Shown: piece after piece, positions 1 to 64,000 of the stretch
Position numbering within the stretch: position 1 is the stretch's first letter
Layout: every line of letters begins with the position of its first letter
NCBI RefSeq assembly: GCF_000717875.1
Contig: NZ_JOCT01000022.1
Coordinates: 62,001 to 126,000 of the forward strand
Reading direction: 5' to 3'
Origin: Streptomyces sp. NRRL S-455
GTDB lineage: Bacteria; Actinomycetota; Actinomycetes; Streptomycetales; Streptomycetaceae
Length of the DNA stretch: 64,000 nt
The notes under the pieces: generated by a model
What the model was told of the DNA's origin: nothing
The model's database searches: none
The model's input: only the letters and a program-made list of their open reading frames with translations
Made by a program: the position numbers and the translations under genes

Positions 1-1012
1 TGGCGTTGACCGACAGCGCCGCCGTGTTGACCGGTACCGGCATGACGTCCTTACCGGACAGGGAGGGCAAGGGGGCGATATCGAAGCCGAACTTGACCTT
101 TTTCATGTTCGGCAGGATGACGCGGGGGTAGGTGAGGCAAGCCAGCTGCCCGGCGTAGAACAGCACGTCAGGGCCCTGTCCCTGCGGGAGGGCGCCGGAG
201 TAGGTGATGTTTCCCGACTTCAACTGCTCGAACAGCCACGCCAGCGCCTCCTGGGACTTGGGGTCGGCGTCGAACACCGCCTTACCGGACTCGTCGAAGA
301 GCGTCCCGCCGAAGGTGGACATCCAGCCGAACCAGTCGAACCAGTTGCTGCCATTGAGTACCAGACCCCTCTTCTTGGTGGAGCGGACCTTGTCGAGCAG
401 GTCGGTCAGCGCGTCCTGGGTCCAGGTGCCCGCCTCGAACCGGGCAGCCGGGTCGGTACTGACGCCCGCCTCGGCCAGGAGGTCCTTGTTGAACCAGAAC
501 ACCAGCGGACTGCAGTCCACCGGCAGCCCGAACAGCCCGGGGCTGCCGTCCGCGGGCCTGCACCACCGGTACAGCCCCTCGTGGAAGTCATCGAGCTTGA
601 CCGCGGCGTCGCCACTGTCCAGGTAGTCGGTGAGGTCGAGCACCTGCTTGGTCTCGATCAGCTTGGCCATGTAGATGTCACCGACGTAGAAGGCGTCCGG
701 AGCAGCGCCGGCCGACAGTTGCGGCAACAGCTTGGAGAGGTAGTCACCCACGACCTGTTGGTAGGTGACCTTCACGCCCAGTTCCTTGGTCATCTCCTCG
801 GAGAACCGACGGAACACCTCCGACTGGGGCGGCCCGTCCCAACCCGCCCACTTCAGTCCAGGTCCACCCGCTGCGGAACTGCCGCCGCATGCCGCGAGCG
901 CGGGCGCGGCGGCCAGACCGAGACCGGCGAACATGCCCGCCTTGAGGAGGTTGCGTCGGTCCATGGCCGAGGCGGCAGCCGCCTCCCTGATCACGTTCTT
1001 GCGTCTGAACAC
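1..1012 (-). CDS. Extracellular solute-binding lipoprotein of a sugar ABC transporter (3' end cut by window edge)
   Basis: The reading frame runs off the left edge, so at least 337 residues are present and the C-terminus is missing. The GTG start at 1012 follows a GGAAGGGA ribosome site; an internal ATG at 964 is less likely. The N-terminus has a twin-arginine motif (DRRNLLK), a hydrophobic stretch and a lipobox ending LAAC, so it should be a Tat-exported lipoprotein on the outer face of the membrane. The mature part has the look of the MalE/UgpB-type binding proteins (WAGWDGPPQSEVFRRF; GDYLSKLLPQLSAGAAPDAF; NGSNWFDWFGWMSTFGGTLF). It would capture a sugar for ABC import; the ligand cannot be read. 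It diverges from a LacI-type regulator that probably controls it. Permease genes presumably lie beyond the edge. Confidence 0.85.
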   Translation of the reverse strand, partial: MFRRKNVIREAAAASAMDRRNLLKAGMFAGLGLAAAPALAACGGSSAAGGPGLKWAGWDGPPQSEVFRRFSEEMTKELGVKVTYQQVVGDYLSKLLPQLSAGAAPDAFYVGDIYMAKLIETKQVLDLTDYLDSGDAAVKLDDFHEGLYRWCRPADGSPGLFGLPVDCSPLVFWFNKDLLAEAGVSTDPAARFEAGTWTQDALTDLLDKVRSTKKRGLVLNGSNWFDWFGWMSTFGGTLFDESGKAVFDADPKSQEALAWLFEQLKSGNITYSGALPQGQGPDVLFYAGQLACLTYPRVILPNMKKVKFGFDIAPLPSLSGKDVMPVPVNTAALSVNA

Positions 1013-1122
1013 AGTCGTCCCTTCCGCTGGCGGTACGTCGCCGTAGAGCAGCCCTTGTTCGTTTCGCCGCGTCACGGCGCCTGGTCGAGCTTGTGGGCGC
1101 AGGTTCGCGGGCCCTCGGTGTC

Positions 1123-1148
1123 ATCGGTATGACTTCTGTGTTACCGAT
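1123..1148. promoter_or_regulatory. Candidate LacI-type operator between the divergent genes
   Basis: ATCGGT at 1123-1128 and ACCGAT at 1143-1148 form an inverted repeat whose half-sites are 20 bp apart centre to centre, about two helical turns. It lies just upstream of the solute-binding protein gene. The same half-sites recur at 1460-1476. LacI-family proteins bind inverted repeats close to their target genes; assignment to the neighbouring regulator is inference. Confidence 0.4.
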
Positions 1149-1450
1149 AAAACGGGGACCGTAGGGGCGTTTGCCACAGCAAGTCAAGAGGTCTGCGTCG
1201 ATGAGCCGGCGACCGTCGGCGTGCCGCCCACACCCGCGCATCACGAGGAGGGGCCCGGCGCCATCGCTGACTAAATCCCGAAATACCCACTGGCCTCGCT
1301 GGGTTCATCGCGACGCAAGGCATGCCCGTGACACGCCGAGGGACGCTCCCCGAGGGTTTGCAGCGATCTTGCGGCCTGATCGGCGCAACGATACGGACGG
1401 GCGAATCGAGCATCTTGACTGTCGCGCTTGCCGCCCACCAGAATGAGCGA

Positions 1451-2539
1451 ATGGGTTTTACCGATCAACCATCGGTTCCGCAGCGTGGCCGCAAACCGGC
1501 CGCCAAGGGGACGTCCGGGTCGTCAAGGCCGACCATGGCCATGGTGGCGGCGCGGGTGGGAGTCTCCAAGCAGACCGTTCACTACGCCTTGAACTCACCG
1601 GACCGTCTCAGCCCAACAACGTTGCGTCGGGTCCTCAAAGCGGTGGACGAGTTGGGTTATCGACCCAACCAGGCTGCGCGTTCGCTGCGAACGCAGTCTC
1701 CACGAGCCGTGGGCTTTCGGCTGTTGCCGACCACCGAACGTCAGTCGGGCGGGGTATGGGCGAGCTATCTCTACGAACTCTCGGTGGCGGCGCACCGAGC
1801 CGACCACGCGGTCTTCTGCCACCCCGCCGCCACCGACGAGGAAGAGATCCAGGTCGTCCAGGAGGCCTTCAGCACGAACACCGTCGACTGCTTCGTGATC
1901 ACTTCCATCCAGGATCACGACCCTCGTATCCCTTTCCTGCTGGAACGCGGCATTCCTTTCGTCTCCTTCGGACGCCCCTGGGGTCATCCCATGTCGGACA
2001 CGTGGTGGGTCGACGTTGACGGCGCCGCCGGTCTGGAGCAGGCCGTTGACCATCTCGCCGAACGCGGTCACCGGCGCATTGCCTACTTGGGCTGGGACGG
2101 GTCCAGCGGGTTCGGTGACGACCGGGAGTCCGGCTGGCGCCGCGCTATGCGTTCACACGGCTTCTCGACCCGTGATCTCGCGGCCCACGGGCCCGACGAG
2201 ATCAGCACGGGCCGGGAGCTCGCCGGCCGGCTCCTCGACAGGAAGACGCCACCGACAGGATTCGTGTGCGTCAGCGACACGATCGCGATCGGTGCGCTCC
2301 GAGCGTGCCAGGAGCGGGGGCTGGCCCCCGGCCGTGACGTCGGCGTCGTGGGATTCGACGACAGCGTCGGCGCACGCTTCGTCGACCCGGGGTTGACCAG
2401 CCTCGCCCAGCCACTGGAACTCGTCGCACGACACACCATGCGCCTTCTCCTCGACCGGCTCAAGGACCCAGACGCCAAGGCCGAACAGGTCTTGCTCCGG
2501 CCCACCCTCGTGGTCCGGGACAGCACCGTACCCCGATGA
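1451..2539 (+). CDS. LacI-family transcriptional regulator
   Basis: A 362-residue protein if started at ATG 1451. A longer frame opens at 1322, but its extra residues look non-coding and family members usually begin shortly before the helix-turn-helix. The DNA-binding region is clear (MAMVAARVGVSKQTVHYALN, then hinge-helix residues RPNQAARSLRT). The rest is a periplasmic-binding-protein-like sensor domain with family signatures such as AVDHLAERGHRRIAYLG, TGFVCVSDTIAIGALRACQE and VGVVGFDD. It should repress the divergent sugar-uptake gene until a sugar ligand binds. The start region itself overlaps an ACCGAT/ATCGGT repeat, suggesting autoregulation. The gene lacks a strong ribosome site at 1451. 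Confidence 0.9.
   Translation: MGFTDQPSVPQRGRKPAAKGTSGSSRPTMAMVAARVGVSKQTVHYALNSPDRLSPTTLRRVLKAVDELGYRPNQAARSLRTQSPRAVGFRLLPTTERQSGGVWASYLYELSVAAHRADHAVFCHPAATDEEEIQVVQEAFSTNTVDCFVITSIQDHDPRIPFLLERGIPFVSFGRPWGHPMSDTWWVDVDGAAGLEQAVDHLAERGHRRIAYLGWDGSSGFGDDRESGWRRAMRSHGFSTRDLAAHGPDEISTGRELAGRLLDRKTPPTGFVCVSDTIAIGALRACQERGLAPGRDVGVVGFDDSVGARFVDPGLTSLAQPLELVARHTMRLLLDRLKDPDAKAEQVLLRPTLVVRDSTVPR
1460..1476. promoter_or_regulatory. Candidate autoregulatory operator inside the start of the LacI-type gene
   Basis: ACCGAT (1460-1465) and ATCGGT (1471-1476) are inverted with a 5-bp spacer and lie 9 bp after the proposed start codon. The half-sites match those at 1123-1148 but with different spacing and order. 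Confidence 0.3.
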
Positions 2540-3230
2540 GTCCCCAGCCAGGCTTGGCAGCTGCAGTGCGCTGCCGCCTCAACGCGCACGGACGGTCATG
2601 CGCGCGGAACATCTCCCCGAGCCGCTCAGCACCCGTCGACGTCTCCCTGGGGACGGAGCTGTGGCGTGCGCGGTCGTCACCGTCCCGCCTACGGCCCGCC
2701 CGACCCGTGCGGTGAGGGCACCCGATCGGACCGCAACCCGCACTCGCTTCGGATCTGGGAAAGAGTGTGGCGCCTGCGAGTCGAGGCCCTTCTGCCCGAG
2801 CACGGCCTGCACCTCACCGGGACGCCGCCGGCATCCACGACGTTCGACGCGAACGCCCGGCGAGCCATGTGCGAGCCCACCCGCCTGCCGCCCTCGCCCG
2901 GGCTTCCGCCGGGAGGTCCCGGCTGTCGACGAGCTCGTAGATGTGCCCGAGCACCGGCATCGGGCGCCTCCCGCACCGACGCCGCGTACGACAGCGACCT
3001 GCGCACAGCGATGAGCACCCGGTTGATGCGGTGCTCACCCCGTACCGGGACGGCACCCGGCCCCGGCCGCACCACTGGCACCACCCGGTCCCGTGGCGCC
3101 TGGCGTGCACTTCAGCCAGACCATGAACAGACCCAGGTCGCGCCCCGTCGCCGTCCGCTCCCGGCGCCTCGACCGGCACCACCCCGGATGGAGCGCGACA
3201 CCGGAGACCAACGAACCCACCTCACCCGCG
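2540..3230. other. Stretch without a convincing gene
   Basis: About 690 bp between the LacI-type gene and the dehydratase fusion. Open frames exist on both strands, but none has a ribosome site, a recognisable motif or sensible composition; most are very rich in Arg and Pro, as expected from GC-rich non-coding DNA. A decayed gene is possible but cannot be shown. Confidence 0.5.
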
Positions 3231-5033
3231 TCACACCACAGCGAACCCACCCCGGGAGAAGGTGTGCTGCGCGGCCAGCCGTACCGGTGCGTTCGCGGCG
3301 CCGTAGCCCCGGTAGCCGTCGTCCCGCTGGACCAGTTCGAAGAAGACCCGGCCGACGGTGCGGGTGTAGCAGTGCCGGAACACGCCGTGGGCGTCGCGGT
3401 CGTAGAGGATGCCGAGGTCGCGGTAGGTCTCCAGCTCGCCGTCGGCGAACTCGAAGCGGGCGGCGAGGTCGTCGTAGTAGTTGGCCGGGACGGGCAGCAG
3501 CGTGCCGCCGGCCTCCCGGAAGCGGCGGGCCGAGGCGACCACGTCGTCGGTGGCCAGGGCGATGTGCTGGGCGTGCACGGTGTCGTCCGTGGGCGCGGCG
3601 CCGACGGTGAGGGCGATCCGGACGCTGCCGTCGGGGTTGGTGACCGCGCGGCTGCGCATCAGACCGTAGGGGTCGGCGACGTCCACGCTCTCCTGGGCCG
3701 TCAACCCGAGCACGCCGCGGTGGAACAGGGCCGCCTCGTCGAAATGGTGCCAGGGCTGGGTGAGGGCGAGGTGGTCGATGCCGCGGAGGTGCGCCGGCTC
3801 GGGCGCCTGGCCGGTGTCCTCGAAGTCCGACCGCCAGTCGGGCAGGTCCGGGCGGCCGGTGGCGCAGAAGAAGAGCTCCGTGCCGTCGGGGGCGGCGACC
3901 GCGTCGAGCGGGGCGTCCCCTGGTGCCCGGCGGCGCGGCAGGACGGGTGCCAGCAGTGCCTCGGCGCGCCGGGCCGCTCCGGCCGGGTCCGGTGACTCCA
4001 GCCCGATCGCAGCGAGTTGGGTGCCGTCCCGGCGCACGGCCGCCCCGGTGTTGACGAGGATCCGGGCGTCCCCCTGCTCCCACAGGTCGACGGGCTTGCC
4101 GCGATGCCGGGCGGCGCGGGTGAAGCCGAGGGCGCCGAGCAGGGTGGTGAGGGGTTCGGCGTCAGGGGTGACCAGCTCGGCGAAGGCGACGCCGGTGGGG
4201 ACGACGGGCTCGGGCAGCGGGGCCCGGCCCACCGTCTCCTGAAGCACCAGCAGGGAGCGCCGGGCGTCCACGGCGGTCGGGCCGGCCGCGGCCTGCCGGA
4301 AGACGTCGTTGAAGACCTCCAGCGAGAGCGGGCCGTCGTAGCCGGTGCGCAGCACGTGCCGCAGCAGCCCGGCGACGTCGAAACCGCCCTGCCCGGGGAA
4401 GCAGCGGTAGTGGCGGCTCCACTGCAGGACGTCCATGGCGAGCAGCGGGGCGTCGGCGAGCTGGAGGAAGAAGATCTTCTCACCGGGGATGTCCTCGATG
4501 CCCTTGGGGTCCGTGCCGCGGGAGAGGATGTGGAAGCTGTCCAGGCAAGTGCCGAGGGCGGGATGGCCGGCCGACTCGACGATGCGCCAGGCGTGGTCGT
4601 ACGTACTGACGTGCCGGCCCCAGGCGAGCGCCTCGTAGGCCACCCGGACGCCGGACTCCCGGGCGAGGTCGGCGAGCCGGCTCAGCTGCTCGGCGGCGAG
4701 GGCGTCGTCGTCCACCGCCTGCGGGGAGACGCTGGAGCAGACGAGGACCGTCTCGGCGCCGAGTCTGCGCATCAGCTCGAACTTGTGCCGGGCCCGCCGC
4801 AGGTTCCGGGCGAACTCGGCCTCGGGGACGGCCTCGATGTCCCGCATGGGCTGGAAGAGGTCGATGGTGAGGCCGAGGTCGGCGCAGCGGGCGCGGATCT
4901 CCTCTGGGGCGAGAGGACTGGCCAGCAGGTCGTTCTCGAAGATCTCCACCCCGTCGAAACCGGCCCGGGCGGCGGCCGTGAGCTTCTCGGTGAGGGAGCC
5001 GCTGAGGGAGACGGTGGCGATGGACGTGCGCAC
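3231..5033 (-). CDS. 3-dehydroshikimate dehydratase fused to an HPPD-like domain (QuiC type)
   Basis: A 600-residue fusion. Residues about 1-280 are an AP-endonuclease-2 type TIM barrel (FDGVEIFENDLLASPLAPEE; VAYEALAWGRHVSTYDHAW; TCLDSFHI). Residues about 285-590 are a two-part VOC/4-hydroxyphenylpyruvate dioxygenase-like domain that keeps the likely metal ligands (GIDHLAL, HIALATDD, FFELVQRDDGYRGYGAAN). The same architecture is known from Pseudomonas QuiC1, which converts 3-dehydroshikimate to protocatechuate; the HPPD-like half is thought not to be an ordinary tyrosine-pathway enzyme. GTG 5033 was chosen because AGAGAGG sits 7 nt upstream; the longer frame to 5168 is Arg/Pro-rich. It follows the shikimate dehydrogenase gene in the same direction, consistent with quinate/shikimate catabolism. 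Confidence 0.85.
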   Translation of the reverse strand: MRTSIATVSLSGSLTEKLTAAARAGFDGVEIFENDLLASPLAPEEIRARCADLGLTIDLFQPMRDIEAVPEAEFARNLRRARHKFELMRRLGAETVLVCSSVSPQAVDDDALAAEQLSRLADLARESGVRVAYEALAWGRHVSTYDHAWRIVESAGHPALGTCLDSFHILSRGTDPKGIEDIPGEKIFFLQLADAPLLAMDVLQWSRHYRCFPGQGGFDVAGLLRHVLRTGYDGPLSLEVFNDVFRQAAAGPTAVDARRSLLVLQETVGRAPLPEPVVPTGVAFAELVTPDAEPLTTLLGALGFTRAARHRGKPVDLWEQGDARILVNTGAAVRRDGTQLAAIGLESPDPAGAARRAEALLAPVLPRRRAPGDAPLDAVAAPDGTELFFCATGRPDLPDWRSDFEDTGQAPEPAHLRGIDHLALTQPWHHFDEAALFHRGVLGLTAQESVDVADPYGLMRSRAVTNPDGSVRIALTVGAAPTDDTVHAQHIALATDDVVASARRFREAGGTLLPVPANYYDDLAARFEFADGELETYRDLGILYDRDAHGVFRHCYTRTVGRVFFELVQRDDGYRGYGAANAPVRLAAQHTFSRGGFAVV

Positions 5034-5151
5034 GTCGGTACCTCTCTCTGGTTCCGGGCCCCTGGAGGGCCTGTCCTTAGTTCCCCGTCGTCCGCGTGGA
5101 GGACGGGCGCAACGGCGTGCGGTGCGTGCCCTCGGCGTGCGGGGTCGCGGG

Positions 5152-6102
5152 TCATGTGGCGGAGTCACCTGTCCTGTGGCGCCGGGCGCCGAGGGTGCGT
5201 GCCGGACGTCGGGGCCCAGGCGCGGAACTCAGAACAGGCCCGGGGGCACCGGCCAGTTCGGTCAGGTCCGCCAGCATCCGCGTGGCGTCGGGTTCCCGCC
5301 CGGTGAACAGGCGGAACGCGTCGGCGGCCTGGAAGGCGGCCATGCCGCCGCCGTCGAGGGTGGCGCAGCCCAGCGCGCGGGCGGCACGCAGCAGTCCGGT
5401 CTCCAGCGGGCGGTAGACCACCTCCGCGACCCACAGTCCGGGATGAAGCAGTTCGGCGGGCAGGGGCAGGCCGGGGTGCGCGGCCATGCCCGTGGGGGTG
5501 GCGTGGACGATGCCGTCGGCGTGGGCGAGCAGCTCCGCCTGCCGGTCGGGAGACGCGGCGGCCGCGCGCCCCTCGCCGAAGGCGCGGTTCAGGGAATCGG
5601 CCAGGGCGGCGGCCCGCTCGGGCAGGGGGTCGACCAGGGTGACCCGCTCGGCGCCCAGGGTGAGCGTGGCGTGCGCGACGGCCGCCCCCGCACCGCCGGC
5701 ACCCAGCTGGACGACCCGCTCCAGCGGCGCGTCGGGCAGCCCCCGGGCGAAGGACGCGGCGAAACCGGTGACGTCGGTGTTGTGGCCGACGGCGCGGCCG
5801 TCCTCGAAGACCACGGTGTTGACCGCGCCCAGCGCCTCGGCCTGCGGGGCGAGCCCGTCCAGATGGCCGATGACGAGCTGCTTGCACGGGTGCGTGATGT
5901 TGAGCCCGTCGAAACCCAGGTCCCGGGCGGCACGCACCAGATCGCCCACCGACTCCGGCGGCGCACCGAGCGTCTCGATGTCGATCAGCCGGTACAGCAG
6001 CCGCAGCCCCTGCCGCGCGGCCTCCCGCTCGTGCAACGCCGGACTGAGCGACGGGCCGATGCCGGAACCGATCAGTCCGACGAGATACGAGTCCTTGGGC
6101 AC
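5152..6102 (-). CDS. Quinate/shikimate dehydrogenase (AroE family)
   Basis: 316 residues, GTG start at 6102 behind GGGAGG. It has the shikimate-dehydrogenase pattern: LIGSGIGPSLSPALHE at the substrate site, GLNITHPCKQ with the catalytic Lys, ALGAVNTVVF, GHNTDVTGF, then a glycine-rich NAD(P) loop (LGAGGAGAAVAHA). VDPLPERAA follows strand 2 with Asp, which in this family favours NAD over NADP. The setting (dehydroshikimate dehydratase downstream, MHS transporter across the promoter) points to catabolic oxidation of quinate or shikimate, not aromatic amino-acid synthesis. The last 30 residues are Arg/Pro-rich and probably dispensable. Expression is probably repressed by the divergent TetR protein. 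Confidence 0.88.
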   Translation of the reverse strand: MPKDSYLVGLIGSGIGPSLSPALHEREAARQGLRLLYRLIDIETLGAPPESVGDLVRAARDLGFDGLNITHPCKQLVIGHLDGLAPQAEALGAVNTVVFEDGRAVGHNTDVTGFAASFARGLPDAPLERVVQLGAGGAGAAVAHATLTLGAERVTLVDPLPERAAALADSLNRAFGEGRAAAASPDRQAELLAHADGIVHATPTGMAAHPGLPLPAELLHPGLWVAEVVYRPLETGLLRAARALGCATLDGGGMAAFQAADAFRLFTGREPDATRMLADLTELAGAPGPVLSSAPGPRRPARTLGARRHRTGDSAT

Positions 6103-6124
6103 ACGGGCCTCCCGAGCGGGGTCA

Positions 6125-6148
6125 CTAATGTACGAACTAGTACGTTAG
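6125..6148. promoter_or_regulatory. 24-bp palindrome, candidate TetR operator in the aroE-like/tetR intergenic region
   Basis: An imperfect palindrome with outer arms CTAA (6125-6128) and TTAG (6145-6148) and inner GTAC arms (6130-6133, 6140-6143). It lies between the divergent dehydrogenase and TetR genes. A second palindrome with the same outer arms and length occurs at 6986-7009. Confidence 0.6.
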
Positions 6149-6245
6149 CTATATCAGCCCCGCACGGGCTCGGGAAGACCCCGCGGGCGGAGGGGCTCCT
6201 GCTTCTAGAATCACCGGCACCGGCACCTCCGCCCGAAGGAATGTG

Positions 6246-6911
6246 ATGACCAGCGTCGAAGAACCGGCACGTCCCGGCGAGCGCGTCCGTGACGCCGCCC
6301 GCACCCAGGCCGAGATCCTCGACGTCGCCACACAGGAGTTCGCCCGGGCCGGCTACGACGGGGCCCGGGTGGACGAGATCGCCGCCCGCACCCGCACCAC
6401 CAAGCGGATGATCTACTACTACTTCGGCGGCAAGGAGCAGCTCTTCACCGCTGTGCTGGAGCGGGCCTACGGCGTGATCCGGGAGGCCGAGCAGCGGCTC
6501 GACGTCGAGCACCTGGACCCGGTGGCGGCCATCCGGCGCCTGGCCGAGGTGACCTTCGACCACCACGAGCAGCACCCGGACTTCATCCGCCTGGTCAGCA
6601 TCGAGAACATCCACGAGGCGCACCACATCGCGGCCTCCGAGAAGCTGGGGCGGATCGGCTCCCCCGCCCTGGACGTGATCCGCCGCATCCTCGAGGAAGG
6701 CCGCAGTTCGGGGCTGTTCACGGCCGACGTCGACGCCGTCGACCTGCACGCGATGATCTCCTCGTTCTGCTTCTTCCGGGTCTCCAACCGGCACACCTTC
6801 GGCGCGCTGTTCGGCCGCGACCTGATCGACCCGGCGCAGCGGGAGCACTACCGCACCATGCTGGGCGACATGGTGATCGCGTACCTGACGGCGGAGCGCG
6901 CGACGGACTGA
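6246..6911 (+). CDS. TetR-family regulator of the quinate/shikimate cassette
   Basis: 221 residues. ATG 6246 is preferred over GTG 6243 because GAAGGA ends at 6240. The N-terminal TetR helix-turn-helix is typical (ILDVATQEFARAGYDGARVD, then IAARTRTTKRMIYYYFGGKEQLF). The C-terminal ligand domain resembles the TetR_C family found in catabolic repressors (EQHPDFIRLVSIENIHEAHH; MISSFCFFRVSNRHTFGALF). It sits between the divergent dehydrogenase gene and the downstream transporter gene, each preceded by a similar 24-bp palindrome, so it probably represses both units and its own gene until a pathway compound binds. Confidence 0.88.
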   Translation: MTSVEEPARPGERVRDAARTQAEILDVATQEFARAGYDGARVDEIAARTRTTKRMIYYYFGGKEQLFTAVLERAYGVIREAEQRLDVEHLDPVAAIRRLAEVTFDHHEQHPDFIRLVSIENIHEAHHIAASEKLGRIGSPALDVIRRILEEGRSSGLFTADVDAVDLHAMISSFCFFRVSNRHTFGALFGRDLIDPAQREHYRTMLGDMVIAYLTAERATD

Positions 6912-6985
6912 GACGTCGCGCCGCGCGACCGCACGACCCCTTGACACCGGCAGCACACGGGCGCAGCATCACTGGCCATCCCCTA

Positions 6986-7009
6986 CTAACTATCCAGTGG
7001 GTTAATTAG
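6986..7009. promoter_or_regulatory. 24-bp palindrome, candidate TetR operator upstream of the transporter gene
   Basis: CTAA (6986-6989) and TTAG (7006-7009) are again separated by 16 bp, with further pairing of inner bases (CC 6994-6995 with GG 7000-7001). It lies 74 bp before the transporter start. Same outer arms and length as 6125-6148. Confidence 0.5.
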
Positions 7010-7082
7010 CCGCGATCCGGCCTCCCCCTCCACACCGTCCTTCTGTTCGCTCTGCCTAGGGTGGAGCCCCTAAGGAGCCGCC

Positions 7083-8441
7083 GTGTCCGTCCCCGCCACG
7101 CCCGAAAGGGCCGCCGCCCCGCCCGGTCAGCCCAGGAAAGCCGCGACCGCCGCCTGGATCGGCAGTGCCCTGGAGTACTACGACTTCTTCATCTACGGCA
7201 GCGCCGCCGCGCTGATCTTCCCCGCGGTGTTCTTCGACGAGTCCGACCCGGCCACCGCGACCCTGCTGTCACTGGCCACGTTCGGTGTCGCGTACGCCGC
7301 CCGCCCGGTCGGCGCGCTGGTCCTCGGCCACTTCGGCGACAAGCTCGGCCGCAAGAAGATCATGGTCTTCACGCTGATGCTGATGGGCCTGTCGACCTTC
7401 CTGATCGGCTGCCTGCCGACCCGGGCGCAGGCCGGCACGCTCGCGCCGGTCCTGCTGGTGCTGTGCCGGGTGCTGCAGGGCATCTCGGCGGCGGGCGAAC
7501 AGGCCAGCGCCAACTCCATGACGCTGGAACACGCGCCACCGGGCCGGCGCGGCTTCTTCACCAGTTTCACCCTCAGTGGCACACAGGGTGGCCAGCTGCT
7601 GGCGACTCTGGTCTTCATCCCGGTCGCCGCGCTGCCCGAGGAGCAGTTGCTGTCCTGGGGCTGGCGGGTTCCGTTCTGGCTGAGTGTCGGGGTCGCCGTC
7701 GTCGGCTGGGTCATCCGGCGCAAGCTGGACGAGACGCCGGCCTTCGCCCGGCAGGCCGCCGAAAAGGGCGTCGTCAAACTGCCGCTCACGGTACTGCTGC
7801 GCGAGCACTGGGCGGATGTGCTGCGGGTGATCGCCGGCGCGCTGATCGCCTCGGTCAGCACGATCTTCACGGTGTGGGCGCTGGCGTACGCCACGAGCGA
7901 CGCGGTCGGCATGTCGCGTACCGCCATGCTGTGGGTGGGCGCGCTGGCCAATGTGGTGGCGCTCGCCGCCATCCCGCTGTGGGCGATGCTGTCCGACCGG
8001 ATCGGCCGGCGTCCGGTGTTCCTGGTCGGTGCGGCGGGCAGCGCGGTGACGATGTTCCTCTACCTGTGGGCGATCTCCACGGGCTCCTATCCGCTCACCT
8101 TCCTGACGGGCGTCCTCTGCTTCGGCGTGGTCTACAGCGCCGCGAACGGTGTGTGGCCGGCCTTCTACGGCGAGATGTTCACGACCCGGGTGCGGCTGTC
8201 CGGCGTGGCCATCGGCACGCAGATCGGTTTCGCGGCGGCCGGGTTCGCGGTGACGTTCGCGGCGCGGATCGCGGGGCCGGACGGGGACGACTGGTCGGCG
8301 GTGGCGCTGTTCACGGCGGCGCTGTGCGTGCCGCCTGTGGTCGCGGCCCTGTCAGCCCGCGAGACCCACAGGGTCCCGACCGAGGCCCTGGGTGAACGCG
8401 TCGCACCGGGAGCGGTTCAGCCGGAGAAGGCGGCGGCCTGA
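7083..8441 (+). CDS. MFS transporter, metabolite:H+ symporter (MHS) type
   Basis: 452 residues, GTG start at 7083 behind AAGGAG. The sequence follows MHS-family proteins such as ShiA and PcaT: ALEYYDFFIYGSAAALIFP in helix 1, GHFGDKLGRKKIMVFTLMLM between helices 2 and 3, an EQASANSMTLEHAPPGRRGF loop, and LSDRIGRRPVFLVGAAGSAV in the second half. Twelve membrane segments fit the hydrophobicity. In this setting it would import quinate, shikimate or a related aromatic acid with protons. It is transcribed with or just after the TetR gene and has its own candidate operator. The substrate is inferred from neighbours only. Confidence 0.85.
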   Translation: MSVPATPERAAAPPGQPRKAATAAWIGSALEYYDFFIYGSAAALIFPAVFFDESDPATATLLSLATFGVAYAARPVGALVLGHFGDKLGRKKIMVFTLMLMGLSTFLIGCLPTRAQAGTLAPVLLVLCRVLQGISAAGEQASANSMTLEHAPPGRRGFFTSFTLSGTQGGQLLATLVFIPVAALPEEQLLSWGWRVPFWLSVGVAVVGWVIRRKLDETPAFARQAAEKGVVKLPLTVLLREHWADVLRVIAGALIASVSTIFTVWALAYATSDAVGMSRTAMLWVGALANVVALAAIPLWAMLSDRIGRRPVFLVGAAGSAVTMFLYLWAISTGSYPLTFLTGVLCFGVVYSAANGVWPAFYGEMFTTRVRLSGVAIGTQIGFAAAGFAVTFAARIAGPDGDDWSAVALFTAALCVPPVVAALSARETHRVPTEALGERVAPGAVQPEKAAA

Positions 8442-8469
8442 CCCCTGAGAGCTTCGGTCCGGCGCTGCC

Positions 8470-8874
8470 TCAGCTGTTGGACCAACCCCGGCGGCACAGC
8501 ACGAGCCGGTAGCCGTCGGGGTCCTCGATCGTGACGCCCCATTCGTTCCAGTACGGGTTGGGCGACTCCACCCGCTTGCCGCCGTGCGCCTCCAGCCGGG
8601 CGACCAGGCCGTCCGGGACCGGGCCGTCGAGGTAGATCACCAGCAGGTCCTCCTCGGTGGGACACGGCTCGACCGGCCGGGCGGGCTCGTTCACGAGCTC
8701 CAGGTGCCAGTCGGCGTCGGGCCGGCCGAGCATCAGCAGGTCGTGGTGGGCCGGTGCGGAGCCGCCCTCGGACCGCCACACCACGCTGAGGCCGAGCCCC
8801 GCGCTCCAGAAGCGCTCGGCCGTCGCGAGGTCACGGGAGGGGCGGGCGATACGGATGTGGCTGCGACCGTTCAT
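8470..8874 (-). CDS. VOC (glyoxalase/bleomycin-resistance fold) protein
   Basis: 134 residues from ATG 8874; a longer frame to 8910 has no better start. Two beta-alpha-beta-beta-beta modules are recognisable (IRIARPSRDLATAERFWSAG; WNEWGVTIEDPDGYRLVLCR). This superfamily includes metal-dependent lyases, dioxygenases and antibiotic-binding proteins; no specific function can be assigned. A TAGGCT hexamer lies 7 nt before the start, so it may be leaderless, although GCGAGG could act as a weak ribosome site. It converges with the MHS transporter gene, with 28 bp between the stops. Confidence 0.8.
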   Translation of the reverse strand: MNGRSHIRIARPSRDLATAERFWSAGLGLSVVWRSEGGSAPAHHDLLMLGRPDADWHLELVNEPARPVEPCPTEEDLLVIYLDGPVPDGLVARLEAHGGKRVESPNPYWNEWGVTIEDPDGYRLVLCRRGWSNS

Positions 8875-8950
8875 GCCTCGCAGCCTAGGAAGCCGACGGC
8901 CACGGGACATCGGCCATGGGTCCTGCGCCTGGGGGCCTAGGTCGTGTCCC

Positions 8951-9340
8951 TCAGGGTTTGGTGTGCACGATCTGGATCAGGTTGCCGCACGTGTCGTCCA
9001 GCACCGCGCTGGTGATGGGGCCCATCTCAAGCGGCTCCTGCGTGAAACGCACCCCCAGGCCGCGCAGCCGCTCGTACTCCGCCGGTACGTCGTCCACGGC
9101 GAACGAGGCGGCCGGAATGCCGTCCTCCACCAGCGCCGTCTTGTACGGCTGCACCGCGGGATGGCCCGAGGGCTCGAGGAGCAGCTCGGTTCCGTCGGGG
9201 TCTTCCGGTGAGACCACGGTCAGCCACCGGTCCGTTCCCACCGGGACGTCGTGCTTCTTCACGAAGCCCAGCACGTCGGTGTAGAAGCGCCGGGCCTTCT
9301 CCTGGTCGTCGACGAAGACACTGGTGATGTGGATCCTCAT
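8951..9340 (-). CDS. VOC family protein
   Basis: 129 residues. ATG 9340 is chosen because GGAGAA lies 6 nt upstream; the longer frame to 9376 adds 12 poorly conserved residues. Features are typical of short glyoxalase-like proteins: IHITSVFVDDQEKARRFYTD, a central PEDPDGTELLLEPSGHPAVQ and DDTCGNLIQIVH at the end with a likely metal-ligand Gln or His pattern. Substrate unknown. It reads in the same direction as the VOC gene at 8470 but the two proteins are different. Confidence 0.82.
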   Translation of the reverse strand: MRIHITSVFVDDQEKARRFYTDVLGFVKKHDVPVGTDRWLTVVSPEDPDGTELLLEPSGHPAVQPYKTALVEDGIPAASFAVDDVPAEYERLRGLGVRFTQEPLEMGPITSAVLDDTCGNLIQIVHTKP

Positions 9341-9511
9341 GAGCTGTTCTCCGGTGAGTCGGTCGTGAGCGGTCATGGAACGTCGGCCCGTCCAGGATGC
9401 GCCGACGGTGAGGCGACCTGCCTGTCAGGTTCCCGCACCAGGAGAGGGTCTGAGGCGGCCCCGGCTGGGTATGCCGGTTCTCACCTCGACAAGCGCGACG
9501 GAGGACGATCG

Positions 9512-10744
9512 ATGGCACGGCTGCGACAAGAGGCCGATCCGGGTGAGGCGGGGCTGGATCCGCAGGTGCTGGACCGCCTGGACCGGCACTTCGCCCGTCT
9601 GGTGGACGAGGGGCGGCTGCCGGGATTCCTCGTCTCCGTCGCCCGCGGCGGACGCGTCGCCCACCTCACGACGCACGGCCTGCGCGACATCGCGGCCGGG
9701 CTGCCCGTCGAGCCCGACACGCTGTGGCGGGTCTACTCCATGACGAAGCCGGTCACCGCGGTCGCCGCGCTGCTGCTGGTGGAGGAGGGCCGGCTGTCGC
9801 TGGACGACGCGGTCGCGGATCACCTGCCGGCCTTCGCCGCCCCGCGCGTGTACGTGAGCGGATCCGGGGCCGACGTCAGGACCCGTTCGGCCGACGGGCC
9901 GATCCTGGTGCGGCACCTGATGACCCACACCTCGGGCCTGACCTTCGGCTTCTACCACACCCACCCCGTCGACGCCCTGTACCGCGAGGCCGGTCTGGAG
10001 TCGTCCGTGCCGCCCGGGGCGGACCTGGCGGAGACCATCGAGGTGTACGCAAGTCTGCCGCTTCAGTTCGAGCCGGGGACGCAGTGGAACTACTCGGTGG
10101 CGAGCAACGTCCTGGGCCGGATCATCGAGGTCGTGTCCGGGCAGCCGCTCGACGTGTTCTGCGCCGAACGGATCTTCGGGCCGCTCGGCATGACGGACGC
10201 GGGGTTCCACGTCACGGACGAGCAGGCGCCCCGCCTGTCCGAGATGTACGGGGAGCAGGAGGGCGGCGGCATCGCGCCGTTCCCCGGACTGCCCCTGCGC
10301 GGCGGCCGGCCGCGATTCCTGTCCGGCAGTGGCGGCATGGTGGCCTCCGCCCACGACTATCACCGCTTCATGGAGCTGCTGCGCCGCCGGGGCGAGCTCG
10401 ACGGCGTCCGTCTCCTCACCCCTCGGACCGTGGATCTCATGGCCCGCAACCATCTGCCCGGCGGTGCCGACCTGCGCGCCTTCGGCAGCCACCCCGCCCA
10501 CGACGAGCCCGGCAACGACGGGGTCGGCTTCGGCCTCAACGTCTCCGTGGTGATCGACCCGGCCCGCACGCAGGCGCCCTCCGCGCTCGGCGCCTACGGC
10601 TGGAGCGGGGTGGCCACGACGACGTTCTGGGTCGACCCGGGCCGTGATCTGACGGTGCAGTTCATGACGCAGGTGCGGCCCAGGACCTCACACACGGTGT
10701 TCAAGGACCTCAAGCGGCTGGTCCACGAGGCCGTGGTGCGCTGA
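9512..10744 (+). CDS. Serine hydrolase of the beta-lactamase/esterase (class C-like) fold
   Basis: 410 residues, ATG 9512 with GGAGGA upstream. The catalytic SxxK motif is present (SMTK within VYSMTKPVTAVAALLL) and YSV (WNYSVASNVLGR) matches the second Tyr motif of class C-like enzymes and EstB esterases. Other family marks are HLMTHTSGLTFGF, GGMVASAHDYHRFMELL and GWSGVATTTFWVDP near the C-terminus. No signal peptide is visible, so it is probably a cytoplasmic esterase, amidase or peptidase and not a resistance enzyme. It ends just before the left end of an IS element. Confidence 0.85.
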   Translation: MARLRQEADPGEAGLDPQVLDRLDRHFARLVDEGRLPGFLVSVARGGRVAHLTTHGLRDIAAGLPVEPDTLWRVYSMTKPVTAVAALLLVEEGRLSLDDAVADHLPAFAAPRVYVSGSGADVRTRSADGPILVRHLMTHTSGLTFGFYHTHPVDALYREAGLESSVPPGADLAETIEVYASLPLQFEPGTQWNYSVASNVLGRIIEVVSGQPLDVFCAERIFGPLGMTDAGFHVTDEQAPRLSEMYGEQEGGGIAPFPGLPLRGGRPRFLSGSGGMVASAHDYHRFMELLRRRGELDGVRLLTPRTVDLMARNHLPGGADLRAFGSHPAHDEPGNDGVGFGLNVSVVIDPARTQAPSALGAYGWSGVATTTFWVDPGRDLTVQFMTQVRPRTSHTVFKDLKRLVHEAVVR

Positions 10745-11046
10745 TGTCCGTCACCCGTCGGCCGGGGGTGTGCCGAGAACGTGTCACCTGCTTCTTTCGA
10801 GGTTGCCCCGGCGTTCACGCCGGGGAGGAATCGCATCCGGGTGCTGCGACGCAAAGCGTGTCGCCTATCCCGTTCAGGGCGTGGGGCGGCCGTATCCCTG
10901 TCCGATGCCTCCGTGGCTATAGGAACGCACGTGCCTGTTGTCGCTGGTCGGGGTGATGGGCACGGGATCGGGGGACGCGCGTCCGACGGTCGTACGTACG
11001 GTCCTTCTTGGGATCGGGACACCTGGTCGTTGCGGGAGGGGGCGGG

Positions 11047-12270
11047 ATGGCACACGTGGGGGCAGCCGTGGAGGTGGCCGGGCATGCCCGCTACACCTTC
11101 CGGCTACGTCTGTCGTCCGCTGCCCGCACGGCGCTGAAGGCGGAGTGGGACCGGTGCCGGTGGCTGTGGAACGAGTGTGTCGCCAAGTCCAGGGCCGTGC
11201 ACCTGCACAACAAGGCAACGGGGGAGCAGCGGACGTGCGGCCCGGCTCAGCTCGACCGGATGCTGACCGAGGCCCGGAAGACGATTCCATGGCTGCGAGA
11301 GGGCTCCTCAGTGGTCCAGCAGCAGGTCATCCGCGACTTCAGCCGCTCTCGCGCCAAGGCACACAATGACATCAGGGGACGGCTGCCTCTTCGGCGGCGG
11401 GCCGCTATGCCGAAGCGCAAGAAGAAGCGCGAGGCACTGCCGACCCTGAACTACACCCGGCGCGGGTTCCGACTGAAGGACGGCCGGTTGCACCTGGCCG
11501 GGGGCATCGTCGTGAGGGTGGTGTGGTCACGGGAACTGCCCGCTGAGCCGTCCTCGGTGCGCGTGTACCAGGACAGCCTGGGGCACTGGTACGGCTCCTT
11601 CGTCCTTCCTGCGGCCGTCGAGCCCCTGCCGGAGATCGGCCGGATGCTCGGTGTCGACTGGGGTGTGAAGCAGACCGCGACCACCACCTCCGAAGCGCAC
11701 GACCTGCCGCACCCCGAACACGGCAGGAAGGCCCTGCAGAAGCTGACCCGGTACGACCGGATGATGGCCCGTCGCCGGCCGAAGAAGGGCCGGCCGGCAT
11801 CGAAGGGCTACCGCGAGGCGAAGAAGCTGCGGGCGAAGGGGTACAAGAAGGTCGCCCGGCAGCGCCAGGACACCGGCCGCAAATGGGCCAAGAAAGTGGT
11901 CCGCGACCACGACGCCCTCGCTGTCGAGGACTTCAAGCCCCGGTTTCTCGCCAAGACCACCATGGCACGTAAGGCCGCGGACGCCGCCATCGGCGCCACC
12001 AAGGCCGCTCTGCTCGAGATGGGCCGCAAGCACGGGCGTGACGTCCGCCTGGTCCACCCCGCGCACACCACGATGGACTGCGCCAGCTGCATGACGAGAG
12101 CCAAGCATGCACTGCCGCTGGGTGAGCGCACCTACACCTGCACCGCGTGCGGGGCCGTCTCCCCACGGGACAAGAACTCCGCACGCGTGATGCTCATCCG
12201 GGCTGGTCTCAACCCGGCTGGTGCTGATGGCGCAAGACCTCCTGGAGCACTGCTCCAGGAGGCAGCCTGA
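11047..12270 (+). CDS. tnpB: TnpB-type RNA-guided nuclease of an IS605-family element
   Basis: 407 residues, ATG 11047 behind a G-rich ribosome site. The RuvC catalytic triad appears intact: Asp204 (LGVDWGV), Glu294 (AVEDFKP) and Asp375 (SPRDKNSA). A zinc finger lies between the last two (CASC ... CTACG). The N-terminal region has the usual RuvC-preceding pattern (WDRCRWLWNECVAKSR; SSVVQQQVIRDFSRSRAKAH). TnpB proteins cut DNA next to a short target-adjacent motif, guided by an omega RNA made from the element's right end; this helps the element persist. The gene's 3' end probably overlaps that RNA. It differs strongly from the second TnpB at 47169. Confidence 0.9.
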   Translation: MAHVGAAVEVAGHARYTFRLRLSSAARTALKAEWDRCRWLWNECVAKSRAVHLHNKATGEQRTCGPAQLDRMLTEARKTIPWLREGSSVVQQQVIRDFSRSRAKAHNDIRGRLPLRRRAAMPKRKKKREALPTLNYTRRGFRLKDGRLHLAGGIVVRVVWSRELPAEPSSVRVYQDSLGHWYGSFVLPAAVEPLPEIGRMLGVDWGVKQTATTTSEAHDLPHPEHGRKALQKLTRYDRMMARRRPKKGRPASKGYREAKKLRAKGYKKVARQRQDTGRKWAKKVVRDHDALAVEDFKPRFLAKTTMARKAADAAIGATKAALLEMGRKHGRDVRLVHPAHTTMDCASCMTRAKHALPLGERTYTCTACGAVSPRDKNSARVMLIRAGLNPAGADGARPPGALLQEAA

Positions 12271-12307
12271 GCCAGAAATCCCCTCCCTTAGGAAGGGGAG
12301 GATTCAA
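12190..12307 (+). ncRNA. Probable omega (right-end) RNA scaffold of the first TnpB element
   Basis: From about 12190 the DNA has a GCAAGACCTC motif shared with the second element (GTAAGACCTC near 48288), a strong hairpin (CTCCTGGAGCA/TGCTCCAGGAG, 12238-12262) and the right-end hairpin, ending at TCAA 12307. The guide would be the flank starting at 12308. Boundaries are inferred from how TnpB omega RNAs are organised. Confidence 0.45.
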
Positions 12308-13328
12308 GGGATGCCTGACGGAACCGGTCGAGGCAGCGTCCCCAGGGCCCGGTGACACCGAAGTCGAGCAGCTGGGGCAGCAGGGCGGCCGAGAAGTCGG
12401 CGCTGGACTCCAGCGGCAGCAGGGAGGGCAGGTTGTCGATGGCGATCAGGTCGAGCGGGGGCTCCGCGCGCAGCCGGCGCACGGGCACGTCCCAGTCGGT
12501 GGTGTCGTCGTACACCGGGAGGACGTTGAGGGGGGAGCCGACGTCGCACGTCACGTCGCACAGGGTGCGCAGGCGGCGGTCGGGGTCGTCGAGGTCCTGC
12601 TCGCGGAGAAAGGGCGGGACCGGGGTGGTGGCGAGCACCGCGTTGACCATCACGTCGTGCCGCAACAGGGCTTCGCGGTCCAGGTCGCGGGTCTCGGCGA
12701 GGTCCCAGCAGGCCGGGTCGGCTCCGGCTGTGGCGAAGGCCGTGCGGGCGCCACGGCCGCTGCGTCCGAGGGCGCCGATGACCAGGCCGGTGAACTCGGT
12801 GTCGCCAGCTGCCGGCTTGAGCGTCTCGTCGAGTTCGTCCTTCGTCGTGGGCACGAGCGGTGCCCTCAGCCGGCCCCGGTGCTGGAGGACGGCCAGGGCA
12901 GCGCCCAGGTAGCCGGCCCAGAACCCGAAGGCGGCGAGGCGTCGTCCGGAGTCGTCCACCAGGTACTCCAGGTCGAACAGCGCCCCGCCCCCGGCGGCGA
13001 ACCGGCGCAGCAGGTCTCCCGCTCCCGGCTGGCCCTTGTAGGCGTGGCCGAAGAAGATGTGCCGGTGGGTCAGCTCGGCCGGTTCCGGGGGCAGTTCCTT
13101 CAGGCCGAGCACGACGGTGTCGCGCGGCGCCGACACCCAGGAGCCCGCGGGGGCGACGCGGCAGCCGGCCGCCTCGTACTCCTCGACGCGGAAGACACGC
13201 TGCGGGGACTCCTCGACGGTCAGTGCCACTCCACTGCCGACGAGCCGCCGGGCGTCATCGGGGACGATCGGTGTGCGTCGCTCGGTCGTGCGGGCCTCGT
13301 GGCGCAGCCACAGATGGAGCTCGGTCAT
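12288..13328 (-). CDS. Saccharopine dehydrogenase (lysine-forming)/alanine-dehydrogenase-like protein; 3' end altered by IS insertion
   Basis: 346 residues, ATG 13328. The N-terminus matches the AlaDH/PNT and LYS1 family (LWLRHEARTTERRTPIVPDD), with FFGHAYKGQPGAGDLLRRF and LEYLVDDSGRRLAAFGFWAG typical of NAD-dependent saccharopine dehydrogenases, then an NAD-binding half (VIGALGRSGRGARTAF). The last codons (LESSPS and stop) are read from the right end of the TnpB element at 12288-12307, so the native C-terminus was replaced. The change is at the extreme end and the enzyme may still work. Streptomyces make lysine by the diaminopimelate route, so the role may be catabolic or specialised. Confidence 0.8.
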   Translation of the reverse strand: MTELHLWLRHEARTTERRTPIVPDDARRLVGSGVALTVEESPQRVFRVEEYEAAGCRVAPAGSWVSAPRDTVVLGLKELPPEPAELTHRHIFFGHAYKGQPGAGDLLRRFAAGGGALFDLEYLVDDSGRRLAAFGFWAGYLGAALAVLQHRGRLRAPLVPTTKDELDETLKPAAGDTEFTGLVIGALGRSGRGARTAFATAGADPACWDLAETRDLDREALLRHDVMVNAVLATTPVPPFLREQDLDDPDRRLRTLCDVTCDVGSPLNVLPVYDDTTDWDVPVRRLRAEPPLDLIAIDNLPSLLPLESSADFSAALLPQLLDFGVTGPWGRCLDRFRQASLESSPS

Positions 13329-13413
13329 ACCCGGTGGCCTCCGGACGTCGGGCGCCGGCCGCTGACGGGCCGGCGCTCAAGGGGCGGACGTCCACGAAGC
13401 GTACGCGGCCCCC

Positions 13414-14073
13414 CTACGAGGAGCTGACCACCGCGTCCAGGTGGGGCAGGTGGTGGTCGAGGCGCTCCCGCTTGGTCCGCAGGTACGTGATGTTGTTCTC
13501 GCACGGCGGTATCAGCAACGGTACCTGCTCGGCGACACGGATGCCGTGGCTCACCAGCGCCTCGCGCTTACGCGGGTTGTTGGACATCAGCCGGACGCTC
13601 TTCACGCCCAGGTCGTCCATGATCCGGGCGGCCACGCCGTAGTCGCGGGCGTCGACCGGCAGGCCGAGCGCGAGGTTGGCCTCGACGGTGTCCAGGCCCT
13701 CCGCCTGCAGGGCCATGGCGCGCAGCTTGGCGAGCAGGCCGATGCCACGGCCTTCATGCCCTCTGAGGTAGACGACGACACCGGCGCCCTCGGAGACGAC
13801 CGCGCGCAGGGCGGCGTCGAGCTGGTCACCGCACTCGCAGTGCTGGGAGCCGAAGGCGTCGCCGGTCAGGCACTCCGAGTGCAGGCGGATGAGGACGTCG
13901 TCGGTGCCGATCTCGCCGTAGACCAGTGCGACCTGTTCGTCACCGCGGTCGTGGTCCATGTAGCCGATCGCCTGGAATTTCCCGTACACGGTGGGCAAGG
14001 GGGCATTCACGACGCGTTCCACGCCGGTCCGCTGCGGAGCCTTCTTGCCGAGTACGCCAATTTTTTCTGTCAT
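13414..14073 (-). CDS. GTP cyclohydrolase II paralogue of the FAPy-forming type (SCO6655-like)
   Basis: 219 residues from ATG 14073; the longer frame to 14178 overlaps the divergent gene. The zinc site is intact (Cys68, Cys79, Cys81 in SECLTGDAFGSQHCECG), as are GHEGRGIGLLAKLRA and SNNPRKREAL. The residue equivalent to E. coli RibA Tyr105 is Met120 (KLRAMALQ in place of KIRAYALQ). In the Streptomyces coelicolor paralogue SCO6655 this Tyr-to-Met change is reported to stop the reaction at the formylated pyrimidine FAPy instead of the riboflavin precursor. By that reasoning this enzyme should turn GTP into FAPy ribonucleotide for a specialised pathway. It diverges, 41 bp away, from a creatininase-family gene. 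Confidence 0.88.
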   Translation of the reverse strand: MTEKIGVLGKKAPQRTGVERVVNAPLPTVYGKFQAIGYMDHDRGDEQVALVYGEIGTDDVLIRLHSECLTGDAFGSQHCECGDQLDAALRAVVSEGAGVVVYLRGHEGRGIGLLAKLRAMALQAEGLDTVEANLALGLPVDARDYGVAARIMDDLGVKSVRLMSNNPRKREALVSHGIRVAEQVPLLIPPCENNITYLRTKRERLDHHLPHLDAVVSSS

Positions 14074-14114
14074 GATTCTCGAGTTCCTAAGCAGAGACGA
14101 AAGGCCGTGTCGAT

Positions 14115-14843
14115 ATGAGTGATCTGGTGCCGGCGGACACCACGGAGGACGTACGGACGCGGGGGGCCGGTGTCTCACGGCAGGTCGCGGTGCTTCCCGT
14201 GGGGAGCTTCGAACAGCACGGCCCGTATCTTCCGTTGGCGACCGACACGCTGGTGGCCTGTGCCGTCGCGCGGGAGATAGCCGGCGCGTACCCGGTGCAC
14301 CTCCTTCCTCCGGTGACGATCTCGTGCTCGCACGAGCACTCGGCCTGGCCGGGGACCGTGAGCATCTCCTCGGTGACCCTTCATGCGGTGGTACGGGACA
14401 TTGCGGATTCGCTCCGCCGGTCCGGGGTCGACACGCTGGTGGTGGTCAACGGGCACGGCGGAAACTACGTACTGGGCAACGTGGTTCAGGAGTCCTCCGC
14501 CCGCGGCGAGCGGATGGCGCTCTTCCCTGCCCCGGAGGACTGGGAGACGGCGCTGGAGCGGGCGGGTGTGGCCACCTCGCTGCTCACCGACATGCACGCG
14601 GGGGAAATCGAGACCTCCATCCTTCTGCACGCTCATCCCGAAATGCTCCGACCCGGTTATGAGACTTCGGATTTCGTCGCTGACGACCGGCGTCATCTGC
14701 TCACCCTCGGCATGTCCGCCTATACCGATTCCGGCGTCATCGGCCGGCCTTCGCTGGGTTCGGCGGAAAAAGGGAAGGAACTCCTGGCGAGCCTGGCTGA
14801 TTCCTTCGGGGCGTATTTCTCGCTGCTGACCTCCGACGCGTAG
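14115..14843 (+). CDS. Creatininase-family amidohydrolase, possible FAPy deformylase
   Basis: 242 residues, ATG 14115. The metal-binding motifs of the family are present: LPVGSFEQHGPYLPLATDT (Glu, His, Asp ligands), NGHGGNYVL and DMHAGEIETS (His and Glu). Known members hydrolyse creatinine, the mycofactocin precursor (MftE) or, in archaea, the formamide bond of FAPy (ArfB). Because the neighbouring cyclohydrolase has the FAPy-type active site, deformylation of FAPy is the most economical guess. The gene's last 124 bp overlap the 3' end of the convergent membrane-protein gene. Confidence 0.82.
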   Translation: MSDLVPADTTEDVRTRGAGVSRQVAVLPVGSFEQHGPYLPLATDTLVACAVAREIAGAYPVHLLPPVTISCSHEHSAWPGTVSISSVTLHAVVRDIADSLRRSGVDTLVVVNGHGGNYVLGNVVQESSARGERMALFPAPEDWETALERAGVATSLLTDMHAGEIETSILLHAHPEMLRPGYETSDFVADDRRHLLTLGMSAYTDSGVIGRPSLGSAEKGKELLASLADSFGAYFSLLTSDA

Positions 14844-16048
14844 TCAGCCGCCGACGCGGGGCCGGGGCCCGGGTCCGCCGCGACGGCCCGGGCCCGGTCT
14901 CCGGCGCGCAGGCCCGCGTACCAGCGGGCGACGAGCACGACGAGGCCGGGCAGGCTCGCCACGAGGCTGAGCACCCCGTAGACGACCGCGACGGCGAGTC
15001 CCCGGCCGGCGCCCAGGCCTGCGGCGCCGAACGCCCAGGCGGTGACGCCCTCCCTCGGCCCCCAGCCTCCGACGTTCAGCGGCAGGCCCATCGCCAGCAG
15101 CGCGAGGACCGCGAGCGGTACCAGTACGGCCACCGAGGCGGCGACTCCGGCCACGCGGGCGGCGAGTACGAACATGGCGACGTAACCCGCCAGTACGACC
15201 ACGGAGCTGACCACGACTCCCGGCCCGTTGCGGCGGGACACCAGCCCTTCCCGCGCCTCGGCGAGCATGCCGCGCAGCGCCCGTCCCCGGCGGGAGGGTG
15301 CCGCCCGGTTCATGCGCAGGGCGAGGACGACAGCGAGTGCGCCGAGCGCGGCCAGGACGGCGAGCGGGGCGACGTGCCGGGCCTCGGCGAGCACCGGGGA
15401 CGGCATGGTCAGCAGGACCACGGCACCCACCGCGAACAACGCGATCTGCCCGGCGGCCCGTTCGAGCACGACGGCCTTCACGCCCCGCCGCACATCCCCC
15501 TCGCTCTGTCCGTGCCGCACCGCCCGGTGCACGTCGCCGAGGATGCCGCCGGGCAGGGCCGCGTTGAGGAACAGCGCCCTGTAGTAGTCGGCGACGGCCG
15601 GCCCGAACGGCAGCCGGATCCTCAGGCCCCGGGCCACGAGCGCCCAACGCCACGCGCTGAACACGGTGGTGACGAGCCCGAGCCCGAGGGCCAGCAGCAA
15701 CGTCTGCGCGTCGATCCGCCGCAGCCCGTCCAGGAGGACTCCGGTACCGAGCCGCCACATCAGCACGCCGAGGATGACGATTCCGGCGAAGGTGCCGAGG
15801 TGTGTGCGGACTCGGGGTGAGCCGAGCCGGGCGAGGGCGCCGCGGACGCGGCGACGGGGCGACGGGGCGGTGACGGACAGGGCTTCGAAGCCGGTTGCGT
15901 CCGTACCGCCGGTGCCGGTCCCGAGGGACGGGCACCGGCCACTGCCGGCCTCCGGGAACCACTCCGCGTCGGCGGGGATCAGCCGGTCACGCACCCCCGC
16001 CGCCGCGCCTCCCGGCACCGTCTTCGTCCCCGTCGCCTGAGGGCTCAT
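14720..16048 (-). CDS. Lysylphosphatidylglycerol-synthase-type integral membrane protein (flippase-like)
   Basis: 442 residues; ATG 16048 overlaps the stop of the methyltransferase gene (ATGA). After a loop of about 85 residues come about seven to eight membrane segments of the LPG_synthase_TM/UPF0104 family (TFAGIVILGVLMWRLGTGVL; FSAWRWALVARGL; LNAALPGGILGDVHRAVRHG; PLNVGGWGPREGVTAWAFGA). The motifs with PGG-GD and NVGGWGPREG are family hallmarks. Members flip or modify lipids and often accompany glycosyltransferases. Here it may move the cluster's product, or a lipid-linked form of it, across the membrane. The C-terminal tail of about 40 residues runs antisense to the creatininase gene. Confidence 0.8.
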   Translation of the reverse strand: MSPQATGTKTVPGGAAAGVRDRLIPADAEWFPEAGSGRCPSLGTGTGGTDATGFEALSVTAPSPRRRVRGALARLGSPRVRTHLGTFAGIVILGVLMWRLGTGVLLDGLRRIDAQTLLLALGLGLVTTVFSAWRWALVARGLRIRLPFGPAVADYYRALFLNAALPGGILGDVHRAVRHGQSEGDVRRGVKAVVLERAAGQIALFAVGAVVLLTMPSPVLAEARHVAPLAVLAALGALAVVLALRMNRAAPSRRGRALRGMLAEAREGLVSRRNGPGVVVSSVVVLAGYVAMFVLAARVAGVAASVAVLVPLAVLALLAMGLPLNVGGWGPREGVTAWAFGAAGLGAGRGLAVAVVYGVLSLVASLPGLVVLVARWYAGLRAGDRARAVAADPGPGPASAADYASEVSSEKYAPKESARLARSSFPFSAEPSEGRPMTPESV

Positions 16049-17033
16049 GACGCTCCGCCCGCCGGGCGGCACAGGGCCAGGAGGTCGGTGTGGTGGACCG
16101 TGACCCGCAACTCGCCGGCCGCGCAGGCGGACAGGCGTTCGGCCAGGTACGCGTCGGCCTCGGCACGCAGCTCGGGGCGTTGTTCGACCGCGGCGCCGAC
16201 CCAGCCGCGCAGCCACTGCTCCGTGAGCGCCGCCTGGTCGGGTCCGAGCCGCCAGGGGCTCGGATGCAGCCGTACCGTCGCGCCGTTCTCGGAGAACGCC
16301 TCGGCCGCCGCCGTGACCGCGTCGGGGCCGAGCAGTCCGTCGCGGCGCTGGTGCTCGTTGAACGCCTGGCCGATCTCCGCGTCCAGGGGATGAGCGGGGG
16401 TCAGTTCCACGCGTCCGGCGACGGAGAGCGTCAGCAGCGCGGGGCAGCCGGCTCCGGCACAGGCCGCGGCGAGGGTGTTGATCTCCTCGCGGGTGAGCAC
16501 GTCCAGCAGGGCGGACGCCGTCACCAGGGACGCGCCCTGCAGGGCGTCCGGTGTGAGGCGGGCGATGTCACCGCGCCGCGTCTCCACCGTGACCCGGCTG
16601 CCGTCGGCGGCGGAGCGCGGGGAGGCGACCGCCGCGAAGTGCAGCAGGTAGGGGTCGCGGTCGTGCAGGATCCAGTGCTGGGCACCGTCCAGGCAGGGTG
16701 CGAGCCAGCGGCCCATCGAGCCGGTGCCGCAGCCCAGGTCGTGGATGACGACACCGCCCGACTTGCCCGGCAGGTTGGCCAGCCGGATACGCAGCGGGTC
16801 GAGCAGGTCGTGCGCCCGCGCGGCGGCGTCGGCCGGCTCCCGCAGCTGAAGCCACTCGGGTGCGTAACGGGGCGGATCGTCGGGCCCCGCCTCGCGCAGC
16901 TTCACGGTGGGCCGCGAGCCGGGCTTGGCGCTGGGGCCGGCGCCCGGAATGACACCGTCCATCGACTCGGCAGCCTCCCACGGCCCGGGCTGGGCCGGAA
17001 TCATCCCGCTCTGCTGGGTCGTCGCCGGGTTCG

Positions 17034-17037
<4 letters not shown>
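16045..17037 (-). CDS. SAM-dependent class I methyltransferase
   Basis: 330 residues; ATG 17037 overlaps the glycosyltransferase stop. The Rossmann SAM site is clear: VVIHDLGCGTGSMGRWLAPC (motif I), HWILHDRDPYLLHFA (acidic motif II), ARLTPDALQGASLVTASALLD (post-motif region). An N-terminal section of about 90 residues is Pro/Gly-rich and probably flexible. It lies in the middle of a tightly overlapping four-gene operon with PTPS-like, glycosyltransferase and flippase-like genes, so it probably methylates an intermediate of the FAPy-derived product or its sugar. The acceptor atom cannot be read. Confidence 0.82.
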
Positions 17038-18721
<1,684 letters not shown>

Positions 18722-18829
18722 TCAGCCTCGGGTACGTCTTTTCTCAGGTCAGGCGCTCTTGTCGGAGACGATCTCGTACCCGATGGAACGATTCGTCCGC
18801 CCATGCGCCAATCGCTCTCGTCGTACGCG

Positions 18830-19810
18830 TCAGGTGTTCTCGTCGTACCGGACGCGGTGGCAGAGCGCCGGGATCTCGCCGGAGGCCAGTTTCGGCAGCA
18901 CGTCCGGCAGGTCCCGGAAGGCGGACTCGCCGGTGACGAGGGCGTCGAGCGCCGGGTCGGCGAGCAGGTCGAGAGCGACGGCGAGCCGGTCGGCGTAGGT
19001 GCGGTTCGGGCGGACCGGGGAGACGGTGCCGACCTGACTGGAACGGATGACGAGCCGCCGGGAGTGGAAGGCCTCGCCGAGCGGCAGGCTCACCTTCCGG
19101 TCGCCGTACCAGCTCAGTTCGATGACGGTCCCCTCGGCGGTGAGCAGTTCCAGGGACCTGGCGAGGCCCTGCTCCGTGGCGCTGGCGTGGACGACCAGAT
19201 CGCGGTCGCCGAGAGCGTCCTCGGGTGAGGCGAAACCGACGCCGAGCGCCTCGGCGACCTTGGCGCGGGACGGATCGGCGTCCACCAGCTGGACGCGGAC
19301 GCCGGGGAACCGGGCGAGCAGGGCGGCCACCGAGCAGCCGACCATGCCGCCGCCGACCACGGCGATCCGGTCGCCGACCAGAGGCGCGGCGTCCCACAGG
19401 GCGTTGACCGCGGTCTCCACCGTCCCGGCGAGGACGGCCCGTTCGGCGGGCACCGAGTCCGGTACGGGCGTCACGGCGCTCGCGGGGACGACGTACCGCG
19501 TCTGGTGCGGGTAGAGGCAGAACACCGTGCGGCCGGCGAGCGATTCGGGCCCCTCCTCCACCACGCCGACGTTGAGGTAGCCGTACTTCACCGGGCCGGG
19601 GAAGTCGCCCTCCTGGAAGGGCGCGCGCATCGCCGTGTGCTGGCTGACGGGCACACCGCCGCGGAAGACGAGCGTCTCCGTGCCGCGGCTCACGCCCGAG
19701 AACAGCGTGCGGACCAGCACCTCGCCCTCGCCGGGCTCCGGCAGGGCGACGTCCCGGATCGCACCGTGCCCCGGCGAGTCGATCCAAAACGCACGTCCGG
19801 TGTGCTTCAT
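18830..19810 (-). CDS. Zinc-type alcohol dehydrogenase-like (MDR) oxidoreductase
   Basis: 326 residues; ATG 19810 behind GGAGGA. It is a medium-chain dehydrogenase: TLFSGVSRGTETLVFRGG near the active site, an NAD(P) loop IAVVGGGMVGCSVAALLARF and VQLVDADPSRAKVAEALG, where Asp after strand 2 suggests NAD. The usual structural-zinc Cys cluster and the catalytic Cys are absent, as in the SRGTE-bearing group related to BchC-like and threonine-dehydrogenase-like proteins. It lies 195 bp upstream of the PTPS-like gene and diverges from the CDP-alcohol phosphotransferase, so it probably serves the same pathway as a redox step on a sugar or side chain. Confidence 0.8.
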   Translation of the reverse strand: MKHTGRAFWIDSPGHGAIRDVALPEPGEGEVLVRTLFSGVSRGTETLVFRGGVPVSQHTAMRAPFQEGDFPGPVKYGYLNVGVVEEGPESLAGRTVFCLYPHQTRYVVPASAVTPVPDSVPAERAVLAGTVETAVNALWDAAPLVGDRIAVVGGGMVGCSVAALLARFPGVRVQLVDADPSRAKVAEALGVGFASPEDALGDRDLVVHASATEQGLARSLELLTAEGTVIELSWYGDRKVSLPLGEAFHSRRLVIRSSQVGTVSPVRPNRTYADRLAVALDLLADPALDALVTGESAFRDLPDVLPKLASGEIPALCHRVRYDENT

Positions 19811-19918
19811 CGAAGTCCTCCTGAACGATCCGGAAGCCGCCTGCGTACCGAGGGATGCACAGGCCGCGCACAAGGTAGCGGCGTTGATCGACTCTGTCAC
19901 ACGGCCGGAGGGTGTTCG

Positions 19919-20689
19919 GTGGCCCTGAACAACACTTACGACGCGAGGCTCGTACAGCAGGAGACCGCCGTGGGGGCGGGCGTGCAGGTCCTGCTGCTCG
20001 CCCTGATCGGCACGGCGATCGGGATGGGCCCGGCGGGCTGGCTGAGCGGCCTCGCGTTCGGATTCGCCACCTGGGCGGTGCTCTCCCGTGCCCTGCACCG
20101 CTCCGGGTCGCGCAGCTTCGGCGCGGCGAACCGGGTCACCCTCGGCCGGGCCACCCTCGTCGGCGGGGTCACCGCGCTGGTCGCGGACTCCTTCCAGAGC
20201 TCGCCGCCCGTGTCGTTGTTCGTCGGTCTGACGGCTGTGGCCCTGATCCTCGACGGCGTGGACGGCAAGGTGGCCCGCCGCACCGGCACCTCGACCCCGC
20301 TGGGCGCGCGCTTCGACATGGAGGTCGACGCGTTCCTCATCCTGGTGCTGAGCGTGTACGTGTCGATGCAACTCGGCCCGTGGGTACTGCTGATCGGCGG
20401 CATGCGGTACGTCTTCGTCGCCGCGGCCAAGGTATGGCCCTGGCTGACCGCGGCGCTTCCGCCGAGCACCGCCCGCAAGACGGTCGCGGCGCTCCAGGGC
20501 GTGCTCCTGCTTCTGGCGGGCGCCGATCTGCTGCCGTACGCGGCCAACTTCGGTGTGGCGGCCACGGCTCTGGGCCTGCTGGTCTGGTCGTTCGGGCGTG
20601 ACGTGCTGTGGCTGTACCGGACCTCGCGGGTCACCGAGTCCGAGGAGTCCCCGGCCCCGCGTCCGGTGCCCGAACTGGTCGCGGGCTGA
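19919..20689 (+). CDS. CDP-alcohol phosphatidyltransferase family membrane enzyme
   Basis: 256 residues; GTG 19919 six nt after GGAGGG. It has the complete family motif DG-x2-AR-x8-G-x3-D-x3-D (DGKVARRTGTSTPLGARFDM followed by Glu-Val-Asp) and about six membrane segments. Such enzymes move a phospho-alcohol group between CDP and an alcohol, as in phosphatidylglycerol or phosphatidylinositol-phosphate synthesis. Divergent from the dehydrogenase gene with a 108-bp shared promoter region. In this cluster it could attach a diacylglycerol-phosphate or phospho-polyol group, giving a lipid-linked product; that is inference from context. Confidence 0.87.
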   Translation: MALNNTYDARLVQQETAVGAGVQVLLLALIGTAIGMGPAGWLSGLAFGFATWAVLSRALHRSGSRSFGAANRVTLGRATLVGGVTALVADSFQSSPPVSLFVGLTAVALILDGVDGKVARRTGTSTPLGARFDMEVDAFLILVLSVYVSMQLGPWVLLIGGMRYVFVAAAKVWPWLTAALPPSTARKTVAALQGVLLLLAGADLLPYAANFGVAATALGLLVWSFGRDVLWLYRTSRVTESEESPAPRPVPELVAG

Positions 20690-20702
20690 CGCCCGGGCCC
20701 GT

Positions 20703-21083
20703 TCAGGCGTCGAACCGGTCGCGCGCCGCCTCGATATGGCCCAGGTACCGGTGGGTCCAACCGCAGAGCAGGTCGACCGTGGCGCGCAGGGCCCGGCCCG
20801 GTTCGGTGAGGGTGTAGTCGACTCTCGGCGGCACGGTGGGGTGCACGGTCCGGTCGACCAGCCCGTAGCGCTCCAGCATCCGCAGGTTCTGGGTCAGCAT
20901 CTTGTGGCTGACCCCCTCGACCGCGTCCCGCAACTCGCTGAAGCGCAGGGTGTCCTCGCCGAGGGCCTCGATGATGAGCAGTGCCCACTTGTTGGCCACG
21001 TCCGAGAAGATCTCCCGTGCCAGGGAGTCCGCCCGCCGCAGGTCCGCGTTCTCGGGCAGGTCTCTCAACTGCTTGGTCACCAT
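20703..21083 (-). CDS. HxlR-family transcriptional regulator
   Basis: 126 residues. It has the HxlR winged helix: ANKWALLIIEALGEDTLRFS, ELRDAVEGVSHKMLTQNLRM and LERYGLVDRTVHPTVPPRVDY, followed by TLTEPGRAL. HxlR proteins sense reactive aldehydes, quinones or thiol stress and often repress an adjacent detoxification gene. It diverges from a RidA-family gene at 21200, with 116 bp between, so that is the likely target. It converges with the CDP-alcohol phosphotransferase gene and does not appear to belong to that cluster. Confidence 0.87.
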   Translation of the reverse strand: MVTKQLRDLPENADLRRADSLAREIFSDVANKWALLIIEALGEDTLRFSELRDAVEGVSHKMLTQNLRMLERYGLVDRTVHPTVPPRVDYTLTEPGRALRATVDLLCGWTHRYLGHIEAARDRFDA

Positions 21084-21199
21084 CTGGTTCCCCAGTCACT
21101 GAAAAGTGCGTTCTTCCAGGTCGGCGTTCACTCTCCTACGGTTTCCGAGTAACCACAAGAGAGCGCGGGTCCGCGCTCGGCGGAAGAAGGACGGGAACC

Positions 21200-21601
21200 A
21201 TGACCACCACCGACGTCTACGACCACGGCATACCGGCCGAGAGCCACTTCGGCTACGCGCAGGCGATCAGGTCCGGAGACCTGATCCATGTCTCCGGACA
21301 GCTCTCGTTCGACGACGCGGGCGACTTCCGTCCCGAGGACGACTTCGCCGCCCAGCTCAAGCAGACCCATGTCAACATCGACAAGGTCCTGGCCCACTAC
21401 GGCGCCACCCGCAACCAGATCGTCTCCCAGACGGTGTACGCCGTGGACCTGATCCGGAACGCCGGACCGGCGGCGGAGGCCAACCGGGCCTATTTCGGCG
21501 CCCATCGGCCGGTCACCACGGCCCTGGGGGTCACCGAACTGACCTTCCCCGGACAGTTGGTCGAGATCAGCTGCGTCGTCGACACGAGGCTGCCCGCGTG
21601 A
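21200..21601 (+). CDS. RidA family (YjgF/YER057c/UK114) protein
   Basis: 133 residues; ATG 21200 behind GAAGGACGGGA. The fold is evident from GDLIHVSGQLSFDDAGDF, then AAQLKQTHVNIDKVLAHYGA, VYAVDLIRN and a C-terminal segment TTALGVTELTFPGQLVEISC. The Arg used by true RidA enzymes to deaminate 2-aminoacrylate (normally in the R-x-A motif near the end) is not seen where expected; TALGVTEL stands there, as in non-RidA subfamilies. Function may therefore be binding or another imine or amide hydrolysis. Likely controlled by the divergent HxlR protein. Confidence 0.83.
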   Translation: MTTTDVYDHGIPAESHFGYAQAIRSGDLIHVSGQLSFDDAGDFRPEDDFAAQLKQTHVNIDKVLAHYGATRNQIVSQTVYAVDLIRNAGPAAEANRAYFGAHRPVTTALGVTELTFPGQLVEISCVVDTRLPA

Positions 21602-21609
21602 CGCGCTGA

Positions 21610-23115
21610 TCAGCGACGCGTCCCGGCCCCCACCAGGGTCCGCTCGTACGGGTCGAGGATGACGCCCCGGACCTTGGTGGAGACACCGGCGATGATCTGC
21701 TGGTGGGCGAGCGGCACGACCGCGTCCGTGCCGAGGATCCGGGCCTCGGCGGCCATGGCCGCACCCTGCCGCTCCCCCGTGCCGTCGGTCCCGTCGGCCT
21801 TCCTCACGGCCCGGTCGACGTTCTTGTCGCACAGCAGGGCCAGGTTGTAGCCGCCGTCGCAGGTGTAGTCACTGGCGAGGATGCCGACGGGGTCGCCGGT
21901 GTCCAGGAGGCTGTTGCGGGCGCCGATGAACGCGTCGAACTTCCCGGCCAGCGCGTCGCTCTCCAGCCGTGAGTACTCACGCACCTCCAGCTTCACCTCG
22001 AAGCCGGCCTTCTGGAGCTGCTGTTGCACCACCTGGGCGACCTCGGGGAGTTCCGGCCGGTTGTCGTAGGTGGCGAGGGTGATCCGCGCACCGCCGGGCC
22101 GAGCGGCGTCCGCGCGCCCGGCCGGCTTCACCCGCTGGCTCTCGGCCCAGGTGACGGCGGGGCCGTAGATGCCCGCGCCCGGGTCGGCGTACCCCTCGAA
22201 GACGCCCTTGACGATGGCGGAGGAGTCGACCGCCTCGCGGGCGGCGGCCCGCAGCTTCGGGTCCTTGAAGGGCCCGGAGCGGGTGTTGAGTTGCAGGCTC
22301 GTGGTGCGAGTGGTGCCGGCTTCCTTCAGGGTGGCCTTGTCGAGCGTGGCGGCCTGGGCGACGGGGATCGCCTCGGCGATGTCGACGTCACCGGTGCGCA
22401 CGGCGTTGGCGCGCGCGGTGCCGTCCTTGACGAAGCGGGCGTCGATGCCGGACGCCTGGGCGCGGCCTCCCCAGTAGTCGTCGAAGCGGTCGAGGGTGGC
22501 GGAGCCGCCGCCGCTCACCTTGGTGATCTCGAAGGGTCCGGTGGCGGTGCCGACCGGGTCGGGGTTGCCCTTGCCGTACGCCTTCGGGGAGAGGATCGCC
22601 AAGCTGGGGCTGGACAAGCGCATGGGCAGGACGGGGTCGGCCGTCCCGGTGGTGATGCGTATACGGCGGCCGCCGTCGGCCTCGGCGTCGAGGGTGACAC
22701 CGGCGAGGGCGGTAGGCGCCGGCTTCGCCTTCGTGGCACGGGTGAGCGCCTCGGCCACGGCCTGCGGGGTCACGTCCGTGCCGTCCTGGAAGGTGGCCTC
22801 GCGCAGGGTGAACTCCCAGGTGCGGTCGCCTTCCCGGCGCCAGGACCGGGCGAGCGCGGGGGTCGCGCCGCCGTTGGCGTCCAGGGCGGTCAGCCCCTCG
22901 GTGACGCCGAGCCGGCTGAGCAGCGTGGCGTCGGCTCCGTACGGCGAGAAGTTCTCGGCGGGCGGGAACGCGAGGGCGACGCGCAGGCGGGATCCCGACT
23001 GCCCGCCGTCCGGCGACGACTCCCCACCCGGGGAGGCGAAGCAGCCGGCCAGACCCGGGAGGAGGACGAGGGCGGCGAGGAACCGGACGGGACTCTTGAT
23101 GCTCTTGACACGCAC
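21610..23115 (-). CDS. ABC transporter solute-binding lipoprotein, family 5 (peptide/nickel type)
   Basis: About 501 residues if GTG 23115 is the start; the frame opens at TTG 23145 and the true start is uncertain because no good ribosome site is seen. A lipoprotein signal is clear (basic start, FLAALVLLPGLAGC). The mature protein follows the DppA/NikA/OppA group: VTEGLTALDANGGATPALAR, WEFTLREATFQDGTDVTPQA, GPFEITKVSGGGSATLDRF, and a late WAESQ/PVGILASDYTCDGG region. No permease or ATPase genes adjoin it, so it may serve a transporter encoded elsewhere. Its divergent CooC-like neighbour hints at nickel or metallophore uptake, but this is only suggestive. Confidence 0.82.
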   Translation of the reverse strand: MRVKSIKSPVRFLAALVLLPGLAGCFASPGGESSPDGGQSGSRLRVALAFPPAENFSPYGADATLLSRLGVTEGLTALDANGGATPALARSWRREGDRTWEFTLREATFQDGTDVTPQAVAEALTRATKAKPAPTALAGVTLDAEADGGRRIRITTGTADPVLPMRLSSPSLAILSPKAYGKGNPDPVGTATGPFEITKVSGGGSATLDRFDDYWGGRAQASGIDARFVKDGTARANAVRTGDVDIAEAIPVAQAATLDKATLKEAGTTRTTSLQLNTRSGPFKDPKLRAAAREAVDSSAIVKGVFEGYADPGAGIYGPAVTWAESQRVKPAGRADAARPGGARITLATYDNRPELPEVAQVVQQQLQKAGFEVKLEVREYSRLESDALAGKFDAFIGARNSLLDTGDPVGILASDYTCDGGYNLALLCDKNVDRAVRKADGTDGTGERQGAAMAAEARILGTDAVVPLAHQQIIAGVSTKVRGVILDPYERTLVGAGTRR

Positions 23116-23132
23116 TTGCACAGCATATGCAT
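23116..23132. promoter_or_regulatory. Weak match to a Nur-type (nickel Fur-family) box
   Basis: TTGCAC, a 5-bp spacer and ATGCAT (23116-23132) resemble the TTGCAA-N5-TTGCAA pattern described for Streptomyces Nur. It abuts the solute-binding protein start. The match is imperfect and may be chance. Confidence 0.2.
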
Positions 23133-23212
23133 CTAGGGGGAGCAAAGACCCACCCCCCTAACGGCCCAGGGGATTTGACACCGACGACGATCACTCTCTA
23201 AACCTAGCCACA

Positions 23213-23227
23213 TGACATCCATTTTCA
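23213..23227. promoter_or_regulatory. Possible Zur-type box in the divergent promoter
   Basis: TGACATCCATTTTCA (23213-23227) agrees with the Streptomyces Zur pattern TGAAAATGATTTTCA at 11 of 15 positions. It lies in the shared intergenic region 17 bp before the CooC-like gene. On the minus strand TTGAAA and TAGGTT hexamers 16 bp apart overlap it, a plausible promoter for the solute-binding protein gene. Confidence 0.3.
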
Positions 23228-23243
23228 AGAAGGTGGCGCGGCC

Positions 23244-24203
23244 GTGAGGGTCGCTTTCGTCGGCAAGGGCGGCAGCGGCAAGACCACCCTGTCGGCTCTC
23301 TTCTCACGCCACCTGGCCCGCTCCGGCGCCCCCGTCCTCGCCGTCGACGGCGACATCAACCAGCACTTGGCCGAGGCGCTCGGCCCCACGGAGGTGTCCG
23401 CCCCTCCCCTGGGCGAGCACCTGGCCTCGATCAAGGACTACCTGCGCGGCACGAACCCACGCATCACCTCCCCCGAGGCGATGATCAAGACCACCCCGCC
23501 GGGCCGCGGCTCCCGCCTCCTCCGCCCGCTCGGCGACGACGAACTCCAGGCCCGGCACGTCGGCCGCGCGGGCGGCGTACCACTCATGGTCACCGGCGAG
23601 TTCGACGAGTCCGACCTGGGCGTGGCCTGCTACCACTCCAAGCTCGGCGCGGTCGAGCTGTACCTCGGCCATCTGGTGGACGGCCCCGGCGAATACGTCG
23701 TGGTCGACATGACAGCGGGCGCGGACGCCTTCGCCTCCGGCCTGTTCACCCGCTTCGACATCACCTTCCTGGTGGCGGAACCCACCCGCAAGGGCGTCTC
23801 GGTCTACCGCCAGTACCGCGACCACGCGGAACGATTCGGGATCCGTGTCGCGGTCGTCGGCAACAAGGTGACCTGCGAGGAGGACCTGCTCTTCCTCAAG
23901 GAGCAGGTGGGAGACGACCTCCTCACACACCTGGTGCAGTCCCCCTGGATCCGCGCGGCGGAACAGGGCCGCACCGAACCCGGCCCGGACGCGCTGGCGT
24001 CCTTGGAACCGCACAACCTGCACGCCCTCCGCGTGCTCCGCGAGACGGTCGACTCCCACGTCCGCGACTGGGAGCAGCTCCACCGACACGCGGTCGAGTT
24101 CCACCTGCGCAACGCGCGGGCGTGGGGAGACGCGCGGACGGGAGGGGACCTGGCGGCGCAGGTGGACCCGGGGTATGTGCCGGGTCCGGCCGCCCCGCGG
24201 TGA
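23244..24203 (+). CDS. CooC-like/MinD-family ATPase
   Basis: 319 residues; GTG 23244. The deviant Walker A loop FVGKGGSGKTTLSALF opens the protein, followed by VLAVDGDINQHLAEALG, and VVVDMTAGADAFASGLFTRF as the switch II region. CooC proteins use ATP to load nickel into carbon monoxide dehydrogenase, but this protein lacks the CxC nickel motif and Streptomyces homologues are also found without that enzyme. It may instead handle another metal centre or membrane target. It diverges from the family-5 solute-binding protein, which might provide the metal. Confidence 0.75.
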   Translation: MRVAFVGKGGSGKTTLSALFSRHLARSGAPVLAVDGDINQHLAEALGPTEVSAPPLGEHLASIKDYLRGTNPRITSPEAMIKTTPPGRGSRLLRPLGDDELQARHVGRAGGVPLMVTGEFDESDLGVACYHSKLGAVELYLGHLVDGPGEYVVVDMTAGADAFASGLFTRFDITFLVAEPTRKGVSVYRQYRDHAERFGIRVAVVGNKVTCEEDLLFLKEQVGDDLLTHLVQSPWIRAAEQGRTEPGPDALASLEPHNLHALRVLRETVDSHVRDWEQLHRHAVEFHLRNARAWGDARTGGDLAAQVDPGYVPGPAAPR

Positions 24204-24234
24204 GACGCGCCGCACCCACCACATCCGTCCCCGG

Positions 24235-24777
24235 CTACTCGATCCCGGTGGCGTCGAGTAGCCGGACCACGTCCTTGCGCCCGTACCCGAGCAGTCGGGC
24301 GCGGTCAGCGGCCATCAGCACCAAGTGCGCGACGATCTTCGCGGCGTATCCGTTCTTGTCGTCCGCGTCGAACCATTCCTGGGGCTTCTCGACACCCAGG
24401 CTGTTCATCACCAGCCCGTACTCCCGTCGGACCTCCGCGACGGTACCGGCGACCGCGTCCATGAGCGTCTTCCCCGGCCGCTCGCACTCCATCGCGAAGC
24501 ACCCCCAGTCCACCGGCACACACCCCTCCGGCGGCCGCGCCCGCAGCCCCGCGTACCTCTCGTCCTCGAACCCGGCAGTCCGGAACTCGTCGTGCACCAG
24601 CGAGAACCGATGGAACCCGGGCGGAACCGGAGGCGGTGGAGGCGTGTACTCCCACCCGGCGTCCTCGTACAACTGCCGCTTCACCTCTTCTTCGTCGGCA
24701 TGCGTCACAGTGAAGCCGTTGGCCTCGTTGCGCCCGGTCGTCGTGCCGTCGGGGTTGCGGTGGAAGTGCAAGCCCAT
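24235..24777 (-). CDS. Conserved hypothetical protein
   Basis: 180 residues; ATG 24777 with GGGAGC upstream; a longer frame to 24828 lacks support. The protein starts MGLHFHRNPDGTTTGRNEAN and contains a run of prolines (TPPPPPVPPGFHRF), a Trp/Cys segment (VPVDWGCFAMECERPGKTL) and an alpha-helical end (NGYAAKIVAHLVLMAADRAR). It has no signal peptide or membrane segment, so it should be cytoplasmic. Function not recognised. It converges with the CooC-like gene, with 31 bp between stops. Confidence 0.6.
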   Translation of the reverse strand: MGLHFHRNPDGTTTGRNEANGFTVTHADEEEVKRQLYEDAGWEYTPPPPPVPPGFHRFSLVHDEFRTAGFEDERYAGLRARPPEGCVPVDWGCFAMECERPGKTLMDAVAGTVAEVRREYGLVMNSLGVEKPQEWFDADDKNGYAAKIVAHLVLMAADRARLLGYGRKDVVRLLDATGIE

Positions 24778-24951
24778 GGTGTGCTCCCGCTGTTGTCGTG
24801 ATGGCAATGGACGAAAAGCCCCCGTCACCAGCTCGAACGGCCCGCGATCCCAGCCCGTGCCCGCTTCTCCGCAGCCTCACCCGATCGCGTGAAAACAGGT
24901 GGCGTGGGAACTGGCCGACTGGGCGGGATCTGTGGTTGTTACGCTCCCACG

Positions 24952-25569
24952 GTGAGCATTCCGGGCCCCGCAGAAATCCGAGCGCTGCACGAGAAGCACG
25001 CGCCCACCGCCGAGGCGTTCACGCTCGTCCACACGCACTGCGAGATCGTCTGGGGAGTCGCCGAGCAGCTCCTCTCCGCGCCTCATCTCGCTCACCTCGA
25101 CGCCGAACTGGTCCGCGCCGGCTGCCTCCTTCACGACATCGGCGTCTACCGCCTCTACGGAGACGACGGACGGCTGGACCACGAGAACTACATCCGGCAC
25201 GGCCTGCTCGGCCACGAGATCCTCGAAGCGGAAGGCTTCCCCGAAGCCCTCCGCCGCTTCTGCTCCCACCACACCGGAGTGGGACTCACGCGGCACGACA
25301 TCGTGAGCCAGGGCCTGCCTCTCCCTCCCGCCGACTACCTGGCGGTGACCGAGGAAGAGAGGCTGGTGATGTACGCGGACAAGTTCCACACCAAGTCCAG
25401 GCCGTCGGTGTTCCTCTCCCCCGACGAATACGCCGCCCATGTTCGCCGTTTCGGCGCGGACAAGGTGACCGCTTTCCAGGCCCTGCGCGCGGAGTTCGGC
25501 GACCCGGACCTCAACCGGCCGGTGCCGTGCGGCGGCAGCATCCACCGGGTGGCCGGGTCCGATAGGTGA
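24952..25569 (+). CDS. HD-domain phosphohydrolase-like protein
   Basis: 205 residues from GTG 24952. The HD-domain metal residues are visible: HTHCEIVWGVAEQLL (first His), RAGCLLHDIGVYRLYGDDGR (HD pair), and ENYIRHGLLGHEILEAEGF with further His residues; FCSHHTGVGL follows. Such proteins hydrolyse phosphoesters of nucleotides or cyclic nucleotides; the substrate is unknown. There is no ribosome site; a TACGCT hexamer ends 6 nt before the GTG, the arrangement of leaderless Streptomyces promoters. Confidence 0.82.
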   Translation: MSIPGPAEIRALHEKHAPTAEAFTLVHTHCEIVWGVAEQLLSAPHLAHLDAELVRAGCLLHDIGVYRLYGDDGRLDHENYIRHGLLGHEILEAEGFPEALRRFCSHHTGVGLTRHDIVSQGLPLPPADYLAVTEEERLVMYADKFHTKSRPSVFLSPDEYAAHVRRFGADKVTAFQALRAEFGDPDLNRPVPCGGSIHRVAGSDR

Positions 25570-25631
25570 CTCACGGCGACGAACACGGCAAACCCCCCGC
25601 CCAGGCGTCGTCGTTGACCTACGGTGACGTC

Positions 25632-25994
25632 ATGACGACGGAGCCTCTCCCCCTCCTCACCCCGACCGGCACCTGCTGGTGCGGATGCGCCAAGAAGGTC
25701 GGCGTCGGATCCTTCTTCGCCCCCGGTCACGACAAGGTGGCCGAGGCGGCACTGCTGGCGGTCGAATACGGTTCCGCCGTGGCCCAGTTGCTGCACGCAC
25801 ACGGGTACGAGGACGCCGGTACGCCGTGCTCGGTCCGGGCGAGGGCGTATGGGCGGTGGTGGGCATCGCGTCGAGCGACCGGTCATCCGGGCCGTCGGAA
25901 GAGCAGCAGCAGAGAGACCCCGGCGATCACCGCCGTGACCGGCCACATCCTGAGTGCCCATGGTCCCAGTGCCGTCAGCGCGGCGAAGCCGTAG
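25632..25994 (+). CDS. Small hypothetical protein, C-terminal part doubtful
   Basis: 120 residues. The first 60 residues look like a real protein: TPTGTCWCGCAKKVGVGSFF, APGHDKVAEAALLAVEYGSA and VAQLLHAHGY, with a CxCGC zinc-knuckle-like cluster. After the HAHGY segment the composition turns to Arg/Ser-rich residues and the frame runs antisense to the next gene for 112 bp, so the gene has probably lost its 3' end by frameshift or deletion. A TACGGT hexamer 6 nt before ATG 25632 suggests a leaderless transcript. Confidence 0.45.
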   Translation: MTTEPLPLLTPTGTCWCGCAKKVGVGSFFAPGHDKVAEAALLAVEYGSAVAQLLHAHGYEDAGTPCSVRARAYGRWWASRRATGHPGRRKSSSRETPAITAVTGHILSAHGPSAVSAAKP

Positions 25995-26563
25995 AGAGCG
26001 GCCGACCAGCCCAGCAGGGCGTGGAGGGTTGCGGGCAGAGACCTGGACCACCGCAGTACGAACGCCGCGGCCACCGCGACCGCGGGGTAGAGCCATTGCT
26101 TCTCCGCGGCGGGCCCGCTGAACAGGACGTACTGGACCAGGTCGGGGAACCAGGGTGCGGTCTCCGCCCGCACGGCGAGCTTGGTCGGCCCTGGCCAGGA
26201 CAGCCGGACCTCGTCGGCGAGTTCGAGGGGAAGCGCCCAGCCCGTGGCCAGCAGGACCGTCCACAGCAGTGCGCTGAGGGCCGCGGCGTGGCCGAGACGG
26301 CTGGGCTCACCTGTGCCGAACCGGGGGGTGCGGTTCGCGGGCGCTCCACTGCCCCGGGGTCTCGTCGCACTCGGCCTCGAGGCGGGACGCGGCTTGGAGG
26401 GCTGAGCAGGCGTGCGCCGGGAGCGTGATGGCGCGGACTGGGCGTGAGATGCGGACCGGGGGCGTGGCATCGCGGACCCCCGGCTCTGCTCCGCCAGGCG
26501 TCGCAGACGTGCCTCGCGCATGCGTCTGAGTTGCTCGTCTCCCATGATTCCCGGGTGCTCCAT
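25883..26563 (-). CDS. Membrane protein encoded at the end of the kinase/E2/JAMM-E1 operon
   Basis: 226 residues if started at ATG 26563; ATG 26545 is an alternative. The first 100 residues are basic and rich in Arg, Ser and Pro (MREARLRRLAEQSRGSAMPR; RPASRPSATRPRGSGAPANR), likely a flexible cytoplasmic tail. Four hydrophobic segments follow (LSALLWTVLLATGWALPLEL; YPAVAVAAAFVLRW; LHALLGWSAALYGFAALTAL; MWPVTAVIAGVSLLLLF). No family is recognised. It lies 100 bp downstream of the JAMM-E1 gene and in the same direction, so it is probably the last gene of that operon and could anchor or be the target of the conjugation system. Confidence 0.65.
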   Translation of the reverse strand: MEHPGIMGDEQLRRMREARLRRLAEQSRGSAMPRPRSASHAQSAPSRSRRTPAQPSKPRPASRPSATRPRGSGAPANRTPRFGTGEPSRLGHAAALSALLWTVLLATGWALPLELADEVRLSWPGPTKLAVRAETAPWFPDLVQYVLFSGPAAEKQWLYPAVAVAAAFVLRWSRSLPATLHALLGWSAALYGFAALTALGPWALRMWPVTAVIAGVSLLLLFRRPG

Positions 26564-26663
26564 GTCATTCGTTCGATCGAAGGCGCCGGCGCGGTCGGCC
26601 GTGGGGGACGGGCAGCACTGGTGAAGCCGGCTGTCGTGCGGGCCGTTCCGCGTGGCGGTGCGA

Positions 26664-28709
26664 CTACCGGGAGCCGGGGCTGGAGACCGCCCGGCGGGCG
26701 CGGAGAGCCTGCTGCATCTGTTCCGTGGTCGCCGAGTCCCTTGTACTGCCGTACTCCAGCGGGTCGACGCGGCGGGGTTCGTCGCCGCAGACCGGACAGT
26801 CCGGGCGCCGTCCGGTGCGGACCCAGATGCTCTGGAAAGCATGCTGTCCGGGCGCGTTTTCCATGACTTTCGGGAAGAACCAGTGGTCCGGTTCCATGGC
26901 CATCAGCACCATGGGCAGGTGCTCCGCCAGGGGCTTCGCCAGGAAGTGGGTGATCCGGTCCTGCGCGTCGTCGTGGAGCAGCGCCAGGGCGATCTTCGCG
27001 CCGGACGAGGCGACATGCTGGATGTCGGGCAGCAGTCCGGGGACCGCGAAGCTGCGGCCGGTTCCGTAGTCCGTGTCCGGCCGCATCCCCAGGTTCCCCA
27101 GGGACTCGCGGACACCCCCGGTCGAACACGCCCAGCACGGCAGCGGTGGCTTGGTGAAGACGACCTCGCCGCCGGCCGCCCCCTGGTAGAGCCCGACGAA
27201 GACGGCCGGCTTGCCGGACCAGTAGGCGAGGTGGTTGAGACGTTGCTGGGCGGCATTGTCGTCGGTCGCTGCGATGATCAGGTCGACGTGTGGCAGGGTC
27301 TTCATCCACCGCTTGGGCTTGATGTCGCCGACGCTCGCCTTCCAGGCCCGGCTCCTGATGCCGGGGTTGACGTTCCGCAGGTGACGAGCCGTGGCGTTGG
27401 CCTTCGGCGAGCCGATGTCGTGGGCGGTGAACAGTGAGCGGCCGATGTTGGCGGCTTCGACCCGATCGGGGTCCACCACGGTCATCCGGCCCACGCCGGA
27501 CCTCACCAGTACGTCGGCGAGATAGGAGCCGACCGATCCAGCGCCCACCAGCAGGACGTGGCGGTGGGCCAGGGCCGGCGACAGGAGGCCGCCGGTCCGC
27601 GCGAACAGCGCCTGTCCGAGGGATGCGCGGCCAGTCAGACCGAACCACCCGCCGGCCCGGCGCAGCACGCCGCGGTGGGCTGGACGGGTGGGCAGGGGCG
27701 AGGGGCCCGGTGCGGCGGGTGTGCCGGACGCCTGCAGCGTGCTGGGGGCCGGTGCCGGCGCACGCGAGACGGCGGGCGCCGGAGCGGTTCGCTCGGCGTG
27801 CCCGTCCGGGGTGAGGGGCTGGTGGCCTCCCGGTGTCGGTGCCGCGGCTGCCTCCGGTGCCGCTTCCTTCGGCGTCCCGCCGCTTTCCGGTGCCCGGGGC
27901 GTCATCGCCGTGCCATTCAGTTGCCGGGTTCCCGGTGCCGGCACCGCGTGCGCCCCGTTCGGGGTGCCGAGCATGGACTGGAACGCACGTGCCAGACGGT
28001 CGACGGGAGCGGACGCGAGGTCCCACGGCAGCGCGAGCACATCAGCTCCGCCAAGACTGTCGAGGGTGTAGAGGACAGGTGCGGCGAAGGGGAAGTGCGC
28101 GGTCACGAAGAGGTGCCGGCCCGGCCCGAACAGGGCATCAGGCAGCGGCACGCTCACCCCGTTGATGTCGTCGAGCACCTCCACCGAGCACTCGAGGAAG
28201 GGCAGACCCGCCCGTTCGACGGCTTCGCGCAGTGGGATGCGGATCGGGCGCATCCGTTCCAGGGTGAACCGGGGGCCATCGAACGTGCCGCAGAAGAACG
28301 AGATCCGGACGCCCGGGGAGGGGCGCAGTTCGTGCGGCCCGAGCGTGCTGCCGCCGTCGTGCGTGACGATCGGCGCGATGTACCGGCCGAGTTCCGGATT
28401 GGCCTCCAGGGCCGTGGCGAACTCGTGCCGGTCCTGATGGGAGGGTTGGGGCGTCCGGGCGGGGTGGGAGTGGACGATGCCTTTGAAGCGTTGCGCGCCG
28501 GACTGCTCCCGCCGGGTGATCTCATCGAGCAGCCACTGGGAGTTCTGGTACTCGACGCGGGTCACCCGCGCGGTGGGATCGTGGATGAACGAGGTCACCA
28601 CGTCCTGCCCCCGGAGCCCCAGCAAGGCGCCTCCCTGCTCGGGCTGCACGGCTCCGAGGGTGCCGTCCAACGCGTCGAGGACGAAGTCGAAGATGCGGAC
28701 AGGCAGCAT
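26664..28709 (-). CDS. JAMM metallopeptidase fused to an E1-like (ThiF/MoeB fold) adenylating protein
   Basis: 681 residues; ATG 28709 eight nt after GAGGAG. Residues about 1-150 are a JAB/MPN domain with the complete JAMM motif: Glu24, then HSHPARTPQPSHQD with His80, His82, Ser90 and Asp93. Residues about 250-350 are a Pro/Ala-rich linker. From about 385 there is an E1-like domain: VLLVGAGSVGSYLADVLVRS (nucleotide loop), VVDPDRVEAANIGRS (acid after strand 2 and Arg finger), ATDDNAAQQRLNHLAYWSGK, and paired cysteines CWAC and CPVC for zinc. Known JAMM enzymes remove ubiquitin-like proteins; E1-like enzymes activate them. A fused pair beside an E2-like gene implies reversible protein conjugation. 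Confidence 0.88.
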   Translation of the reverse strand: MLPVRIFDFVLDALDGTLGAVQPEQGGALLGLRGQDVVTSFIHDPTARVTRVEYQNSQWLLDEITRREQSGAQRFKGIVHSHPARTPQPSHQDRHEFATALEANPELGRYIAPIVTHDGGSTLGPHELRPSPGVRISFFCGTFDGPRFTLERMRPIRIPLREAVERAGLPFLECSVEVLDDINGVSVPLPDALFGPGRHLFVTAHFPFAAPVLYTLDSLGGADVLALPWDLASAPVDRLARAFQSMLGTPNGAHAVPAPGTRQLNGTAMTPRAPESGGTPKEAAPEAAAAPTPGGHQPLTPDGHAERTAPAPAVSRAPAPAPSTLQASGTPAAPGPSPLPTRPAHRGVLRRAGGWFGLTGRASLGQALFARTGGLLSPALAHRHVLLVGAGSVGSYLADVLVRSGVGRMTVVDPDRVEAANIGRSLFTAHDIGSPKANATARHLRNVNPGIRSRAWKASVGDIKPKRWMKTLPHVDLIIAATDDNAAQQRLNHLAYWSGKPAVFVGLYQGAAGGEVVFTKPPLPCWACSTGGVRESLGNLGMRPDTDYGTGRSFAVPGLLPDIQHVASSGAKIALALLHDDAQDRITHFLAKPLAEHLPMVLMAMEPDHWFFPKVMENAPGQHAFQSIWVRTGRRPDCPVCGDEPRRVDPLEYGSTRDSATTEQMQQALRARRAVSSPGSR

Positions 28710-28863
28710 GCCGGAGTCTCCTCAGCGGATCGGGAAAGCACGGGTGAACTCCGGCAGTCCGCGATCGCGGGCTGCCGGGCCTTCTCACGGCGGTGCTTTC
28801 GAAGCTCGCTGCGGGCTCCGGTGGCTTCGGCCGTGCTGTCAGCGGTGGGCGGGAGCGGCTGGG

Positions 28864-29421
28864 TCACTGATTGTGGTTGAAGGGGAACGAATGCCCCATC
28901 TGTACGAAGTCGACGCCGAGTGCCCACACGGCGGAACGCGAGTACGCGGTCTCCAGGTCGGGCATGCCGCTGCCGGTGCTGCTGCTCAGGCAGATCTTGC
29001 CGCTCTTGTACAAGTGGTTGCCGTGCTGGTCGAGCTTCGGAACGCTCTCCATCGGTGGTTCGAGCAGCCGTACGTCGTACTGCGTGCCGTTGAACGTCGC
29101 GCACATCACGTAGGTGTTCCCGAACTCCGTCGTGATGCTGTAGACCCATCCCTCCGCGCCGGGGGTGTCCTCGTAGTAGGCGTTGGCGGGCAGCTTCCGC
29201 TGTGCGACGCGCCGCTCCTCGGCGAGGCGCTGCCCCCTGCTCAGCACCGCGAAGGTGCCGTGCGGGACCTTGGACAGCGGTGCGTCCCCCTCGGTGCCGG
29301 CGCCCAGACGGACCCGGCCGGTCCGGTCCACGTACACCTGCTGGTCGGGGACGGTGGGCGCCTCGGAGTTGCGTCGCTGGCTCGCGAAGAAGCTGTCGCG
29401 AATGGCGTTGAGGTCATACAT
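28864..29421 (-). CDS. E2-like (UBC-fold) conjugating protein
   Basis: 185 residues from ATG 29421; GTG 29430 with AAGG 10 nt upstream is an alternative start. The C-terminal half resembles bacterial E2 proteins: TTEFGNTYVMCATFNGTQYD (core strands), EPPMESVPKLDQHGNHLYKS, then GKICLSS with Cys144 as the likely catalytic Cys, and a helix LETAYSRSAVWALGVDF. The eukaryotic HPN motif is replaced by HGNHLYKSGKICL, as in several prokaryotic E2 groups. It is separate from E1, unlike the E1-E2 fusion Cap2 of CBASS. Gene order on the minus strand is kinase, E2, JAMM-E1, membrane protein. Confidence 0.75.
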   Translation of the reverse strand: MYDLNAIRDSFFASQRRNSEAPTVPDQQVYVDRTGRVRLGAGTEGDAPLSKVPHGTFAVLSRGQRLAEERRVAQRKLPANAYYEDTPGAEGWVYSITTEFGNTYVMCATFNGTQYDVRLLEPPMESVPKLDQHGNHLYKSGKICLSSSTGSGMPDLETAYSRSAVWALGVDFVQMGHSFPFNHNQ

Positions 29422-29491
29422 GTCTGCCACGAGCGGGTCGCCTTCTGCTCGAAATGATGGAGAGGGGGTCGGTCTCGGACGGCCGTGCCGG

Positions 29492-30976
29492 TCAGGCGCG
29501 CAGGGCCGGGTATCCGGCCAGGCAGCCGCGCAGGGTCCTGGTGTCGTCCCCGTCGGGGCCGAAGAACGTGACGTGATCGGTGAGCAGCGCGTCGAACAGT
29601 CTTCGCGCGGCGGCGACGTCACCTGCGGTGTAACTCCAGTGCGCCTGGTCGAAGCGTGCTTCCAGAAGGGTCCGGTCATCCGCGCCGATCGCGCCTCCCA
29701 CCGCGGCGAGCAGCTCACCCAGCTGAGCGGCTGCCTCCGCGGGCCGACCGCACTCGCCGGTGTACCGGGCGAGGTTGAGCCGGCAGAGGATGGCGATCGG
29801 GTCACCGGCGGGCAGCCGCGTCATCAGCTGAGTGCGCAGAATCGTCAGCAGCGACACCGCCTGCTCGGGCCGGCCCGCCTCCTGCATGGTCCGGCCGAGG
29901 TTCAGCGCGATCAGCCAGGTGACGCGGTGGTCGGCAGAGAGCGCGTCGACGGCGTTTCGGAGGACCTCCTCCAGAAGGTCGGCGCGTTCGTGCGGGCTCG
30001 TCACGGACATGGCGCCCTGGAACTCGGCCTCGATCCGGTGCACGGCTCCGGCCTGGTCAACGGCGGCACGGCGCCGCCGTCGCCCGGGAGCTGTGCCCAT
30101 GGAACCGATCCCGTCGAGGCGGGCGAGCACTTCAGCCGTACCTGTGGGGCGGTCGGTGGGGGACTTGGCGAGGAGTTCCCGGACCAGGTCGTCGAGCGGG
30201 GCGGGAACGTCCGGCCGTTCGACGCGCAGGGAAGGAACGGGTGCCTCCCGATGCGCGTTCCAGTAGTCCGTGAAATCGGCCGCGTCGGGGAAAGGCCCTC
30301 GACCGGCGATCGCCTCGAAGAGGATGCACCCCATGGAGTAGAGGTCGGATGCGACGCTGGGAGCCCCACCCGTGAAGAGTTCGGGCGGTGTGTAGGCGGG
30401 GGTTCCCACGAAGTAGCCGTGCCGAGTGACCCCCGTCTCGAGGAAGCAGGACTCCCTTGTGGAAAGGGGACGGGCGATACCGAAGTCGATCAGGACCAGC
30501 CGTGACTGTGCGCCGCCCGGCAGTGAGGCGCCCGAGACCGGGCACAGCATGAGATTGGCGGGCTTGAGGTCGCGGTGCACCAGGTCCCGCGCGTGGACCA
30601 TGGCGACCGCCTCGCACAACTGCCGGACCAGTGACAGCACTTCGGGCATTGAAGGCCGAGGGCGTGCGGCGAGGTACTGCTGGAGGGTGAGGCCGTCCAG
30701 GAACTGGGTGATCAGGTACAGGCAGTACTCCTGACCCGAGAGTTCCGCGCTCACGTCGTAGATCTTGACGATGCGCGGGTCGTCGATGGCCGCGAGCACT
30801 TTCGCTTCCCGGACGAAACGCTGGGCGAGCTCGTCAGTCGGCGTGCGGACCCGCAGGGACTTGATCACCACTGTGCGGTTCAGCAGCAGGTCCCTGGCTT
30901 TCCAAACGTCAGCCATCCCCCCGGAAAGCCGTTCACAAAGCTCGTATCTGGCCGGTTCTGTGGTCGGCACTCCCAC
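29492..30976 (-). CDS. Serine/threonine protein kinase with a TPR-like C-terminal region
   Basis: 494 residues from GTG 30976 (GGAGGA upstream; GTG 30970 equally possible). The Hanks-type kinase core is complete: CERLSGGMADVWKARDLLLN (glycine loop), VVIKSL (Lys), LVHRDLKPANLMLCP (catalytic loop), LIDFGIARPLS (DFG), GTPAYTPPELFTGG and SDLYSMGCILFE. There is no transmembrane segment or PASTA repeat. Residues about 310-494 form helical repeats with TPR character (HRVTWLIALNLGRTMQEAGR; LCRLNLARYTGECGRPAEAA; DQAHWSYTAGDVAAARRLF). It probably opens the operon with the E2 and JAMM-E1 genes and may control them by phosphorylation. Confidence 0.9.
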   Translation of the reverse strand: MGVPTTEPARYELCERLSGGMADVWKARDLLLNRTVVIKSLRVRTPTDELAQRFVREAKVLAAIDDPRIVKIYDVSAELSGQEYCLYLITQFLDGLTLQQYLAARPRPSMPEVLSLVRQLCEAVAMVHARDLVHRDLKPANLMLCPVSGASLPGGAQSRLVLIDFGIARPLSTRESCFLETGVTRHGYFVGTPAYTPPELFTGGAPSVASDLYSMGCILFEAIAGRGPFPDAADFTDYWNAHREAPVPSLRVERPDVPAPLDDLVRELLAKSPTDRPTGTAEVLARLDGIGSMGTAPGRRRRRAAVDQAGAVHRIEAEFQGAMSVTSPHERADLLEEVLRNAVDALSADHRVTWLIALNLGRTMQEAGRPEQAVSLLTILRTQLMTRLPAGDPIAILCRLNLARYTGECGRPAEAAAQLGELLAAVGGAIGADDRTLLEARFDQAHWSYTAGDVAAARRLFDALLTDHVTFFGPDGDDTRTLRGCLAGYPALRA

Positions 30977-31209
30977 TTTTCCTCCGACGAATGTGGCGGG
31001 AAAAGCACGGTGACACACCGTCAAGCATGTGACCATCCGTTTGCCTGATATTTCACCCTAGAGGGTGATGAGAGGGGGCGTGAGGCATGGCGGGACCTCG
31101 ACGCCGCCCGAGGGAGACCGCCGACGGGCAGGCTCCTTCCGGCCATGGGCGTCACCATCGCTCCGATGCCGCACAGATGGGGACCCGGAGCACGTCCCGA
31201 CGTCCGTGT

Positions 31210-32064
31210 TCAGTGACCGCCGGCGCCGCCCAGGAAGGCCGCCAAGGCGGTCACGAACCGCTCCTGGTCGTCCCGCCACGGGAAATGCCCCGCCCCGTTC
31301 TGCACGACGAGCTCCGCTCGCGGGAACAGCCCGGCATATTCCTTCATCACAAGCGGCGGCCCCGCCACGTCGTACTCCCCCGCGAGGACGAGGACGGGCA
31401 AGGGAAACGCGGCGAGCGCGGCCCGGACGACATCGGTATCGAAGGCACCGTCGGAGGCGTACAAGGCCGCGGCCTCGTCGTTCCGCTGCCGCTGCTCCGC
31501 CGCACGGAACGCCCGTGCCTCGTCGTCCCACCGGCCGTACCAGAAGGGGGCGACGGCGTCCCAGTCGTCTGCCGTCGCCCGGCCGGACGTGATCGCCTCC
31601 AGGGACGCGTACGCCGGGGCGAACCACGGTTCGTCCCGGCGCAGGCGGGCCGTCTCCAGGCGGTCCTCGGCGGTGATGTCGAGGCCGACGGCGAAGACAC
31701 TGGGGGTGATGAGGGCGAGCCGCCCCACGTGATCCGGATGGCCGGCCGTGTACAGAGCGGCCAGGTTCGCACCGGCGGAGTGCGCGAGCAGGTCCATCCG
31801 CTCCAGGCCCAACTCCTCACGCAGCGCCTCGACATCTGCGACCTGCCGGTCACAGCGGTACGACGCCGGGTCCGGCGGCACCGCTGACCGGCCGGTGCCT
31901 CTGAGGTCCAGCCGGATCAGGGTGCGGTGCGCCGTGAGACCACCGAGGTCCCCCAGGTACACGGAGTCCTGCATGGGCCCTCCGGGGAGGCAGACCAGAG
32001 GCGGGCCGTCTCCCGTCACGTGATAGGCGAGGGTGGTGCCGTCCGGGGCGGTGAAGGTGGGCAT
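31210..32064 (-). CDS. Alpha/beta-hydrolase (proline iminopeptidase-like)
   Basis: 284 residues; ATG 32064 chosen over the frame start at 32100 because the fold begins at PTFTAPDGTTLAYHVTGDGP. The nucleophile elbow is AHSAGANLAALY (Ser), with PVLVLAGEYDVAGPP near the catalytic Asp and NGAGHFPWRDD for the His. LIRLDLRGTGRSAVP is the usual DxRGxGxS loop of the proline-iminopeptidase/esterase group. Cytoplasmic; substrate unknown. It follows the YceI-like gene in the same direction after 75 bp, so the two may be co-transcribed. Confidence 0.85.
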   Translation of the reverse strand: MPTFTAPDGTTLAYHVTGDGPPLVCLPGGPMQDSVYLGDLGGLTAHRTLIRLDLRGTGRSAVPPDPASYRCDRQVADVEALREELGLERMDLLAHSAGANLAALYTAGHPDHVGRLALITPSVFAVGLDITAEDRLETARLRRDEPWFAPAYASLEAITSGRATADDWDAVAPFWYGRWDDEARAFRAAEQRQRNDEAAALYASDGAFDTDVVRAALAAFPLPVLVLAGEYDVAGPPLVMKEYAGLFPRAELVVQNGAGHFPWRDDQERFVTALAAFLGGAGGH

Positions 32065-32139
32065 AGGCGCGAGGCTGACAGAGGGCGGAGCCCGGGGCAA
32101 CCGGATATCCGCGGGAGCGGGCCGGGGCCGTTGTTCCGG

Positions 32140-33054
32140 CTATTCCGGTGGCGTCGGGGTGTCGTGGGTGCGGTACATCGCCTGGACGTCAAGCTCCAGT
32201 TGCACCGTCGGGCCGACCACCGCGATGCCCCGGGCCAGCATCGAGCGCCAGTTGAGGGTGAAGTCCTCGCGATGCAGTTCCGCCGTCGCCAGGGCCGCGC
32301 AGCGCAGTTCCTCCCCGTAGCCGCCGTTGACCGTGCCCAGGTACGTCGTGTCGAGCGAGACGGAGCGGCTGACGCCGTGCATCGTCAGCGAGCCCAGCAG
32401 CGCCCACTTGCTGCCGCCCCGGTAGGCGAAGCGGGTGCTCACGAAGTCGATGTACGGGAAGCGGTCGACGTCCAGGAAGTCCGCGGACCGCAGGTGGTTG
32501 TCGCGGGTGGTGTTGCCGGTGTTGATGCTGGAGGCGTCGATGCGGACACGCACCCGGGAGTCGGCCATGTCCTGGGCGATCTGGATCCCGCCGTCGAAGC
32601 GTTCGAAGCGGCCGTGGACGTGGGCCATGCCGACGTGCTTGGCTATGAACCGGATCGCGGTGTGCGGCGGGTCGAAGAGCCAGGTGCCGGGCGCCGGCAG
32701 CTGGAGGGCTTCGGCCGGTCGCAGCCAGACCCGCTCGGTGGGCGTCGACACGCCCGCCGGGACCTCGACGGTCTCGCGGTGCGGCTGGAGGCCCTCCGCC
32801 GCGATCATCAGGCTGTACCGGCCGGGGGGCAGTGCCGCGACGAAGTAGCCGTACGGGTCGGTCGTGCCTCGGGCGGCCACCCGGTGGGTGTCCAGGGCGG
32901 TGACGGTGACGTCCGCGGCGGCCAGGGGCGTGCCCATCGGGTCGACGACCTCGCGGGCCACGGCGCCGGCGCCGGACGGGAGGGGGAGGGCGAGGCCCGC
33001 CGCCGCGGCGGAGGCGCCCTTGAGCCGCCGTCGCCGGAGCAGTGCGAGGGCCAT
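32140..33054 (-). CDS. YceI-family lipocalin-like protein with an N-terminal Ig-like (CarboxypepD_reg) domain
   Basis: 304 residues from ATG 33054, with AAAGG 8 nt upstream. The first 35 residues are basic then hydrophobic and may be a secretion signal (LRRRRLKGASAAAAGLALPL). A carboxypeptidase regulatory-like beta fold follows (DPMGTPLAAADVTVTALDTH; GTTDPYGYFVAALPPGRYSL), then the YceI barrel: WLFDPPHTAIRFIAKHVGMA, HVHGRFERFDGGIQI, TRDNHLRSADFLDVDRFPYI, FTLNWRSML. YceI proteins bind polyisoprenoids or similar hydrophobic compounds. A palindrome identical in core to that of the hydroxyquinol operon lies 117 bp upstream, linking it to that regulon. Confidence 0.87.
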   Translation of the reverse strand: MALALLRRRRLKGASAAAAGLALPLPSGAGAVAREVVDPMGTPLAAADVTVTALDTHRVAARGTTDPYGYFVAALPPGRYSLMIAAEGLQPHRETVEVPAGVSTPTERVWLRPAEALQLPAPGTWLFDPPHTAIRFIAKHVGMAHVHGRFERFDGGIQIAQDMADSRVRVRIDASSINTGNTTRDNHLRSADFLDVDRFPYIDFVSTRFAYRGGSKWALLGSLTMHGVSRSVSLDTTYLGTVNGGYGEELRCAALATAELHREDFTLNWRSMLARGIAVVGPTVQLELDVQAMYRTHDTPTPPE

Positions 33055-33170
33055 GTGCTTCACCTTTCTTCGGGTGCGCGGCCGAACGGCGGCGGTTCAG
33101 CGCACGCCGACGGCCGCACCTTGCTGCGGTCACACCCCCTTGTCGATCTTGCCAGTCCCGGAATCGGTCC

Positions 33171-33191
33171 GGGTGTCTCATTTCGAGACAG
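33171..33191. promoter_or_regulatory. Candidate activator site upstream of the YceI-like gene (copy 2)
   Basis: TGTCTC and GAGACA arms (33174-33179 and 33185-33190) around a 5-bp core. The 20-bp block from 33171 matches the site at 37909 at all but one position (ATTTC for ATTAC in the core). It ends next to the stop codon of the NmrA-like gene. Confidence 0.65.
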
Positions 33192-34037
33192 TCAGGCCCG
33201 CCGCGCCTTGAAGGAGTCCGCGTGCTCGGCTGCCCACTGGGCGAAGGGGCGCGCGGGGCGGCCGGTGACCTTTTCGACGGTGGCGGAGACCGTACGGCCC
33301 ACCTCCGGGGTGTTCCCGTACGCCTCGAGCAGGAAGCCGATCACGTCCTCGGGGAGGTAGGCCGCCCGCCACTGCGCCACGGCCTGCTCCTCGGTCAGCT
33401 CGACCAGGGCGATGTCCCGGCCGAGTTCGGCGGCGATGGTCGCCACCTTGTCGCCGACGGTGAGCACTTCGGGCCCGGTGATCACGTACTCCTGACGGCC
33501 GTGCCCCTCCTCCGTGAGCGCGACCGCGGCGACGGCGCCGATGTCGCCCTCGTGGACCATGGCACTCAGCCGTGCGACGAACGGCTCGCGGACCTCACCC
33601 GAGGCGATGATCCCGTCCACCCATTCCAGGGCGTTGGCCATGAACTCAACGGGCATGAGGACGGTCCAGTCCACACCGTCGTCGGCGCGCACCACGTCCT
33701 CCAGCGGGGTCGGCCCGCCGCCGTGCAGCACGGTGAGCCGGCGCACGCCGGCCGAGCGGGCCAGTTCCAGAATCCGCGGGCCGGTCTCCAGCGGGGTGAA
33801 GGCCGCCCCGCCGAAGGTGATCAGATGGAGGCCGGTGATCCCCTCGAGGGCCGGGGCCAGGCTCTCGGGCCGGGTCAGATCGCCCTCGGCGATCTCCACC
33901 CCGGCCGGGAGAGCGGCCTGCGCGGCGTCCCGGGTGAGGGCGCGGACCTCGTGGCCCCGGGCGAGGAGTTCGGCGACGACCTGACGGCCGACGGTTCCGG
34001 TGGCTCCGGTGACAAGAATCTTCTGCGTCTGGGTCAT
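33192..34037 (-). CDS. NAD(P)-binding NmrA/quinone-reductase-like protein
   Basis: 281 residues. An atypical short-chain dehydrogenase: ILVTGATGTVGRQVVAELLA opens the Rossmann fold and VRALTRDAAQAALPAGVEIA follows. The catalytic Tyr-x3-Lys of SDR enzymes is missing, as in NmrA and QorB-like proteins; WTVLMPVEFMANALEW occupies the substrate region. QorB-like enzymes reduce quinones, which would suit a pathway making hydroxyquinol, an easily oxidised compound. The gene follows maleylacetate reductase by 25 bp. A TACGGT hexamer 6 nt before the ATG suggests it can also be transcribed alone as a leaderless message. Confidence 0.83.
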   Translation of the reverse strand: MTQTQKILVTGATGTVGRQVVAELLARGHEVRALTRDAAQAALPAGVEIAEGDLTRPESLAPALEGITGLHLITFGGAAFTPLETGPRILELARSAGVRRLTVLHGGGPTPLEDVVRADDGVDWTVLMPVEFMANALEWVDGIIASGEVREPFVARLSAMVHEGDIGAVAAVALTEEGHGRQEYVITGPEVLTVGDKVATIAAELGRDIALVELTEEQAVAQWRAAYLPEDVIGFLLEAYGNTPEVGRTVSATVEKVTGRPARPFAQWAAEHADSFKARRA

Positions 34038-34062
34038 GCCAGGACCGTAGGAGCCCTTGCGG

Positions 34063-35163
34063 TCATCCGCTGTCCGCGAGCCGGAGTCGAGCCGGCTCCG
34101 GTGGGCCTCCCTCGTAGGCCGCGAGCAGCACGGCCCGGACGCCGTCCGCCGTCACCGGGCGCGGGTTGGCGTAGGGCTCGCCCGCGACCTGGTTCGCCGC
34201 CGGTGTCACGTCGCCTTGGGCCAGGCCGAGTTCGGCGAGGGACCGTGGTGCGCCGAGGCGGCCGACCAGGTCCCACAGGGCGCGGGGCACGTCCTCGGTG
34301 TCGAGGGCCCGGCGCAGTACGGTCAACGCTTGTGGGGCGGCGGGGGCGTTGTAGGCGAGGGCGTAGGGCAGCACCACGGTGTGGGTCTCGGCGTGCGGCA
34401 GTCCGTACGTGCCGCCGAGGACGTGGCACGTCTTGTGGTGCAGCCCCATCGTGGTGGCGCCGAGGCAGGAGCCGCACAGCCACGCCGCGTACAGGGCACG
34501 GCTGCGCGCGTCCAGGTCCTCCGGGTCTGCGGTCAGCCGCGGCAGAGCTTCGGCCATGGCCCGCACGCCCTCTTCGGCCATGACGGAGATGAGCGGTGAT
34601 GCGTCCGGGGCGTACAGCGCCTCGACGGCGTGTGCCAGCGCGTTGACGCCGCTGGTCACGGTCAGCGCTACCGGGAGGGAGAGGGTGAGCCGGGGGTCGT
34701 AGACGACGCTGCGGGGCTGCACGGCCGGGTCGCGGCCGGTGCGCTTGGTGCCGTGCTCGGTCAGGCCCCAGACCGGGGTCATCTCGGAACCCGCGTAGGT
34801 GGAGGGGACGGCGATCAGCGGCAAGCCGGTGCGCAGGGCGATCGCCTTGCCGAGGCCGATGGCGGAGCCGCCGCCGACCGCGACGCACCCGTCCGCCCCG
34901 GCCGCGCGTGCGGCGGCGACGGCCCGGTCGGCGTCCTCGACGGGCACGTGCATCCGCGCCTCGGCGTGCACGCCCGCGCAGGTGTCGCCGAGGGCGTCCG
35001 CGACGGCGCGGGCGACGGGTTCGCCCCGGTGGCCGCATACGACGAGCAGTCGCCGCAGACCGAGGCGTGCGGCCTCGTCCGGGGTGGCGGTGACGGCGGC
35101 GCCGGGACGGAAGACGACGCGTACGGGGCGGGTCTCGTAGGAGAAGTCGTCCTGGAAGGTCAT
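34063..35163 (-). CDS. Maleylacetate reductase (iron-type alcohol dehydrogenase family)
   Basis: 366 residues; ATG 35163 overlaps the stop of the dioxygenase gene. Family signatures include VRVVFRPGAAVTATPDEAAR, CVAVGGGSAIGLGKAIALRT (NAD(P) loop), IAVPSTYAGSEMTPVWGLTE, and metal-site His residues in ALAHAVEALYAP and LHHKTCHVLGGTYGLPHAET. It reduces maleylacetate to 3-oxoadipate with NADH or NADPH, the step after ring opening of hydroxyquinol. Its position immediately after the hydroxyquinol dioxygenase gene supports this assignment. Confidence 0.93.
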   Translation of the reverse strand: MTFQDDFSYETRPVRVVFRPGAAVTATPDEAARLGLRRLLVVCGHRGEPVARAVADALGDTCAGVHAEARMHVPVEDADRAVAAARAAGADGCVAVGGGSAIGLGKAIALRTGLPLIAVPSTYAGSEMTPVWGLTEHGTKRTGRDPAVQPRSVVYDPRLTLSLPVALTVTSGVNALAHAVEALYAPDASPLISVMAEEGVRAMAEALPRLTADPEDLDARSRALYAAWLCGSCLGATTMGLHHKTCHVLGGTYGLPHAETHTVVLPYALAYNAPAAPQALTVLRRALDTEDVPRALWDLVGRLGAPRSLAELGLAQGDVTPAANQVAGEPYANPRPVTADGVRAVLLAAYEGGPPEPARLRLADSG

Positions 35164-36029
35164 GACGCGCGCTCCAGGACGAGGTCGAAGCGGGCGTGCC
35201 GGAAGGGGTTGGGCACGCCGAACTCCCGGGCGAGGGACGGGTCGTCGGTCATCGCGAAGTCCTGGACGAGGCTCCGCTTCACGGCGAACACCGCGTCGGA
35301 GTCGAGGTAGTCGCCACCGGCCACGAAGATGTGGGTGGTGACGGGCGTGTGTTCCGCGGCGGTGGCGATGAAGTGGATGTGCGCGGGACGGTAGGGGTGC
35401 CGTCCGGTCGCGCGCAGCAGGTCGCCGACCGGGCCGTCGGTGGGGATCGGGTACGGCGCCGGGACGCAGGTGCGGAACCAGAAGCGGCCCTCGGTGTCCG
35501 CGGTGAACAGTCCGCGCCCGTTGCCGGCGGGCTGCACGCCGGGCTGCTGGACGTCGTAGTAGCCCTTGTCGTCGGCCTGCCAGACGTCGACGGCGGCGCC
35601 GGGCAGCGGGGTGCCGTCCTCGGACCGCACCCGGCCGCTGACGACGCACGGCTCGCCGCCGCCGACCAGGTCGATGTCGTCACCGAGGGCGCGGACCGGC
35701 GACTCGGTCATGTGGAAGGGCCCCAGCACGGTCGACTCGGTGGCCCCGGGCGCGTGGTGGCCGTGGACGGTCTCCACGAGCATGGAGAGGCCGAGCACGT
35801 CGGACAGCAGGATGAACTCCTGCCGGGTGTCGGTGCAGGCCTGTCCGGTCGCCGTGAGGAAGGCGATCGTCTTCTCCCACTCCTCCTGCGTGAGCCGGGT
35901 CTCGCGCGCGAAGTCGTGCAGGTGGCGGACGAGGCCGGTGAGCAGCTCGCGCAGCCGCGGGTCGGCGGTCCCGCGGAGACTGGCGACGGCCTGCTCGGTG
36001 ACGCTGGCCCCGGTCGCGTCGGTGGTCAT
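35160..36029 (-). CDS. Hydroxyquinol 1,2-dioxygenase (intradiol ring-cleavage)
   Basis: 289 residues from ATG 36029, six nt after GAGGAG; the frame upstream to 36083 adds an acidic run and is less likely. The N-terminal dioxygenase helix domain is present (FILLSDVLGLSMLVETVHGH), then TESTVLGPFHM and the catalytic beta domain VDVWQADDKGYYDVQQPG (Tyr ligand), HPYRPAHIHFIATAAEH (Tyr, His, His ligands). These four residues bind ferric iron in all intradiol enzymes. Hydroxyquinol is opened to maleylacetate. Operon context (monooxygenase upstream, maleylacetate reductase overlapping downstream) fixes the substrate class. Confidence 0.93.
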   Translation of the reverse strand: MTTDATGASVTEQAVASLRGTADPRLRELLTGLVRHLHDFARETRLTQEEWEKTIAFLTATGQACTDTRQEFILLSDVLGLSMLVETVHGHHAPGATESTVLGPFHMTESPVRALGDDIDLVGGGEPCVVSGRVRSEDGTPLPGAAVDVWQADDKGYYDVQQPGVQPAGNGRGLFTADTEGRFWFRTCVPAPYPIPTDGPVGDLLRATGRHPYRPAHIHFIATAAEHTPVTTHIFVAGGDYLDSDAVFAVKRSLVQDFAMTDDPSLAREFGVPNPFRHARFDLVLERAS

Positions 36030-36093
36030 CCCCGGCTCCTCGTCGTCGGCGTCCGCTTCTTCCGTTTCTTCCTCTTCATCCATGATGGCGCGC

Positions 36094-37833
36094 TCAGGCG
36101 TGTCCGAGGATCCGCCGGAGAGCGTCGGCCAGCAGCTCTCCGGCGTCCGGGGCGGCCGAGGCGTGCCGGAAGGCGACGAACCCGTCGGGGCGGACGAGCA
36201 GGGCGCCTCCGTCGGAGATCTCGCTGAGTCGCGCCCAGTCCCCGTAGGGGTCCTCGTACTCCTGCCCGGGGCCGATCACCACCGTGGCGATCTCCACCTC
36301 CTGGGCTTCGGCAGCCCGCACCCAGGCCTCTCCCCCGATGCCGGTCAGCAGGGTGAAGCGGCCCCGGCCGGCGGTGTCGAGGGTGGACAGGGTGCGGGTG
36401 CCGGAGGTGATCCAGGCGTGCGGGAGCCGGGCGCCGGGACGGGAGGAAGGCTGGTGGTACAGCTCGGGGTCGCGGTCGAAGCCGGGGTCGGGTGTGCCGT
36501 CCGGGACGATCGCCCCGGAGGTGTAGCGCTGGTTGAGGTCGACGCCGTGCGCGTTGAACTCGTAGACCTTGAAGGCGATCGCCTCGCGCAGTTCGGCGCG
36601 CTGCTTCTCGGCGGCCGCGGTGGCGTCCTTGCGGGCGGCGATGTTGGACCAGAGCTGCTCGGGGGTCTGCGGGGAGAGGCCGTCGAGCGCCTCGAAGATG
36701 GGGGCGGTTTCGCGGATGGAGCGGTTGGCGCGGGTGACGATCTGCCGGCCGATGGGCGCGCGTTCGGCGGTGTAACTGTCGAGCAGCCTGGGGTGGGCGG
36801 TGCCGTCGAGGACGAGCTTGAGCTTCCAGGCCAGGTTGTAGGCGTCCTGAATGGAGGTGTTGGAGCCGAGGCCGTTGGACGGCGGATGGCGGTGCACGGC
36901 GTCGCCGGCGCAGAACACGCGACCGTTCGCGTACGTCTCGGCGTACATCTCGTTGACGGTCCACGCCGAGGTCGATTTCACGGTCACCGGTACGTCGTCG
37001 TCCCCGACGAGTCCCCGGACGATGGACTCGGCGTACTCGGTGGTCAGGTCGGGGGCGCCGGCGGTCACGTCGTAGCCCCAGACGATCAGCCACTCGTTCC
37101 AGGGGCGGACGCAGCGCACCAGACCCGCTCCGATGCCGCCGACCGTCGCGCCGGGCGCGAGGACCCAGTAGAGGGTGGAGGGGCGGTGGGCGGTGTACCG
37201 GGCGAGGTCCGCCTCGAAGACGATGTTGATGCTGCCGGCCACGCCCATCTGGCCGCCCATCGGCAGACCGGCGTCCTCGGCGACCTTGGACCGTCCGCCG
37301 TCGGCGCCGATCAGGTACTTGGCGCGGATCTCGTACGTGTCACCGCGCAGCCGGTCTCGGACGGTGGCCGTGACGCCGTCGGCGTCCTGGGTGTGGGAGA
37401 CGTACTCGTTCTGGAAGCGGAGCCGGGTGCCGCGGGCGACGGCCGCGTTGACCAGGACCGGCTCCATGAGGTGCTGCGGCATGTCGCACATGCGGGTGGG
37501 GCTGGCGAGTTCGTGGGCGGCCTGCACGAGCGGGTCGTTGCCCCAGGAGCGCACCCGGCCCAGTTCCTCGCCCGCCAGGCTGGTGCAGAAGGTCGTGTTG
37601 CCCATCAGGTGCTGCGGGGTGGCCTGCGCGATGACCTCGTCCTCGACGCCGAGGTCGCGCAGCACCTCCATGGTGCGCTGGTTGGTGATGTGCGCGCGGG
37701 GGGTGTCGGCGAGGCTCGCGTAGCGGGTGACCACGATGTTGGGCACGCCGTAGGTGCTCAGGGCGAGCGCGGCCGAGGCACCGGCCGGGCCACTGCCCAC
37801 GATCAGGACGTCGGTCTCGACGACGGTGGACAC
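36094..37833 (-). CDS. FAD-dependent aromatic monooxygenase (resorcinol 4-hydroxylase/2,4-dichlorophenol hydroxylase-like)
   Basis: 579 residues; GTG 37833 seven nt after AGGAG. Class A flavoprotein hydroxylase: VLIVGSGPAGASAALALSTY (GxGxxG), YLIGADGGRSKVAEDAG (DG motif), and RVFCAGDAVHRHPPSNGLGS (GD motif). The C-terminal thioredoxin-like part carries FTLLTGIGGEAWVRAA and ALLVRPDGFVAFRH. Similar enzymes add a hydroxyl to phenols. With a hydroxyquinol dioxygenase next, the likely reaction is resorcinol or a related phenol to hydroxyquinol. It is the first gene of the operon and is divergent from its presumed activator. Confidence 0.9.
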   Translation of the reverse strand: MSTVVETDVLIVGSGPAGASAALALSTYGVPNIVVTRYASLADTPRAHITNQRTMEVLRDLGVEDEVIAQATPQHLMGNTTFCTSLAGEELGRVRSWGNDPLVQAAHELASPTRMCDMPQHLMEPVLVNAAVARGTRLRFQNEYVSHTQDADGVTATVRDRLRGDTYEIRAKYLIGADGGRSKVAEDAGLPMGGQMGVAGSINIVFEADLARYTAHRPSTLYWVLAPGATVGGIGAGLVRCVRPWNEWLIVWGYDVTAGAPDLTTEYAESIVRGLVGDDDVPVTVKSTSAWTVNEMYAETYANGRVFCAGDAVHRHPPSNGLGSNTSIQDAYNLAWKLKLVLDGTAHPRLLDSYTAERAPIGRQIVTRANRSIRETAPIFEALDGLSPQTPEQLWSNIAARKDATAAAEKQRAELREAIAFKVYEFNAHGVDLNQRYTSGAIVPDGTPDPGFDRDPELYHQPSSRPGARLPHAWITSGTRTLSTLDTAGRGRFTLLTGIGGEAWVRAAEAQEVEIATVVIGPGQEYEDPYGDWARLSEISDGGALLVRPDGFVAFRHASAAPDAGELLADALRRILGHA

Positions 37834-37908
37834 GGGGTGCTCCTGCGAAGAGAGGTCGGGCGGCGGGGAGTTGGATGTTCATGATCATGGCGTGCTCGGT
37901 CCGGCCGC

Positions 37909-37931
37909 GGGTGTCTCATTACGAGACACCC
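37909..37931. promoter_or_regulatory. 23-bp perfect palindrome in the divergent promoter of the hydroxyquinol operon (copy 1)
   Basis: GGGTGTCTC (37909-37917), ATTAC spacer, GAGACACCC (37923-37931). It lies 75 bp before the monooxygenase start and 59 bp before the regulator start. A near-identical site occurs upstream of the YceI-like gene. The TGTCTC/GAGACA type of palindrome is known for AcoR/DhaR-like activators. Confidence 0.75.
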
Positions 37932-37990
37932 CCGGGGGACCGACCCGCGGTTGTTGGGCGTTCAACGGAACCCGCTACGGTGGCTGTGCC

Positions 37991-39736
37991 GTGACCACCA
38001 CAGACCCCTCCCCCGCAGCCACCACCCTGTCCTCGCTGCGCCTCGCCCGCGAGCGCTTCCTGTCGGGATGCCCGCTGCCCGACGGCGTGCCGGAGGAGGT
38101 CGTCGCGGCGTGGCGGCGGGCGCGGTTCTTCGGAGTGCCGCACGACTTGGAGGGGCCGACCGCGGGCCCGGCGCGACCTGTCGATTCGGCGCTGATCGCT
38201 GCCGCCCGGCCGGTGGCGGACCGGATCGTCCCCGCCCTGGGCACGGGCGGGTCGGTCCTCGTCCTCACCGACGAGCGGCTGCGCGTGCTGTGGACGGCGG
38301 GAAGCATGGCCGGGCTCGACGCGGGCGCGGTTCTGTCGGAGCAGGAGGTCGGCAGCAACAGCGCGGCCCTGGCTCTGCGCACCCGGCGCCGGGCCGAGAT
38401 GCACGGGCCCGAGCACTTCCTCGACCGGTGGCAGGACGTGTCCGCCGTGAGCGTTCCGCTGCTCGGGCCGGAGAACGGTCAGGTGCTCGGCACGGTGACC
38501 GTCGCGTCGCCGCTGTGCGCGGTACGCCCGCATCCGCAGGCGGCCCTGGCCGAGGCGGCGGCGACCGCTGTGGAGGCGGAGCTGCGGGCGCGGGCGGGGC
38601 GGGTCGAGCGGGTGCTGCTGGACGCGTACCTGCGGGCCGGGCAGGACCGGGCCGTGGCTGCCCTCGACGGCCGCAACCGGCTGATCAGCGCTGCCGCGCA
38701 ACGGTTGGCGACGTCGGAGGTCCTGGCGGCGCTGGAGCGTAGGGCGGTCAGCGCGCGGCACGCGGACGGCACGGCTCCGGCGACGTCGCCCGAGGCGGCG
38801 GTGGTGTCCGGGCTCGTGGAGTTGCCGGAGGGCGCCGGGTGCACCGCACGGATCAACCCGGTGCGTCTGGACGGAGCGGTCGTGGGAATCGTCGCCCTCC
38901 TGGAACCGGTCGACGCTCCGCCGCCCCCGGTGCCGGGCTCGTCTGCTCCGTCGGTTGCCCTGACCGGCTCCTCGGGCCCCTGGCGGCACGCCGTCGGTCG
39001 CGCGGTCGAGCTCGCGCGCTCCCGCGAGCCGCTGCTGCTCACCGGTGAGCGGGGCGTGGGCAAGTCCGCCCTGGCCCGGGAACTGCTGGGGCCCGGCCCC
39101 GTCCAGGAGGCGGACGCGGCGCGGGACGCCGGACTGGCACAGGCCCTGCCCGCCTGGCAGGCCGACCGCCCACTGCTGCTCCGTCACGCCGAGCGTCTCG
39201 CACAGCCCGGCGTGGCCGCGCTCAACTCCCTGCTCGACGCGCACCCCGACACCCCGCTCCTGGTCACCTACACGCCCGGCACTCCGGTCGGCCCCTGTCT
39301 ACAGCGCCTGCTGGACAAGCTGTCCGCCCGTTCGGTGACCCTCCCCCCACTGCGGGAACGCACCGAGGACATACGGGAGCTGCTGCCGGCCCTCGCCCCG
39401 CGGCCGGCGCCCGGGCAGCCGCCCTTGACGTGGACCCTCGACGCCCTGCGCGCCCTCGAGCTGTATCCGTGGCCCGGGAACGTCACGGAGCTTGCCCATG
39501 TCGTCCGGGCTCTCGCGGAGCACCGGCGGCTGTCCGGGCCGGTCCGCCGGGCGGAGCTGCCGGACGCCGTGCGGGAAGGACCGGCCGCGCGCCCCCTCAG
39601 CCCGATGGAACACGCCGAGCGCGCCGCGATCCTGGAGGCCCTGCGCCTGCACGGCGGCAACAAGGCCCGTGCGGCGACGGCGCTGGGGATAGGAAGGGCG
39701 ACGCTGTATCGCAAGCTGCGGGGATACCGGGGCTGA
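37991..39736 (+). CDS. GAF-domain, Fis-type activator (AcoR/DhaR-like) without the sigma-54 contact motif
   Basis: 581 residues from GTG 37991. Residues about 1-200 contain a GAF-like sensor (LVLTDERLRVLWTAGSMAGL; LSEQEVGSNSAALALRTRRR, a hallmark of this group). Residues about 330-500 are a shortened AAA+ domain with a Walker A loop (LLLTGERGVGKSALARELLG), but the GAFTGA loop needed to engage sigma-54 is absent. The end is a Fis-type helix-turn-helix (RAAILEALRLHGGNKARAAT then ALGIGRATLYRKLRGYRG). Streptomyces lack sigma-54, so it must act with a normal sigma factor. It is divergent from the hydroxyquinol operon, which it presumably activates in response to phenols. Confidence 0.88.
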   Translation: MTTTDPSPAATTLSSLRLARERFLSGCPLPDGVPEEVVAAWRRARFFGVPHDLEGPTAGPARPVDSALIAAARPVADRIVPALGTGGSVLVLTDERLRVLWTAGSMAGLDAGAVLSEQEVGSNSAALALRTRRRAEMHGPEHFLDRWQDVSAVSVPLLGPENGQVLGTVTVASPLCAVRPHPQAALAEAAATAVEAELRARAGRVERVLLDAYLRAGQDRAVAALDGRNRLISAAAQRLATSEVLAALERRAVSARHADGTAPATSPEAAVVSGLVELPEGAGCTARINPVRLDGAVVGIVALLEPVDAPPPPVPGSSAPSVALTGSSGPWRHAVGRAVELARSREPLLLTGERGVGKSALARELLGPGPVQEADAARDAGLAQALPAWQADRPLLLRHAERLAQPGVAALNSLLDAHPDTPLLVTYTPGTPVGPCLQRLLDKLSARSVTLPPLRERTEDIRELLPALAPRPAPGQPPLTWTLDALRALELYPWPGNVTELAHVVRALAEHRRLSGPVRRAELPDAVREGPAARPLSPMEHAERAAILEALRLHGGNKARAATALGIGRATLYRKLRGYRG

Positions 39737-39777
39737 GGAGCTGGGCGCGGTGGGCCACCCGGGCCTCGTCGGAAAAC

Positions 39778-39817
39778 AGCTCGGGCGGGTCGGGAAGCTT
39801 CCCGACCCGCCCGAGCT
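39778..39817. terminator. 40-bp perfect palindrome, likely bidirectional terminator
   Basis: Perfect inverted repeat with arms AGCTCGGGCGGGTCGGGAAG and its complement. It sits 7 bp beyond the 3' end of tRNA-Leu and 41 bp after the activator gene. On the minus strand it is followed by GTTTTCC, so it best serves as the tRNA terminator. Confidence 0.85.
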
Positions 39818-39824
39818 GGTCCGT

Positions 39825-39908
39825 GTCCGAGGGGGGACTTGAACCCCCACGCCCGATAAAGGGCACTAGCACCTCAAGCTAGCGCGTCTGCCATTCCGCC
39901 ACCCGGAC
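39825..39908 (-). tRNA. tRNA-Leu (anticodon GAG)
   Basis: 84 nt without encoded CCA. The acceptor stem pairs GTCCGGG with CTCGGAC, the T arm contains the loop TTCAAGT (GGGGGTTCAAGTCCCCC), and the anticodon loop is TTGAGGT between CTAGC and GCTAG, giving anticodon GAG, which reads CUC and CUU. A long variable arm (GTGCCCTTTATCGGGCGT) is typical of leucine tRNAs. Own promoter and terminator are visible. Confidence 0.97.
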
Positions 39909-39956
39909 GAGGTGTCCGCCGCCTCGCGGGGGCTGTTCCCCGCGGCGACAGGGACA

Positions 39957-39985
39957 ACCATACCAAGGTTTCGGAGTGCCTTTCA
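39957..39985 (-). promoter_or_regulatory. Promoter of tRNA-Leu
   Basis: On the minus strand TGAAAG (39985-39980) and TATGGT (39962-39957) are 17 bp apart, a good housekeeping sigma spacing. Transcription would begin about 40 nt before the mature 5' end at 39908. Confidence 0.55.
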
Positions 39986-40050
39986 CCTGCGTTTCCTTCC
40001 ATATGGCGGGGGTCCGGGACCTCGCCCTGCGATACGCCTAGGGTCACACC

Positions 40051-41382
40051 ATGAGTGACTGGATGGTTACGCAGAGCCCTCTCGCAGGGCGCCGCCCGCG
40101 TGCGCTGTCGCCCTTCAGGGAGCATCTGCGGGACACGTTCTGGTTCGCCCCGACCGCCGCGATGGTGAGTGTCTTCGTGGTCTGGGTGGCGGCGCAGGCG
40201 CTCGACACGGCCGTCGTCGAGGCGCTCCAGGAGGACGGCGACTACGAGACGCTGGACGAGCTGCTGCGGTTCGCGCAGGACGCGAAGACCGTCGTGAACG
40301 TCGTCAGCTCGGCGATGATGACCTTCATCGGTGTCGTCTTCAGCATCTCGCTGGTGGCCGTGCAGATGGCGAGCGGGCAGTTCACCCCCCGTGTGGTGCG
40401 GCTCTTCGTGCGCAGCCGGATCACCAAGGCGACCTTCGCGGTGTTCCTGGCGACCTTCGTGCTGACCCTGCTGGTCCTGACGGCCTTCGACACCGCCGAC
40501 GACCCTCGTGACGTGTCGACGCTGCCTTTGGTGCAGTCGGTCCTCACACTCTGCATGGTCGCGCTGAGCCTGCTGCTCTTCGTCCTGTACGTGAACGCCA
40601 CACTGCGGCTGATGCGGGTCAGCCATGTGATCGCGCGGATCGCCGCGGAGTCCTTCCGGGTGATCGCCTCGATGCCCGCGCCGACGGGCGGACAGGACAT
40701 GCCCGGCCTCGGTTCCGTGACCGCGTGGGTGCCGCACGAGGGCCGGGCGGGTGTGCTGCGGGACGTGCACGTCGCACGGCTGGTGCGGGTGGCGCGCAAG
40801 CACGGGGTCGTGCTGCGGCTGGTCCCGCGGATCGGGGACTTCGTGGTGCCGGGCACGCCTGTGCTGGCGGTGCACGGCGGCTCCGCGCCGCCGCGCGGCG
40901 CGCTGCGCTATACGACATCGGTGGGCGTGGAGCGGACCTACCACCAGGATCTCGGCTTCGGGCTGCGGCAGTTGTCCGACATCGCGCTGCGCGCCCTGTC
41001 TCCGGCGATCAACGATCCGACGACGGCCGTCCAGGCGCTGGACCGTGTCGTGCAGCTCCTGGCCGCGCTGAGCCGGTATCCACTGGACGCCGCCCTGCAC
41101 CGCGACCGCGACGGCACGGTGCGGCTGGTGCAGCCCGTGCCGGGGTGGACCCAGCTGGTCGATCTGGGGTTCACCGAGGTACGGGGATGCGCTGTCGGGA
41201 GCCCGCAGGTGTCGCGCCGGATGCTGGCCGGGCTGGACGACCTGATGCTGCTCGCGCCACCGGAGCGCCGCGAGCCGCTGCTGCGCCATCGCGAGCTGCT
41301 CCGCCAGGCGGTCGACGAGTCGGCCCTGAGCCCGGCGGACCGCGCGTTCGCCCTGCGCCCGGACCGGCAGGGCATCGGCTGA
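40051..41382 (+). CDS. DUF2254 integral membrane protein
   Basis: 443 residues, ATG 40051. Four membrane segments occupy the first 200 residues (FWFAPTAAMVSVFVVWVAAQ; VVNVVSSAMMTFIGVVFSIS; ATFAVFLATFVLTLLVLTAF; VALSLLLFVLYVNATLRLMR), followed by a cytoplasmic part with the DUF2254 signature VERTYHQDLGFGLRQLSDIA and LRALSPAINDPTTAVQALDR. The family is widespread but has no established role; channel-like functions have been suggested. No ribosome site is present; TAGGGT lies 6 nt before the ATG, so the message is probably leaderless. Confidence 0.87.
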   Translation: MSDWMVTQSPLAGRRPRALSPFREHLRDTFWFAPTAAMVSVFVVWVAAQALDTAVVEALQEDGDYETLDELLRFAQDAKTVVNVVSSAMMTFIGVVFSISLVAVQMASGQFTPRVVRLFVRSRITKATFAVFLATFVLTLLVLTAFDTADDPRDVSTLPLVQSVLTLCMVALSLLLFVLYVNATLRLMRVSHVIARIAAESFRVIASMPAPTGGQDMPGLGSVTAWVPHEGRAGVLRDVHVARLVRVARKHGVVLRLVPRIGDFVVPGTPVLAVHGGSAPPRGALRYTTSVGVERTYHQDLGFGLRQLSDIALRALSPAINDPTTAVQALDRVVQLLAALSRYPLDAALHRDRDGTVRLVQPVPGWTQLVDLGFTEVRGCAVGSPQVSRRMLAGLDDLMLLAPPERREPLLRHRELLRQAVDESALSPADRAFALRPDRQGIG

Positions 41383-41452
41383 CCGGCTCCGGCCGGCCGA
41401 TGCCCCGGCGGTCTCTGCTCACGGCAGCAGCTGGCACTCCGGGAAGTTTCCG

Positions 41453-41580
41453 GCAGCCACTCCCCCACCGGTGTCCGTGTCACCCGAGGACGTTCCCGCA
41501 GCCACTCCCCCGCCGGTGTCCGTGTCACCCGGGGAAGTCCCCCGGCAGCCGCTCCGCCGCCGGTCCCGGTGTCACCCCGC
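41453..41580. repeat. Three direct repeats of about 45 bp
   Basis: Units starting at 41453, 41498 and 41545 share GCAGCCACTCC, CGGTG and GTCCGTGTCACCC blocks. The first two are nearly identical (45 bp apart), the third is more diverged (47 bp apart). They lie between converging genes (DUF2254 protein and Tat-signal TIM-barrel protein). No function is apparent. Confidence 0.7.
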
Positions 41581-41600
41581 GCACCTCGCTCGCACGGCCG

Positions 41601-42659
41601 TCAGCACTTCTCCCGCAGCGAGTGCAGGTGCGCGCTGGAGCGGCGGGCGAAGGTGAAGGACTCGGCCGGGTTGTCGTGCTCGGCCTGCCAATGGTGGGCC
41701 AGACGGTGGCCGCGCAGCCGGGTCACGGCCGAGATGAACCGCTGGTAGTCGATGTCGCCGTCGCCCACGTCGGTCATGCGGTAGCCGTACGGGTTCGACG
41801 GGTCGCTCTCGCCGTCCTTCACGTGGAACAGCGGATAGCGGTCGGGCCTGCGCAGGACGTAGTGGAGCGGTTCGAACGGCGCGGGCGTGCCGTCGGGCCG
41901 CTTGGAGAACCGGAACTGGCCCACGTACGCCCAGTAGATGTCCATCTCCAGGTAGACGAGGTCCGGGTCGGTCTCCTTGAGCAGGACGTCGTAGAGCCGG
42001 ACCTTGGGGTTGTCGGTGGCGAAGGAGAACTCCTCGGAGTGGTTGTGCTGGTAGAACTTCATGCCCCGGGCCCTGGCGGCCGCGCCGTAGGTGTTGAAGT
42101 CCTCGGCGGCGCGCTTCCAGGCGTCCACGGTCGAGCCGTAGCGGAACGGGCCGGCGGCCGTGCCGATGTGCTTCAGACCGAGGGCCTGGGCATCGTCGAG
42201 GACCTTCTCGAGGTTCTGGGCGAAGGTGTAGGCCTTCGGGTCGTCGGAGTAGTAGCCGACGTGGCTGCCGATGGGGTTCAGGCCGTGGTTGCGGGCCAGC
42301 CGCTTGAGCTGGGCGAGCGTGATGGGGCCGGCCGAGCCCTGGGTGTAGCCGGCGAACTCGACCTCGTCGTAGCCGTACCGCTCCAGTTCGGCGAAGACGG
42401 GGCCGAAACCGAGGGTGGAGACCTTGTCGCGCAGGCTGTAGAGCTGGATGCCGAGGCGGCCGGGCGGCAGGACGGGGCGGCCGCGGCCCTTCGCCCCGGA
42501 CGCGGTGCCGGTGGCGGCCGTCGCGTTGTCCGTGGCGGCGGTCGCGGGGGACGCGGCACCGAGCAGGGCCGCGGCTGTGGCGCCCGCGGCCACGCCCAGC
42601 ATGCCTCGTCTGCTGAGGCGGTGGCTGAGCTCGGGGTCGGGCTGGGAGAAGCGGCTCAT
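41601..42659 (-). CDS. Tat-exported sugar phosphate isomerase/epimerase-like TIM-barrel protein
   Basis: 352 residues; ATG 42659 eight nt after AGGAG. The start has a twin-arginine signal (LSRRGMLGVAAGATAAALLG, cleavage near ATAATD). The mature protein is an AP-endonuclease-2 family barrel: LGIQLYSLRDKVSTLGFGPV, YGYDEVEFAGYT, MKFYQHNHSEEFSF, LVYLEMDIYWAYVGQ, YPLFHVKDGESDPSN, with His/Glu/Asp metal ligands. Relatives act on sugars or 3-keto-sugars. Being exported, it cannot act on a phosphorylated cytoplasmic sugar. It follows the ebo-like operon in the same direction and may belong to it. Confidence 0.87.
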   Translation of the reverse strand: MSRFSQPDPELSHRLSRRGMLGVAAGATAAALLGAASPATAATDNATAATGTASGAKGRGRPVLPPGRLGIQLYSLRDKVSTLGFGPVFAELERYGYDEVEFAGYTQGSAGPITLAQLKRLARNHGLNPIGSHVGYYSDDPKAYTFAQNLEKVLDDAQALGLKHIGTAAGPFRYGSTVDAWKRAAEDFNTYGAAARARGMKFYQHNHSEEFSFATDNPKVRLYDVLLKETDPDLVYLEMDIYWAYVGQFRFSKRPDGTPAPFEPLHYVLRRPDRYPLFHVKDGESDPSNPYGYRMTDVGDGDIDYQRFISAVTRLRGHRLAHHWQAEHDNPAESFTFARRSSAHLHSLREKC

Positions 42660-42740
42660 GTGTGGAACTCCTCGTGATCGCGGGGCGTTGTCAGTGGTGA
42701 GTGCTTCACTTGTGACCAGTCGGGACTGAGGGCTGAGGCG

Positions 42741-44153
42741 TCAGTCGAGACCGGCGAGTCGGAGCAGCAGTGACTTCACATCGGTGGCCGCGACGCGGTC
42801 GCCGACAGCGCGGGGGGTGGAGCAGATGAGGAGCGGACCGTCGTCGTCGCTCTCCGGAAGGCGGCCGTGGCTGCCGCGAATAGGTGACGGGTCGAGGGGC
42901 ACGACCGCCATGCGGTAGCGCATGCCGAGTTTCTTGCGCGCCAGCGCGGTGGCCGCCTTGACCTTGACGTAGGGGTCGAGGGGATCCATGAAGAGCTCGA
43001 CCGGGTCGTAGCCGGGTTTGCGGTGGATCTCGACGAGTCGCGCGAAGTCGGGCGCGTGTGCATCGTCGAGCCAGTAGTAGTACGTGAACCAGGCGTCCGG
43101 TTCCGCCACGGCGACGAGTTCGCCCGCACGCGGATGGTCGAGATGGTGGGTCTTCTTGCCCTCGTCGTCGAGGAGTTGCGCGATGCCGGGGAGGCCGTCG
43201 AGGGCGGCCCGGGTGGCGTCGAGGTCCTCGGGGCGGCGTACGTAGACGTGGGCGATCTGGTGGTCGGCGACCGCGAAGGCGCGGGACGCCATCGGGTCCA
43301 GGTACTCCATGCCGTCCTGCGTGTGCACCTCGAGCAGGCCCGCGCGGCGCAGGGCACGGTTGATGTCGACGGGCCGGTTCACGGGGGTGATGCCGTACTC
43401 GGACAGCGCGACGACGGTTCGGCCCTCGGCGCGGGCGTCGTCCAGCAGCGGGGCCATGGCGGCGTCGAGGTCGGTGGCCGCCTTCAGCGAGCGCGGGTCG
43501 TCGGGGCCGAAGCGCTGCAAGTCGTAGTCGAGGTGAGGGAGGTAGCAGAGCGCCAGGTCGGGGTGCCGGGTGCGGACGATGTGGCGGGTCGCGTCGATGA
43601 TCCACCGGCTGGAGACGAGGTCCGCCCCGGGGCCCCAGAAATGGAAAAGGGGGAACGTGCCGAACTTCTCGGTGAGTTCGTCGTGAAGGGCGGCCGGCCG
43701 GGTGTAGCAGTCGGGCTCCTTGCGGCCGTCGGCGTAGTAGACCGGACGGGGGGTGACGGTGATGTCGGTGTCGGCGCCCATGGCGTACCACCAGCAGATG
43801 TTGGCGACGGTGTAGCCGGGGTGGGCGCGGCGGGCGGCGTCCCAGAGCTTGTCGCCGGCCACGAGTCCGTTGTGCTGGCGCCACAGCAGGACGTCGCCGA
43901 GTTCGCGGAAGTACCAGCCGTTGCCGACGATGCCGTGCTCCGAGGGCATGGTGCCGGTGAGGAACGTGGACTGGGCGGCGCAGGTGACGGCGGGCAGGAC
44001 GGTGCCCAGCGGGGCGCGGGAGCCGGACCGGCCGAGTGCCTTGAGGTGGGGCATGTGGTCGAGGAGACGGGGGGTGAGACCGACGACGTCGAGGACGAGG
44101 AGCGGGGTGGGCCGGTCCGCGGGGGCCGGGGCCGGGTCCTCACGGGTGCTCAT
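42741..44153 (-). CDS. Alkaline-phosphatase-superfamily nucleotide pyrophosphatase/phosphodiesterase (EboF-like)
   Basis: 470 residues; ATG 44153 overlaps the stop of the EboE gene. Phosphodiesterase motifs are present: TPLLVLDVVGLTPRLLDHMP (first metal Asp), LPAVTCAAQSTFLTGTMPSE (catalytic Thr), HGIVGNGWYF, and LCYLPHLDYDLQRFG and VVALSEYGI for other ligands. Such enzymes cleave phosphodiester or pyrophosphate bonds of nucleotides and phospholipids. It is the seventh and last overlapping member of the ebo-like operon, where EboF in other bacteria has the same family. The substrate is unknown. Confidence 0.87.
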   Translation of the reverse strand: MSTREDPAPAPADRPTPLLVLDVVGLTPRLLDHMPHLKALGRSGSRAPLGTVLPAVTCAAQSTFLTGTMPSEHGIVGNGWYFRELGDVLLWRQHNGLVAGDKLWDAARRAHPGYTVANICWWYAMGADTDITVTPRPVYYADGRKEPDCYTRPAALHDELTEKFGTFPLFHFWGPGADLVSSRWIIDATRHIVRTRHPDLALCYLPHLDYDLQRFGPDDPRSLKAATDLDAAMAPLLDDARAEGRTVVALSEYGITPVNRPVDINRALRRAGLLEVHTQDGMEYLDPMASRAFAVADHQIAHVYVRRPEDLDATRAALDGLPGIAQLLDDEGKKTHHLDHPRAGELVAVAEPDAWFTYYYWLDDAHAPDFARLVEIHRKPGYDPVELFMDPLDPYVKVKAATALARKKLGMRYRMAVVPLDPSPIRGSHGRLPESDDDGPLLICSTPRAVGDRVAATDVKSLLLRLAGLD

Positions 44154-45319
44154 GGCAGCTCCTTCAGGCCGAGGTCCGTCAACAGGTCGCGGGCGAGGGT
44201 GAGTTCGGCGGCGATGCCGTCGGCGAGCTGGGAGCGGCCCTTGGGGCGCAGCTCGGGTGGGAGGGCCTGCCAGGTGTAGGTCTCGACCTCCAGGTGGTGG
44301 GTGAGCGGGGCCGGGCCGCCGACGAGCCGGGTCAGTGCGGTTTTGAGGACCGGGAGGGTGGAGGTGAGGGGTGCGGCGGGGGCCGCGTGCAGGGGGACGT
44401 GGAAATGGGCGCGCCAGGGTGCGCCGTCCGGCAGGGCGTGGCCCGCGAGGGCCTCGTCGAGGTCGTCGGTGGCGCGCAGGCCGGCGGCGGTGGAGGTACG
44501 GGTCTGGTGCAGGAAGCGGGGTTCGGCGAAGGCGGCGAGGGCCTGGCGGACCTCGGGCAGATGGGGGTGCTCGGCGTGCAGGGCGGCGGAGAGCTGGGAC
44601 TTGACGACGGGGACGCGGGCCTCGGTGAGGGCGTCCAGGGCGGTGTGCGGGTCTTCGAAGGAGGTGGCGAGGTGGCAGGTGTCGACGCAGATGCCGATGC
44701 GGTCGTGGCCGATCGCGGTGAGGGGGGCGATGGCATCGCGAGTCGTCTCGACGACGCAGCCGGGTTCCGGTTCCAGGCCGACGCGGATGGAGCGGCCGGT
44801 CAGCTCCTCGAGGGCGTCGAGGCGTTCCGCGAGGGTGCGCAGAGCGGTGCGGGCGGTTTCGGCGCGATGGTCGTCGTACGCGGTGCGCCAGGCCAGGGGC
44901 AGGGTGGAGATGGTCCCGTCGGTGACGTCGTCGGGGAGGAGCCCGGCGAGGACACGGGCCAGGGCGGTGGTGTGGTCGAGGCGTTCCGGGTCGGCCCAGT
45001 CCGGTTTGTAGACGCGGTACTTGACTTCCTCGGCGCCGAAGCCCTCGTAGGGGAAGCCGTTGAGGGTGACGACCTCGAGGCCCCGCCGGTCGAGCTCGGT
45101 GCGCAGGCCGCGCAGGGCGGACGGGTCGGTGACGAGGGCGTGTGCGGCGTCCTTGGCGAGCCACAGCCCGATGCCGAGCCGGTCGCGGCCGAGCCGGCGG
45201 CGGACGGGTTCGCAGTGGTCGCGGAGCTGGGCGAGGACGCCGTCGAGGGTCTCGGCGGGGTGGACGTTGGTGCAGTAGGCGAGGTGGACGGTGGATCCGT
45301 CGGGGTGGCGGAAGCGCAT
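44150..45319 (-). CDS. eboE: EboE-like metabolite traffic protein (TIM barrel)
   Basis: 389 residues, ATG 45319. It matches the EboE group: VHLAYCTNVHPAETLDGVLA near the start, then VVTLNGFPYEGFGAEEVKYR, VYKPDWADPERL, IRVGLEPEPGCVVETTRDAI, IGICVDTCHLATSFEDP and HHLEVETYTWQALPPELRP. The fold is a xylose-isomerase-like barrel with Glu/Asp/His ligands. The ebo genes were named for export or transfer of metabolite precursors in cyanobacteria and algal endosymbionts; the reaction of EboE is not known. It starts 3 bp after the EboB stop. Confidence 0.87.
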   Translation of the reverse strand: MRFRHPDGSTVHLAYCTNVHPAETLDGVLAQLRDHCEPVRRRLGRDRLGIGLWLAKDAAHALVTDPSALRGLRTELDRRGLEVVTLNGFPYEGFGAEEVKYRVYKPDWADPERLDHTTALARVLAGLLPDDVTDGTISTLPLAWRTAYDDHRAETARTALRTLAERLDALEELTGRSIRVGLEPEPGCVVETTRDAIAPLTAIGHDRIGICVDTCHLATSFEDPHTALDALTEARVPVVKSQLSAALHAEHPHLPEVRQALAAFAEPRFLHQTRTSTAAGLRATDDLDEALAGHALPDGAPWRAHFHVPLHAAPAAPLTSTLPVLKTALTRLVGGPAPLTHHLEVETYTWQALPPELRPKGRSQLADGIAAELTLARDLLTDLGLKELP

Positions 45320-45322
45320 GGC

Positions 45323-46234
45323 TCACGCCTCCGTGCCGGGCACGCGAGCCGGCGCGGCGGGTCCGGGGTCCGGCTCGTGCGGGTCCTTGGGGACGCCGCG
45401 CAGGACGGAGTTGCCCTCGTGGGTGGCCTCCGTGCCGGTGACGTCGAGGTTCAGGCGGCCGCTGAGTCCGTAGAAGGCGACGGGGTTGCGCCACAGCACC
45501 TGGTCGACGTCGTCCTCGCCGAAGCCCTCGGCCAGCATCAGGTCGCCTACCTTGCGGGTCTTGAGGGGGTCGCTCTTCCCCCAGTCGGCGGCGGAGTTCA
45601 CCAGGACCTGCTCGGTGCCGTAGGCGCGCAGGATCGCGACCATCCGCTCCTCGTCCATCTTGGTGTCGGGATAGACGGAGAAGCCCAGCCAGCAGCCGCT
45701 GTCCTTGGCCTCCTTGACGGTGGTCTCGTTGAGGTGGTCGACCAGGACGCGCTCCGGGGGCAGCGCGGACTCACGGATGGCGTCGATGGTGCGGCGCAGA
45801 CCGGCGAGCTTGTCGCGGTGCGGGGTGTGCACGAGGGCGGGCAGGCCGTGGTCGGCGGCGAGCTGGAGCTGGGTGGCGAGGGCGGTGTCCTCGGCCGGGG
45901 TCATGGCGTCGTAGCCCACCTCGCCGACCGCGACGACGTTGTCCTTGACGAGATACCGGGGCAGCTCGTCGAGGACGGGTGTGCAGCGCGGGTCGTTCGC
46001 CTCCTTGGGGTTGAGGGCGATGGTGCAGTGGTGGGCGATGCCGTACTGGGCGGCACGGAAGGGCTCCCAGCCGAGGAGGGAGTCGAAGTAGTCACGGAAG
46101 GAGGCGGGCGAGGTCCGGGGCTGGCCGAGCCAGAAGGAGGGTTCGACGACGGCGCGCACACCGGCGGCGTACATGGCCTCGTAGTCGTCGGTGGTCCGGG
46201 AGGTCATGTGGATGTGGGGGTCGAAGATGCGCAT
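45323..46234 (-). CDS. eboB: TatD-family metal-dependent hydrolase (EboB-like)
   Basis: 303 residues; ATG 46234 shares a base with the EboA stop (TGATG). TatD hydrolase features: MRIFDPHIHMTSRTTDDYEA (HxH), VAVGEVGYDAMTPAEDTAL (Glu), LPALVHTPHRDKLAGL and RVLVDHLNETTVKEAKD (His), VLVNSAADWGKSDPLKTRKV (Asp). It should bind one or two metal ions and hydrolyse a phosphoester or amide; TatD itself is a nuclease, but ebo-associated members form a separate group. The C-terminal 40 residues are Pro/Glu-rich. Confidence 0.87.
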   Translation of the reverse strand: MRIFDPHIHMTSRTTDDYEAMYAAGVRAVVEPSFWLGQPRTSPASFRDYFDSLLGWEPFRAAQYGIAHHCTIALNPKEANDPRCTPVLDELPRYLVKDNVVAVGEVGYDAMTPAEDTALATQLQLAADHGLPALVHTPHRDKLAGLRRTIDAIRESALPPERVLVDHLNETTVKEAKDSGCWLGFSVYPDTKMDEERMVAILRAYGTEQVLVNSAADWGKSDPLKTRKVGDLMLAEGFGEDDVDQVLWRNPVAFYGLSGRLNLDVTGTEATHEGNSVLRGVPKDPHEPDPGPAAPARVPGTEA

Positions 46235-46986
46235 CAGGACTCCTTGCCGTGGGGGTCGTCCGGGCCGGCGGTGGGCGTCACGGGCTCGGTCAGGTCCAGG
46301 ACGCGGTACAGGTCCTCGGGGACGGGGCGGCCGGCCGCGGAGCGCTCGGCGGCGTAGTCGCCCAGCATGCGGGCGAGTTCGCCGTCGCCGTGGGCGCGCC
46401 GGCCCAGGTCCGCCACGTGCTCGACGGGGACGCCGGTGAACAGGCACTTCAGCACGGCGTGACGCCAGGCGTGGGCGGTGAGGTGCCGGGCGGCGTACGG
46501 GCCGACGGCGGCGGTGAGGAGCCGGGTGTCGTTGGTGCGCAGGGCGTCCTCGACGAGGGGCAGGGCGTCGGGGCCGGGCACCAGGTGCGGCAGGGCGTGC
46601 AGGACGGCGCGGCGCTCGTCGGCGGTGCCCTGGAAGTAGACCCGGGTCAGGGCGTCGGTGCCGGCGCGGGCCGCGTCGAGGATGAGGACCCGTGCGGCGT
46701 CGGCGTGCGCGGCTCCGCAGCGGCGTCCGGCCTCGGCGAGACGCAGCTCCCAGGCGGAGATCGGCCCGTGGACGCCGGGGTGGGCGGCGGCCTCGTCGAG
46801 GGCGTGCTCCAGCCAGGCGCGGGCGGCGGGGTCGAGTTCGGTGGTGAGGCGACGGCGGAGTTCGGCGAGGGAGGGGGCGGTGGTGAGGGCGGTGCCGGGG
46901 ATGGTCTGGCCGGTGTGGGTTCCGGTACTCGGGGCGTCCTGGGTGCTGTCGGTTCTCGCCGCGGGAGTGGCGCGGGGCTGGGTCAT
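46234..46986 (-). CDS. eboA: EboA-domain protein
   Basis: 250 residues; ATG 46986 follows GGAGGAG. The first 35 residues are low complexity. The rest is alpha-helical: LRRRLTTELDPAARAWLEHA, WELRLAEAGRRCGAAHADAA, FQGTADERRAVLHALPHLVP, and HLTAHAWRHAVLKCLFTGVP, VEHVADLGRRA, matching EboA proteins. No enzymatic residues are recognised; it may be structural. The second TnpB element is inserted just upstream of its ribosome site, separating it from the isomerase gene with which it was probably coupled. Confidence 0.83.
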   Translation of the reverse strand: MTQPRATPAARTDSTQDAPSTGTHTGQTIPGTALTTAPSLAELRRRLTTELDPAARAWLEHALDEAAAHPGVHGPISAWELRLAEAGRRCGAAHADAARVLILDAARAGTDALTRVYFQGTADERRAVLHALPHLVPGPDALPLVEDALRTNDTRLLTAAVGPYAARHLTAHAWRHAVLKCLFTGVPVEHVADLGRRAHGDGELARMLGDYAAERSAAGRPVPEDLYRVLDLTEPVTPTAGPDDPHGKES

Positions 46987-47168
46987 CGGGACTCCTCCGT
47001 GGATACCCCGGCCTTCGGGCCGGGGTGGGGGTACCTACCGCTTGCGGGGGAGAAACGGACTCCTGCGGAGCGGGGCAGGGCAAGCCTGTTCCCCGCCAGG
47101 GCGCACCGGTTTCCACCGCCGACCGGCCGACATCCGCTGCTCACACGGAAGCCGATACGGTGTGAGGT

Positions 47169-48377
47169 GTGACGCAGCAGGTCAAGCGGGCGTTCAAGTA
47201 CCGCTTTTACCCCACGGACGAGCAGGCGGCGGAGCTGTCGCGCACGTTCGGCTGCGTCCGTCTCGTCTACAACAAGGCGCTGGAAGAGCGCACGCGGGCC
47301 TGGTACAGCGAGCAGCGCCGGGTCTCCTACGTACAGTCGTCCGCCGCGCTGACCGAGTGGAAGAAGACCGAGGAACTCGCCTTCCTGACGGAGGTCTCCT
47401 CCGTCCCGCTCCAGCAGGCGCTCCGTCATCTCCAGACGGCGTTCGGGAACTTCTTCGCCAAGCGCGCGAAGTACCCGCGCTATAAGTCGCGGAAGAAGTC
47501 CCGGGCGTCGGCCGAGTACACCCGCAGCGCCTTCACATGGCGCGAGGGACATCTGACCCTCGCGAAGATGGCCGAGCCCCTGGATATCCGCTGGTCGCGT
47601 CCGCTCCCGGAGGGCACCGAGCCGACCACGGCGACCGTGTCCCGCGACAGTGCGGGGCGCTGGTTCGTGTCCCTGCTGTGCGAGGACACCATCACCGCGG
47701 CCCCCGCCACCGACACGGCCGTCGGTCTGGATGCCGGCATCACCTCCCTGGTGACCCTGTCCACCGGGGAGAAGATCGCCAACCCGAAACACGAGCGGCG
47801 CGACCGCGCCCGCCTGGCCCGCGCGCAGCGTGAGCTGTCCCGCAAGGCGAAGGGCTCCAACAACGCGGAGAAAGCCCGGCGTCGGGTCGCCAAAGTCCAC
47901 GCGCGGATCGCCGACCGGCGCCGCGACTTCCTGCACAAGCTCACTACTCGTCTCGTCCGTGAGAACCAAACGGTCGTGATCGAGGACCTCACCGTCCGCA
48001 ACCTGCTGAAGAACGGCCGTCTCGCGCGTGCCATCTCCGATGCGGCCTGGACGGAACTCCGCTCCATGCTGGAGTACAAGTGCGCCTGGTACGGGCGTGA
48101 ACTCGTGGTGATCGACCGCTGGTTTCCCAGTTCGAAGCTGTGCGGGGCCTGCGGCACGGTCGCGGCGAAGATGCCGCTGAACGTCCGCGAGTGGACGTGC
48201 GAATGCGGCACCCGGCACGACCGTGACGTGAACGCGGCACGCAACATCCTGGCCGCCGGTCTGGCGGCGACTGCCTGTGGAGACGGTGTAAGACCTCAAC
48301 GGGAGTCCTCCCGGACGGGGCGGTCGTCGGTGAAGCAGGAAACCCAGCGGGCGACCGCTGGAACCCCCCGCCTTTAA
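47169..48377 (+). CDS. tnpB: TnpB-type RNA-guided nuclease of the second IS element
   Basis: 402 residues, GTG 47169. The RuvC residues are intact: Asp188 (VGLDAGI), Glu272 (VIEDLTV) and Asp353 (RDVNAARN), with a zinc finger (CGAC ... CECG) between the last two. The N-terminus has KRAFKYRFYPTDEQAAELSR and FGCVRLVYNKALEERTRAW, classic for the family. Together with the omega RNA it should cut DNA matching the right flank of the element. The gene is complete and probably still active. It differs from the TnpB at 11047, so the two elements came from separate lineages. Confidence 0.92.
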   Translation: MTQQVKRAFKYRFYPTDEQAAELSRTFGCVRLVYNKALEERTRAWYSEQRRVSYVQSSAALTEWKKTEELAFLTEVSSVPLQQALRHLQTAFGNFFAKRAKYPRYKSRKKSRASAEYTRSAFTWREGHLTLAKMAEPLDIRWSRPLPEGTEPTTATVSRDSAGRWFVSLLCEDTITAAPATDTAVGLDAGITSLVTLSTGEKIANPKHERRDRARLARAQRELSRKAKGSNNAEKARRRVAKVHARIADRRRDFLHKLTTRLVRENQTVVIEDLTVRNLLKNGRLARAISDAAWTELRSMLEYKCAWYGRELVVIDRWFPSSKLCGACGTVAAKMPLNVREWTCECGTRHDRDVNAARNILAAGLAATACGDGVRPQRESSRTGRSSVKQETQRATAGTPRL

Positions 48378-48395
48378 GCGGGGGGAGGAAGTCAA
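48280..48395 (+). ncRNA. Probable omega RNA scaffold of the second TnpB element
   Basis: GTAAGACCTC (about 48288) and the right-end hairpin up to TCAA at 48395 parallel the first element. The guide would start at 48396 (CTGCTGCTCC...). Boundaries inferred. Confidence 0.45.
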
Positions 48396-49351
48396 CTGCT
48401 GCTCCCTTCAGGGGCGGAGAGAGCGCCGTGGGGTGGCGCGGTCTGCTGGAGGGCCGGAGCGGGGGACGGCGACGTGGCGGCCGCGGCCTGCTCGGCGTGG
48501 CGGAGGAACGGGAGGGAGTGCTCGGCGTGGTGGGGGCCCGCGTGGGAGTGGCGGGGCAGTTCGACGACGGTCAGGCCCTGGTAGCCGGTGGCGGCGAGGG
48601 CCGCCAGCACGGGCGGGAAGTCGATCTCCCCCTCCCCGAACGGGAGGTGTTCGTGGACACCGCGCCGCATGTCCTCGATCTGGACGTGCCGCAGCCATGG
48701 GGCGGCGTCGCGCACGCAGTCGGCGGGAGAGCGGGGTTCGAGGCACTGGCAGTGGCCGATGTCGAGGGTGAGGCCGAGCGGCTCGGGGTCGCCGAGGGCG
48801 CGGCGGAGGTGGTGGAAGTCGGCCAGGGTGGCGAGGAGATGGCCCGGTTCGGGTTCGACGGCGAGCGGGATGCCGGCGGAGGCGGCGGCGTCCAGGACGG
48901 GGGTGAGGGACTCTGCTAGGCGCTTCCACGCGGTGTCGGTGTCGGTGTCCTCCGGGACGATCCCGCTGAAGCAGTGGACCGCGTGGGCGCCGAGGTCGGC
49001 GGCGATGCGGACGGCCCGGACCAGGAGGTCGACGCGGCGGGCCCGGTCGTGGGCATCCGGGTTCAGCAGGGAGGGTCCGTGCTTGCGGCGCGGGTCGAGC
49101 ACATAGCGGGCGCCCGTCTCCACGGTGACGCCCAGGCCGAGCTCGTCCAGCCGGTGCGCGACCCGGCGGGTGCGGGCGGCGAGGCCGGGGGCGAGCGGGT
49201 CGAGGTGCATGTGGTCGAGGGTCAGCCCGACACCGTCGTAGCCGAGGTCGGCGAGGAGGGACAGCGCGTCGTCGAGGCGGAGGTCGGCGAGGCCGTTGGT
49301 GCCGTAGCCGAAGCGGAGGGGGGTGCCGGGGACACGGTCCTGTGTGCTCAC
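48392..49351 (-). CDS. Sugar phosphate isomerase/epimerase family protein of the ebo-like operon; stop codon from the IS
   Basis: 319 residues; GTG 49351 overlaps the prenyltransferase stop (GTGA). Barrel signatures: RFGYGTNGLADLRLDDALSL, YDGVGLTLDHMHLDPL, AHAVHCFSGIVPEDTDTDTA, IPLAVEPEPGHLLATLADFH, LTLDIGHCQCLEPRSPADCV, HVQIEDMRRGVHEHLPFGEG, EIDFPPVL with the usual metal ligands. Its stop codon TGA at 48392-48394 is formed by the terminal TTGA of the IS right end read backwards. The native end is therefore lost, but only in the Ser/Pro-rich tail. The enzyme probably remains functional. Confidence 0.85.
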   Translation of the reverse strand: MSTQDRVPGTPLRFGYGTNGLADLRLDDALSLLADLGYDGVGLTLDHMHLDPLAPGLAARTRRVAHRLDELGLGVTVETGARYVLDPRRKHGPSLLNPDAHDRARRVDLLVRAVRIAADLGAHAVHCFSGIVPEDTDTDTAWKRLAESLTPVLDAAASAGIPLAVEPEPGHLLATLADFHHLRRALGDPEPLGLTLDIGHCQCLEPRSPADCVRDAAPWLRHVQIEDMRRGVHEHLPFGEGEIDFPPVLAALAATGYQGLTVVELPRHSHAGPHHAEHSLPFLRHAEQAAAATSPSPAPALQQTAPPHGALSAPEGSSS

Positions 49352-50418
49352 GTCACGCTCACCGTCCTCGCGTACCGCGCTCCGAGTGGGGCCAGGGCCG
49401 CGATGAGGAGGGCCGTGGCCGTGCTGCCGGAGCGGGCGGTCAGGGTGGCCTGGAGGGGGATGGTGGCGCGGATACCGGCGCCCACGGCTCGTTGGGTGAG
49501 AGGAGGTGAGGGGTTGAGGACGGCGTGGAAGTAGGGGCGTGCGGTGGTCGCGGTGTAGGCGGCTGCGAGGGCGGTGGTGAGGTGTGCCGTGGGCTGGGCG
49601 TTCGGTGCGGGGCGTGGAGACCGGGCGGCCAGCGGGCTTCGCAGGACGTGGGCGGCTGCGTCCGGTTGTTCCGCCGGGAGTTCGCCACGGCTTCTCGTCA
49701 CGCGGCGCGTCAGCAGGGCGGTCGTCGCGAGGGCCGCCAGAGGGGCCAGGGGTGAGCCGCCCCGGGCCTCCTGGCGGGAGACCGTCGTGACGGCCAGGGT
49801 GTGGGTGCCGAGGAGGGCGGCGGAGGGCAGGGCCCGGCGGGTGCGGCCGGTGGTGGCCGCGGCTCCCAGGAGCAGGTCGAGGCCGCGGGCCGCACCCATG
49901 GCCAGGGGACCGGCGGGTGTGTGCTTCAGGCGGAGGTCGTACGCCCAGACGGTCGCCGCGAGTGGGGCGGCGACGGCCAGCGCGGGACGGCCGGCGCCGG
50001 CGGCCAGGGCCAGTCCGGCTCCGGTGAGGGCACAGGCCGCCGTGAGTGCGGCGGCGGGGCGGATGCGGCCGGAGGGCAGGGGGCGTTGCGGGCGTTCGAC
50101 GGCGTCGACGTCGCGGTCCGCCCAGTCGTTGAGGGCCATGCCGGCCTCGTAGAGGCAGAGGGAGGAGCCGATGGCGAGCAGGGTGCGGGCGGTGGGGGCC
50201 GCGCCCGTCGCGGCTGTGCCGGCCAGGGCGTCGCCGGGGACGCTGAACAGGGCGGGCAGGCGCAGGAGTTCGGCCCAGGCACGGCCCCGGGGTGAGCGGC
50301 CGGCTTGTCCGCGGGGCGGTGGTGTGCCGTCGGCGGGTGCGGGGCCACCCGCCCTGCCCCCGGCAGTCGTTCCCTCCGCGGTATGCGCGCGTCGGCCGGG
50401 GCTCTTGTGCGCCCTCAC
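49348..50418 (-). CDS. eboC: UbiA-type prenyltransferase (EboC/SCO3242-like)
   Basis: 356 residues; GTG 50418 overlaps the inositol-3-phosphate synthase stop. After a 50-residue Pro/Gly-rich start come about seven to eight membrane segments and the metal-diphosphate motif NDWADRDVDAVERPQRPLPS; the second Asp motif (usually YD.. in this group) appears as WAYDLRLKHTPAGPLAMGAA. Such enzymes attach an isoprenoid chain to an acceptor at the membrane. Inositol phosphate made by its neighbour, or a derivative, is a possible acceptor. Confidence 0.85.
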   Translation of the reverse strand: MRAHKSPGRRAHTAEGTTAGGRAGGPAPADGTPPPRGQAGRSPRGRAWAELLRLPALFSVPGDALAGTAATGAAPTARTLLAIGSSLCLYEAGMALNDWADRDVDAVERPQRPLPSGRIRPAAALTAACALTGAGLALAAGAGRPALAVAAPLAATVWAYDLRLKHTPAGPLAMGAARGLDLLLGAAATTGRTRRALPSAALLGTHTLAVTTVSRQEARGGSPLAPLAALATTALLTRRVTRSRGELPAEQPDAAAHVLRSPLAARSPRPAPNAQPTAHLTTALAAAYTATTARPYFHAVLNPSPPLTQRAVGAGIRATIPLQATLTARSGSTATALLIAALAPLGARYARTVSVT

Positions 50419-51560
50419 CGCGCTTCCCCTGTCCCCTCAGTGTGCCCCAGGCTCCGCCCGAACCGGACCAGTTCCTCGTACTGCTCTGCGAGACCGGACG
50501 GCCCGCTCCCGACCGGGTCCTTGAAGTAGAAGCCGAGGGCACCGAGCGGACCGGACAGCCCCGCCTCGTGCGCACGGGCGGTCAGCCGGGCCAGGTCCAG
50601 CACCAAGGGAGCCGCGAGGGCGGAGTCGCAGCCCTGCCAGATGGTCTGGAGGATCATGTGGGTGCCGAGGAAACCGTCGAAGGCGATGTGGTCCCATGCG
50701 GTCTTCCAGTCGCCGAGGGCCGGGACGTCGTCGATGTGCACCTCGCCCTCGGGGACGGTGCCGAGGGTGTCGGCGAGGACGCGTTCCTTTCCGGCGTTCT
50801 TCGCCGCGGCGGCGGCCGGGTCGGCCAGGGCGGCTCCGTCGCCGCCGCCGAGCAGGTTGGTGCCGGACCAGGCGCGGACCCTCAGCGCCCGCTGCGCGAA
50901 CATCGGGCCCAGCACGGCCCGCAGCAGCGTCTGGCCCGTCTTGCCGTCCCGCCCGGCGTACGGCAGGCCGCTCCGCTCGGCCTCGCGGGCGGCGACGGGG
51001 TGGTGCAGGCCCTCGGACGGGGTGAAGTTGACGTAGGGGCAGCCCGCTCGCAGGGCCGCCAGCGCGTACCGGGTGCTGGCGGGGAGCGGGGCGTCGGGCC
51101 CGTGGGAGGCGGGTTCGGTGGAGGCGACGTTCACCACGACGGCCCGCTCCAGCTCGTGCCGGTGCACGAAGTCGCGTATGTCGTCGGCGAAGGTTGTGAT
51201 CAGTTCGGTCTCGCTCCTGGTGTCCCCCGGAGTGGGGGCACCGGGCCTGATCTCCCGGTCGGCGGCGGCGAGTTCGGCGGCGACGGCGGTGGCGACGCCC
51301 GGTGGGAGGACGCCGCCGGCGGTCAGGGACTCGGCGCGTTTGGGCAAAGGGCAGTCGAGGGTGTCGTGGCCGCCGAAGACGAGGTCGGACAGCGCGGGCA
51401 GGCCGCTGTCGGTGAACGCGGGGGTCTCGGTCACCATGCCGGTGGGCGGGTGCAGTCCGGCGCTGACGGCGGCGCACCCCGTGACGACGGTGGTGGCGAC
51501 GGAGCCTCGGGCTCCGATCAGCCACACCCCCACACGCGGTCGGGAGAGGGACGCGGACAT
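50415..51560 (-). CDS. Inositol-3-phosphate synthase family protein (first gene of the ebo-like operon)
   Basis: 381 residues; ATG 51560 six nt after AGGAGG. MIPS signatures: VGVWLIGARGSVATTVVTGC (NAD loop), VVVNVASTEPAS, TRYALAALRAGCPYVNFTPS, GLPYAGRDGKTGQTLLRAVL (catalytic Lys), VRAWSGTNLLGGGDGAALAD and HIAFDGFLGTHMILQTIWQG. The family turns glucose-6-phosphate into inositol-3-phosphate with NAD. In ebo clusters of other bacteria a dehydroquinate-synthase-like EboD occupies this role, so this actinobacterial version appears to use a different cyclitol-forming enzyme. It begins a chain of seven genes joined by overlaps apart from the IS break. Confidence 0.9.
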   Translation of the reverse strand: MSASLSRPRVGVWLIGARGSVATTVVTGCAAVSAGLHPPTGMVTETPAFTDSGLPALSDLVFGGHDTLDCPLPKRAESLTAGGVLPPGVATAVAAELAAADREIRPGAPTPGDTRSETELITTFADDIRDFVHRHELERAVVVNVASTEPASHGPDAPLPASTRYALAALRAGCPYVNFTPSEGLHHPVAAREAERSGLPYAGRDGKTGQTLLRAVLGPMFAQRALRVRAWSGTNLLGGGDGAALADPAAAAAKNAGKERVLADTLGTVPEGEVHIDDVPALGDWKTAWDHIAFDGFLGTHMILQTIWQGCDSALAAPLVLDLARLTARAHEAGLSGPLGALGFYFKDPVGSGPSGLAEQYEELVRFGRSLGHTEGTGEAR

Positions 51561-51643
51561 GGGCAGCCTCCTGGTCGTGCGCGAACCCGGGGTGAGGGGA
51601 AGGGACGGCGGGCGGGGGTCCGGCGTCCCCCGCCCGCCGCCGT

Positions 51644-54600
51644 TCAGTCGCCCTTGACGGGCAGTTCCTTCAACTGGATGTTGCGGAAGGAGACCTGGTC
51701 GTCGGCGCCATGGTTCTGAAGGCCGATGTAACCGTCGGTCAGGCTCCGCTGGGGGTCCTTGTTGGTGAAGTCGTTGATCTTGACTCCGTTGAGGAACACC
51801 TGGAGGCGTTCGCCCTGGACCTTGATCTCGTAGGAGTTCCACTGGCCGGGCGGCCGCAGAACCTGGTCACGTGCCTTGATGTTCGCCGACTTGAACGAGT
51901 AGACGGAGCCGGTGGTGCGGTCGGCCGCGTCCGTGGCGTCGATCTGGATCTCGTAGCCCTTGTTCACCGCGGACCAGGGGTCGTCGGAGGCCGGGAAACC
52001 CACGAAGATCCCGGAGTTGTCGTCGCCCCGCATCTTCCAGTCGAGCTTCAGCGAGTACGACTTCAGCTCCTTGGCCTGGTACCAGAGCAGACCCATGCCG
52101 CCCTCGGACTCCATCACGCCGTCCTTGACGACGAACTTGCCGGGCCCGGCCTGCTTCCAGCCGTCCAGGGTCTGGCCGTTGAAGATCTTCCGGTAGTCCT
52201 TGCCCGGCTTGCAGTCCGCCTTCACCTGACCGGTGGCGTACTGCAGGCCGCCGAGCAGGTGGGCGCGGAAGGCCTCCTCGGCGTAGGACTCCTTGGTGTG
52301 TCCGCCGCCGGTGTAGAAGGAGCGTCCGCCGCCGTAGCTCTGGCACCAGGCGATCGGGTGGTCGCCCTTCATGTTCCCGCCCTGGTAGGTGGTCTCGTCC
52401 AGGGTGGCGAGGACCTTGGCCTGCTCACGCGGGTTGGTGCGGTAGTTGTACCACTCGTCGGTGCGCTCCCAGGCGTCGCCCAGGTGCGCGGTGGACGGGT
52501 GGTCGTGGTCCTCGACTCGGACGGTGGCCTTCTGGATGGCCGGGTGCGAGTCGAAGTAGGCGCCGACGAGGCCGCCGTAGAACTCCCAGTCGTACTCGGT
52601 GTCGGCGGCGGCGTGGATGCCCAGGTAGCCGCCGCCGTTCTTCACGTAGTTCTCGAACGCCTGCTGCTGCTCGGCGTTGAGGACGTCACCGGTGGTGGAC
52701 AGGAAGGCCACCGCGTCGTACTTGGCGAGGTTGGCCGTGGTGAACTGCCTGGCCTCCTCGGTGGCGTCGACCGTGATGCCGGCCGGGCCGCCGATCTCCT
52801 TCAGCGCGGCGATGCCGGCCGGGATGGAGTCGTGGCGGAATCCGGCGGTCTTGGAGAAGACCAGGACCTTCTTGCCGCCCTTGAACGGCTCCTTGGAGAA
52901 CTCGAAGTCGTCCACGTCGAACAGCGCGCCCTCGCCGCCCTTGAAGACCAGGTAGATCTCCGTGGTGCGCTTGGGCAGGGCCCGCAGCGGCACGTCGACG
53001 TTCTGGAAGGTCTCCCAGCCGCCGGTCGGCGGGATGTACGCGGAGCCGTGCAGCGGCCCGTCGGGCGAGCCGGTACGCAGCTCGATGAAGCCGCCCGCGC
53101 CGCCGGAGGAGGCCCGCACGGTCATCTTCCTCTGCCCGTCGAACCGGTAGGGGGTGAAGGAGATCCAGTCGCCGTCGTTGATGTCGCCGACGGTCTTGCC
53201 GCCGTTGGCGCCGGTCTTGTCGATGACCGACACGCCCGACTGGGTGGAGAAGTGCTCGCCCTGGCGGTGCAGCGGCTGGAGCACGGCGCGGGCGGTGCCG
53301 GTCAGCGCCTCCTGGCCGTTCGCCCCGCCGTCGGTGTAACTGGCGCCGACGACGCCGTAGATGTTGGCGTTGGGGTCGTGCCCGCCGTCACCGGGGGGCG
53401 GCTTCAGGGTGCCCTCGCAGCCCATCTCGCTGGTCAGCTCGTGGGCGTGGGAGTCGTGGCCGAGGCTGTAGACGACCTTGACCTTGGAGCAGTCGACCGT
53501 CTCCTCGGGGTCGGTGACGGTCACCTTGAACGGGACGGGCTTGCCGAACTCGGCCATGCTTCCGTTGCCCGGGACGTCGATCCTCACCTTGGGTTCGGTG
53601 TTGCCGACGACGATCCGGATGCTGGCGTTGCCGGTGTTGCCCTCGGGGTCCCTGGCGGTGAAGGTGGCGCTGTAGGTGCCTGCCTTCTTGTACTTGTGGG
53701 TGGGGTTGAGGCCCTCGCCCTTGGTACCGTCGCCGAAGTCCCAGCTGTAGGTGAGGTTCGTGGAGTCGGCGTCCTTGGCGGAGCCGGTGAACTTGACCTT
53801 CAGGCCTGCCGCGCCGGACGTCTTGTCGGCGCTCACCTCGGCGACCGGCGAGAAGCCGTCCTCGGCGCTCTCGATCCGGTACAGCGCGGAGTTCTCGTCG
53901 CCCTGGAACCAGGAGACGCCGTAGTCGAGGACGTAGAGCGCCCCGTCGGGGCCGAACTCCATGTCCATGATCTGGGTGCCGGTCCAAGGGAAGTCGTTGA
54001 TCTTCGCGACCGAGCCGTCCCCGTTCTGCTCGATCCGCTTGATCCACCGGCGGCCGAACTCACCGGCGAAGAAGTCACCGTCGTACGCCTCGGGGAACTT
54101 CACGCTGGAGTCGAGATCGGGGTCGTAGCGGTAGACCGGGCCGGCCATCGGGGACTCCGAGCCGTCGCCGAACTCGGGCACGGAGCCGCCGTCGTACGGG
54201 ATCCAGGCGGCCTGCGCGGGCGGCAGGTCGACGAGGCCCGTGTTGTGCGGCGAGGTGTTCTTCGGGGCGGCGCAGTCGAACTTCTCGCCGGACTCCTTGG
54301 TGGCGAAGTCGTAGTCGACGTAGGCGTCGTTGTTCCCGGTGCAGAAGGGCCAGCCGAAGTTGGCCGCCTTGGTCACCTTGGCGAACTCGACCTGCCCCGC
54401 CGGTCCGCGCTTCGGGTCGGCGGCGCCGGCGTCGGGGCCGTAGTCACCGACGTACACGATGCCGGTCTTGTCGTCGACGCTCATCCGGAACGGGTTGCGC
54501 AGGCCCATCGCGTAGATCTCGGGGCGGGTCTTCTCGGTGCCCGGGGCGAAGAGGTTGCCCTCCGGGATCGTGTACGAGCCGTCCTCGGCGACCTTGATGC

Positions 54601-55366
54601 GGAGGATCTTGCCGCGCAGGTCGTTGGTGTTGGCGGAGCTGCGGCGGGCGTCGAAGGCGGGGTTGCGGCCCTCGCGGTCGTCGATCGGCGTGTAGCCGTC
54701 TGAGGCGAAGGGGTTGGTGTCGTCGCCGGTCGACAGGTAGAGGTTGCCGTCCGCGTCGAAGTCGATGTCGCCGCCGACGTGGCAGCAGGTGCCGCGGGAG
54801 GCCGCGACGTCGATGACCTTCTTCTCGCTGGCCGTGTTCAGCGTGCCGTTGGCGTTGAGGACGAAGCGGGAGAGGCGGTTGACGCCGTCGAACTTCTTGA
54901 AGTCCTCGGCGGTCCCGGTCTCCGGTGCGTCGCCCGCGGGGGTGTCGAGCGGCGGGGCGTAGTAGAGGTAGATCGCCCGGTTGTTCTTGAAGTCCGGGTC
55001 GACGCCGACGCCCTGGAGGCCTTCCTCGTCATGGGTGTAGACGGGGATCTTGCCGGCGATCTTGGTGACGCCGCCCTGGTCGGTGAGGCGCAGCGTGCCG
55101 TCGCGCGAGGTGTGCAGGACGCTGCGGTCGGGGAGCACGGCGAGCGACATCGGCTCGCCCGTCTCGGGTTCGCCCTTGGCGAGTGGCACCTGCTGGAACT
55201 GGCCTTCCGCGGCGGCCGGTTCGTCGTGCTCCGGGTGGCCGGGGTGGGCGCCGGCCACGGTGGCCGGGGTGCCCACGGCCAGGAGCAGGCCGGTGAACAG
55301 GGCGAGGCTGGTGCGGAGTGCGGGGCGCCTCGGGGCGCGGGGGCTTCCTGGTCTGGTTCTGTGCAC
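51644..55366 (-). CDS. Secreted 1,240-residue multidomain protein: PQQ-type sugar dehydrogenase fold, PKD, CBM6-like, ThuA and 3-keto-disaccharide-hydrolase domains
   Basis: GTG 55366 follows GGAGGG. A signal peptide (LRTSLALFTGLLLAVGTPAT, cleavage near GAHPG) leads to a beta-propeller of the glucose/sorbosone dehydrogenase type (GVGVDPDFKNNRAIYLYYAP; CHVGGDIDFDADGNLYLSTG; MGLRNPFRMSVDDKTGIVYV) to about residue 505. A PKD domain (SWDFGDGTKGEGLNPTHKYK), a CBM6-like region to about 825, a ThuA glutamine-amidotransferase-like domain (SKTAGFRHDSIPAGIAALKE; YLGIHAAADTEYDWEFYGG), and a DUF1080/3-keto-disaccharide hydrolase domain (TLDGWKQAGPGKFVVKDGVM; DDNSGIFVGFPASDDPW) follow. All would act outside the cell on glycosides. 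Lies between sugar-catabolic and ebo-like genes. Confidence 0.87.
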   Translation of the reverse strand: MHRTRPGSPRAPRRPALRTSLALFTGLLLAVGTPATVAGAHPGHPEHDEPAAAEGQFQQVPLAKGEPETGEPMSLAVLPDRSVLHTSRDGTLRLTDQGGVTKIAGKIPVYTHDEEGLQGVGVDPDFKNNRAIYLYYAPPLDTPAGDAPETGTAEDFKKFDGVNRLSRFVLNANGTLNTASEKKVIDVAASRGTCCHVGGDIDFDADGNLYLSTGDDTNPFASDGYTPIDDREGRNPAFDARRSSANTNDLRGKILRIKVAEDGSYTIPEGNLFAPGTEKTRPEIYAMGLRNPFRMSVDDKTGIVYVGDYGPDAGAADPKRGPAGQVEFAKVTKAANFGWPFCTGNNDAYVDYDFATKESGEKFDCAAPKNTSPHNTGLVDLPPAQAAWIPYDGGSVPEFGDGSESPMAGPVYRYDPDLDSSVKFPEAYDGDFFAGEFGRRWIKRIEQNGDGSVAKINDFPWTGTQIMDMEFGPDGALYVLDYGVSWFQGDENSALYRIESAEDGFSPVAEVSADKTSGAAGLKVKFTGSAKDADSTNLTYSWDFGDGTKGEGLNPTHKYKKAGTYSATFTARDPEGNTGNASIRIVVGNTEPKVRIDVPGNGSMAEFGKPVPFKVTVTDPEETVDCSKVKVVYSLGHDSHAHELTSEMGCEGTLKPPPGDGGHDPNANIYGVVGASYTDGGANGQEALTGTARAVLQPLHRQGEHFSTQSGVSVIDKTGANGGKTVGDINDGDWISFTPYRFDGQRKMTVRASSGGAGGFIELRTGSPDGPLHGSAYIPPTGGWETFQNVDVPLRALPKRTTEIYLVFKGGEGALFDVDDFEFSKEPFKGGKKVLVFSKTAGFRHDSIPAGIAALKEIGGPAGITVDATEEARQFTTANLAKYDAVAFLSTTGDVLNAEQQQAFENYVKNGGGYLGIHAAADTEYDWEFYGGLVGAYFDSHPAIQKATVRVEDHDHPSTAHLGDAWERTDEWYNYRTNPREQAKVLATLDETTYQGGNMKGDHPIAWCQSYGGGRSFYTGGGHTKESYAEEAFRAHLLGGLQYATGQVKADCKPGKDYRKIFNGQTLDGWKQAGPGKFVVKDGVMESEGGMGLLWYQAKELKSYSLKLDWKMRGDDNSGIFVGFPASDDPWSAVNKGYEIQIDATDAADRTTGSVYSFKSANIKARDQVLRPPGQWNSYEIKVQGERLQVFLNGVKINDFTNKDPQRSLTDGYIGLQNHGADDQVSFRNIQLKELPVKGD

Positions 55367-55628
55367 GAAGTCCCTCCGGGAACGGGGTGTGCCGTACGGG
55401 TGGGTGCGAAAACGTGCGGTGCGGGCGCCGGGGTGCGCCGTCACCCCGGAGGTGCGTGTATCCTGAACGCTTCAAGGACGGTAACCGCGTCCGTCCGGGA
55501 CGAACACCCCTTGCGCCAGGGCCGGTTCACCTTTCTCCCAGCACAGGACAAAGCGGGATCGGTGCAGGCCGGAGGGGGGACCGGCGGTGGTGCCGGTCCC
55601 CGTCCCCGACCTGCGCCGGGGGTGTGGC

Positions 55629-56627
55629 TCAGCTGTTGAACGCCGCGTCGAAGGACGCGCTGGGCGGTTCGAAGTCGAAGGCCTTCAGCCGGGTCAGCGC
55701 CTCGGGGGCACCTTGGAGCCGGTCCATGCCGGCGTCCTCCCACTCGACGGAGACCGGGCCCTGGTAGTCGATGGAGCGCAGCATCCGGAAGACGTCCTCC
55801 CAGGGGACGTCGCCGTGTCCCGCGGAGACGAAGTCCCAGCCGCGCCGCGGGTCGCCCCAGGGCAGGTGGGAGCCGAGCCGGCCGTTGCGTCCGTCGAGGC
55901 GCTTGCGGGCCTCCTTGCAGTCGACGTGGTAGATGCGGTCGCGGAAGTCCCACAGGAAGCCGACCGGGTCGAGGTCCTGCCACACGAAGTGGGAAGGGTC
56001 GAAGTTCAGCCCGAAGGCCGGGCGCCGGCCGACCGCTTCGAGGGCCTTCTGGGTCGTCCAGTAGTCGTAGGCGATCTCGCTGGGGTGGACCTCGTGCGCG
56101 AACCGCACGCCTTCGGTGTCGAAGACGTCGAGGATGGGGTTCCAGCGGTCGGCGAAGTCCTGGTAGCCGCGTTCGATCATGGCGTCGGGGGCGGGCGGGA
56201 ACATGGCGACCAGGTGCCAGATGGCGGACCCGGTGAAGCCGATGACCGTGTCGACGCCGAAGGCGGCGGCGGCGCGGGCGGTGTCCTTCATGCGGTCCGC
56301 GGCCCGCCGCCGGACTCCTTCCGGGTCTCCGTCGCCCCACACCGCGTCCGGCAGGATCGCCTGGTGGCGTTCGTCGATGATGGCGTCGCAGACGGCCTGG
56401 CCGACCAGGTGGTTGGAGATGGCCCAGCACTTGAGGCCGTACTTGTCGAGGAGCTGGTGCCTCGACTCCACGTACGAGGGATCGCTCAGCGCCTTGTCGA
56501 CTTCGAAGTGGTCGCCCCAGCAGGCGAGTTCCAGGCCGTCGTAGCCGAAGTCGCGGGCCAGGCGGCAGACCTCCTCCAGGGGCAGGTCCGCCCACTGGCC
56601 GGTGAAGAGCGTGAAGGTGCGCGGCAT
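55629..56627 (-). CDS. Sugar phosphate isomerase/epimerase family protein of the sugar-catabolic cluster
   Basis: 332 residues; ATG 56627. TIM-barrel signatures: [131 protein letters not shown]. Close relatives are found with Gfo/Idh dehydrogenases where they act on 3-keto-sugars or inosose-type compounds. It starts 14 bp after the Gfo/Idh stop, clearly the same operon, and lies before the secreted ThuA/DUF1080 protein. Confidence 0.87.
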
Positions 56628-56641
56628 CGAGACGGTCCTCC

Positions 56642-57853
56642 TCAGAACGAGATCGGCGTGTAGACGGAGTTCTTCCCGGCGCTCTCCTCGACCGCGGCGA
56701 GGACGCGCTGCACCTGCAGCCCGTCGGCGAAGGACGGTTCGGGGCTGCGGCCCTCGGCGATGGCGTGGACGAGGTCGCGGGCCTGGTGGACGAAGGTGTG
56801 CTCGTAGCCGAGGCCGTGGCCCGGCGGCCACCAGGCGTCCAGGTAGGGGTGGTCGGGTTCGGTGACGAGGATCCGGCGGAAGCCGGCCTCCGCGCCGGGC
56901 TGGGTGCCGTCGTGGAAGGACAGCTCGTTGAGCCGCTCCAGATCGAAGGCGAGCGAACCGCGCTCGCCGTTGAGTTCGATGCGCAGGGCGTTCTTGCGGC
57001 CGGTGGCGTAGCGGGTGGCCTCGAAGGAGGCGAGGGCACCGGAGGGGAAGCGGGCCGTGAAGAGGGCCGCGTCGTCCACGGTGACCTCGCCGGTGCCGGC
57101 CGACGGGGCGGCGGACAGCCCGCTGGTGGCGCCGGTCGGCAGGGGCCGTTCCCGTACGAAGGTCTCCGTCAGCGCCGAGACGCCCGCCAGCCGCTCCCCC
57201 GTCAGGTACTGCGCGAGGTCGATGATGTGCGCGCCCAGGTCGCCGAGCGAGCCCGAGCCTGCCTGGTCCTTGCGCAGCCGCCACGTCAGCGGGAACTCCG
57301 GGTCGATCAGCCAGTCCTGGAGGTACGTCACGCGCACGTGCCTCAGCCTGCCGAGACGGCCCTCGGCCACCATCCGCCGGGCCTGGGCGGTGGCCGGCAC
57401 CCGGCGGTAGTTGAAGCCCACCATCGCCACCTGCCCGCGTGCACGCGCCTCCTCGGCCGCCCGCGCCATCGAGGTGGCCTCCTCGACGGTGTTGGCGAGG
57501 GGCTTCTCGCACAGCACGTGCTTGCCGGCGGCCAGGGCTGCCAGCGCGATCTCGGCGTGGGTGTCGCCGGGGGTGCAGATGTCGACGAGATCGATGTCGT
57601 CCCGTTCGACGAGGGCCCGCCAGTCGGTCTCGACGGACGCCCAGCCGTGCCGGTCGGCCGCCGCCTGCGCGGCGGACCGGTCCCGCCCGCAGATCACGGC
57701 CTGCACGGGGTTCAGCGGCAGGTCGAAGACGCGGCCCGCGGTGCGCCAGCCCTGGGAGTGGGCGGCGCCCATGAAGGCGTAGCCCACCATTCCCACGCGC
57801 AGGGGTGGCTTGCCTGCCTCGGTCCCTTCTGGCTGCGCTTGCGGCTGTCCCAT
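56642..57853 (-). CDS. Gfo/Idh/MocA family oxidoreductase
   Basis: 403 residues; ATG 57853 with GGAGGA upstream. N-terminal NAD fold: [40 protein letters not shown] and the family EKP motif ([20 protein letters not shown]). C-terminal substrate domain: [58 protein letters not shown]. It should oxidise a sugar or inositol hydroxyl with NAD, for example to a 3-keto-sugar, which the adjacent isomerase would then convert. Encoded directly after a ribose-type ABC transporter, so its substrate probably arrives through that transporter. Confidence 0.9.
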
Positions 57854-57908
57854 ACGGGTGTCCTCCTCGTCCTGGTCGGGGTGGCGCACGTGGGGGGTGC
57901 GGGCGGAA

Positions 57909-58955
57909 TCACTTGAAGCCGGTGGGCATGTACTGGTCGACGTTGGTCTTGTCGACGACGGCCGAGTAGAGCGTGATCGACGCGGGGATCTCGAACTCGG
58001 CCATGCCGCCGATGCCCTTGCCCTGGCCGAGGGCGCGGGCGAGGTCGATAGCGGAGGCGGCCATGGTCGGCGGGTAGAGCACCGTCGCCTTGAGCACCCC
58101 GTTGTCCTGCTCGATGGCCTGGAAGGCGGAGAGCGCGCCGGCGCCGCCGACCATGAGGAAGTCGTCCCGTCCGGCCTGCTCGATGGCGCGCAGCGCGCCG
58201 ACGCCCTGGTCGTCGTCGTGGTTCCACAGCGCGTCGAACTTCGACTGGGCCTGGAGCAGTTGGGCCATCTTGGCCTGCCCGGACTCGACGGTGAACTCGG
58301 CGGCCTGGCGGGCGACCTTCTTGATGTTGGGGTAGTTCTTCAGGGCGTCGTCGAAACCCTTGGTGCGCTGCTTGGTCAGCTCGAGGTTGTCCAGGCCGGC
58401 CAGTTCGATGACGCGGGCGTCGGACTTGCCCTTCAGCTTCTCGCCGATGTAGTGGCCGGCGTTGAGGCCCATGCCGTAGTTGTCGCCGCCGATCCAGCAG
58501 CGGTAGGCCTGCGGGGTGTTGAAGATCCGGTCGAGGTTGACGACCGGGATGCCGGCGCGCATCGCCTTCAGGCCGACCTGGGTGAGGGCCTTGCCGTCGG
58601 CGGGCAGCACGACCAGGACGTCGACCTTCTTGTTGATGAGGGTCTCGATCTGGCCGATCTGCTGGGCGGTGTCGTTGGAGCCCTCGGTGATCTCCAGGGT
58701 GACGTCGGAGTACTTCTCGGCGCGGCTCTTGGCGTTGTCGTTGATGGCGTTGAGCCAGCCGTGGTCGGCCTGCGGGCCGGCGAAGCCGATGGTGACCCGC
58801 TTGCCGGGCTTGTCGTCGGCGGCCGGCTGGTTGTTGCCGGCCGGTTCGTCCTTGGAGTCGGACGGCTCGTTGCTCGTGCACCCCGTGAGGAGGGCACCGG
58901 CGGAGACGGCGGCGGCTCCGAAGAGCAGCCCTCTGCGGCTCGTGATCTCTGTCAT
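57909..58955 (-). CDS. Sugar-binding lipoprotein of the ribose-type ABC transporter
   Basis: 348 residues; ATG 58955. Tat lipoprotein signal with SRRGLLFGAAAVSAGALLTG followed by Cys. The mature protein follows RbsB: VTIGFAGPQADHGWLNAIND, DVLVVLPADGKALTQVGLKA, AGIPVVNLDRIF, YRCWIGGDNYGMGLNAGHYI, FDALWNHDDDQGVGALRAIE. Binding of a monosaccharide or cyclitol is expected. It is transcribed after the ATPase and permease genes, the usual order for this class. Confidence 0.92.
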   Translation of the reverse strand: MTEITSRRGLLFGAAAVSAGALLTGCTSNEPSDSKDEPAGNNQPAADDKPGKRVTIGFAGPQADHGWLNAINDNAKSRAEKYSDVTLEITEGSNDTAQQIGQIETLINKKVDVLVVLPADGKALTQVGLKAMRAGIPVVNLDRIFNTPQAYRCWIGGDNYGMGLNAGHYIGEKLKGKSDARVIELAGLDNLELTKQRTKGFDDALKNYPNIKKVARQAAEFTVESGQAKMAQLLQAQSKFDALWNHDDDQGVGALRAIEQAGRDDFLMVGGAGALSAFQAIEQDNGVLKATVLYPPTMAASAIDLARALGQGKGIGGMAEFEIPASITLYSAVVDKTNVDQYMPTGFK

Positions 58956-58972
58956 GGCGGGGAACCCTTTCC

Positions 58973-59992
58973 TCAGGTCGTGCTCGCGGTACGTCGTTGG
59001 ACCAGCACGGCGGCGACGATGATCGCTCCCTTGGCGATCTGCTGGACGTCGCTCTGCAGGTTGTTCAGGGCGAAGATGTTGGTGATCGTGGTGAAGATCA
59101 GGACGCCGAGGACGGATCCGACGATGGTGCCCCGGCCGCCGGTGAGCAGCGTCCCACCGATGATCGCGGCGGCGATGGCGTCGAGTTCGTAGAGGTTGCC
59201 GTTGGTGTTCTGGCCGGAGCCGGCCAGGACGATCAGCAGGAAGGCGGCGATACCGCAGCACAGCCCGGACAGCAGGTACAGGTAGAGCCGCTGGCGGCGG
59301 ACGTCGATGCCGGCGAGCCGGGCGGCCTCCGGGTTGCCCCCGACGGCGACCGTGCGGCGGCCGAAGGTGGTGCGGTTGAGCACCAGCCAGCCGATGACCG
59401 TGACCACGGCGAAGACCAGCACCAGGGGTGGGATGCCGAGGACGTAGGCGTCGCGCTCCCCCAGGTCGAGGACGGACGGCACGGTGACGATCTGCGTCTT
59501 GCCGTCGGTGATCTGCAGGGCGAGGCCACGGGCGGAGGCCAGCATGGCGAGAGTGGCGATGAACGGCACCATCGCGCCGTATGCGATGAGCACCCCGTTG
59601 ACCAGGCCGCAGCCGACTCCGACCACGACCGCCGTGAAGAGGATGCCGGTGAAGCCGTACTCCTGGGTGGCGACGGTGGTCGCCCACACCGAGGCGAGGG
59701 CGACGATCGCGCCGACGGACAGGTCGATGCCGCCGGAGACGATGACGAAGGTCATGCCGACGGTGACGACGCCGATGACGGACGCCTGAGTGAGCACCAG
59801 TTGCAGGTTGCGGGTGTCGAGGAACTCGTCGGGCTTGGTGATGCCGCCGATGAGCACCAGCACGGCGAGCACGCCGAGCAGGGAGAGGGTGCGGACGTCG
59901 GCGCGGGCCATCAGGCCACGCCAGGCGGGGGGCTGGGCCTGGGACACCTTCGCGGTGCTGCTGTCCCGCGGCGGGGAGACGGGCTGCGTCAT
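58973..59992 (-). CDS. Permease of the ribose-type ABC transporter
   Basis: 339 residues; ATG 59992 overlaps the ATPase stop. About eight to ten membrane segments. The family signature is complete: GVVTVGMTFVIVSGGIDLSV, GAIVALASVWATTVATQEYG, GLVNGVLIAYGAMVPFIATL, and RTVAVGGNPEAARLAGIDVR, the EAA-like loop that contacts the ATPase. It forms the channel for the sugar delivered by the lipoprotein encoded 17 bp downstream. Confidence 0.93.
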   Translation of the reverse strand: MTQPVSPPRDSSTAKVSQAQPPAWRGLMARADVRTLSLLGVLAVLVLIGGITKPDEFLDTRNLQLVLTQASVIGVVTVGMTFVIVSGGIDLSVGAIVALASVWATTVATQEYGFTGILFTAVVVGVGCGLVNGVLIAYGAMVPFIATLAMLASARGLALQITDGKTQIVTVPSVLDLGERDAYVLGIPPLVLVFAVVTVIGWLVLNRTTFGRRTVAVGGNPEAARLAGIDVRRQRLYLYLLSGLCCGIAAFLLIVLAGSGQNTNGNLYELDAIAAAIIGGTLLTGGRGTIVGSVLGVLIFTTITNIFALNNLQSDVQQIAKGAIIVAAVLVQRRTASTT

Positions 59993-61506
59993 GACACCGG
60001 GCTTCCTTCCATGACCAGGTCGAGTACGCGGTGTTCGTCGAGTTCGCGCGCGGGTGCCGTGTGGACGACGCGGCCCTCGCGCAGCACCAGCACGCGGTCG
60101 GCGAGGCCGAGCACCTCGGGCACCTCGCTGGAGACCAGCAGCACGGCGAGACCCTCGTCGGCCAGCCGGCGGATGACCGCGTAGAGCTCGGCGCGGGCGC
60201 CGACGTCGACGCCGCGGGTGGGTTCGTCTAGCAGCAGCACCTTGCAGCCGCGCAGCAGCCAGCGGGCGAGCACGGCCTTCTGCTGGTTGCCGCCGGACAG
60301 GGTGCGCACGGGAACCGACGGGTTGTCGGGCCGGAGCGACAGCTCGCGGGTCGCGGCCCGGGCGGCGCCCAGTTCGGCGCCCCGGTCGATCCAGCCGCCG
60401 CGCGAGAAGCGGGACATGGAGGAGACCGACACGTTGCGGGTGACGGACTCCAGCATCAGCAGGGCCTGCGCCTTGCGCTCCTCGGGGGCGAGCCCGAGCC
60501 CGGCCCGGACGGCGGCCCGGACGCTGCCGGGCTTCAAGGGCCTGCCGTCGACGAGCACCTGACCGGACGTCGGCTTCCGGGCGCCGTAGACGGTCTCCAG
60601 GATCTCGGAGCGGCCCGAGCCGACGAGTCCGGCGAGACCGACGATCTCACCCGGCCGCACCTCCAGGTCGAGGGTCTCGAACTCCCCCTGCCGGGACAGC
60701 CCCTTGACTTTCAGGACCGGCTCGCCGGGCGGCGGGGAGACGGGCCGGCCGGGGAAGACGTACTCGACGTTGCGGCCGGTCATCAGGGCGACGACCTCAC
60801 GGGTCGGGGTCGCTTTCGCGGGGAGCCCGTTCGCGACGGCCCGGCCGTCCTTCAGGACGGTCACCCGGTCGCCGATGCGGCGGATCTCCTCCAGGCGGTG
60901 GGAGATGTACACGACGGCGACGCCGGCGGCGGTGAGGTCGCCGACGATACGGAAGAGGTTGTCGACCTCGTCCGGGTCGAGGGCGGCGGACGGCTCGTCC
61001 ATGACGATGAGCCGCACGTCATGGGAGAGCGCCCGGGCCATGGACACGATCTGCTGCTGCGCCGCCGACAACTCCCCGACGAGCCGGGCGGGGTCGATCT
61101 CCGCATGGCCGAGTCGCTTCAGCAGGGAGGCGGTCGAGGCCCGGGCCGCCTTCCCCCGCACGACGAACCCCGCGGCGGTCGGCTCGTGCCCCAGATGCAC
61201 GTTCTCGGCGACCGACAGGTGCTCCACCAGGTCGAGTTCCTGGTAGATGGTGGCGATGCCGAGGCGCATGGCGGCGATCGGTGAGCGGAGGGCGACCTCC
61301 TCGCCGCGCCACCGGAGGCGGCCGGTGTCGGGCTGGTGGGCGCCGGCGAGGACCTTGATGAGGGTCGACTTGCCTGCGCCGTTCTGGCCGAGGAGGCAGT
61401 GCACCTCGCCGGCCTGGACGTCGAGGTCGACGCCGTCGAGGGCCCGGACTCCGGGGAACGACTTGGTGATGCCGGACATGCTGAGCAGCGGTGGTTCTGG
61501 TGCCAT
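59989..61506 (-). CDS. Double ATPase subunit of the ribose-type ABC transporter (RbsA-like)
   Basis: 505 residues; ATG 61506. Two fused nucleotide-binding domains. The first has VHCLLGQNGAGKSTLIKVLA (Walker A), LSAAQQQIVSMARALS (signature, slightly altered) and LIVMDEPSAALDPDEVDNLF (Walker B). The second has IVGLAGLVGSGRSEILETVY in place of a classic Walker A, RTLSGGNQQKAVLARWLLRG and VLLLDEPTRGVDVGARAELY. A degenerate second Walker A is normal in RbsA-type proteins. It powers import through the permease encoded by the overlapping next gene. Confidence 0.94.
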   Translation of the reverse strand: MAPEPPLLSMSGITKSFPGVRALDGVDLDVQAGEVHCLLGQNGAGKSTLIKVLAGAHQPDTGRLRWRGEEVALRSPIAAMRLGIATIYQELDLVEHLSVAENVHLGHEPTAAGFVVRGKAARASTASLLKRLGHAEIDPARLVGELSAAQQQIVSMARALSHDVRLIVMDEPSAALDPDEVDNLFRIVGDLTAAGVAVVYISHRLEEIRRIGDRVTVLKDGRAVANGLPAKATPTREVVALMTGRNVEYVFPGRPVSPPPGEPVLKVKGLSRQGEFETLDLEVRPGEIVGLAGLVGSGRSEILETVYGARKPTSGQVLVDGRPLKPGSVRAAVRAGLGLAPEERKAQALLMLESVTRNVSVSSMSRFSRGGWIDRGAELGAARAATRELSLRPDNPSVPVRTLSGGNQQKAVLARWLLRGCKVLLLDEPTRGVDVGARAELYAVIRRLADEGLAVLLVSSEVPEVLGLADRVLVLREGRVVHTAPARELDEHRVLDLVMEGSPVS

Positions 61507-61544
61507 GCGAATTCCCCTTGGCGGGCGGGCCGGTGTCAGGGCGC

Positions 61545-61641
61545 TTGTCGAGCAGGCGTGTTGTCGAGCAGGCGTGTTCAGGTGCAGGGCAGAGCAGGGC
61601 GCTGTGCTGGTGAGCCGTGCTGGTACTGGTGAGCCGTGCTG
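61545..61641. repeat. Two short tandem repeats between the ROK and ATPase genes
   Basis: TTGTCGAGCAGGCGTG occurs twice in direct succession (61545-61560, 61561-61576). CTGGTGAGCCGTGCTG occurs at 61607-61622 and again at 61626-61641, a 19-bp period. They fill most of the 145-bp gap before the ATPase start and may reflect slippage; a binding role is not excluded. Confidence 0.7.
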
Positions 61642-61651
61642 TGGAAAGGGA

Positions 61652-62842
61652 CTACGCGGGTGAGAACAGGTGGTCGCTGATGAGCCGGGCCGCGCCGGTG
61701 ACGCCGGCGGCGGGTCCCAACTCGCCCAGGACGATGGGGAGGTTGCCGGTCGCCAGCGGCAGCGACTGGCGGTAGACCTGGGTGCGGATCGCGGCGAGCA
61801 GGGTGTGGCCGAGGCCGGTCACCCCGCCGCCGATCACCACCAGGCCGGGGTTGAAGAAGCTGACCAGGCCGGCGATGACCTGGCCGGTGCGGTTGCCGCC
61901 CTCGCGGATCAGATCGAGCGCGGTGGCGTCACCGGCGGCGGCCGCGGCGGCGACGTCGACGGCGCTGAGGGTGCCGTTCGTCTCCAGCCGGGAGGCCAGT
62001 TCGGCCGAAAGCCCCTGCTGGGCGGCCTCCATGGCGTCGCGGGCTAGGGCCGCGCCACTGAAGTGGGCCTCCAGACAACCCCGGTTGCCGCAGGCGCAGG
62101 GGCGGCCGTCGGGGACGGCCTGGATGTGCCCGATGTCGCCGGCGCTGCCCGTCGTACCGCGGTAGACCTCACCGCCGACGACGATGCCGCAGCCGATGCC
62201 TGTGCCGATCTTGACGCAGAGGAAGTCGGCGACGGTGCGGGCGACGCCCGCGTGCTGCTCCCCCATCGCCATGAGGTTCACGTCGTTGTCGACCATGACC
62301 GGGCAGCCGAGTTCCTGGCTGAGCGCCTCCCGCACGGGGAAGCCGTCCCAGCCCGGCATGATCGGCGGCGCCACCGGGATGCCCTCGGGGAAGCGGACCG
62401 GGCCCGGGACGCCGATGCCGGCGCCGTCGAACCCCTCCGCGAGCCCGGAGGCCTTGAGTTTGGCCGCCATGGCCAGGACCTGCTCGAAGACCGCGACCGG
62501 GCCTTCTCGCACGTCCATGGGATGGTTGATGTGCCCGAGGGTCTCCAGCTCGGCGTTGGTGACGGCGACGTCGACCGAGGTCGCGCCGATGTCCACACCG
62601 AGGAAACGCAGTTCGGGGTTGAGCCGGATGTTGTGGGAGCGGCGGCCGCCGCGCGAGGCGGCGAGTCCGTCGGCCACGACCAGCCCCGTCTCCAGCAGCC
62701 GGTCCACCTCCACGGCGAGCTTGGACCGCGAGAGGTCGACCTGGTCGCCCAGCTGGGCGCGGGAGTTGGGGCCGCCGTCGCGCAGCAGCTTCAACAGTCG
62801 GGCCTGATGGGCGTTTCCGGGTCGTGCGGTCATACGTCTCAC
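61652..62842 (-). CDS. ROK-family transcriptional regulator
   Basis: 396 residues; GTG 62842 five nt after GGAGGGG (ATG 62833 is an alternative). An N-terminal winged helix (QARLLKLLRDGGPNSRAQLG, DQVDLSRSKLAVEVDRLLET) precedes a ROK sugar-kinase-like domain: LRFLGVDIGATSVDVAVTNA (ATP loop), FDGAGIGVPGPVRFPEGIP, CPVMVDNDVNLMAMGEQHAG, and the ROK zinc motif GHIQAVPDGRPCACGNRGCL (GHxxx and CxCGxxGC). It probably represses the ABC-transporter operon that follows it and releases it on binding the sugar. Confidence 0.92.
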   Translation of the reverse strand: MRRMTARPGNAHQARLLKLLRDGGPNSRAQLGDQVDLSRSKLAVEVDRLLETGLVVADGLAASRGGRRSHNIRLNPELRFLGVDIGATSVDVAVTNAELETLGHINHPMDVREGPVAVFEQVLAMAAKLKASGLAEGFDGAGIGVPGPVRFPEGIPVAPPIMPGWDGFPVREALSQELGCPVMVDNDVNLMAMGEQHAGVARTVADFLCVKIGTGIGCGIVVGGEVYRGTTGSAGDIGHIQAVPDGRPCACGNRGCLEAHFSGAALARDAMEAAQQGLSAELASRLETNGTLSAVDVAAAAAAGDATALDLIREGGNRTGQVIAGLVSFFNPGLVVIGGGVTGLGHTLLAAIRTQVYRQSLPLATGNLPIVLGELGPAAGVTGAARLISDHLFSPA

Positions 62843-63092
62843 GAGCCCCTCCCCGCCTCATGCGGCCTGTGCGCGCCGGCTTTCCGCCACATCGGTGGCT
62901 TGCTTTCGGAGGGAACGTAGCAGCGGCTGCCGAGGGTGGGAAGAAGTTGCGCAGATATTGCCCTCGACTTTTTCCACTCAGAGGACAAAGGCGAGGGCCG
63001 TGGGCCTTACCCGGCAGGTAATTGACCGTGCGCGCGGCCCGGGTCAGGCTGGCACCGCCATGAGTCCTCGTCGCCCCCTCGGGAGGTCCCGT

Positions 63093-63500
63093 ATGACCGG
63101 CACGCCTGCCCCTGAAGCGCTGCTGAAGGCGGTTCCCTTCGCCGGAGAACTGGGCATCTCACTGGAGGAGGCCACCCCCGGCCGGGTCACGGCCGCGCTC
63201 GCCTGGGCTCCGGAGCTGTGCACGGTGGGCGGCGTCCTGCACGGCGGCGCGCTGATGGCCCTCGCCGACACGGCCGGCGCGGTGTGCGCGTTCCTCAACC
63301 TGCCGCCGGGCGCGAGCACCTCGACGGTCGAGTCGAAGACGAACTTCTTCCGCGCCGTGCGGTCGGGCACCGTACGCGCCGAGGCGCAGCCGGTCCACGT
63401 GGGCCGTTCCTACGTCGCGGTCCGGACGGACCTGCGCGACGAGGACGGCACCCTGGTGTGCCAGACGACCCAGACCCAGGCGGTACTGACGGCCGGGTGA
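63093..63500 (+). CDS. PaaI-type hotdog-fold thioesterase
   Basis: 135 residues; ATG 63093 six nt after GGGAGG. The hotdog signature is complete: VGGVLHGGALMALADTAGAV (HGG with Asp on the following helix), ASTSTVESKTNFFRAVRSGT and SYVAVRTDLRDEDGTLVCQT. PaaI-type enzymes hydrolyse aryl-CoA or acyl-CoA thioesters. It stands alone between two divergently placed regulators, so the pathway is not evident. It diverges from the ROK gene and converges with the GntR gene after 9 bp. Confidence 0.88.
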   Translation: MTGTPAPEALLKAVPFAGELGISLEEATPGRVTAALAWAPELCTVGGVLHGGALMALADTAGAVCAFLNLPPGASTSTVESKTNFFRAVRSGTVRAEAQPVHVGRSYVAVRTDLRDEDGTLVCQTTQTQAVLTAG

Positions 63501-63509
63501 ACCCCTGGT

Positions 63510-64000
63510 CTAGGGACGCGCCCGCGCGTGGTACGACCTGCGCGTGTGCTCGGTGTGCTCGCGCATCAGCCGGGCGGCCCGCTGTTCGTCGCCACCGGCG
63601 ATCGCGGCGATGAGGTCACGGTGCTCGGTCCAGGACTGGTGGCCGCGCTGCCGGGCGACCGGCGTGCAGTACCAGCGGACACGACGGTCGACCTGGGCGG
63701 CGAGTTCCGCGAGGACGGCGTTGCCGGCCAGGTCCATGATCTTCGCGTGGAAGCGGGCGTCCACGGCGACGGCGCCGTCCACGTCGTCGGCCTCGACGGC
63801 CTGCTCGCCCTCGGCGCACAGCGCTTCGAGGGCGGAGATCCCGGCACTGTTCGCGTTCGCCGCCGCGAGCCGGGCCGCCTCGGCCTCCAGGAGCGTACGG
63901 ACCGTGAGGAGCTGATCGGCTTCCTCCTCCGTCGGCTCGTGCACGAACGCGCCCTGGGCGGGCCGCAGATCGACCCATCCCTCGGTGTTGAGCCGCTGCA
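63510..64000 (-). CDS. GntR-family regulator with FCD domain (N-terminus beyond the window)
   Basis: 163 residues are visible; the 5' part lies past the right edge. The first visible residues (RLNTEGWVDLRPAQGAFVHE) are the end of the GntR winged helix, and FCD helices follow: EEEADQLLTVRTLLEAEAAR, VDARFHAKIMDLAGNAVLAE, WTEHRDLIAAIAGGDEQRAA, RLMREHTEHTRRSYHA. The Asp and His residues in ARFHAKIMDLAGN and SWTEHRDL are the metal ligands of FCD regulators of organic-acid metabolism. GTG 63944 is only an internal codon, not the start. The regulated genes are outside the window or unknown. Confidence 0.88.
   Translation of the reverse strand, partial: QRLNTEGWVDLRPAQGAFVHEPTEEEADQLLTVRTLLEAEAARLAAANANSAGISALEALCAEGEQAVEADDVDGAVAVDARFHAKIMDLAGNAVLAELAAQVDRRVRWYCTPVARQRGHQSWTEHRDLIAAIAGGDEQRAARLMREHTEHTRRSYHARARP

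What the first reader, a model, noticed from the sequence alone, without database searches (positions are those of the whole stretch)
13414..20689. A cluster that seems to divert GTP into a new pyrimidine/pterin-derived, possibly lipid-linked metabolite
Seen: a GTP cyclohydrolase II with intact zinc site but Met120 at the position of E. coli Tyr105; a divergent creatininase-family gene; an operon of PTPS-like, glycosyltransferase, methyltransferase and flippase-like genes joined by overlapping codons; then a dehydrogenase and a divergent CDP-alcohol phosphotransferase. Known: the Streptomyces coelicolor paralogue SCO6655 with the same Met is reported to make FAPy and not the riboflavin precursor; archaeal ArfB, of the creatininase family, deformylates FAPy. 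Inference: GTP gives FAPy, then a deaminated/deformylated pyrimidine, which is glycosylated, methylated and attached to a phosphoalcohol or lipid and moved across the membrane. I know of no described product for this combination.
Basis: partly seen in the sequence, partly recalled or inferred. Interest (0 to 1): 0.8.

Follow-up and report, generated by a model that had tools for sequence, protein, structure and literature searches.

The report
Conserved GTP-to-modified-pyrimidine gene cluster
This Streptomyces gene cluster appears to open the ring of GTP in two separate steps and feed the resulting pyrimidine into an undescribed sugar-bearing, methylated and probably membrane-linked metabolite; the same core genes sit together in many other bacteria and some salt-loving archaea.

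Summary
Window 13414-20689 holds a GTP cyclohydrolase II (GCHII) with its zinc cysteines and Met120 where E. coli has Tyr105, a creatininase-family gene, a PTPS-GT-methyltransferase-flippase run joined by 4-base overlaps, a zinc-free dehydrogenase and a CDP-alcohol phosphotransferase. New comparative evidence supports the first two steps: in the genome sample, 22 of 22 clusters whose GCHII lacks Tyr105 have a creatininase gene, while 14 of 14 with Tyr have none in the stretch; three proteobacterial clusters agree. One haloarchaeal cluster uses an unrelated FAPy-type cyclohydrolase (GCH III). Many relatives carry a RibD_C reductase, twice fused to GCHII. The common entry metabolite is probably 2,5-diamino-6-ribosylamino-pyrimidinone phosphate. 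Deamination is not supported. Later steps (pterin ring closure, glycosylation, methylation, lipid linkage) are inferred; no product was identified. A FAPy-deformylating creatininase (BrbF), SCO6655 and the SCO6650 structure are already known; the pathway as a whole I did not find described.

The parts
13414..14073 (-). GTP cyclohydrolase II, 219 aa, zinc Cys68/79/81 kept, Met120 at the E. coli Tyr105 position (SCO6655 type)
   Evidence: PF00925 221 bits; alignment to 2bz0; Cys and residue-120 table
14115..14843 (+). creatininase-family protein, 242 aa, proposed FAPy deformylase; motifs EQHG, D, NGHGGN and HAGxxET present
   Evidence: PF02633 209.5 bits; below the cut-off of the four NCBIfam equivalogs it matches, e.g. 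MftE 131.1 of 172 and ArfB 36.6 of 180; motifs
14720..16048 (-). flippase-like membrane protein (LPG_synthase_TM), 442 aa
   Evidence: PF03706 112 bits
16045..17037 (-). class I SAM methyltransferase, 330 aa; ATGA overlap with the flippase gene
   Evidence: PF13649 27 bits, at cut-off; model with methyltransferase fold, first 58 residues of low confidence
17034..18239 (-). family 4 glycosyltransferase, 401 aa; nearest solved sequences 3c4q/3c48 (recalled as MshA)
   Evidence: PF00534 101.6 bits
18236..18634 (-). PTPS-like protein, 132 aa, orthologue of SCO6650 (3d7j); catalytic Cys and one zinc His lost, pterin-holding Glu kept
   Evidence: PF01242 81.6 bits; 8 differences in 132 residues to 3d7j; alignment
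18830..19810 (-). medium-chain dehydrogenase, 326 aa, with an SxGTE motif where zinc-dependent members have (recalled) the catalytic Cys
   Evidence: BchC model 51.9 bits, below its cut-off 291; alignment of 64; predicted fold
19919..20689 (+). CDP-alcohol phosphotransferase with full D-x2-DG-x2-AR-x8-G-x3-D-x3-D motif
   Evidence: PF01066 48.5 bits (scanned from 19925); motif here, and in slightly relaxed form in 116 of 117 loci; start codon
19811..19918 (.). intergenic region between the divergent dehydrogenase and CDP-alcohol genes, likely promoter region
   Evidence: gene layout
14074..14114 (.). 41-base intergenic region between the divergent GCHII and creatininase genes
   Evidence: gene layout

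Best explanation
A biosynthetic pathway that starts with a two-enzyme replacement of ordinary GCHII. Step 1 (well supported by comparison): the Tyr-less GCHII opens GTP to FAPy (2-amino-5-formylamino-6-ribosylamino-4(3H)-pyrimidinone 5'-phosphate). Step 2 (well supported by comparison): the creatininase-family protein removes the formyl group, giving 2,5-diamino-6-ribosylamino-4(3H)-pyrimidinone 5'-phosphate (DARoPP), the product an ordinary GCHII makes alone. Step 3 (supported in relatives, in trans here): a RibD_C/ArfC-type reductase turns the ribosyl into a ribityl chain; the window cluster has none, but the genome holds a stand-alone Tyr-GCHII + RibD_C pair on contig C41. Step 4 (inferred): the zinc-free polyol-type dehydrogenase oxidises the ribityl 2'-OH, giving the same 2'-keto intermediate that GTP cyclohydrolase I makes by Amadori rearrangement; the PTPS-like protein binds the aminopyrimidinone and helps it close to a dihydroneopterin-type phosphate. 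Step 5 (inferred): the GT4 and the methyltransferase make a methylated glycoside. Step 6 (inferred, absent in some lineages): the CDP-alcohol phosphotransferase couples it to a lipid or phosphoalcohol, and the flippase-like protein moves it across the membrane.
For: Tyr105 loss and creatininase go together: 22 of 22 non-Tyr clusters in the genome sample have a creatininase (21; L190's lies about 10 kb away on the same contig) and 14 of 14 Tyr clusters have none in the stretch (L061, a riboflavin operon, dropped); 74 named Streptomyces loci all have Met plus creatininase; Agrobacterium, Peteryoungia and Palleronia clusters have Tyr and no creatininase match. Non-Tyr residues vary (M 9, L 7, H 4, Q 2), as if the Tyr were no longer needed. 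About three GCHII lineages serve the same core (tree), and in Haloarcula sp. GH36 an unrelated GCH_III (272.6 bits) sits beside CDP-alcohol phosphotransferase, DH, PTPS and MT; two closely related Haloarcula plasmids have a creatininase-family gene near the core. RibD_C reductases lie in 33 of 60 loci (L061 included) and are fused to GCHII in L197 and L199. Creatininase-family BrbF deformylates FAPy in Sinorhizobium (PMC9478397, outline with abstract, and passages). Pterin side: PTPS fold with the Glu kept; FolB lies 2-3 kb from the PTPS gene in 17 of 17 Rubrobacteraceae genomes that have it.
Against: No assay or metabolite. The non-Tyr GCHIIs form one clade, so the pairing rests on few independent events, and whole genomes of the Tyr clusters were not searched for creatininase. 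No GCHII was found in 23 of the 60 stretches, among them all nine Rubrobacteraceae stretches fetched. The GH36 stretch with GCH III has no creatininase match. RibD_C is absent from the window cluster and from 17 of the 22 non-Tyr clusters. Every one of 23 relatives' genomes tested has GTP cyclohydrolase I, so a second route to an ordinary pterin looks wasteful. PTPS lost its catalytic Cys and one zinc ligand; my ring-closure role for it is speculation. FolB near the core may be mere synteny. The dehydrogenase's fold relatives (sorbitol, xylitol, threonine dehydrogenases, TarJ) are tied and do not fix its substrate.
Confidence: 0.5

Rival explanations
1. Steps 1-3 as above, but no pterin is formed: the product is a ribityl-diaminopyrimidine that is oxidised on its chain, glycosylated, methylated and attached through its 5'-phosphate to a lipid; the PTPS-like protein only binds the pyrimidine or does an isomerisation.
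For: Same entry evidence. PTPS lost its catalytic Cys, Asp/His pair and one zinc ligand. All 23 genomes tested already have GTP cyclohydrolase I. The nearest solved GT sequences are 3c4q/3c48 (recalled as MshA, which acts on inositol phosphate), and the CDP-alcohol enzyme resembles, far below cut-off, inositol-phosphate phosphotransferases.
Against: FolB 2-3 kb from the PTPS gene in all 17 Rubrobacteraceae genomes tested; the Rubrobacteraceae PTPS keeps all three zinc histidines and the three haloarchaeal PTPS aligned have Glu at the catalytic Cys position, which from recall fits the pterin-side-chain-cleaving PTPS-III type.
Confidence: 0.25
2. The PTPS-like T-fold protein itself rearranges and closes DARoPP to a dihydroneopterin phosphate (a GTP cyclohydrolase I split over three proteins); RibD_C and the dehydrogenase then act on the pterin ring and side chain, as dihydropteridine and sepiapterin reductases do in biopterin-glucoside synthesis.
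For: GTP cyclohydrolase I and PTPS share the T-fold (recalled); the gene set parallels cyanobacterial pterin glycoside synthesis, whose cyanopterin carries a methylated sugar (PMC3546692, passages). It explains why most creatininase clusters need no RibD_C nearby.
Against: Two GCHII-RibD_C fusions suggest that the reductase acts directly on the GCHII product.
Confidence: 0.13
3. GCHII and creatininase make a separate product or feed riboflavin, and only happen to sit beside a glycolipid or envelope gene cluster.
For: 23 of 60 stretches have no GCHII, most of them with the DH-PTPS-GT core.
Against: GCHII of about three lineages and a GCH III recruited to the same core; eight genes together in 74 of 80 Streptomyces loci; two other GCHII genes lie elsewhere in the genome; no deaminase domain in the window cluster.
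Confidence: 0.1

Closest known systems
Streptomyces coelicolor SCO6655 (FAPy-forming GCHII) and SCO6650 (PTPS homologue, PDB 3d7j)
   Same: Window PTPS differs from 3d7j at 8 of 132 residues; Met at the Tyr105 position. SCO6655's activity is recalled from Spoonamore 2006, which was not held; another paper only mentions evolutionary changes of GCHII activity in Streptomyces (PMC3509567, passages).
   Different: The conserved pathway, the creatininase pairing and the spread to other phyla I did not find described. The S. coelicolor neighbourhood itself was not examined.
Archaeal ArfA-ArfB-ArfC (GCH III, FAPy deformylase, RibD_C-type reductase)
   Same: Same reaction order proposed; one haloarchaeal cluster even uses a GCH III. 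Four reductases of relatives match TIGR01508 with 107.2 to 162.5 bits, below its cut-off of 186.45.
   Different: The window's first enzyme is a GCHII; its creatininase scores 36.6 bits against the ArfB cut-off of 180.
BrbF, bacterial creatininase-family FAPy formamidase (Sinorhizobium, Brucella)
   Same: Same family and proposed reaction (PMC9478397, outline with abstract, and passages).
   Different: BrbF serves riboflavin and its FAPy-forming partner was reported as yet to be discovered; here both lie side by side with PTPS, GT, MT and CDP-alcohol genes. No BrbF sequence was compared.
Cyanobacterial pterin glycoside pathway (BH4-glucoside, cyanopterin)
   Same: Glycosyltransferase acting on a pterin and a methylated sugar in cyanopterin (PMC3546692, passages).
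   Different: That pathway starts from GTP cyclohydrolase I; here the clustered cyclohydrolase is GCHII or GCH III, with CDP-alcohol phosphotransferase and flippase added.
QueD / 6-carboxytetrahydropterin synthase
   Same: Pfam PTPS family, T-fold, Glu kept.
   Different: 36.7 bits against the QueD cut-off 89.25; catalytic Cys and one zinc His lost.

Membership tests
GTP cyclohydrolase II (RibA) | PF00925 domain and three zinc cysteines | tested here: met
   221 bits; Cys 68, 79, 81
GTP cyclohydrolase II (RibA) | Tyr at E. coli position 105, linked to deformylation | tested here: not met
   Met120; the residue's role is recalled
FAPy-forming GCHII (SCO6655 type) | Met replaces Tyr105 | tested here: met
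FAPy-forming GCHII (SCO6655 type) | makes FAPy and not DARoPP from GTP | not testable with these tools
   needs an enzyme assay
Creatininase superfamily | PF02633 domain and metal-binding motifs | tested here: met
   209.5 bits; EQHG, D and NGHGGN patterns in 94 of 95 loci and HAGxxET in 90 of 95
ArfB (archaeal FAPy deformylase) | NCBIfam NF033501 equivalog cut-off 180 | tested here: not met
   36.6 bits
MftE (mycofactocin) | TIGR03964 equivalog cut-off 172 | tested here: not met
   131.1 bits
BrbF (bacterial FAPy formamidase) | orthology to SMc02977 | not tested
   no BrbF sequence was fetched
PTPS / QueD | PF01242 T-fold | tested here: met
   81.6 bits; 3d7j
PTPS / QueD | catalytic Cys and three zinc histidines | tested here: not met
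   Cys to Ala, HGH to HGA against the QueD-like rows L061 and L062; the roles are recalled
PTPS / QueD | Glu that holds the pterin ring | tested here: met
   HES motif aligned with WES of QueD-like rows; the role is recalled
CDP-alcohol phosphotransferase | D-x2-DG-x2-AR-x8-G-x3-D-x3-D motif | tested here: met
Zinc medium-chain dehydrogenase | catalytic zinc Cys | tested here: not met
   SxGTE motif in its place in the window; Ser, Thr and Glu in 64 of 64 aligned rows; the Cys position is recalled
Riboflavin operon | RibD deaminase domain, lumazine or riboflavin synthase in the cluster | tested here: not met
   absent among the ten neighbouring genes scanned
GTP cyclohydrolase I-independent folate route | host lacks FolE | tested here: not met
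   FolE (PF01227) in 23 of 23 relatives' genomes; the window's own genome was not in that search
Arf-type pathway | RibD_C reductase encoded in the window cluster | tested here: not met
   eight RibD_C matches in the genome, none on the window's contig; in trans candidate on C41

The most novel reading that the evidence does not exclude
A previously undescribed class of membrane-linked, methylated pterin (or ribityl-pyrimidine) glycosides, made from GTP by a route independent of GTP cyclohydrolase I, whose core (dehydrogenase, PTPS-like, glycosyltransferase, methyltransferase, usually CDP-alcohol phosphotransferase) spread across Actinomycetota, Pseudomonadota and haloarchaea while the entry enzyme was exchanged several times (about three GCHII lineages and a GCH III).
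Probability: 0.3. Interest if true: 0.9.

Novelty: new variant of a known kind. Interest (0 to 1): 0.72.

Why it matters
If right, it gives the FAPy-making GCHII paralogue of Streptomyces and the orphan structure 3d7j a pathway, shows how a one-residue change that breaks an enzyme's second half-reaction is compensated by a neighbouring gene, and points to an unknown metabolite shared by bacteria and archaea. The FAPy and deformylase steps can be tested with two purified proteins, and the product by gene deletion in laboratory Streptomyces.

Tried and rejected
Folate replacement: I thought the core might replace GTP cyclohydrolase I in Rubrobacteraceae, since FolB lies near it; rejected, because FolE is present in 23 of 23 genomes. 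L061 and L062: riboflavin or QueD-like loci with PTPS alone; L061, the one with a GCHII, was dropped from the Tyr/creatininase count. L190 first looked like an exception (Leu, no creatininase); a genome search found the gene about 10 kb away. I did not search the whole genomes of the Tyr clusters for creatininase, so 'none' there means none in the stretch. Three other genomes of the same family (G566, G672, G506) have the core but gave no creatininase hit, and no GCHII lies in their stretches; I did not search their whole genomes for GCHII. Orphan PTPS copies without the core: L066, L115 and L215. Most of the 54 of 296 phylum-wide PTPS hits are weak and were not all looked at. Structure searches of DH and MT returned whole superfamilies and did not fix a substrate; the DH model has low-confidence stretches at 44-64 and 236-267. 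The second half of the CDP-alcohol fusion in L173 looked sulfatase-like by eye but has no Pfam hit, so I make no claim on it; the annotated sulfatase of L206 had no Pfam hit either. A Fisher test on the pairing gave p of 2.6e-10 and, with the three proteobacterial rows, 2.0e-11, but the rows are related by descent and the value is not a probability. Paper searches that found no description of the product: all in an open-licence library only; PMC13259868 (pterin signalling review, passages) does not mention Streptomyces, PTPS or lipids.


Full report
What is there. The eight genes of the finding were confirmed by domain search and re-bounded. Order on the window: GCHII (-), creatininase family (+), flippase-like (-), methyltransferase (-), GT4 (-), PTPS-like (-), dehydrogenase (-), CDP-alcohol phosphotransferase (+). 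The PTPS/GT, GT/MT and MT/flippase junctions overlap by four bases (GTGA, ATGA, ATGA). The genome (8.2 Mb, 120 contigs) has three GCHII genes; the two others carry Tyr where this one carries Met120. It has a single PTPS-family gene, this one, and eight RibD_C matches, none on the window's contig.

Known parts. The PTPS-like protein is the orthologue of SCO6650, whose structure is PDB 3d7j (271.8 bits, 8 differences in the printed 132-residue alignment). From recall, that structure was reported to lack zinc and the catalytic triad; I did not read the paper. SCO6655, from recall, makes FAPy because of Met120; the paper (PMC3227873) was not held, and PMC3509567 only mentions evolutionary changes of GCHII activity in Streptomyces (passages).

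Conservation in Streptomyces. The PTPS gene occurs in 29 of 81 genomes of the genus, the window's own included. Of 80 named Streptomyces loci, 74 match all eight genes, or 72 if the best piece must cover 40% of each query; of the other six, five are short contigs and one is an orphan PTPS. The AlaDH-N gene at 12288-13328 is not part of the constant block.

Conservation beyond. A class-wide sample, searched with the PTPS of L051, gave 63 of 393 genomes and 23 of 122 genera. I fetched 40 stretches from 39 of these genomes, in addition to 20 earlier ones. Dehydrogenase, PTPS and GT4 lie together in 56 of the 60; the four without are L061 and L062 (QueD or riboflavin loci), L066 (orphan) and L070 (contig end). 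In the plasmid collection the same core appears in Methylosinus, Thiodictyon, Agrobacterium, Peteryoungia, Neorhizobium, Palleronia, another Rhodobacteraceae, Microbacterium and Arthrobacter, and in the haloarchaea Haloarcula, Halobellus, Halomicrococcus and Natronorubrum. The window's dehydrogenase matches 15 of the 16 plasmid loci I fetched (all but the orphan L215), and its methyltransferase matches L204-L208, L212, L213 and L216 with 33-39% identity. GT4 is missing from the adjacent genes in some (for example L210, L216). The haloarchaeal PTPS hits are weak alone (25.8-32.7% identity) but lie beside the same dehydrogenase.

The Tyr/creatininase pairing. I extracted GCHII from all 60 stretches; 37 had one, and all 37 keep the three zinc cysteines. 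One (L061) is a riboflavin operon and was dropped. Of 36 left, 14 have Tyr, no creatininase in the stretch, and a RibD_C gene; 22 have Met (9), Leu (7), His (4) or Gln (2), and 21 of these have a creatininase in the stretch. The last (L190, Leu) has it about 10 kb off on the same contig. Five of the 22 also keep RibD_C, so creatininase does not replace the reductase; it tracks the loss of Tyr. The 74 named Streptomyces loci with a GCHII all have Met and creatininase. Three proteobacterial clusters with an annotated RibA have Tyr and no creatininase match. The whole genomes of the Tyr clusters were not searched for creatininase. The tree puts all non-Tyr sequences in one clade (support 98/89), 12 Tyr+RibD_C sequences in another beside the genome's own C41 paralogue, and the two fusions L197 and L199 outside both, on long branches whose place is unsure. 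So the pairing is strict but rests on one loss of Tyr followed by drift among four residues; the recruitment of different GCHII lineages, and of a GCH III in Haloarcula sp. GH36 (272.6 bits), is the more independent evidence. That GH36 stretch has no creatininase match.

Precedent. BrbF of Sinorhizobium and Brucella is a creatininase-family enzyme that deformylates FAPy for riboflavin, with the FAPy-forming enzyme there said to be yet undiscovered (PMC9478397, outline with abstract, and passages). That makes a deformylase role for the window gene chemically plausible. By NCBIfam it passes the cut-off of neither ArfB, MftE, IolN nor creatininase. Two closely related Haloarcula plasmids also have a creatininase-family gene near the core (Pfam 229.9 bits for the one scanned; 33% identical to the window's).

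Next steps of the pathway. RibD_C genes in 33 of 60 stretches (L061 included) have no deaminase domain in the five proteins scanned, two of which are fused to GCHII; against NCBIfam, four resemble the archaeal diaminopyrimidine reductase below its cut-off (107.2 to 162.5 of 186.45). The window genome lacks this gene in the cluster, but on contig C41 it has a Tyr-GCHII and a RibD_C gene close together, the latter 56% identical to the reductase of L051. The dehydrogenase has SxGTE where zinc-dependent relatives have, from recall, the catalytic Cys; Ser, Thr and Glu are kept in 64 of 64 rows from three phyla. Its model (mean pLDDT 76.6, with weak stretches) is a medium-chain dehydrogenase with sorbitol, xylitol and idonate dehydrogenases and TarJ among tied neighbours. 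The PTPS keeps the Glu but lost Cys and one zinc His; Rubrobacteraceae copies keep all three zinc histidines with Ala for Cys, and three haloarchaeal ones have Glu at that place. FolB lies 2-3 kb from the PTPS gene in 17 of 17 Rubrobacteraceae genomes (all picked because they have the PTPS gene) and is the only copy in 16, which hints at pterin chemistry, though FolE is present in all 23 genomes tested. From this I propose that C1' reduction followed by C2' oxidation yields the GTP cyclohydrolase I intermediate and a dihydroneopterin-type phosphate, which is glycosylated and methylated. This part is inference.

Verdict. The gene set is real, widely conserved and functionally coherent; its first two steps are well supported by comparison, the rest is a testable proposal. 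The enzyme families are known, the combination and product I did not find in print (open-licence library only).

Noticed in passing
window 11008-12270 (+): IS605 OrfB / TnpB-like protein (OrfB_IS605 50.5 bits, Cas12f1-like TNB 37 bits) close to the cluster's left end.
   Followed up: partly
window 12288-13328 (-): Protein with only an AlaDH/PNT N-terminal domain, next to GCHII here but not constant among relatives.
   Followed up: partly
window 22230-22310 (+): ARAGORN calls a tRNA-Ser inside an oligopeptide-binding-protein gene on the other strand (SBP_bac_5); likely a false call.
   Followed up: no
L221 5034-7571 (own genome C41): Stand-alone Tyr-type GCHII and RibD_C reductase genes close together, relatives of the pair found inside other lineages' clusters.
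   Followed up: partly
L197 11394-12749 (-); L199 13263-15194 (-): GCHII fused to a RibD_C reductase.
   Followed up: yes
L173 1074-3428 (-): CDP-alcohol phosphotransferase domain followed in the same frame by a long stretch with no Pfam match.
   Followed up: partly
L206, L207: A cytochrome b gene (b561 by Pfam in L206) and an annotated sulfatase accompany the Rhizobiaceae clusters.
   Followed up: no
L066, L115, L215: Orphan copies of the PTPS-like gene without the rest of the cluster in Streptomyces.
   Followed up: no
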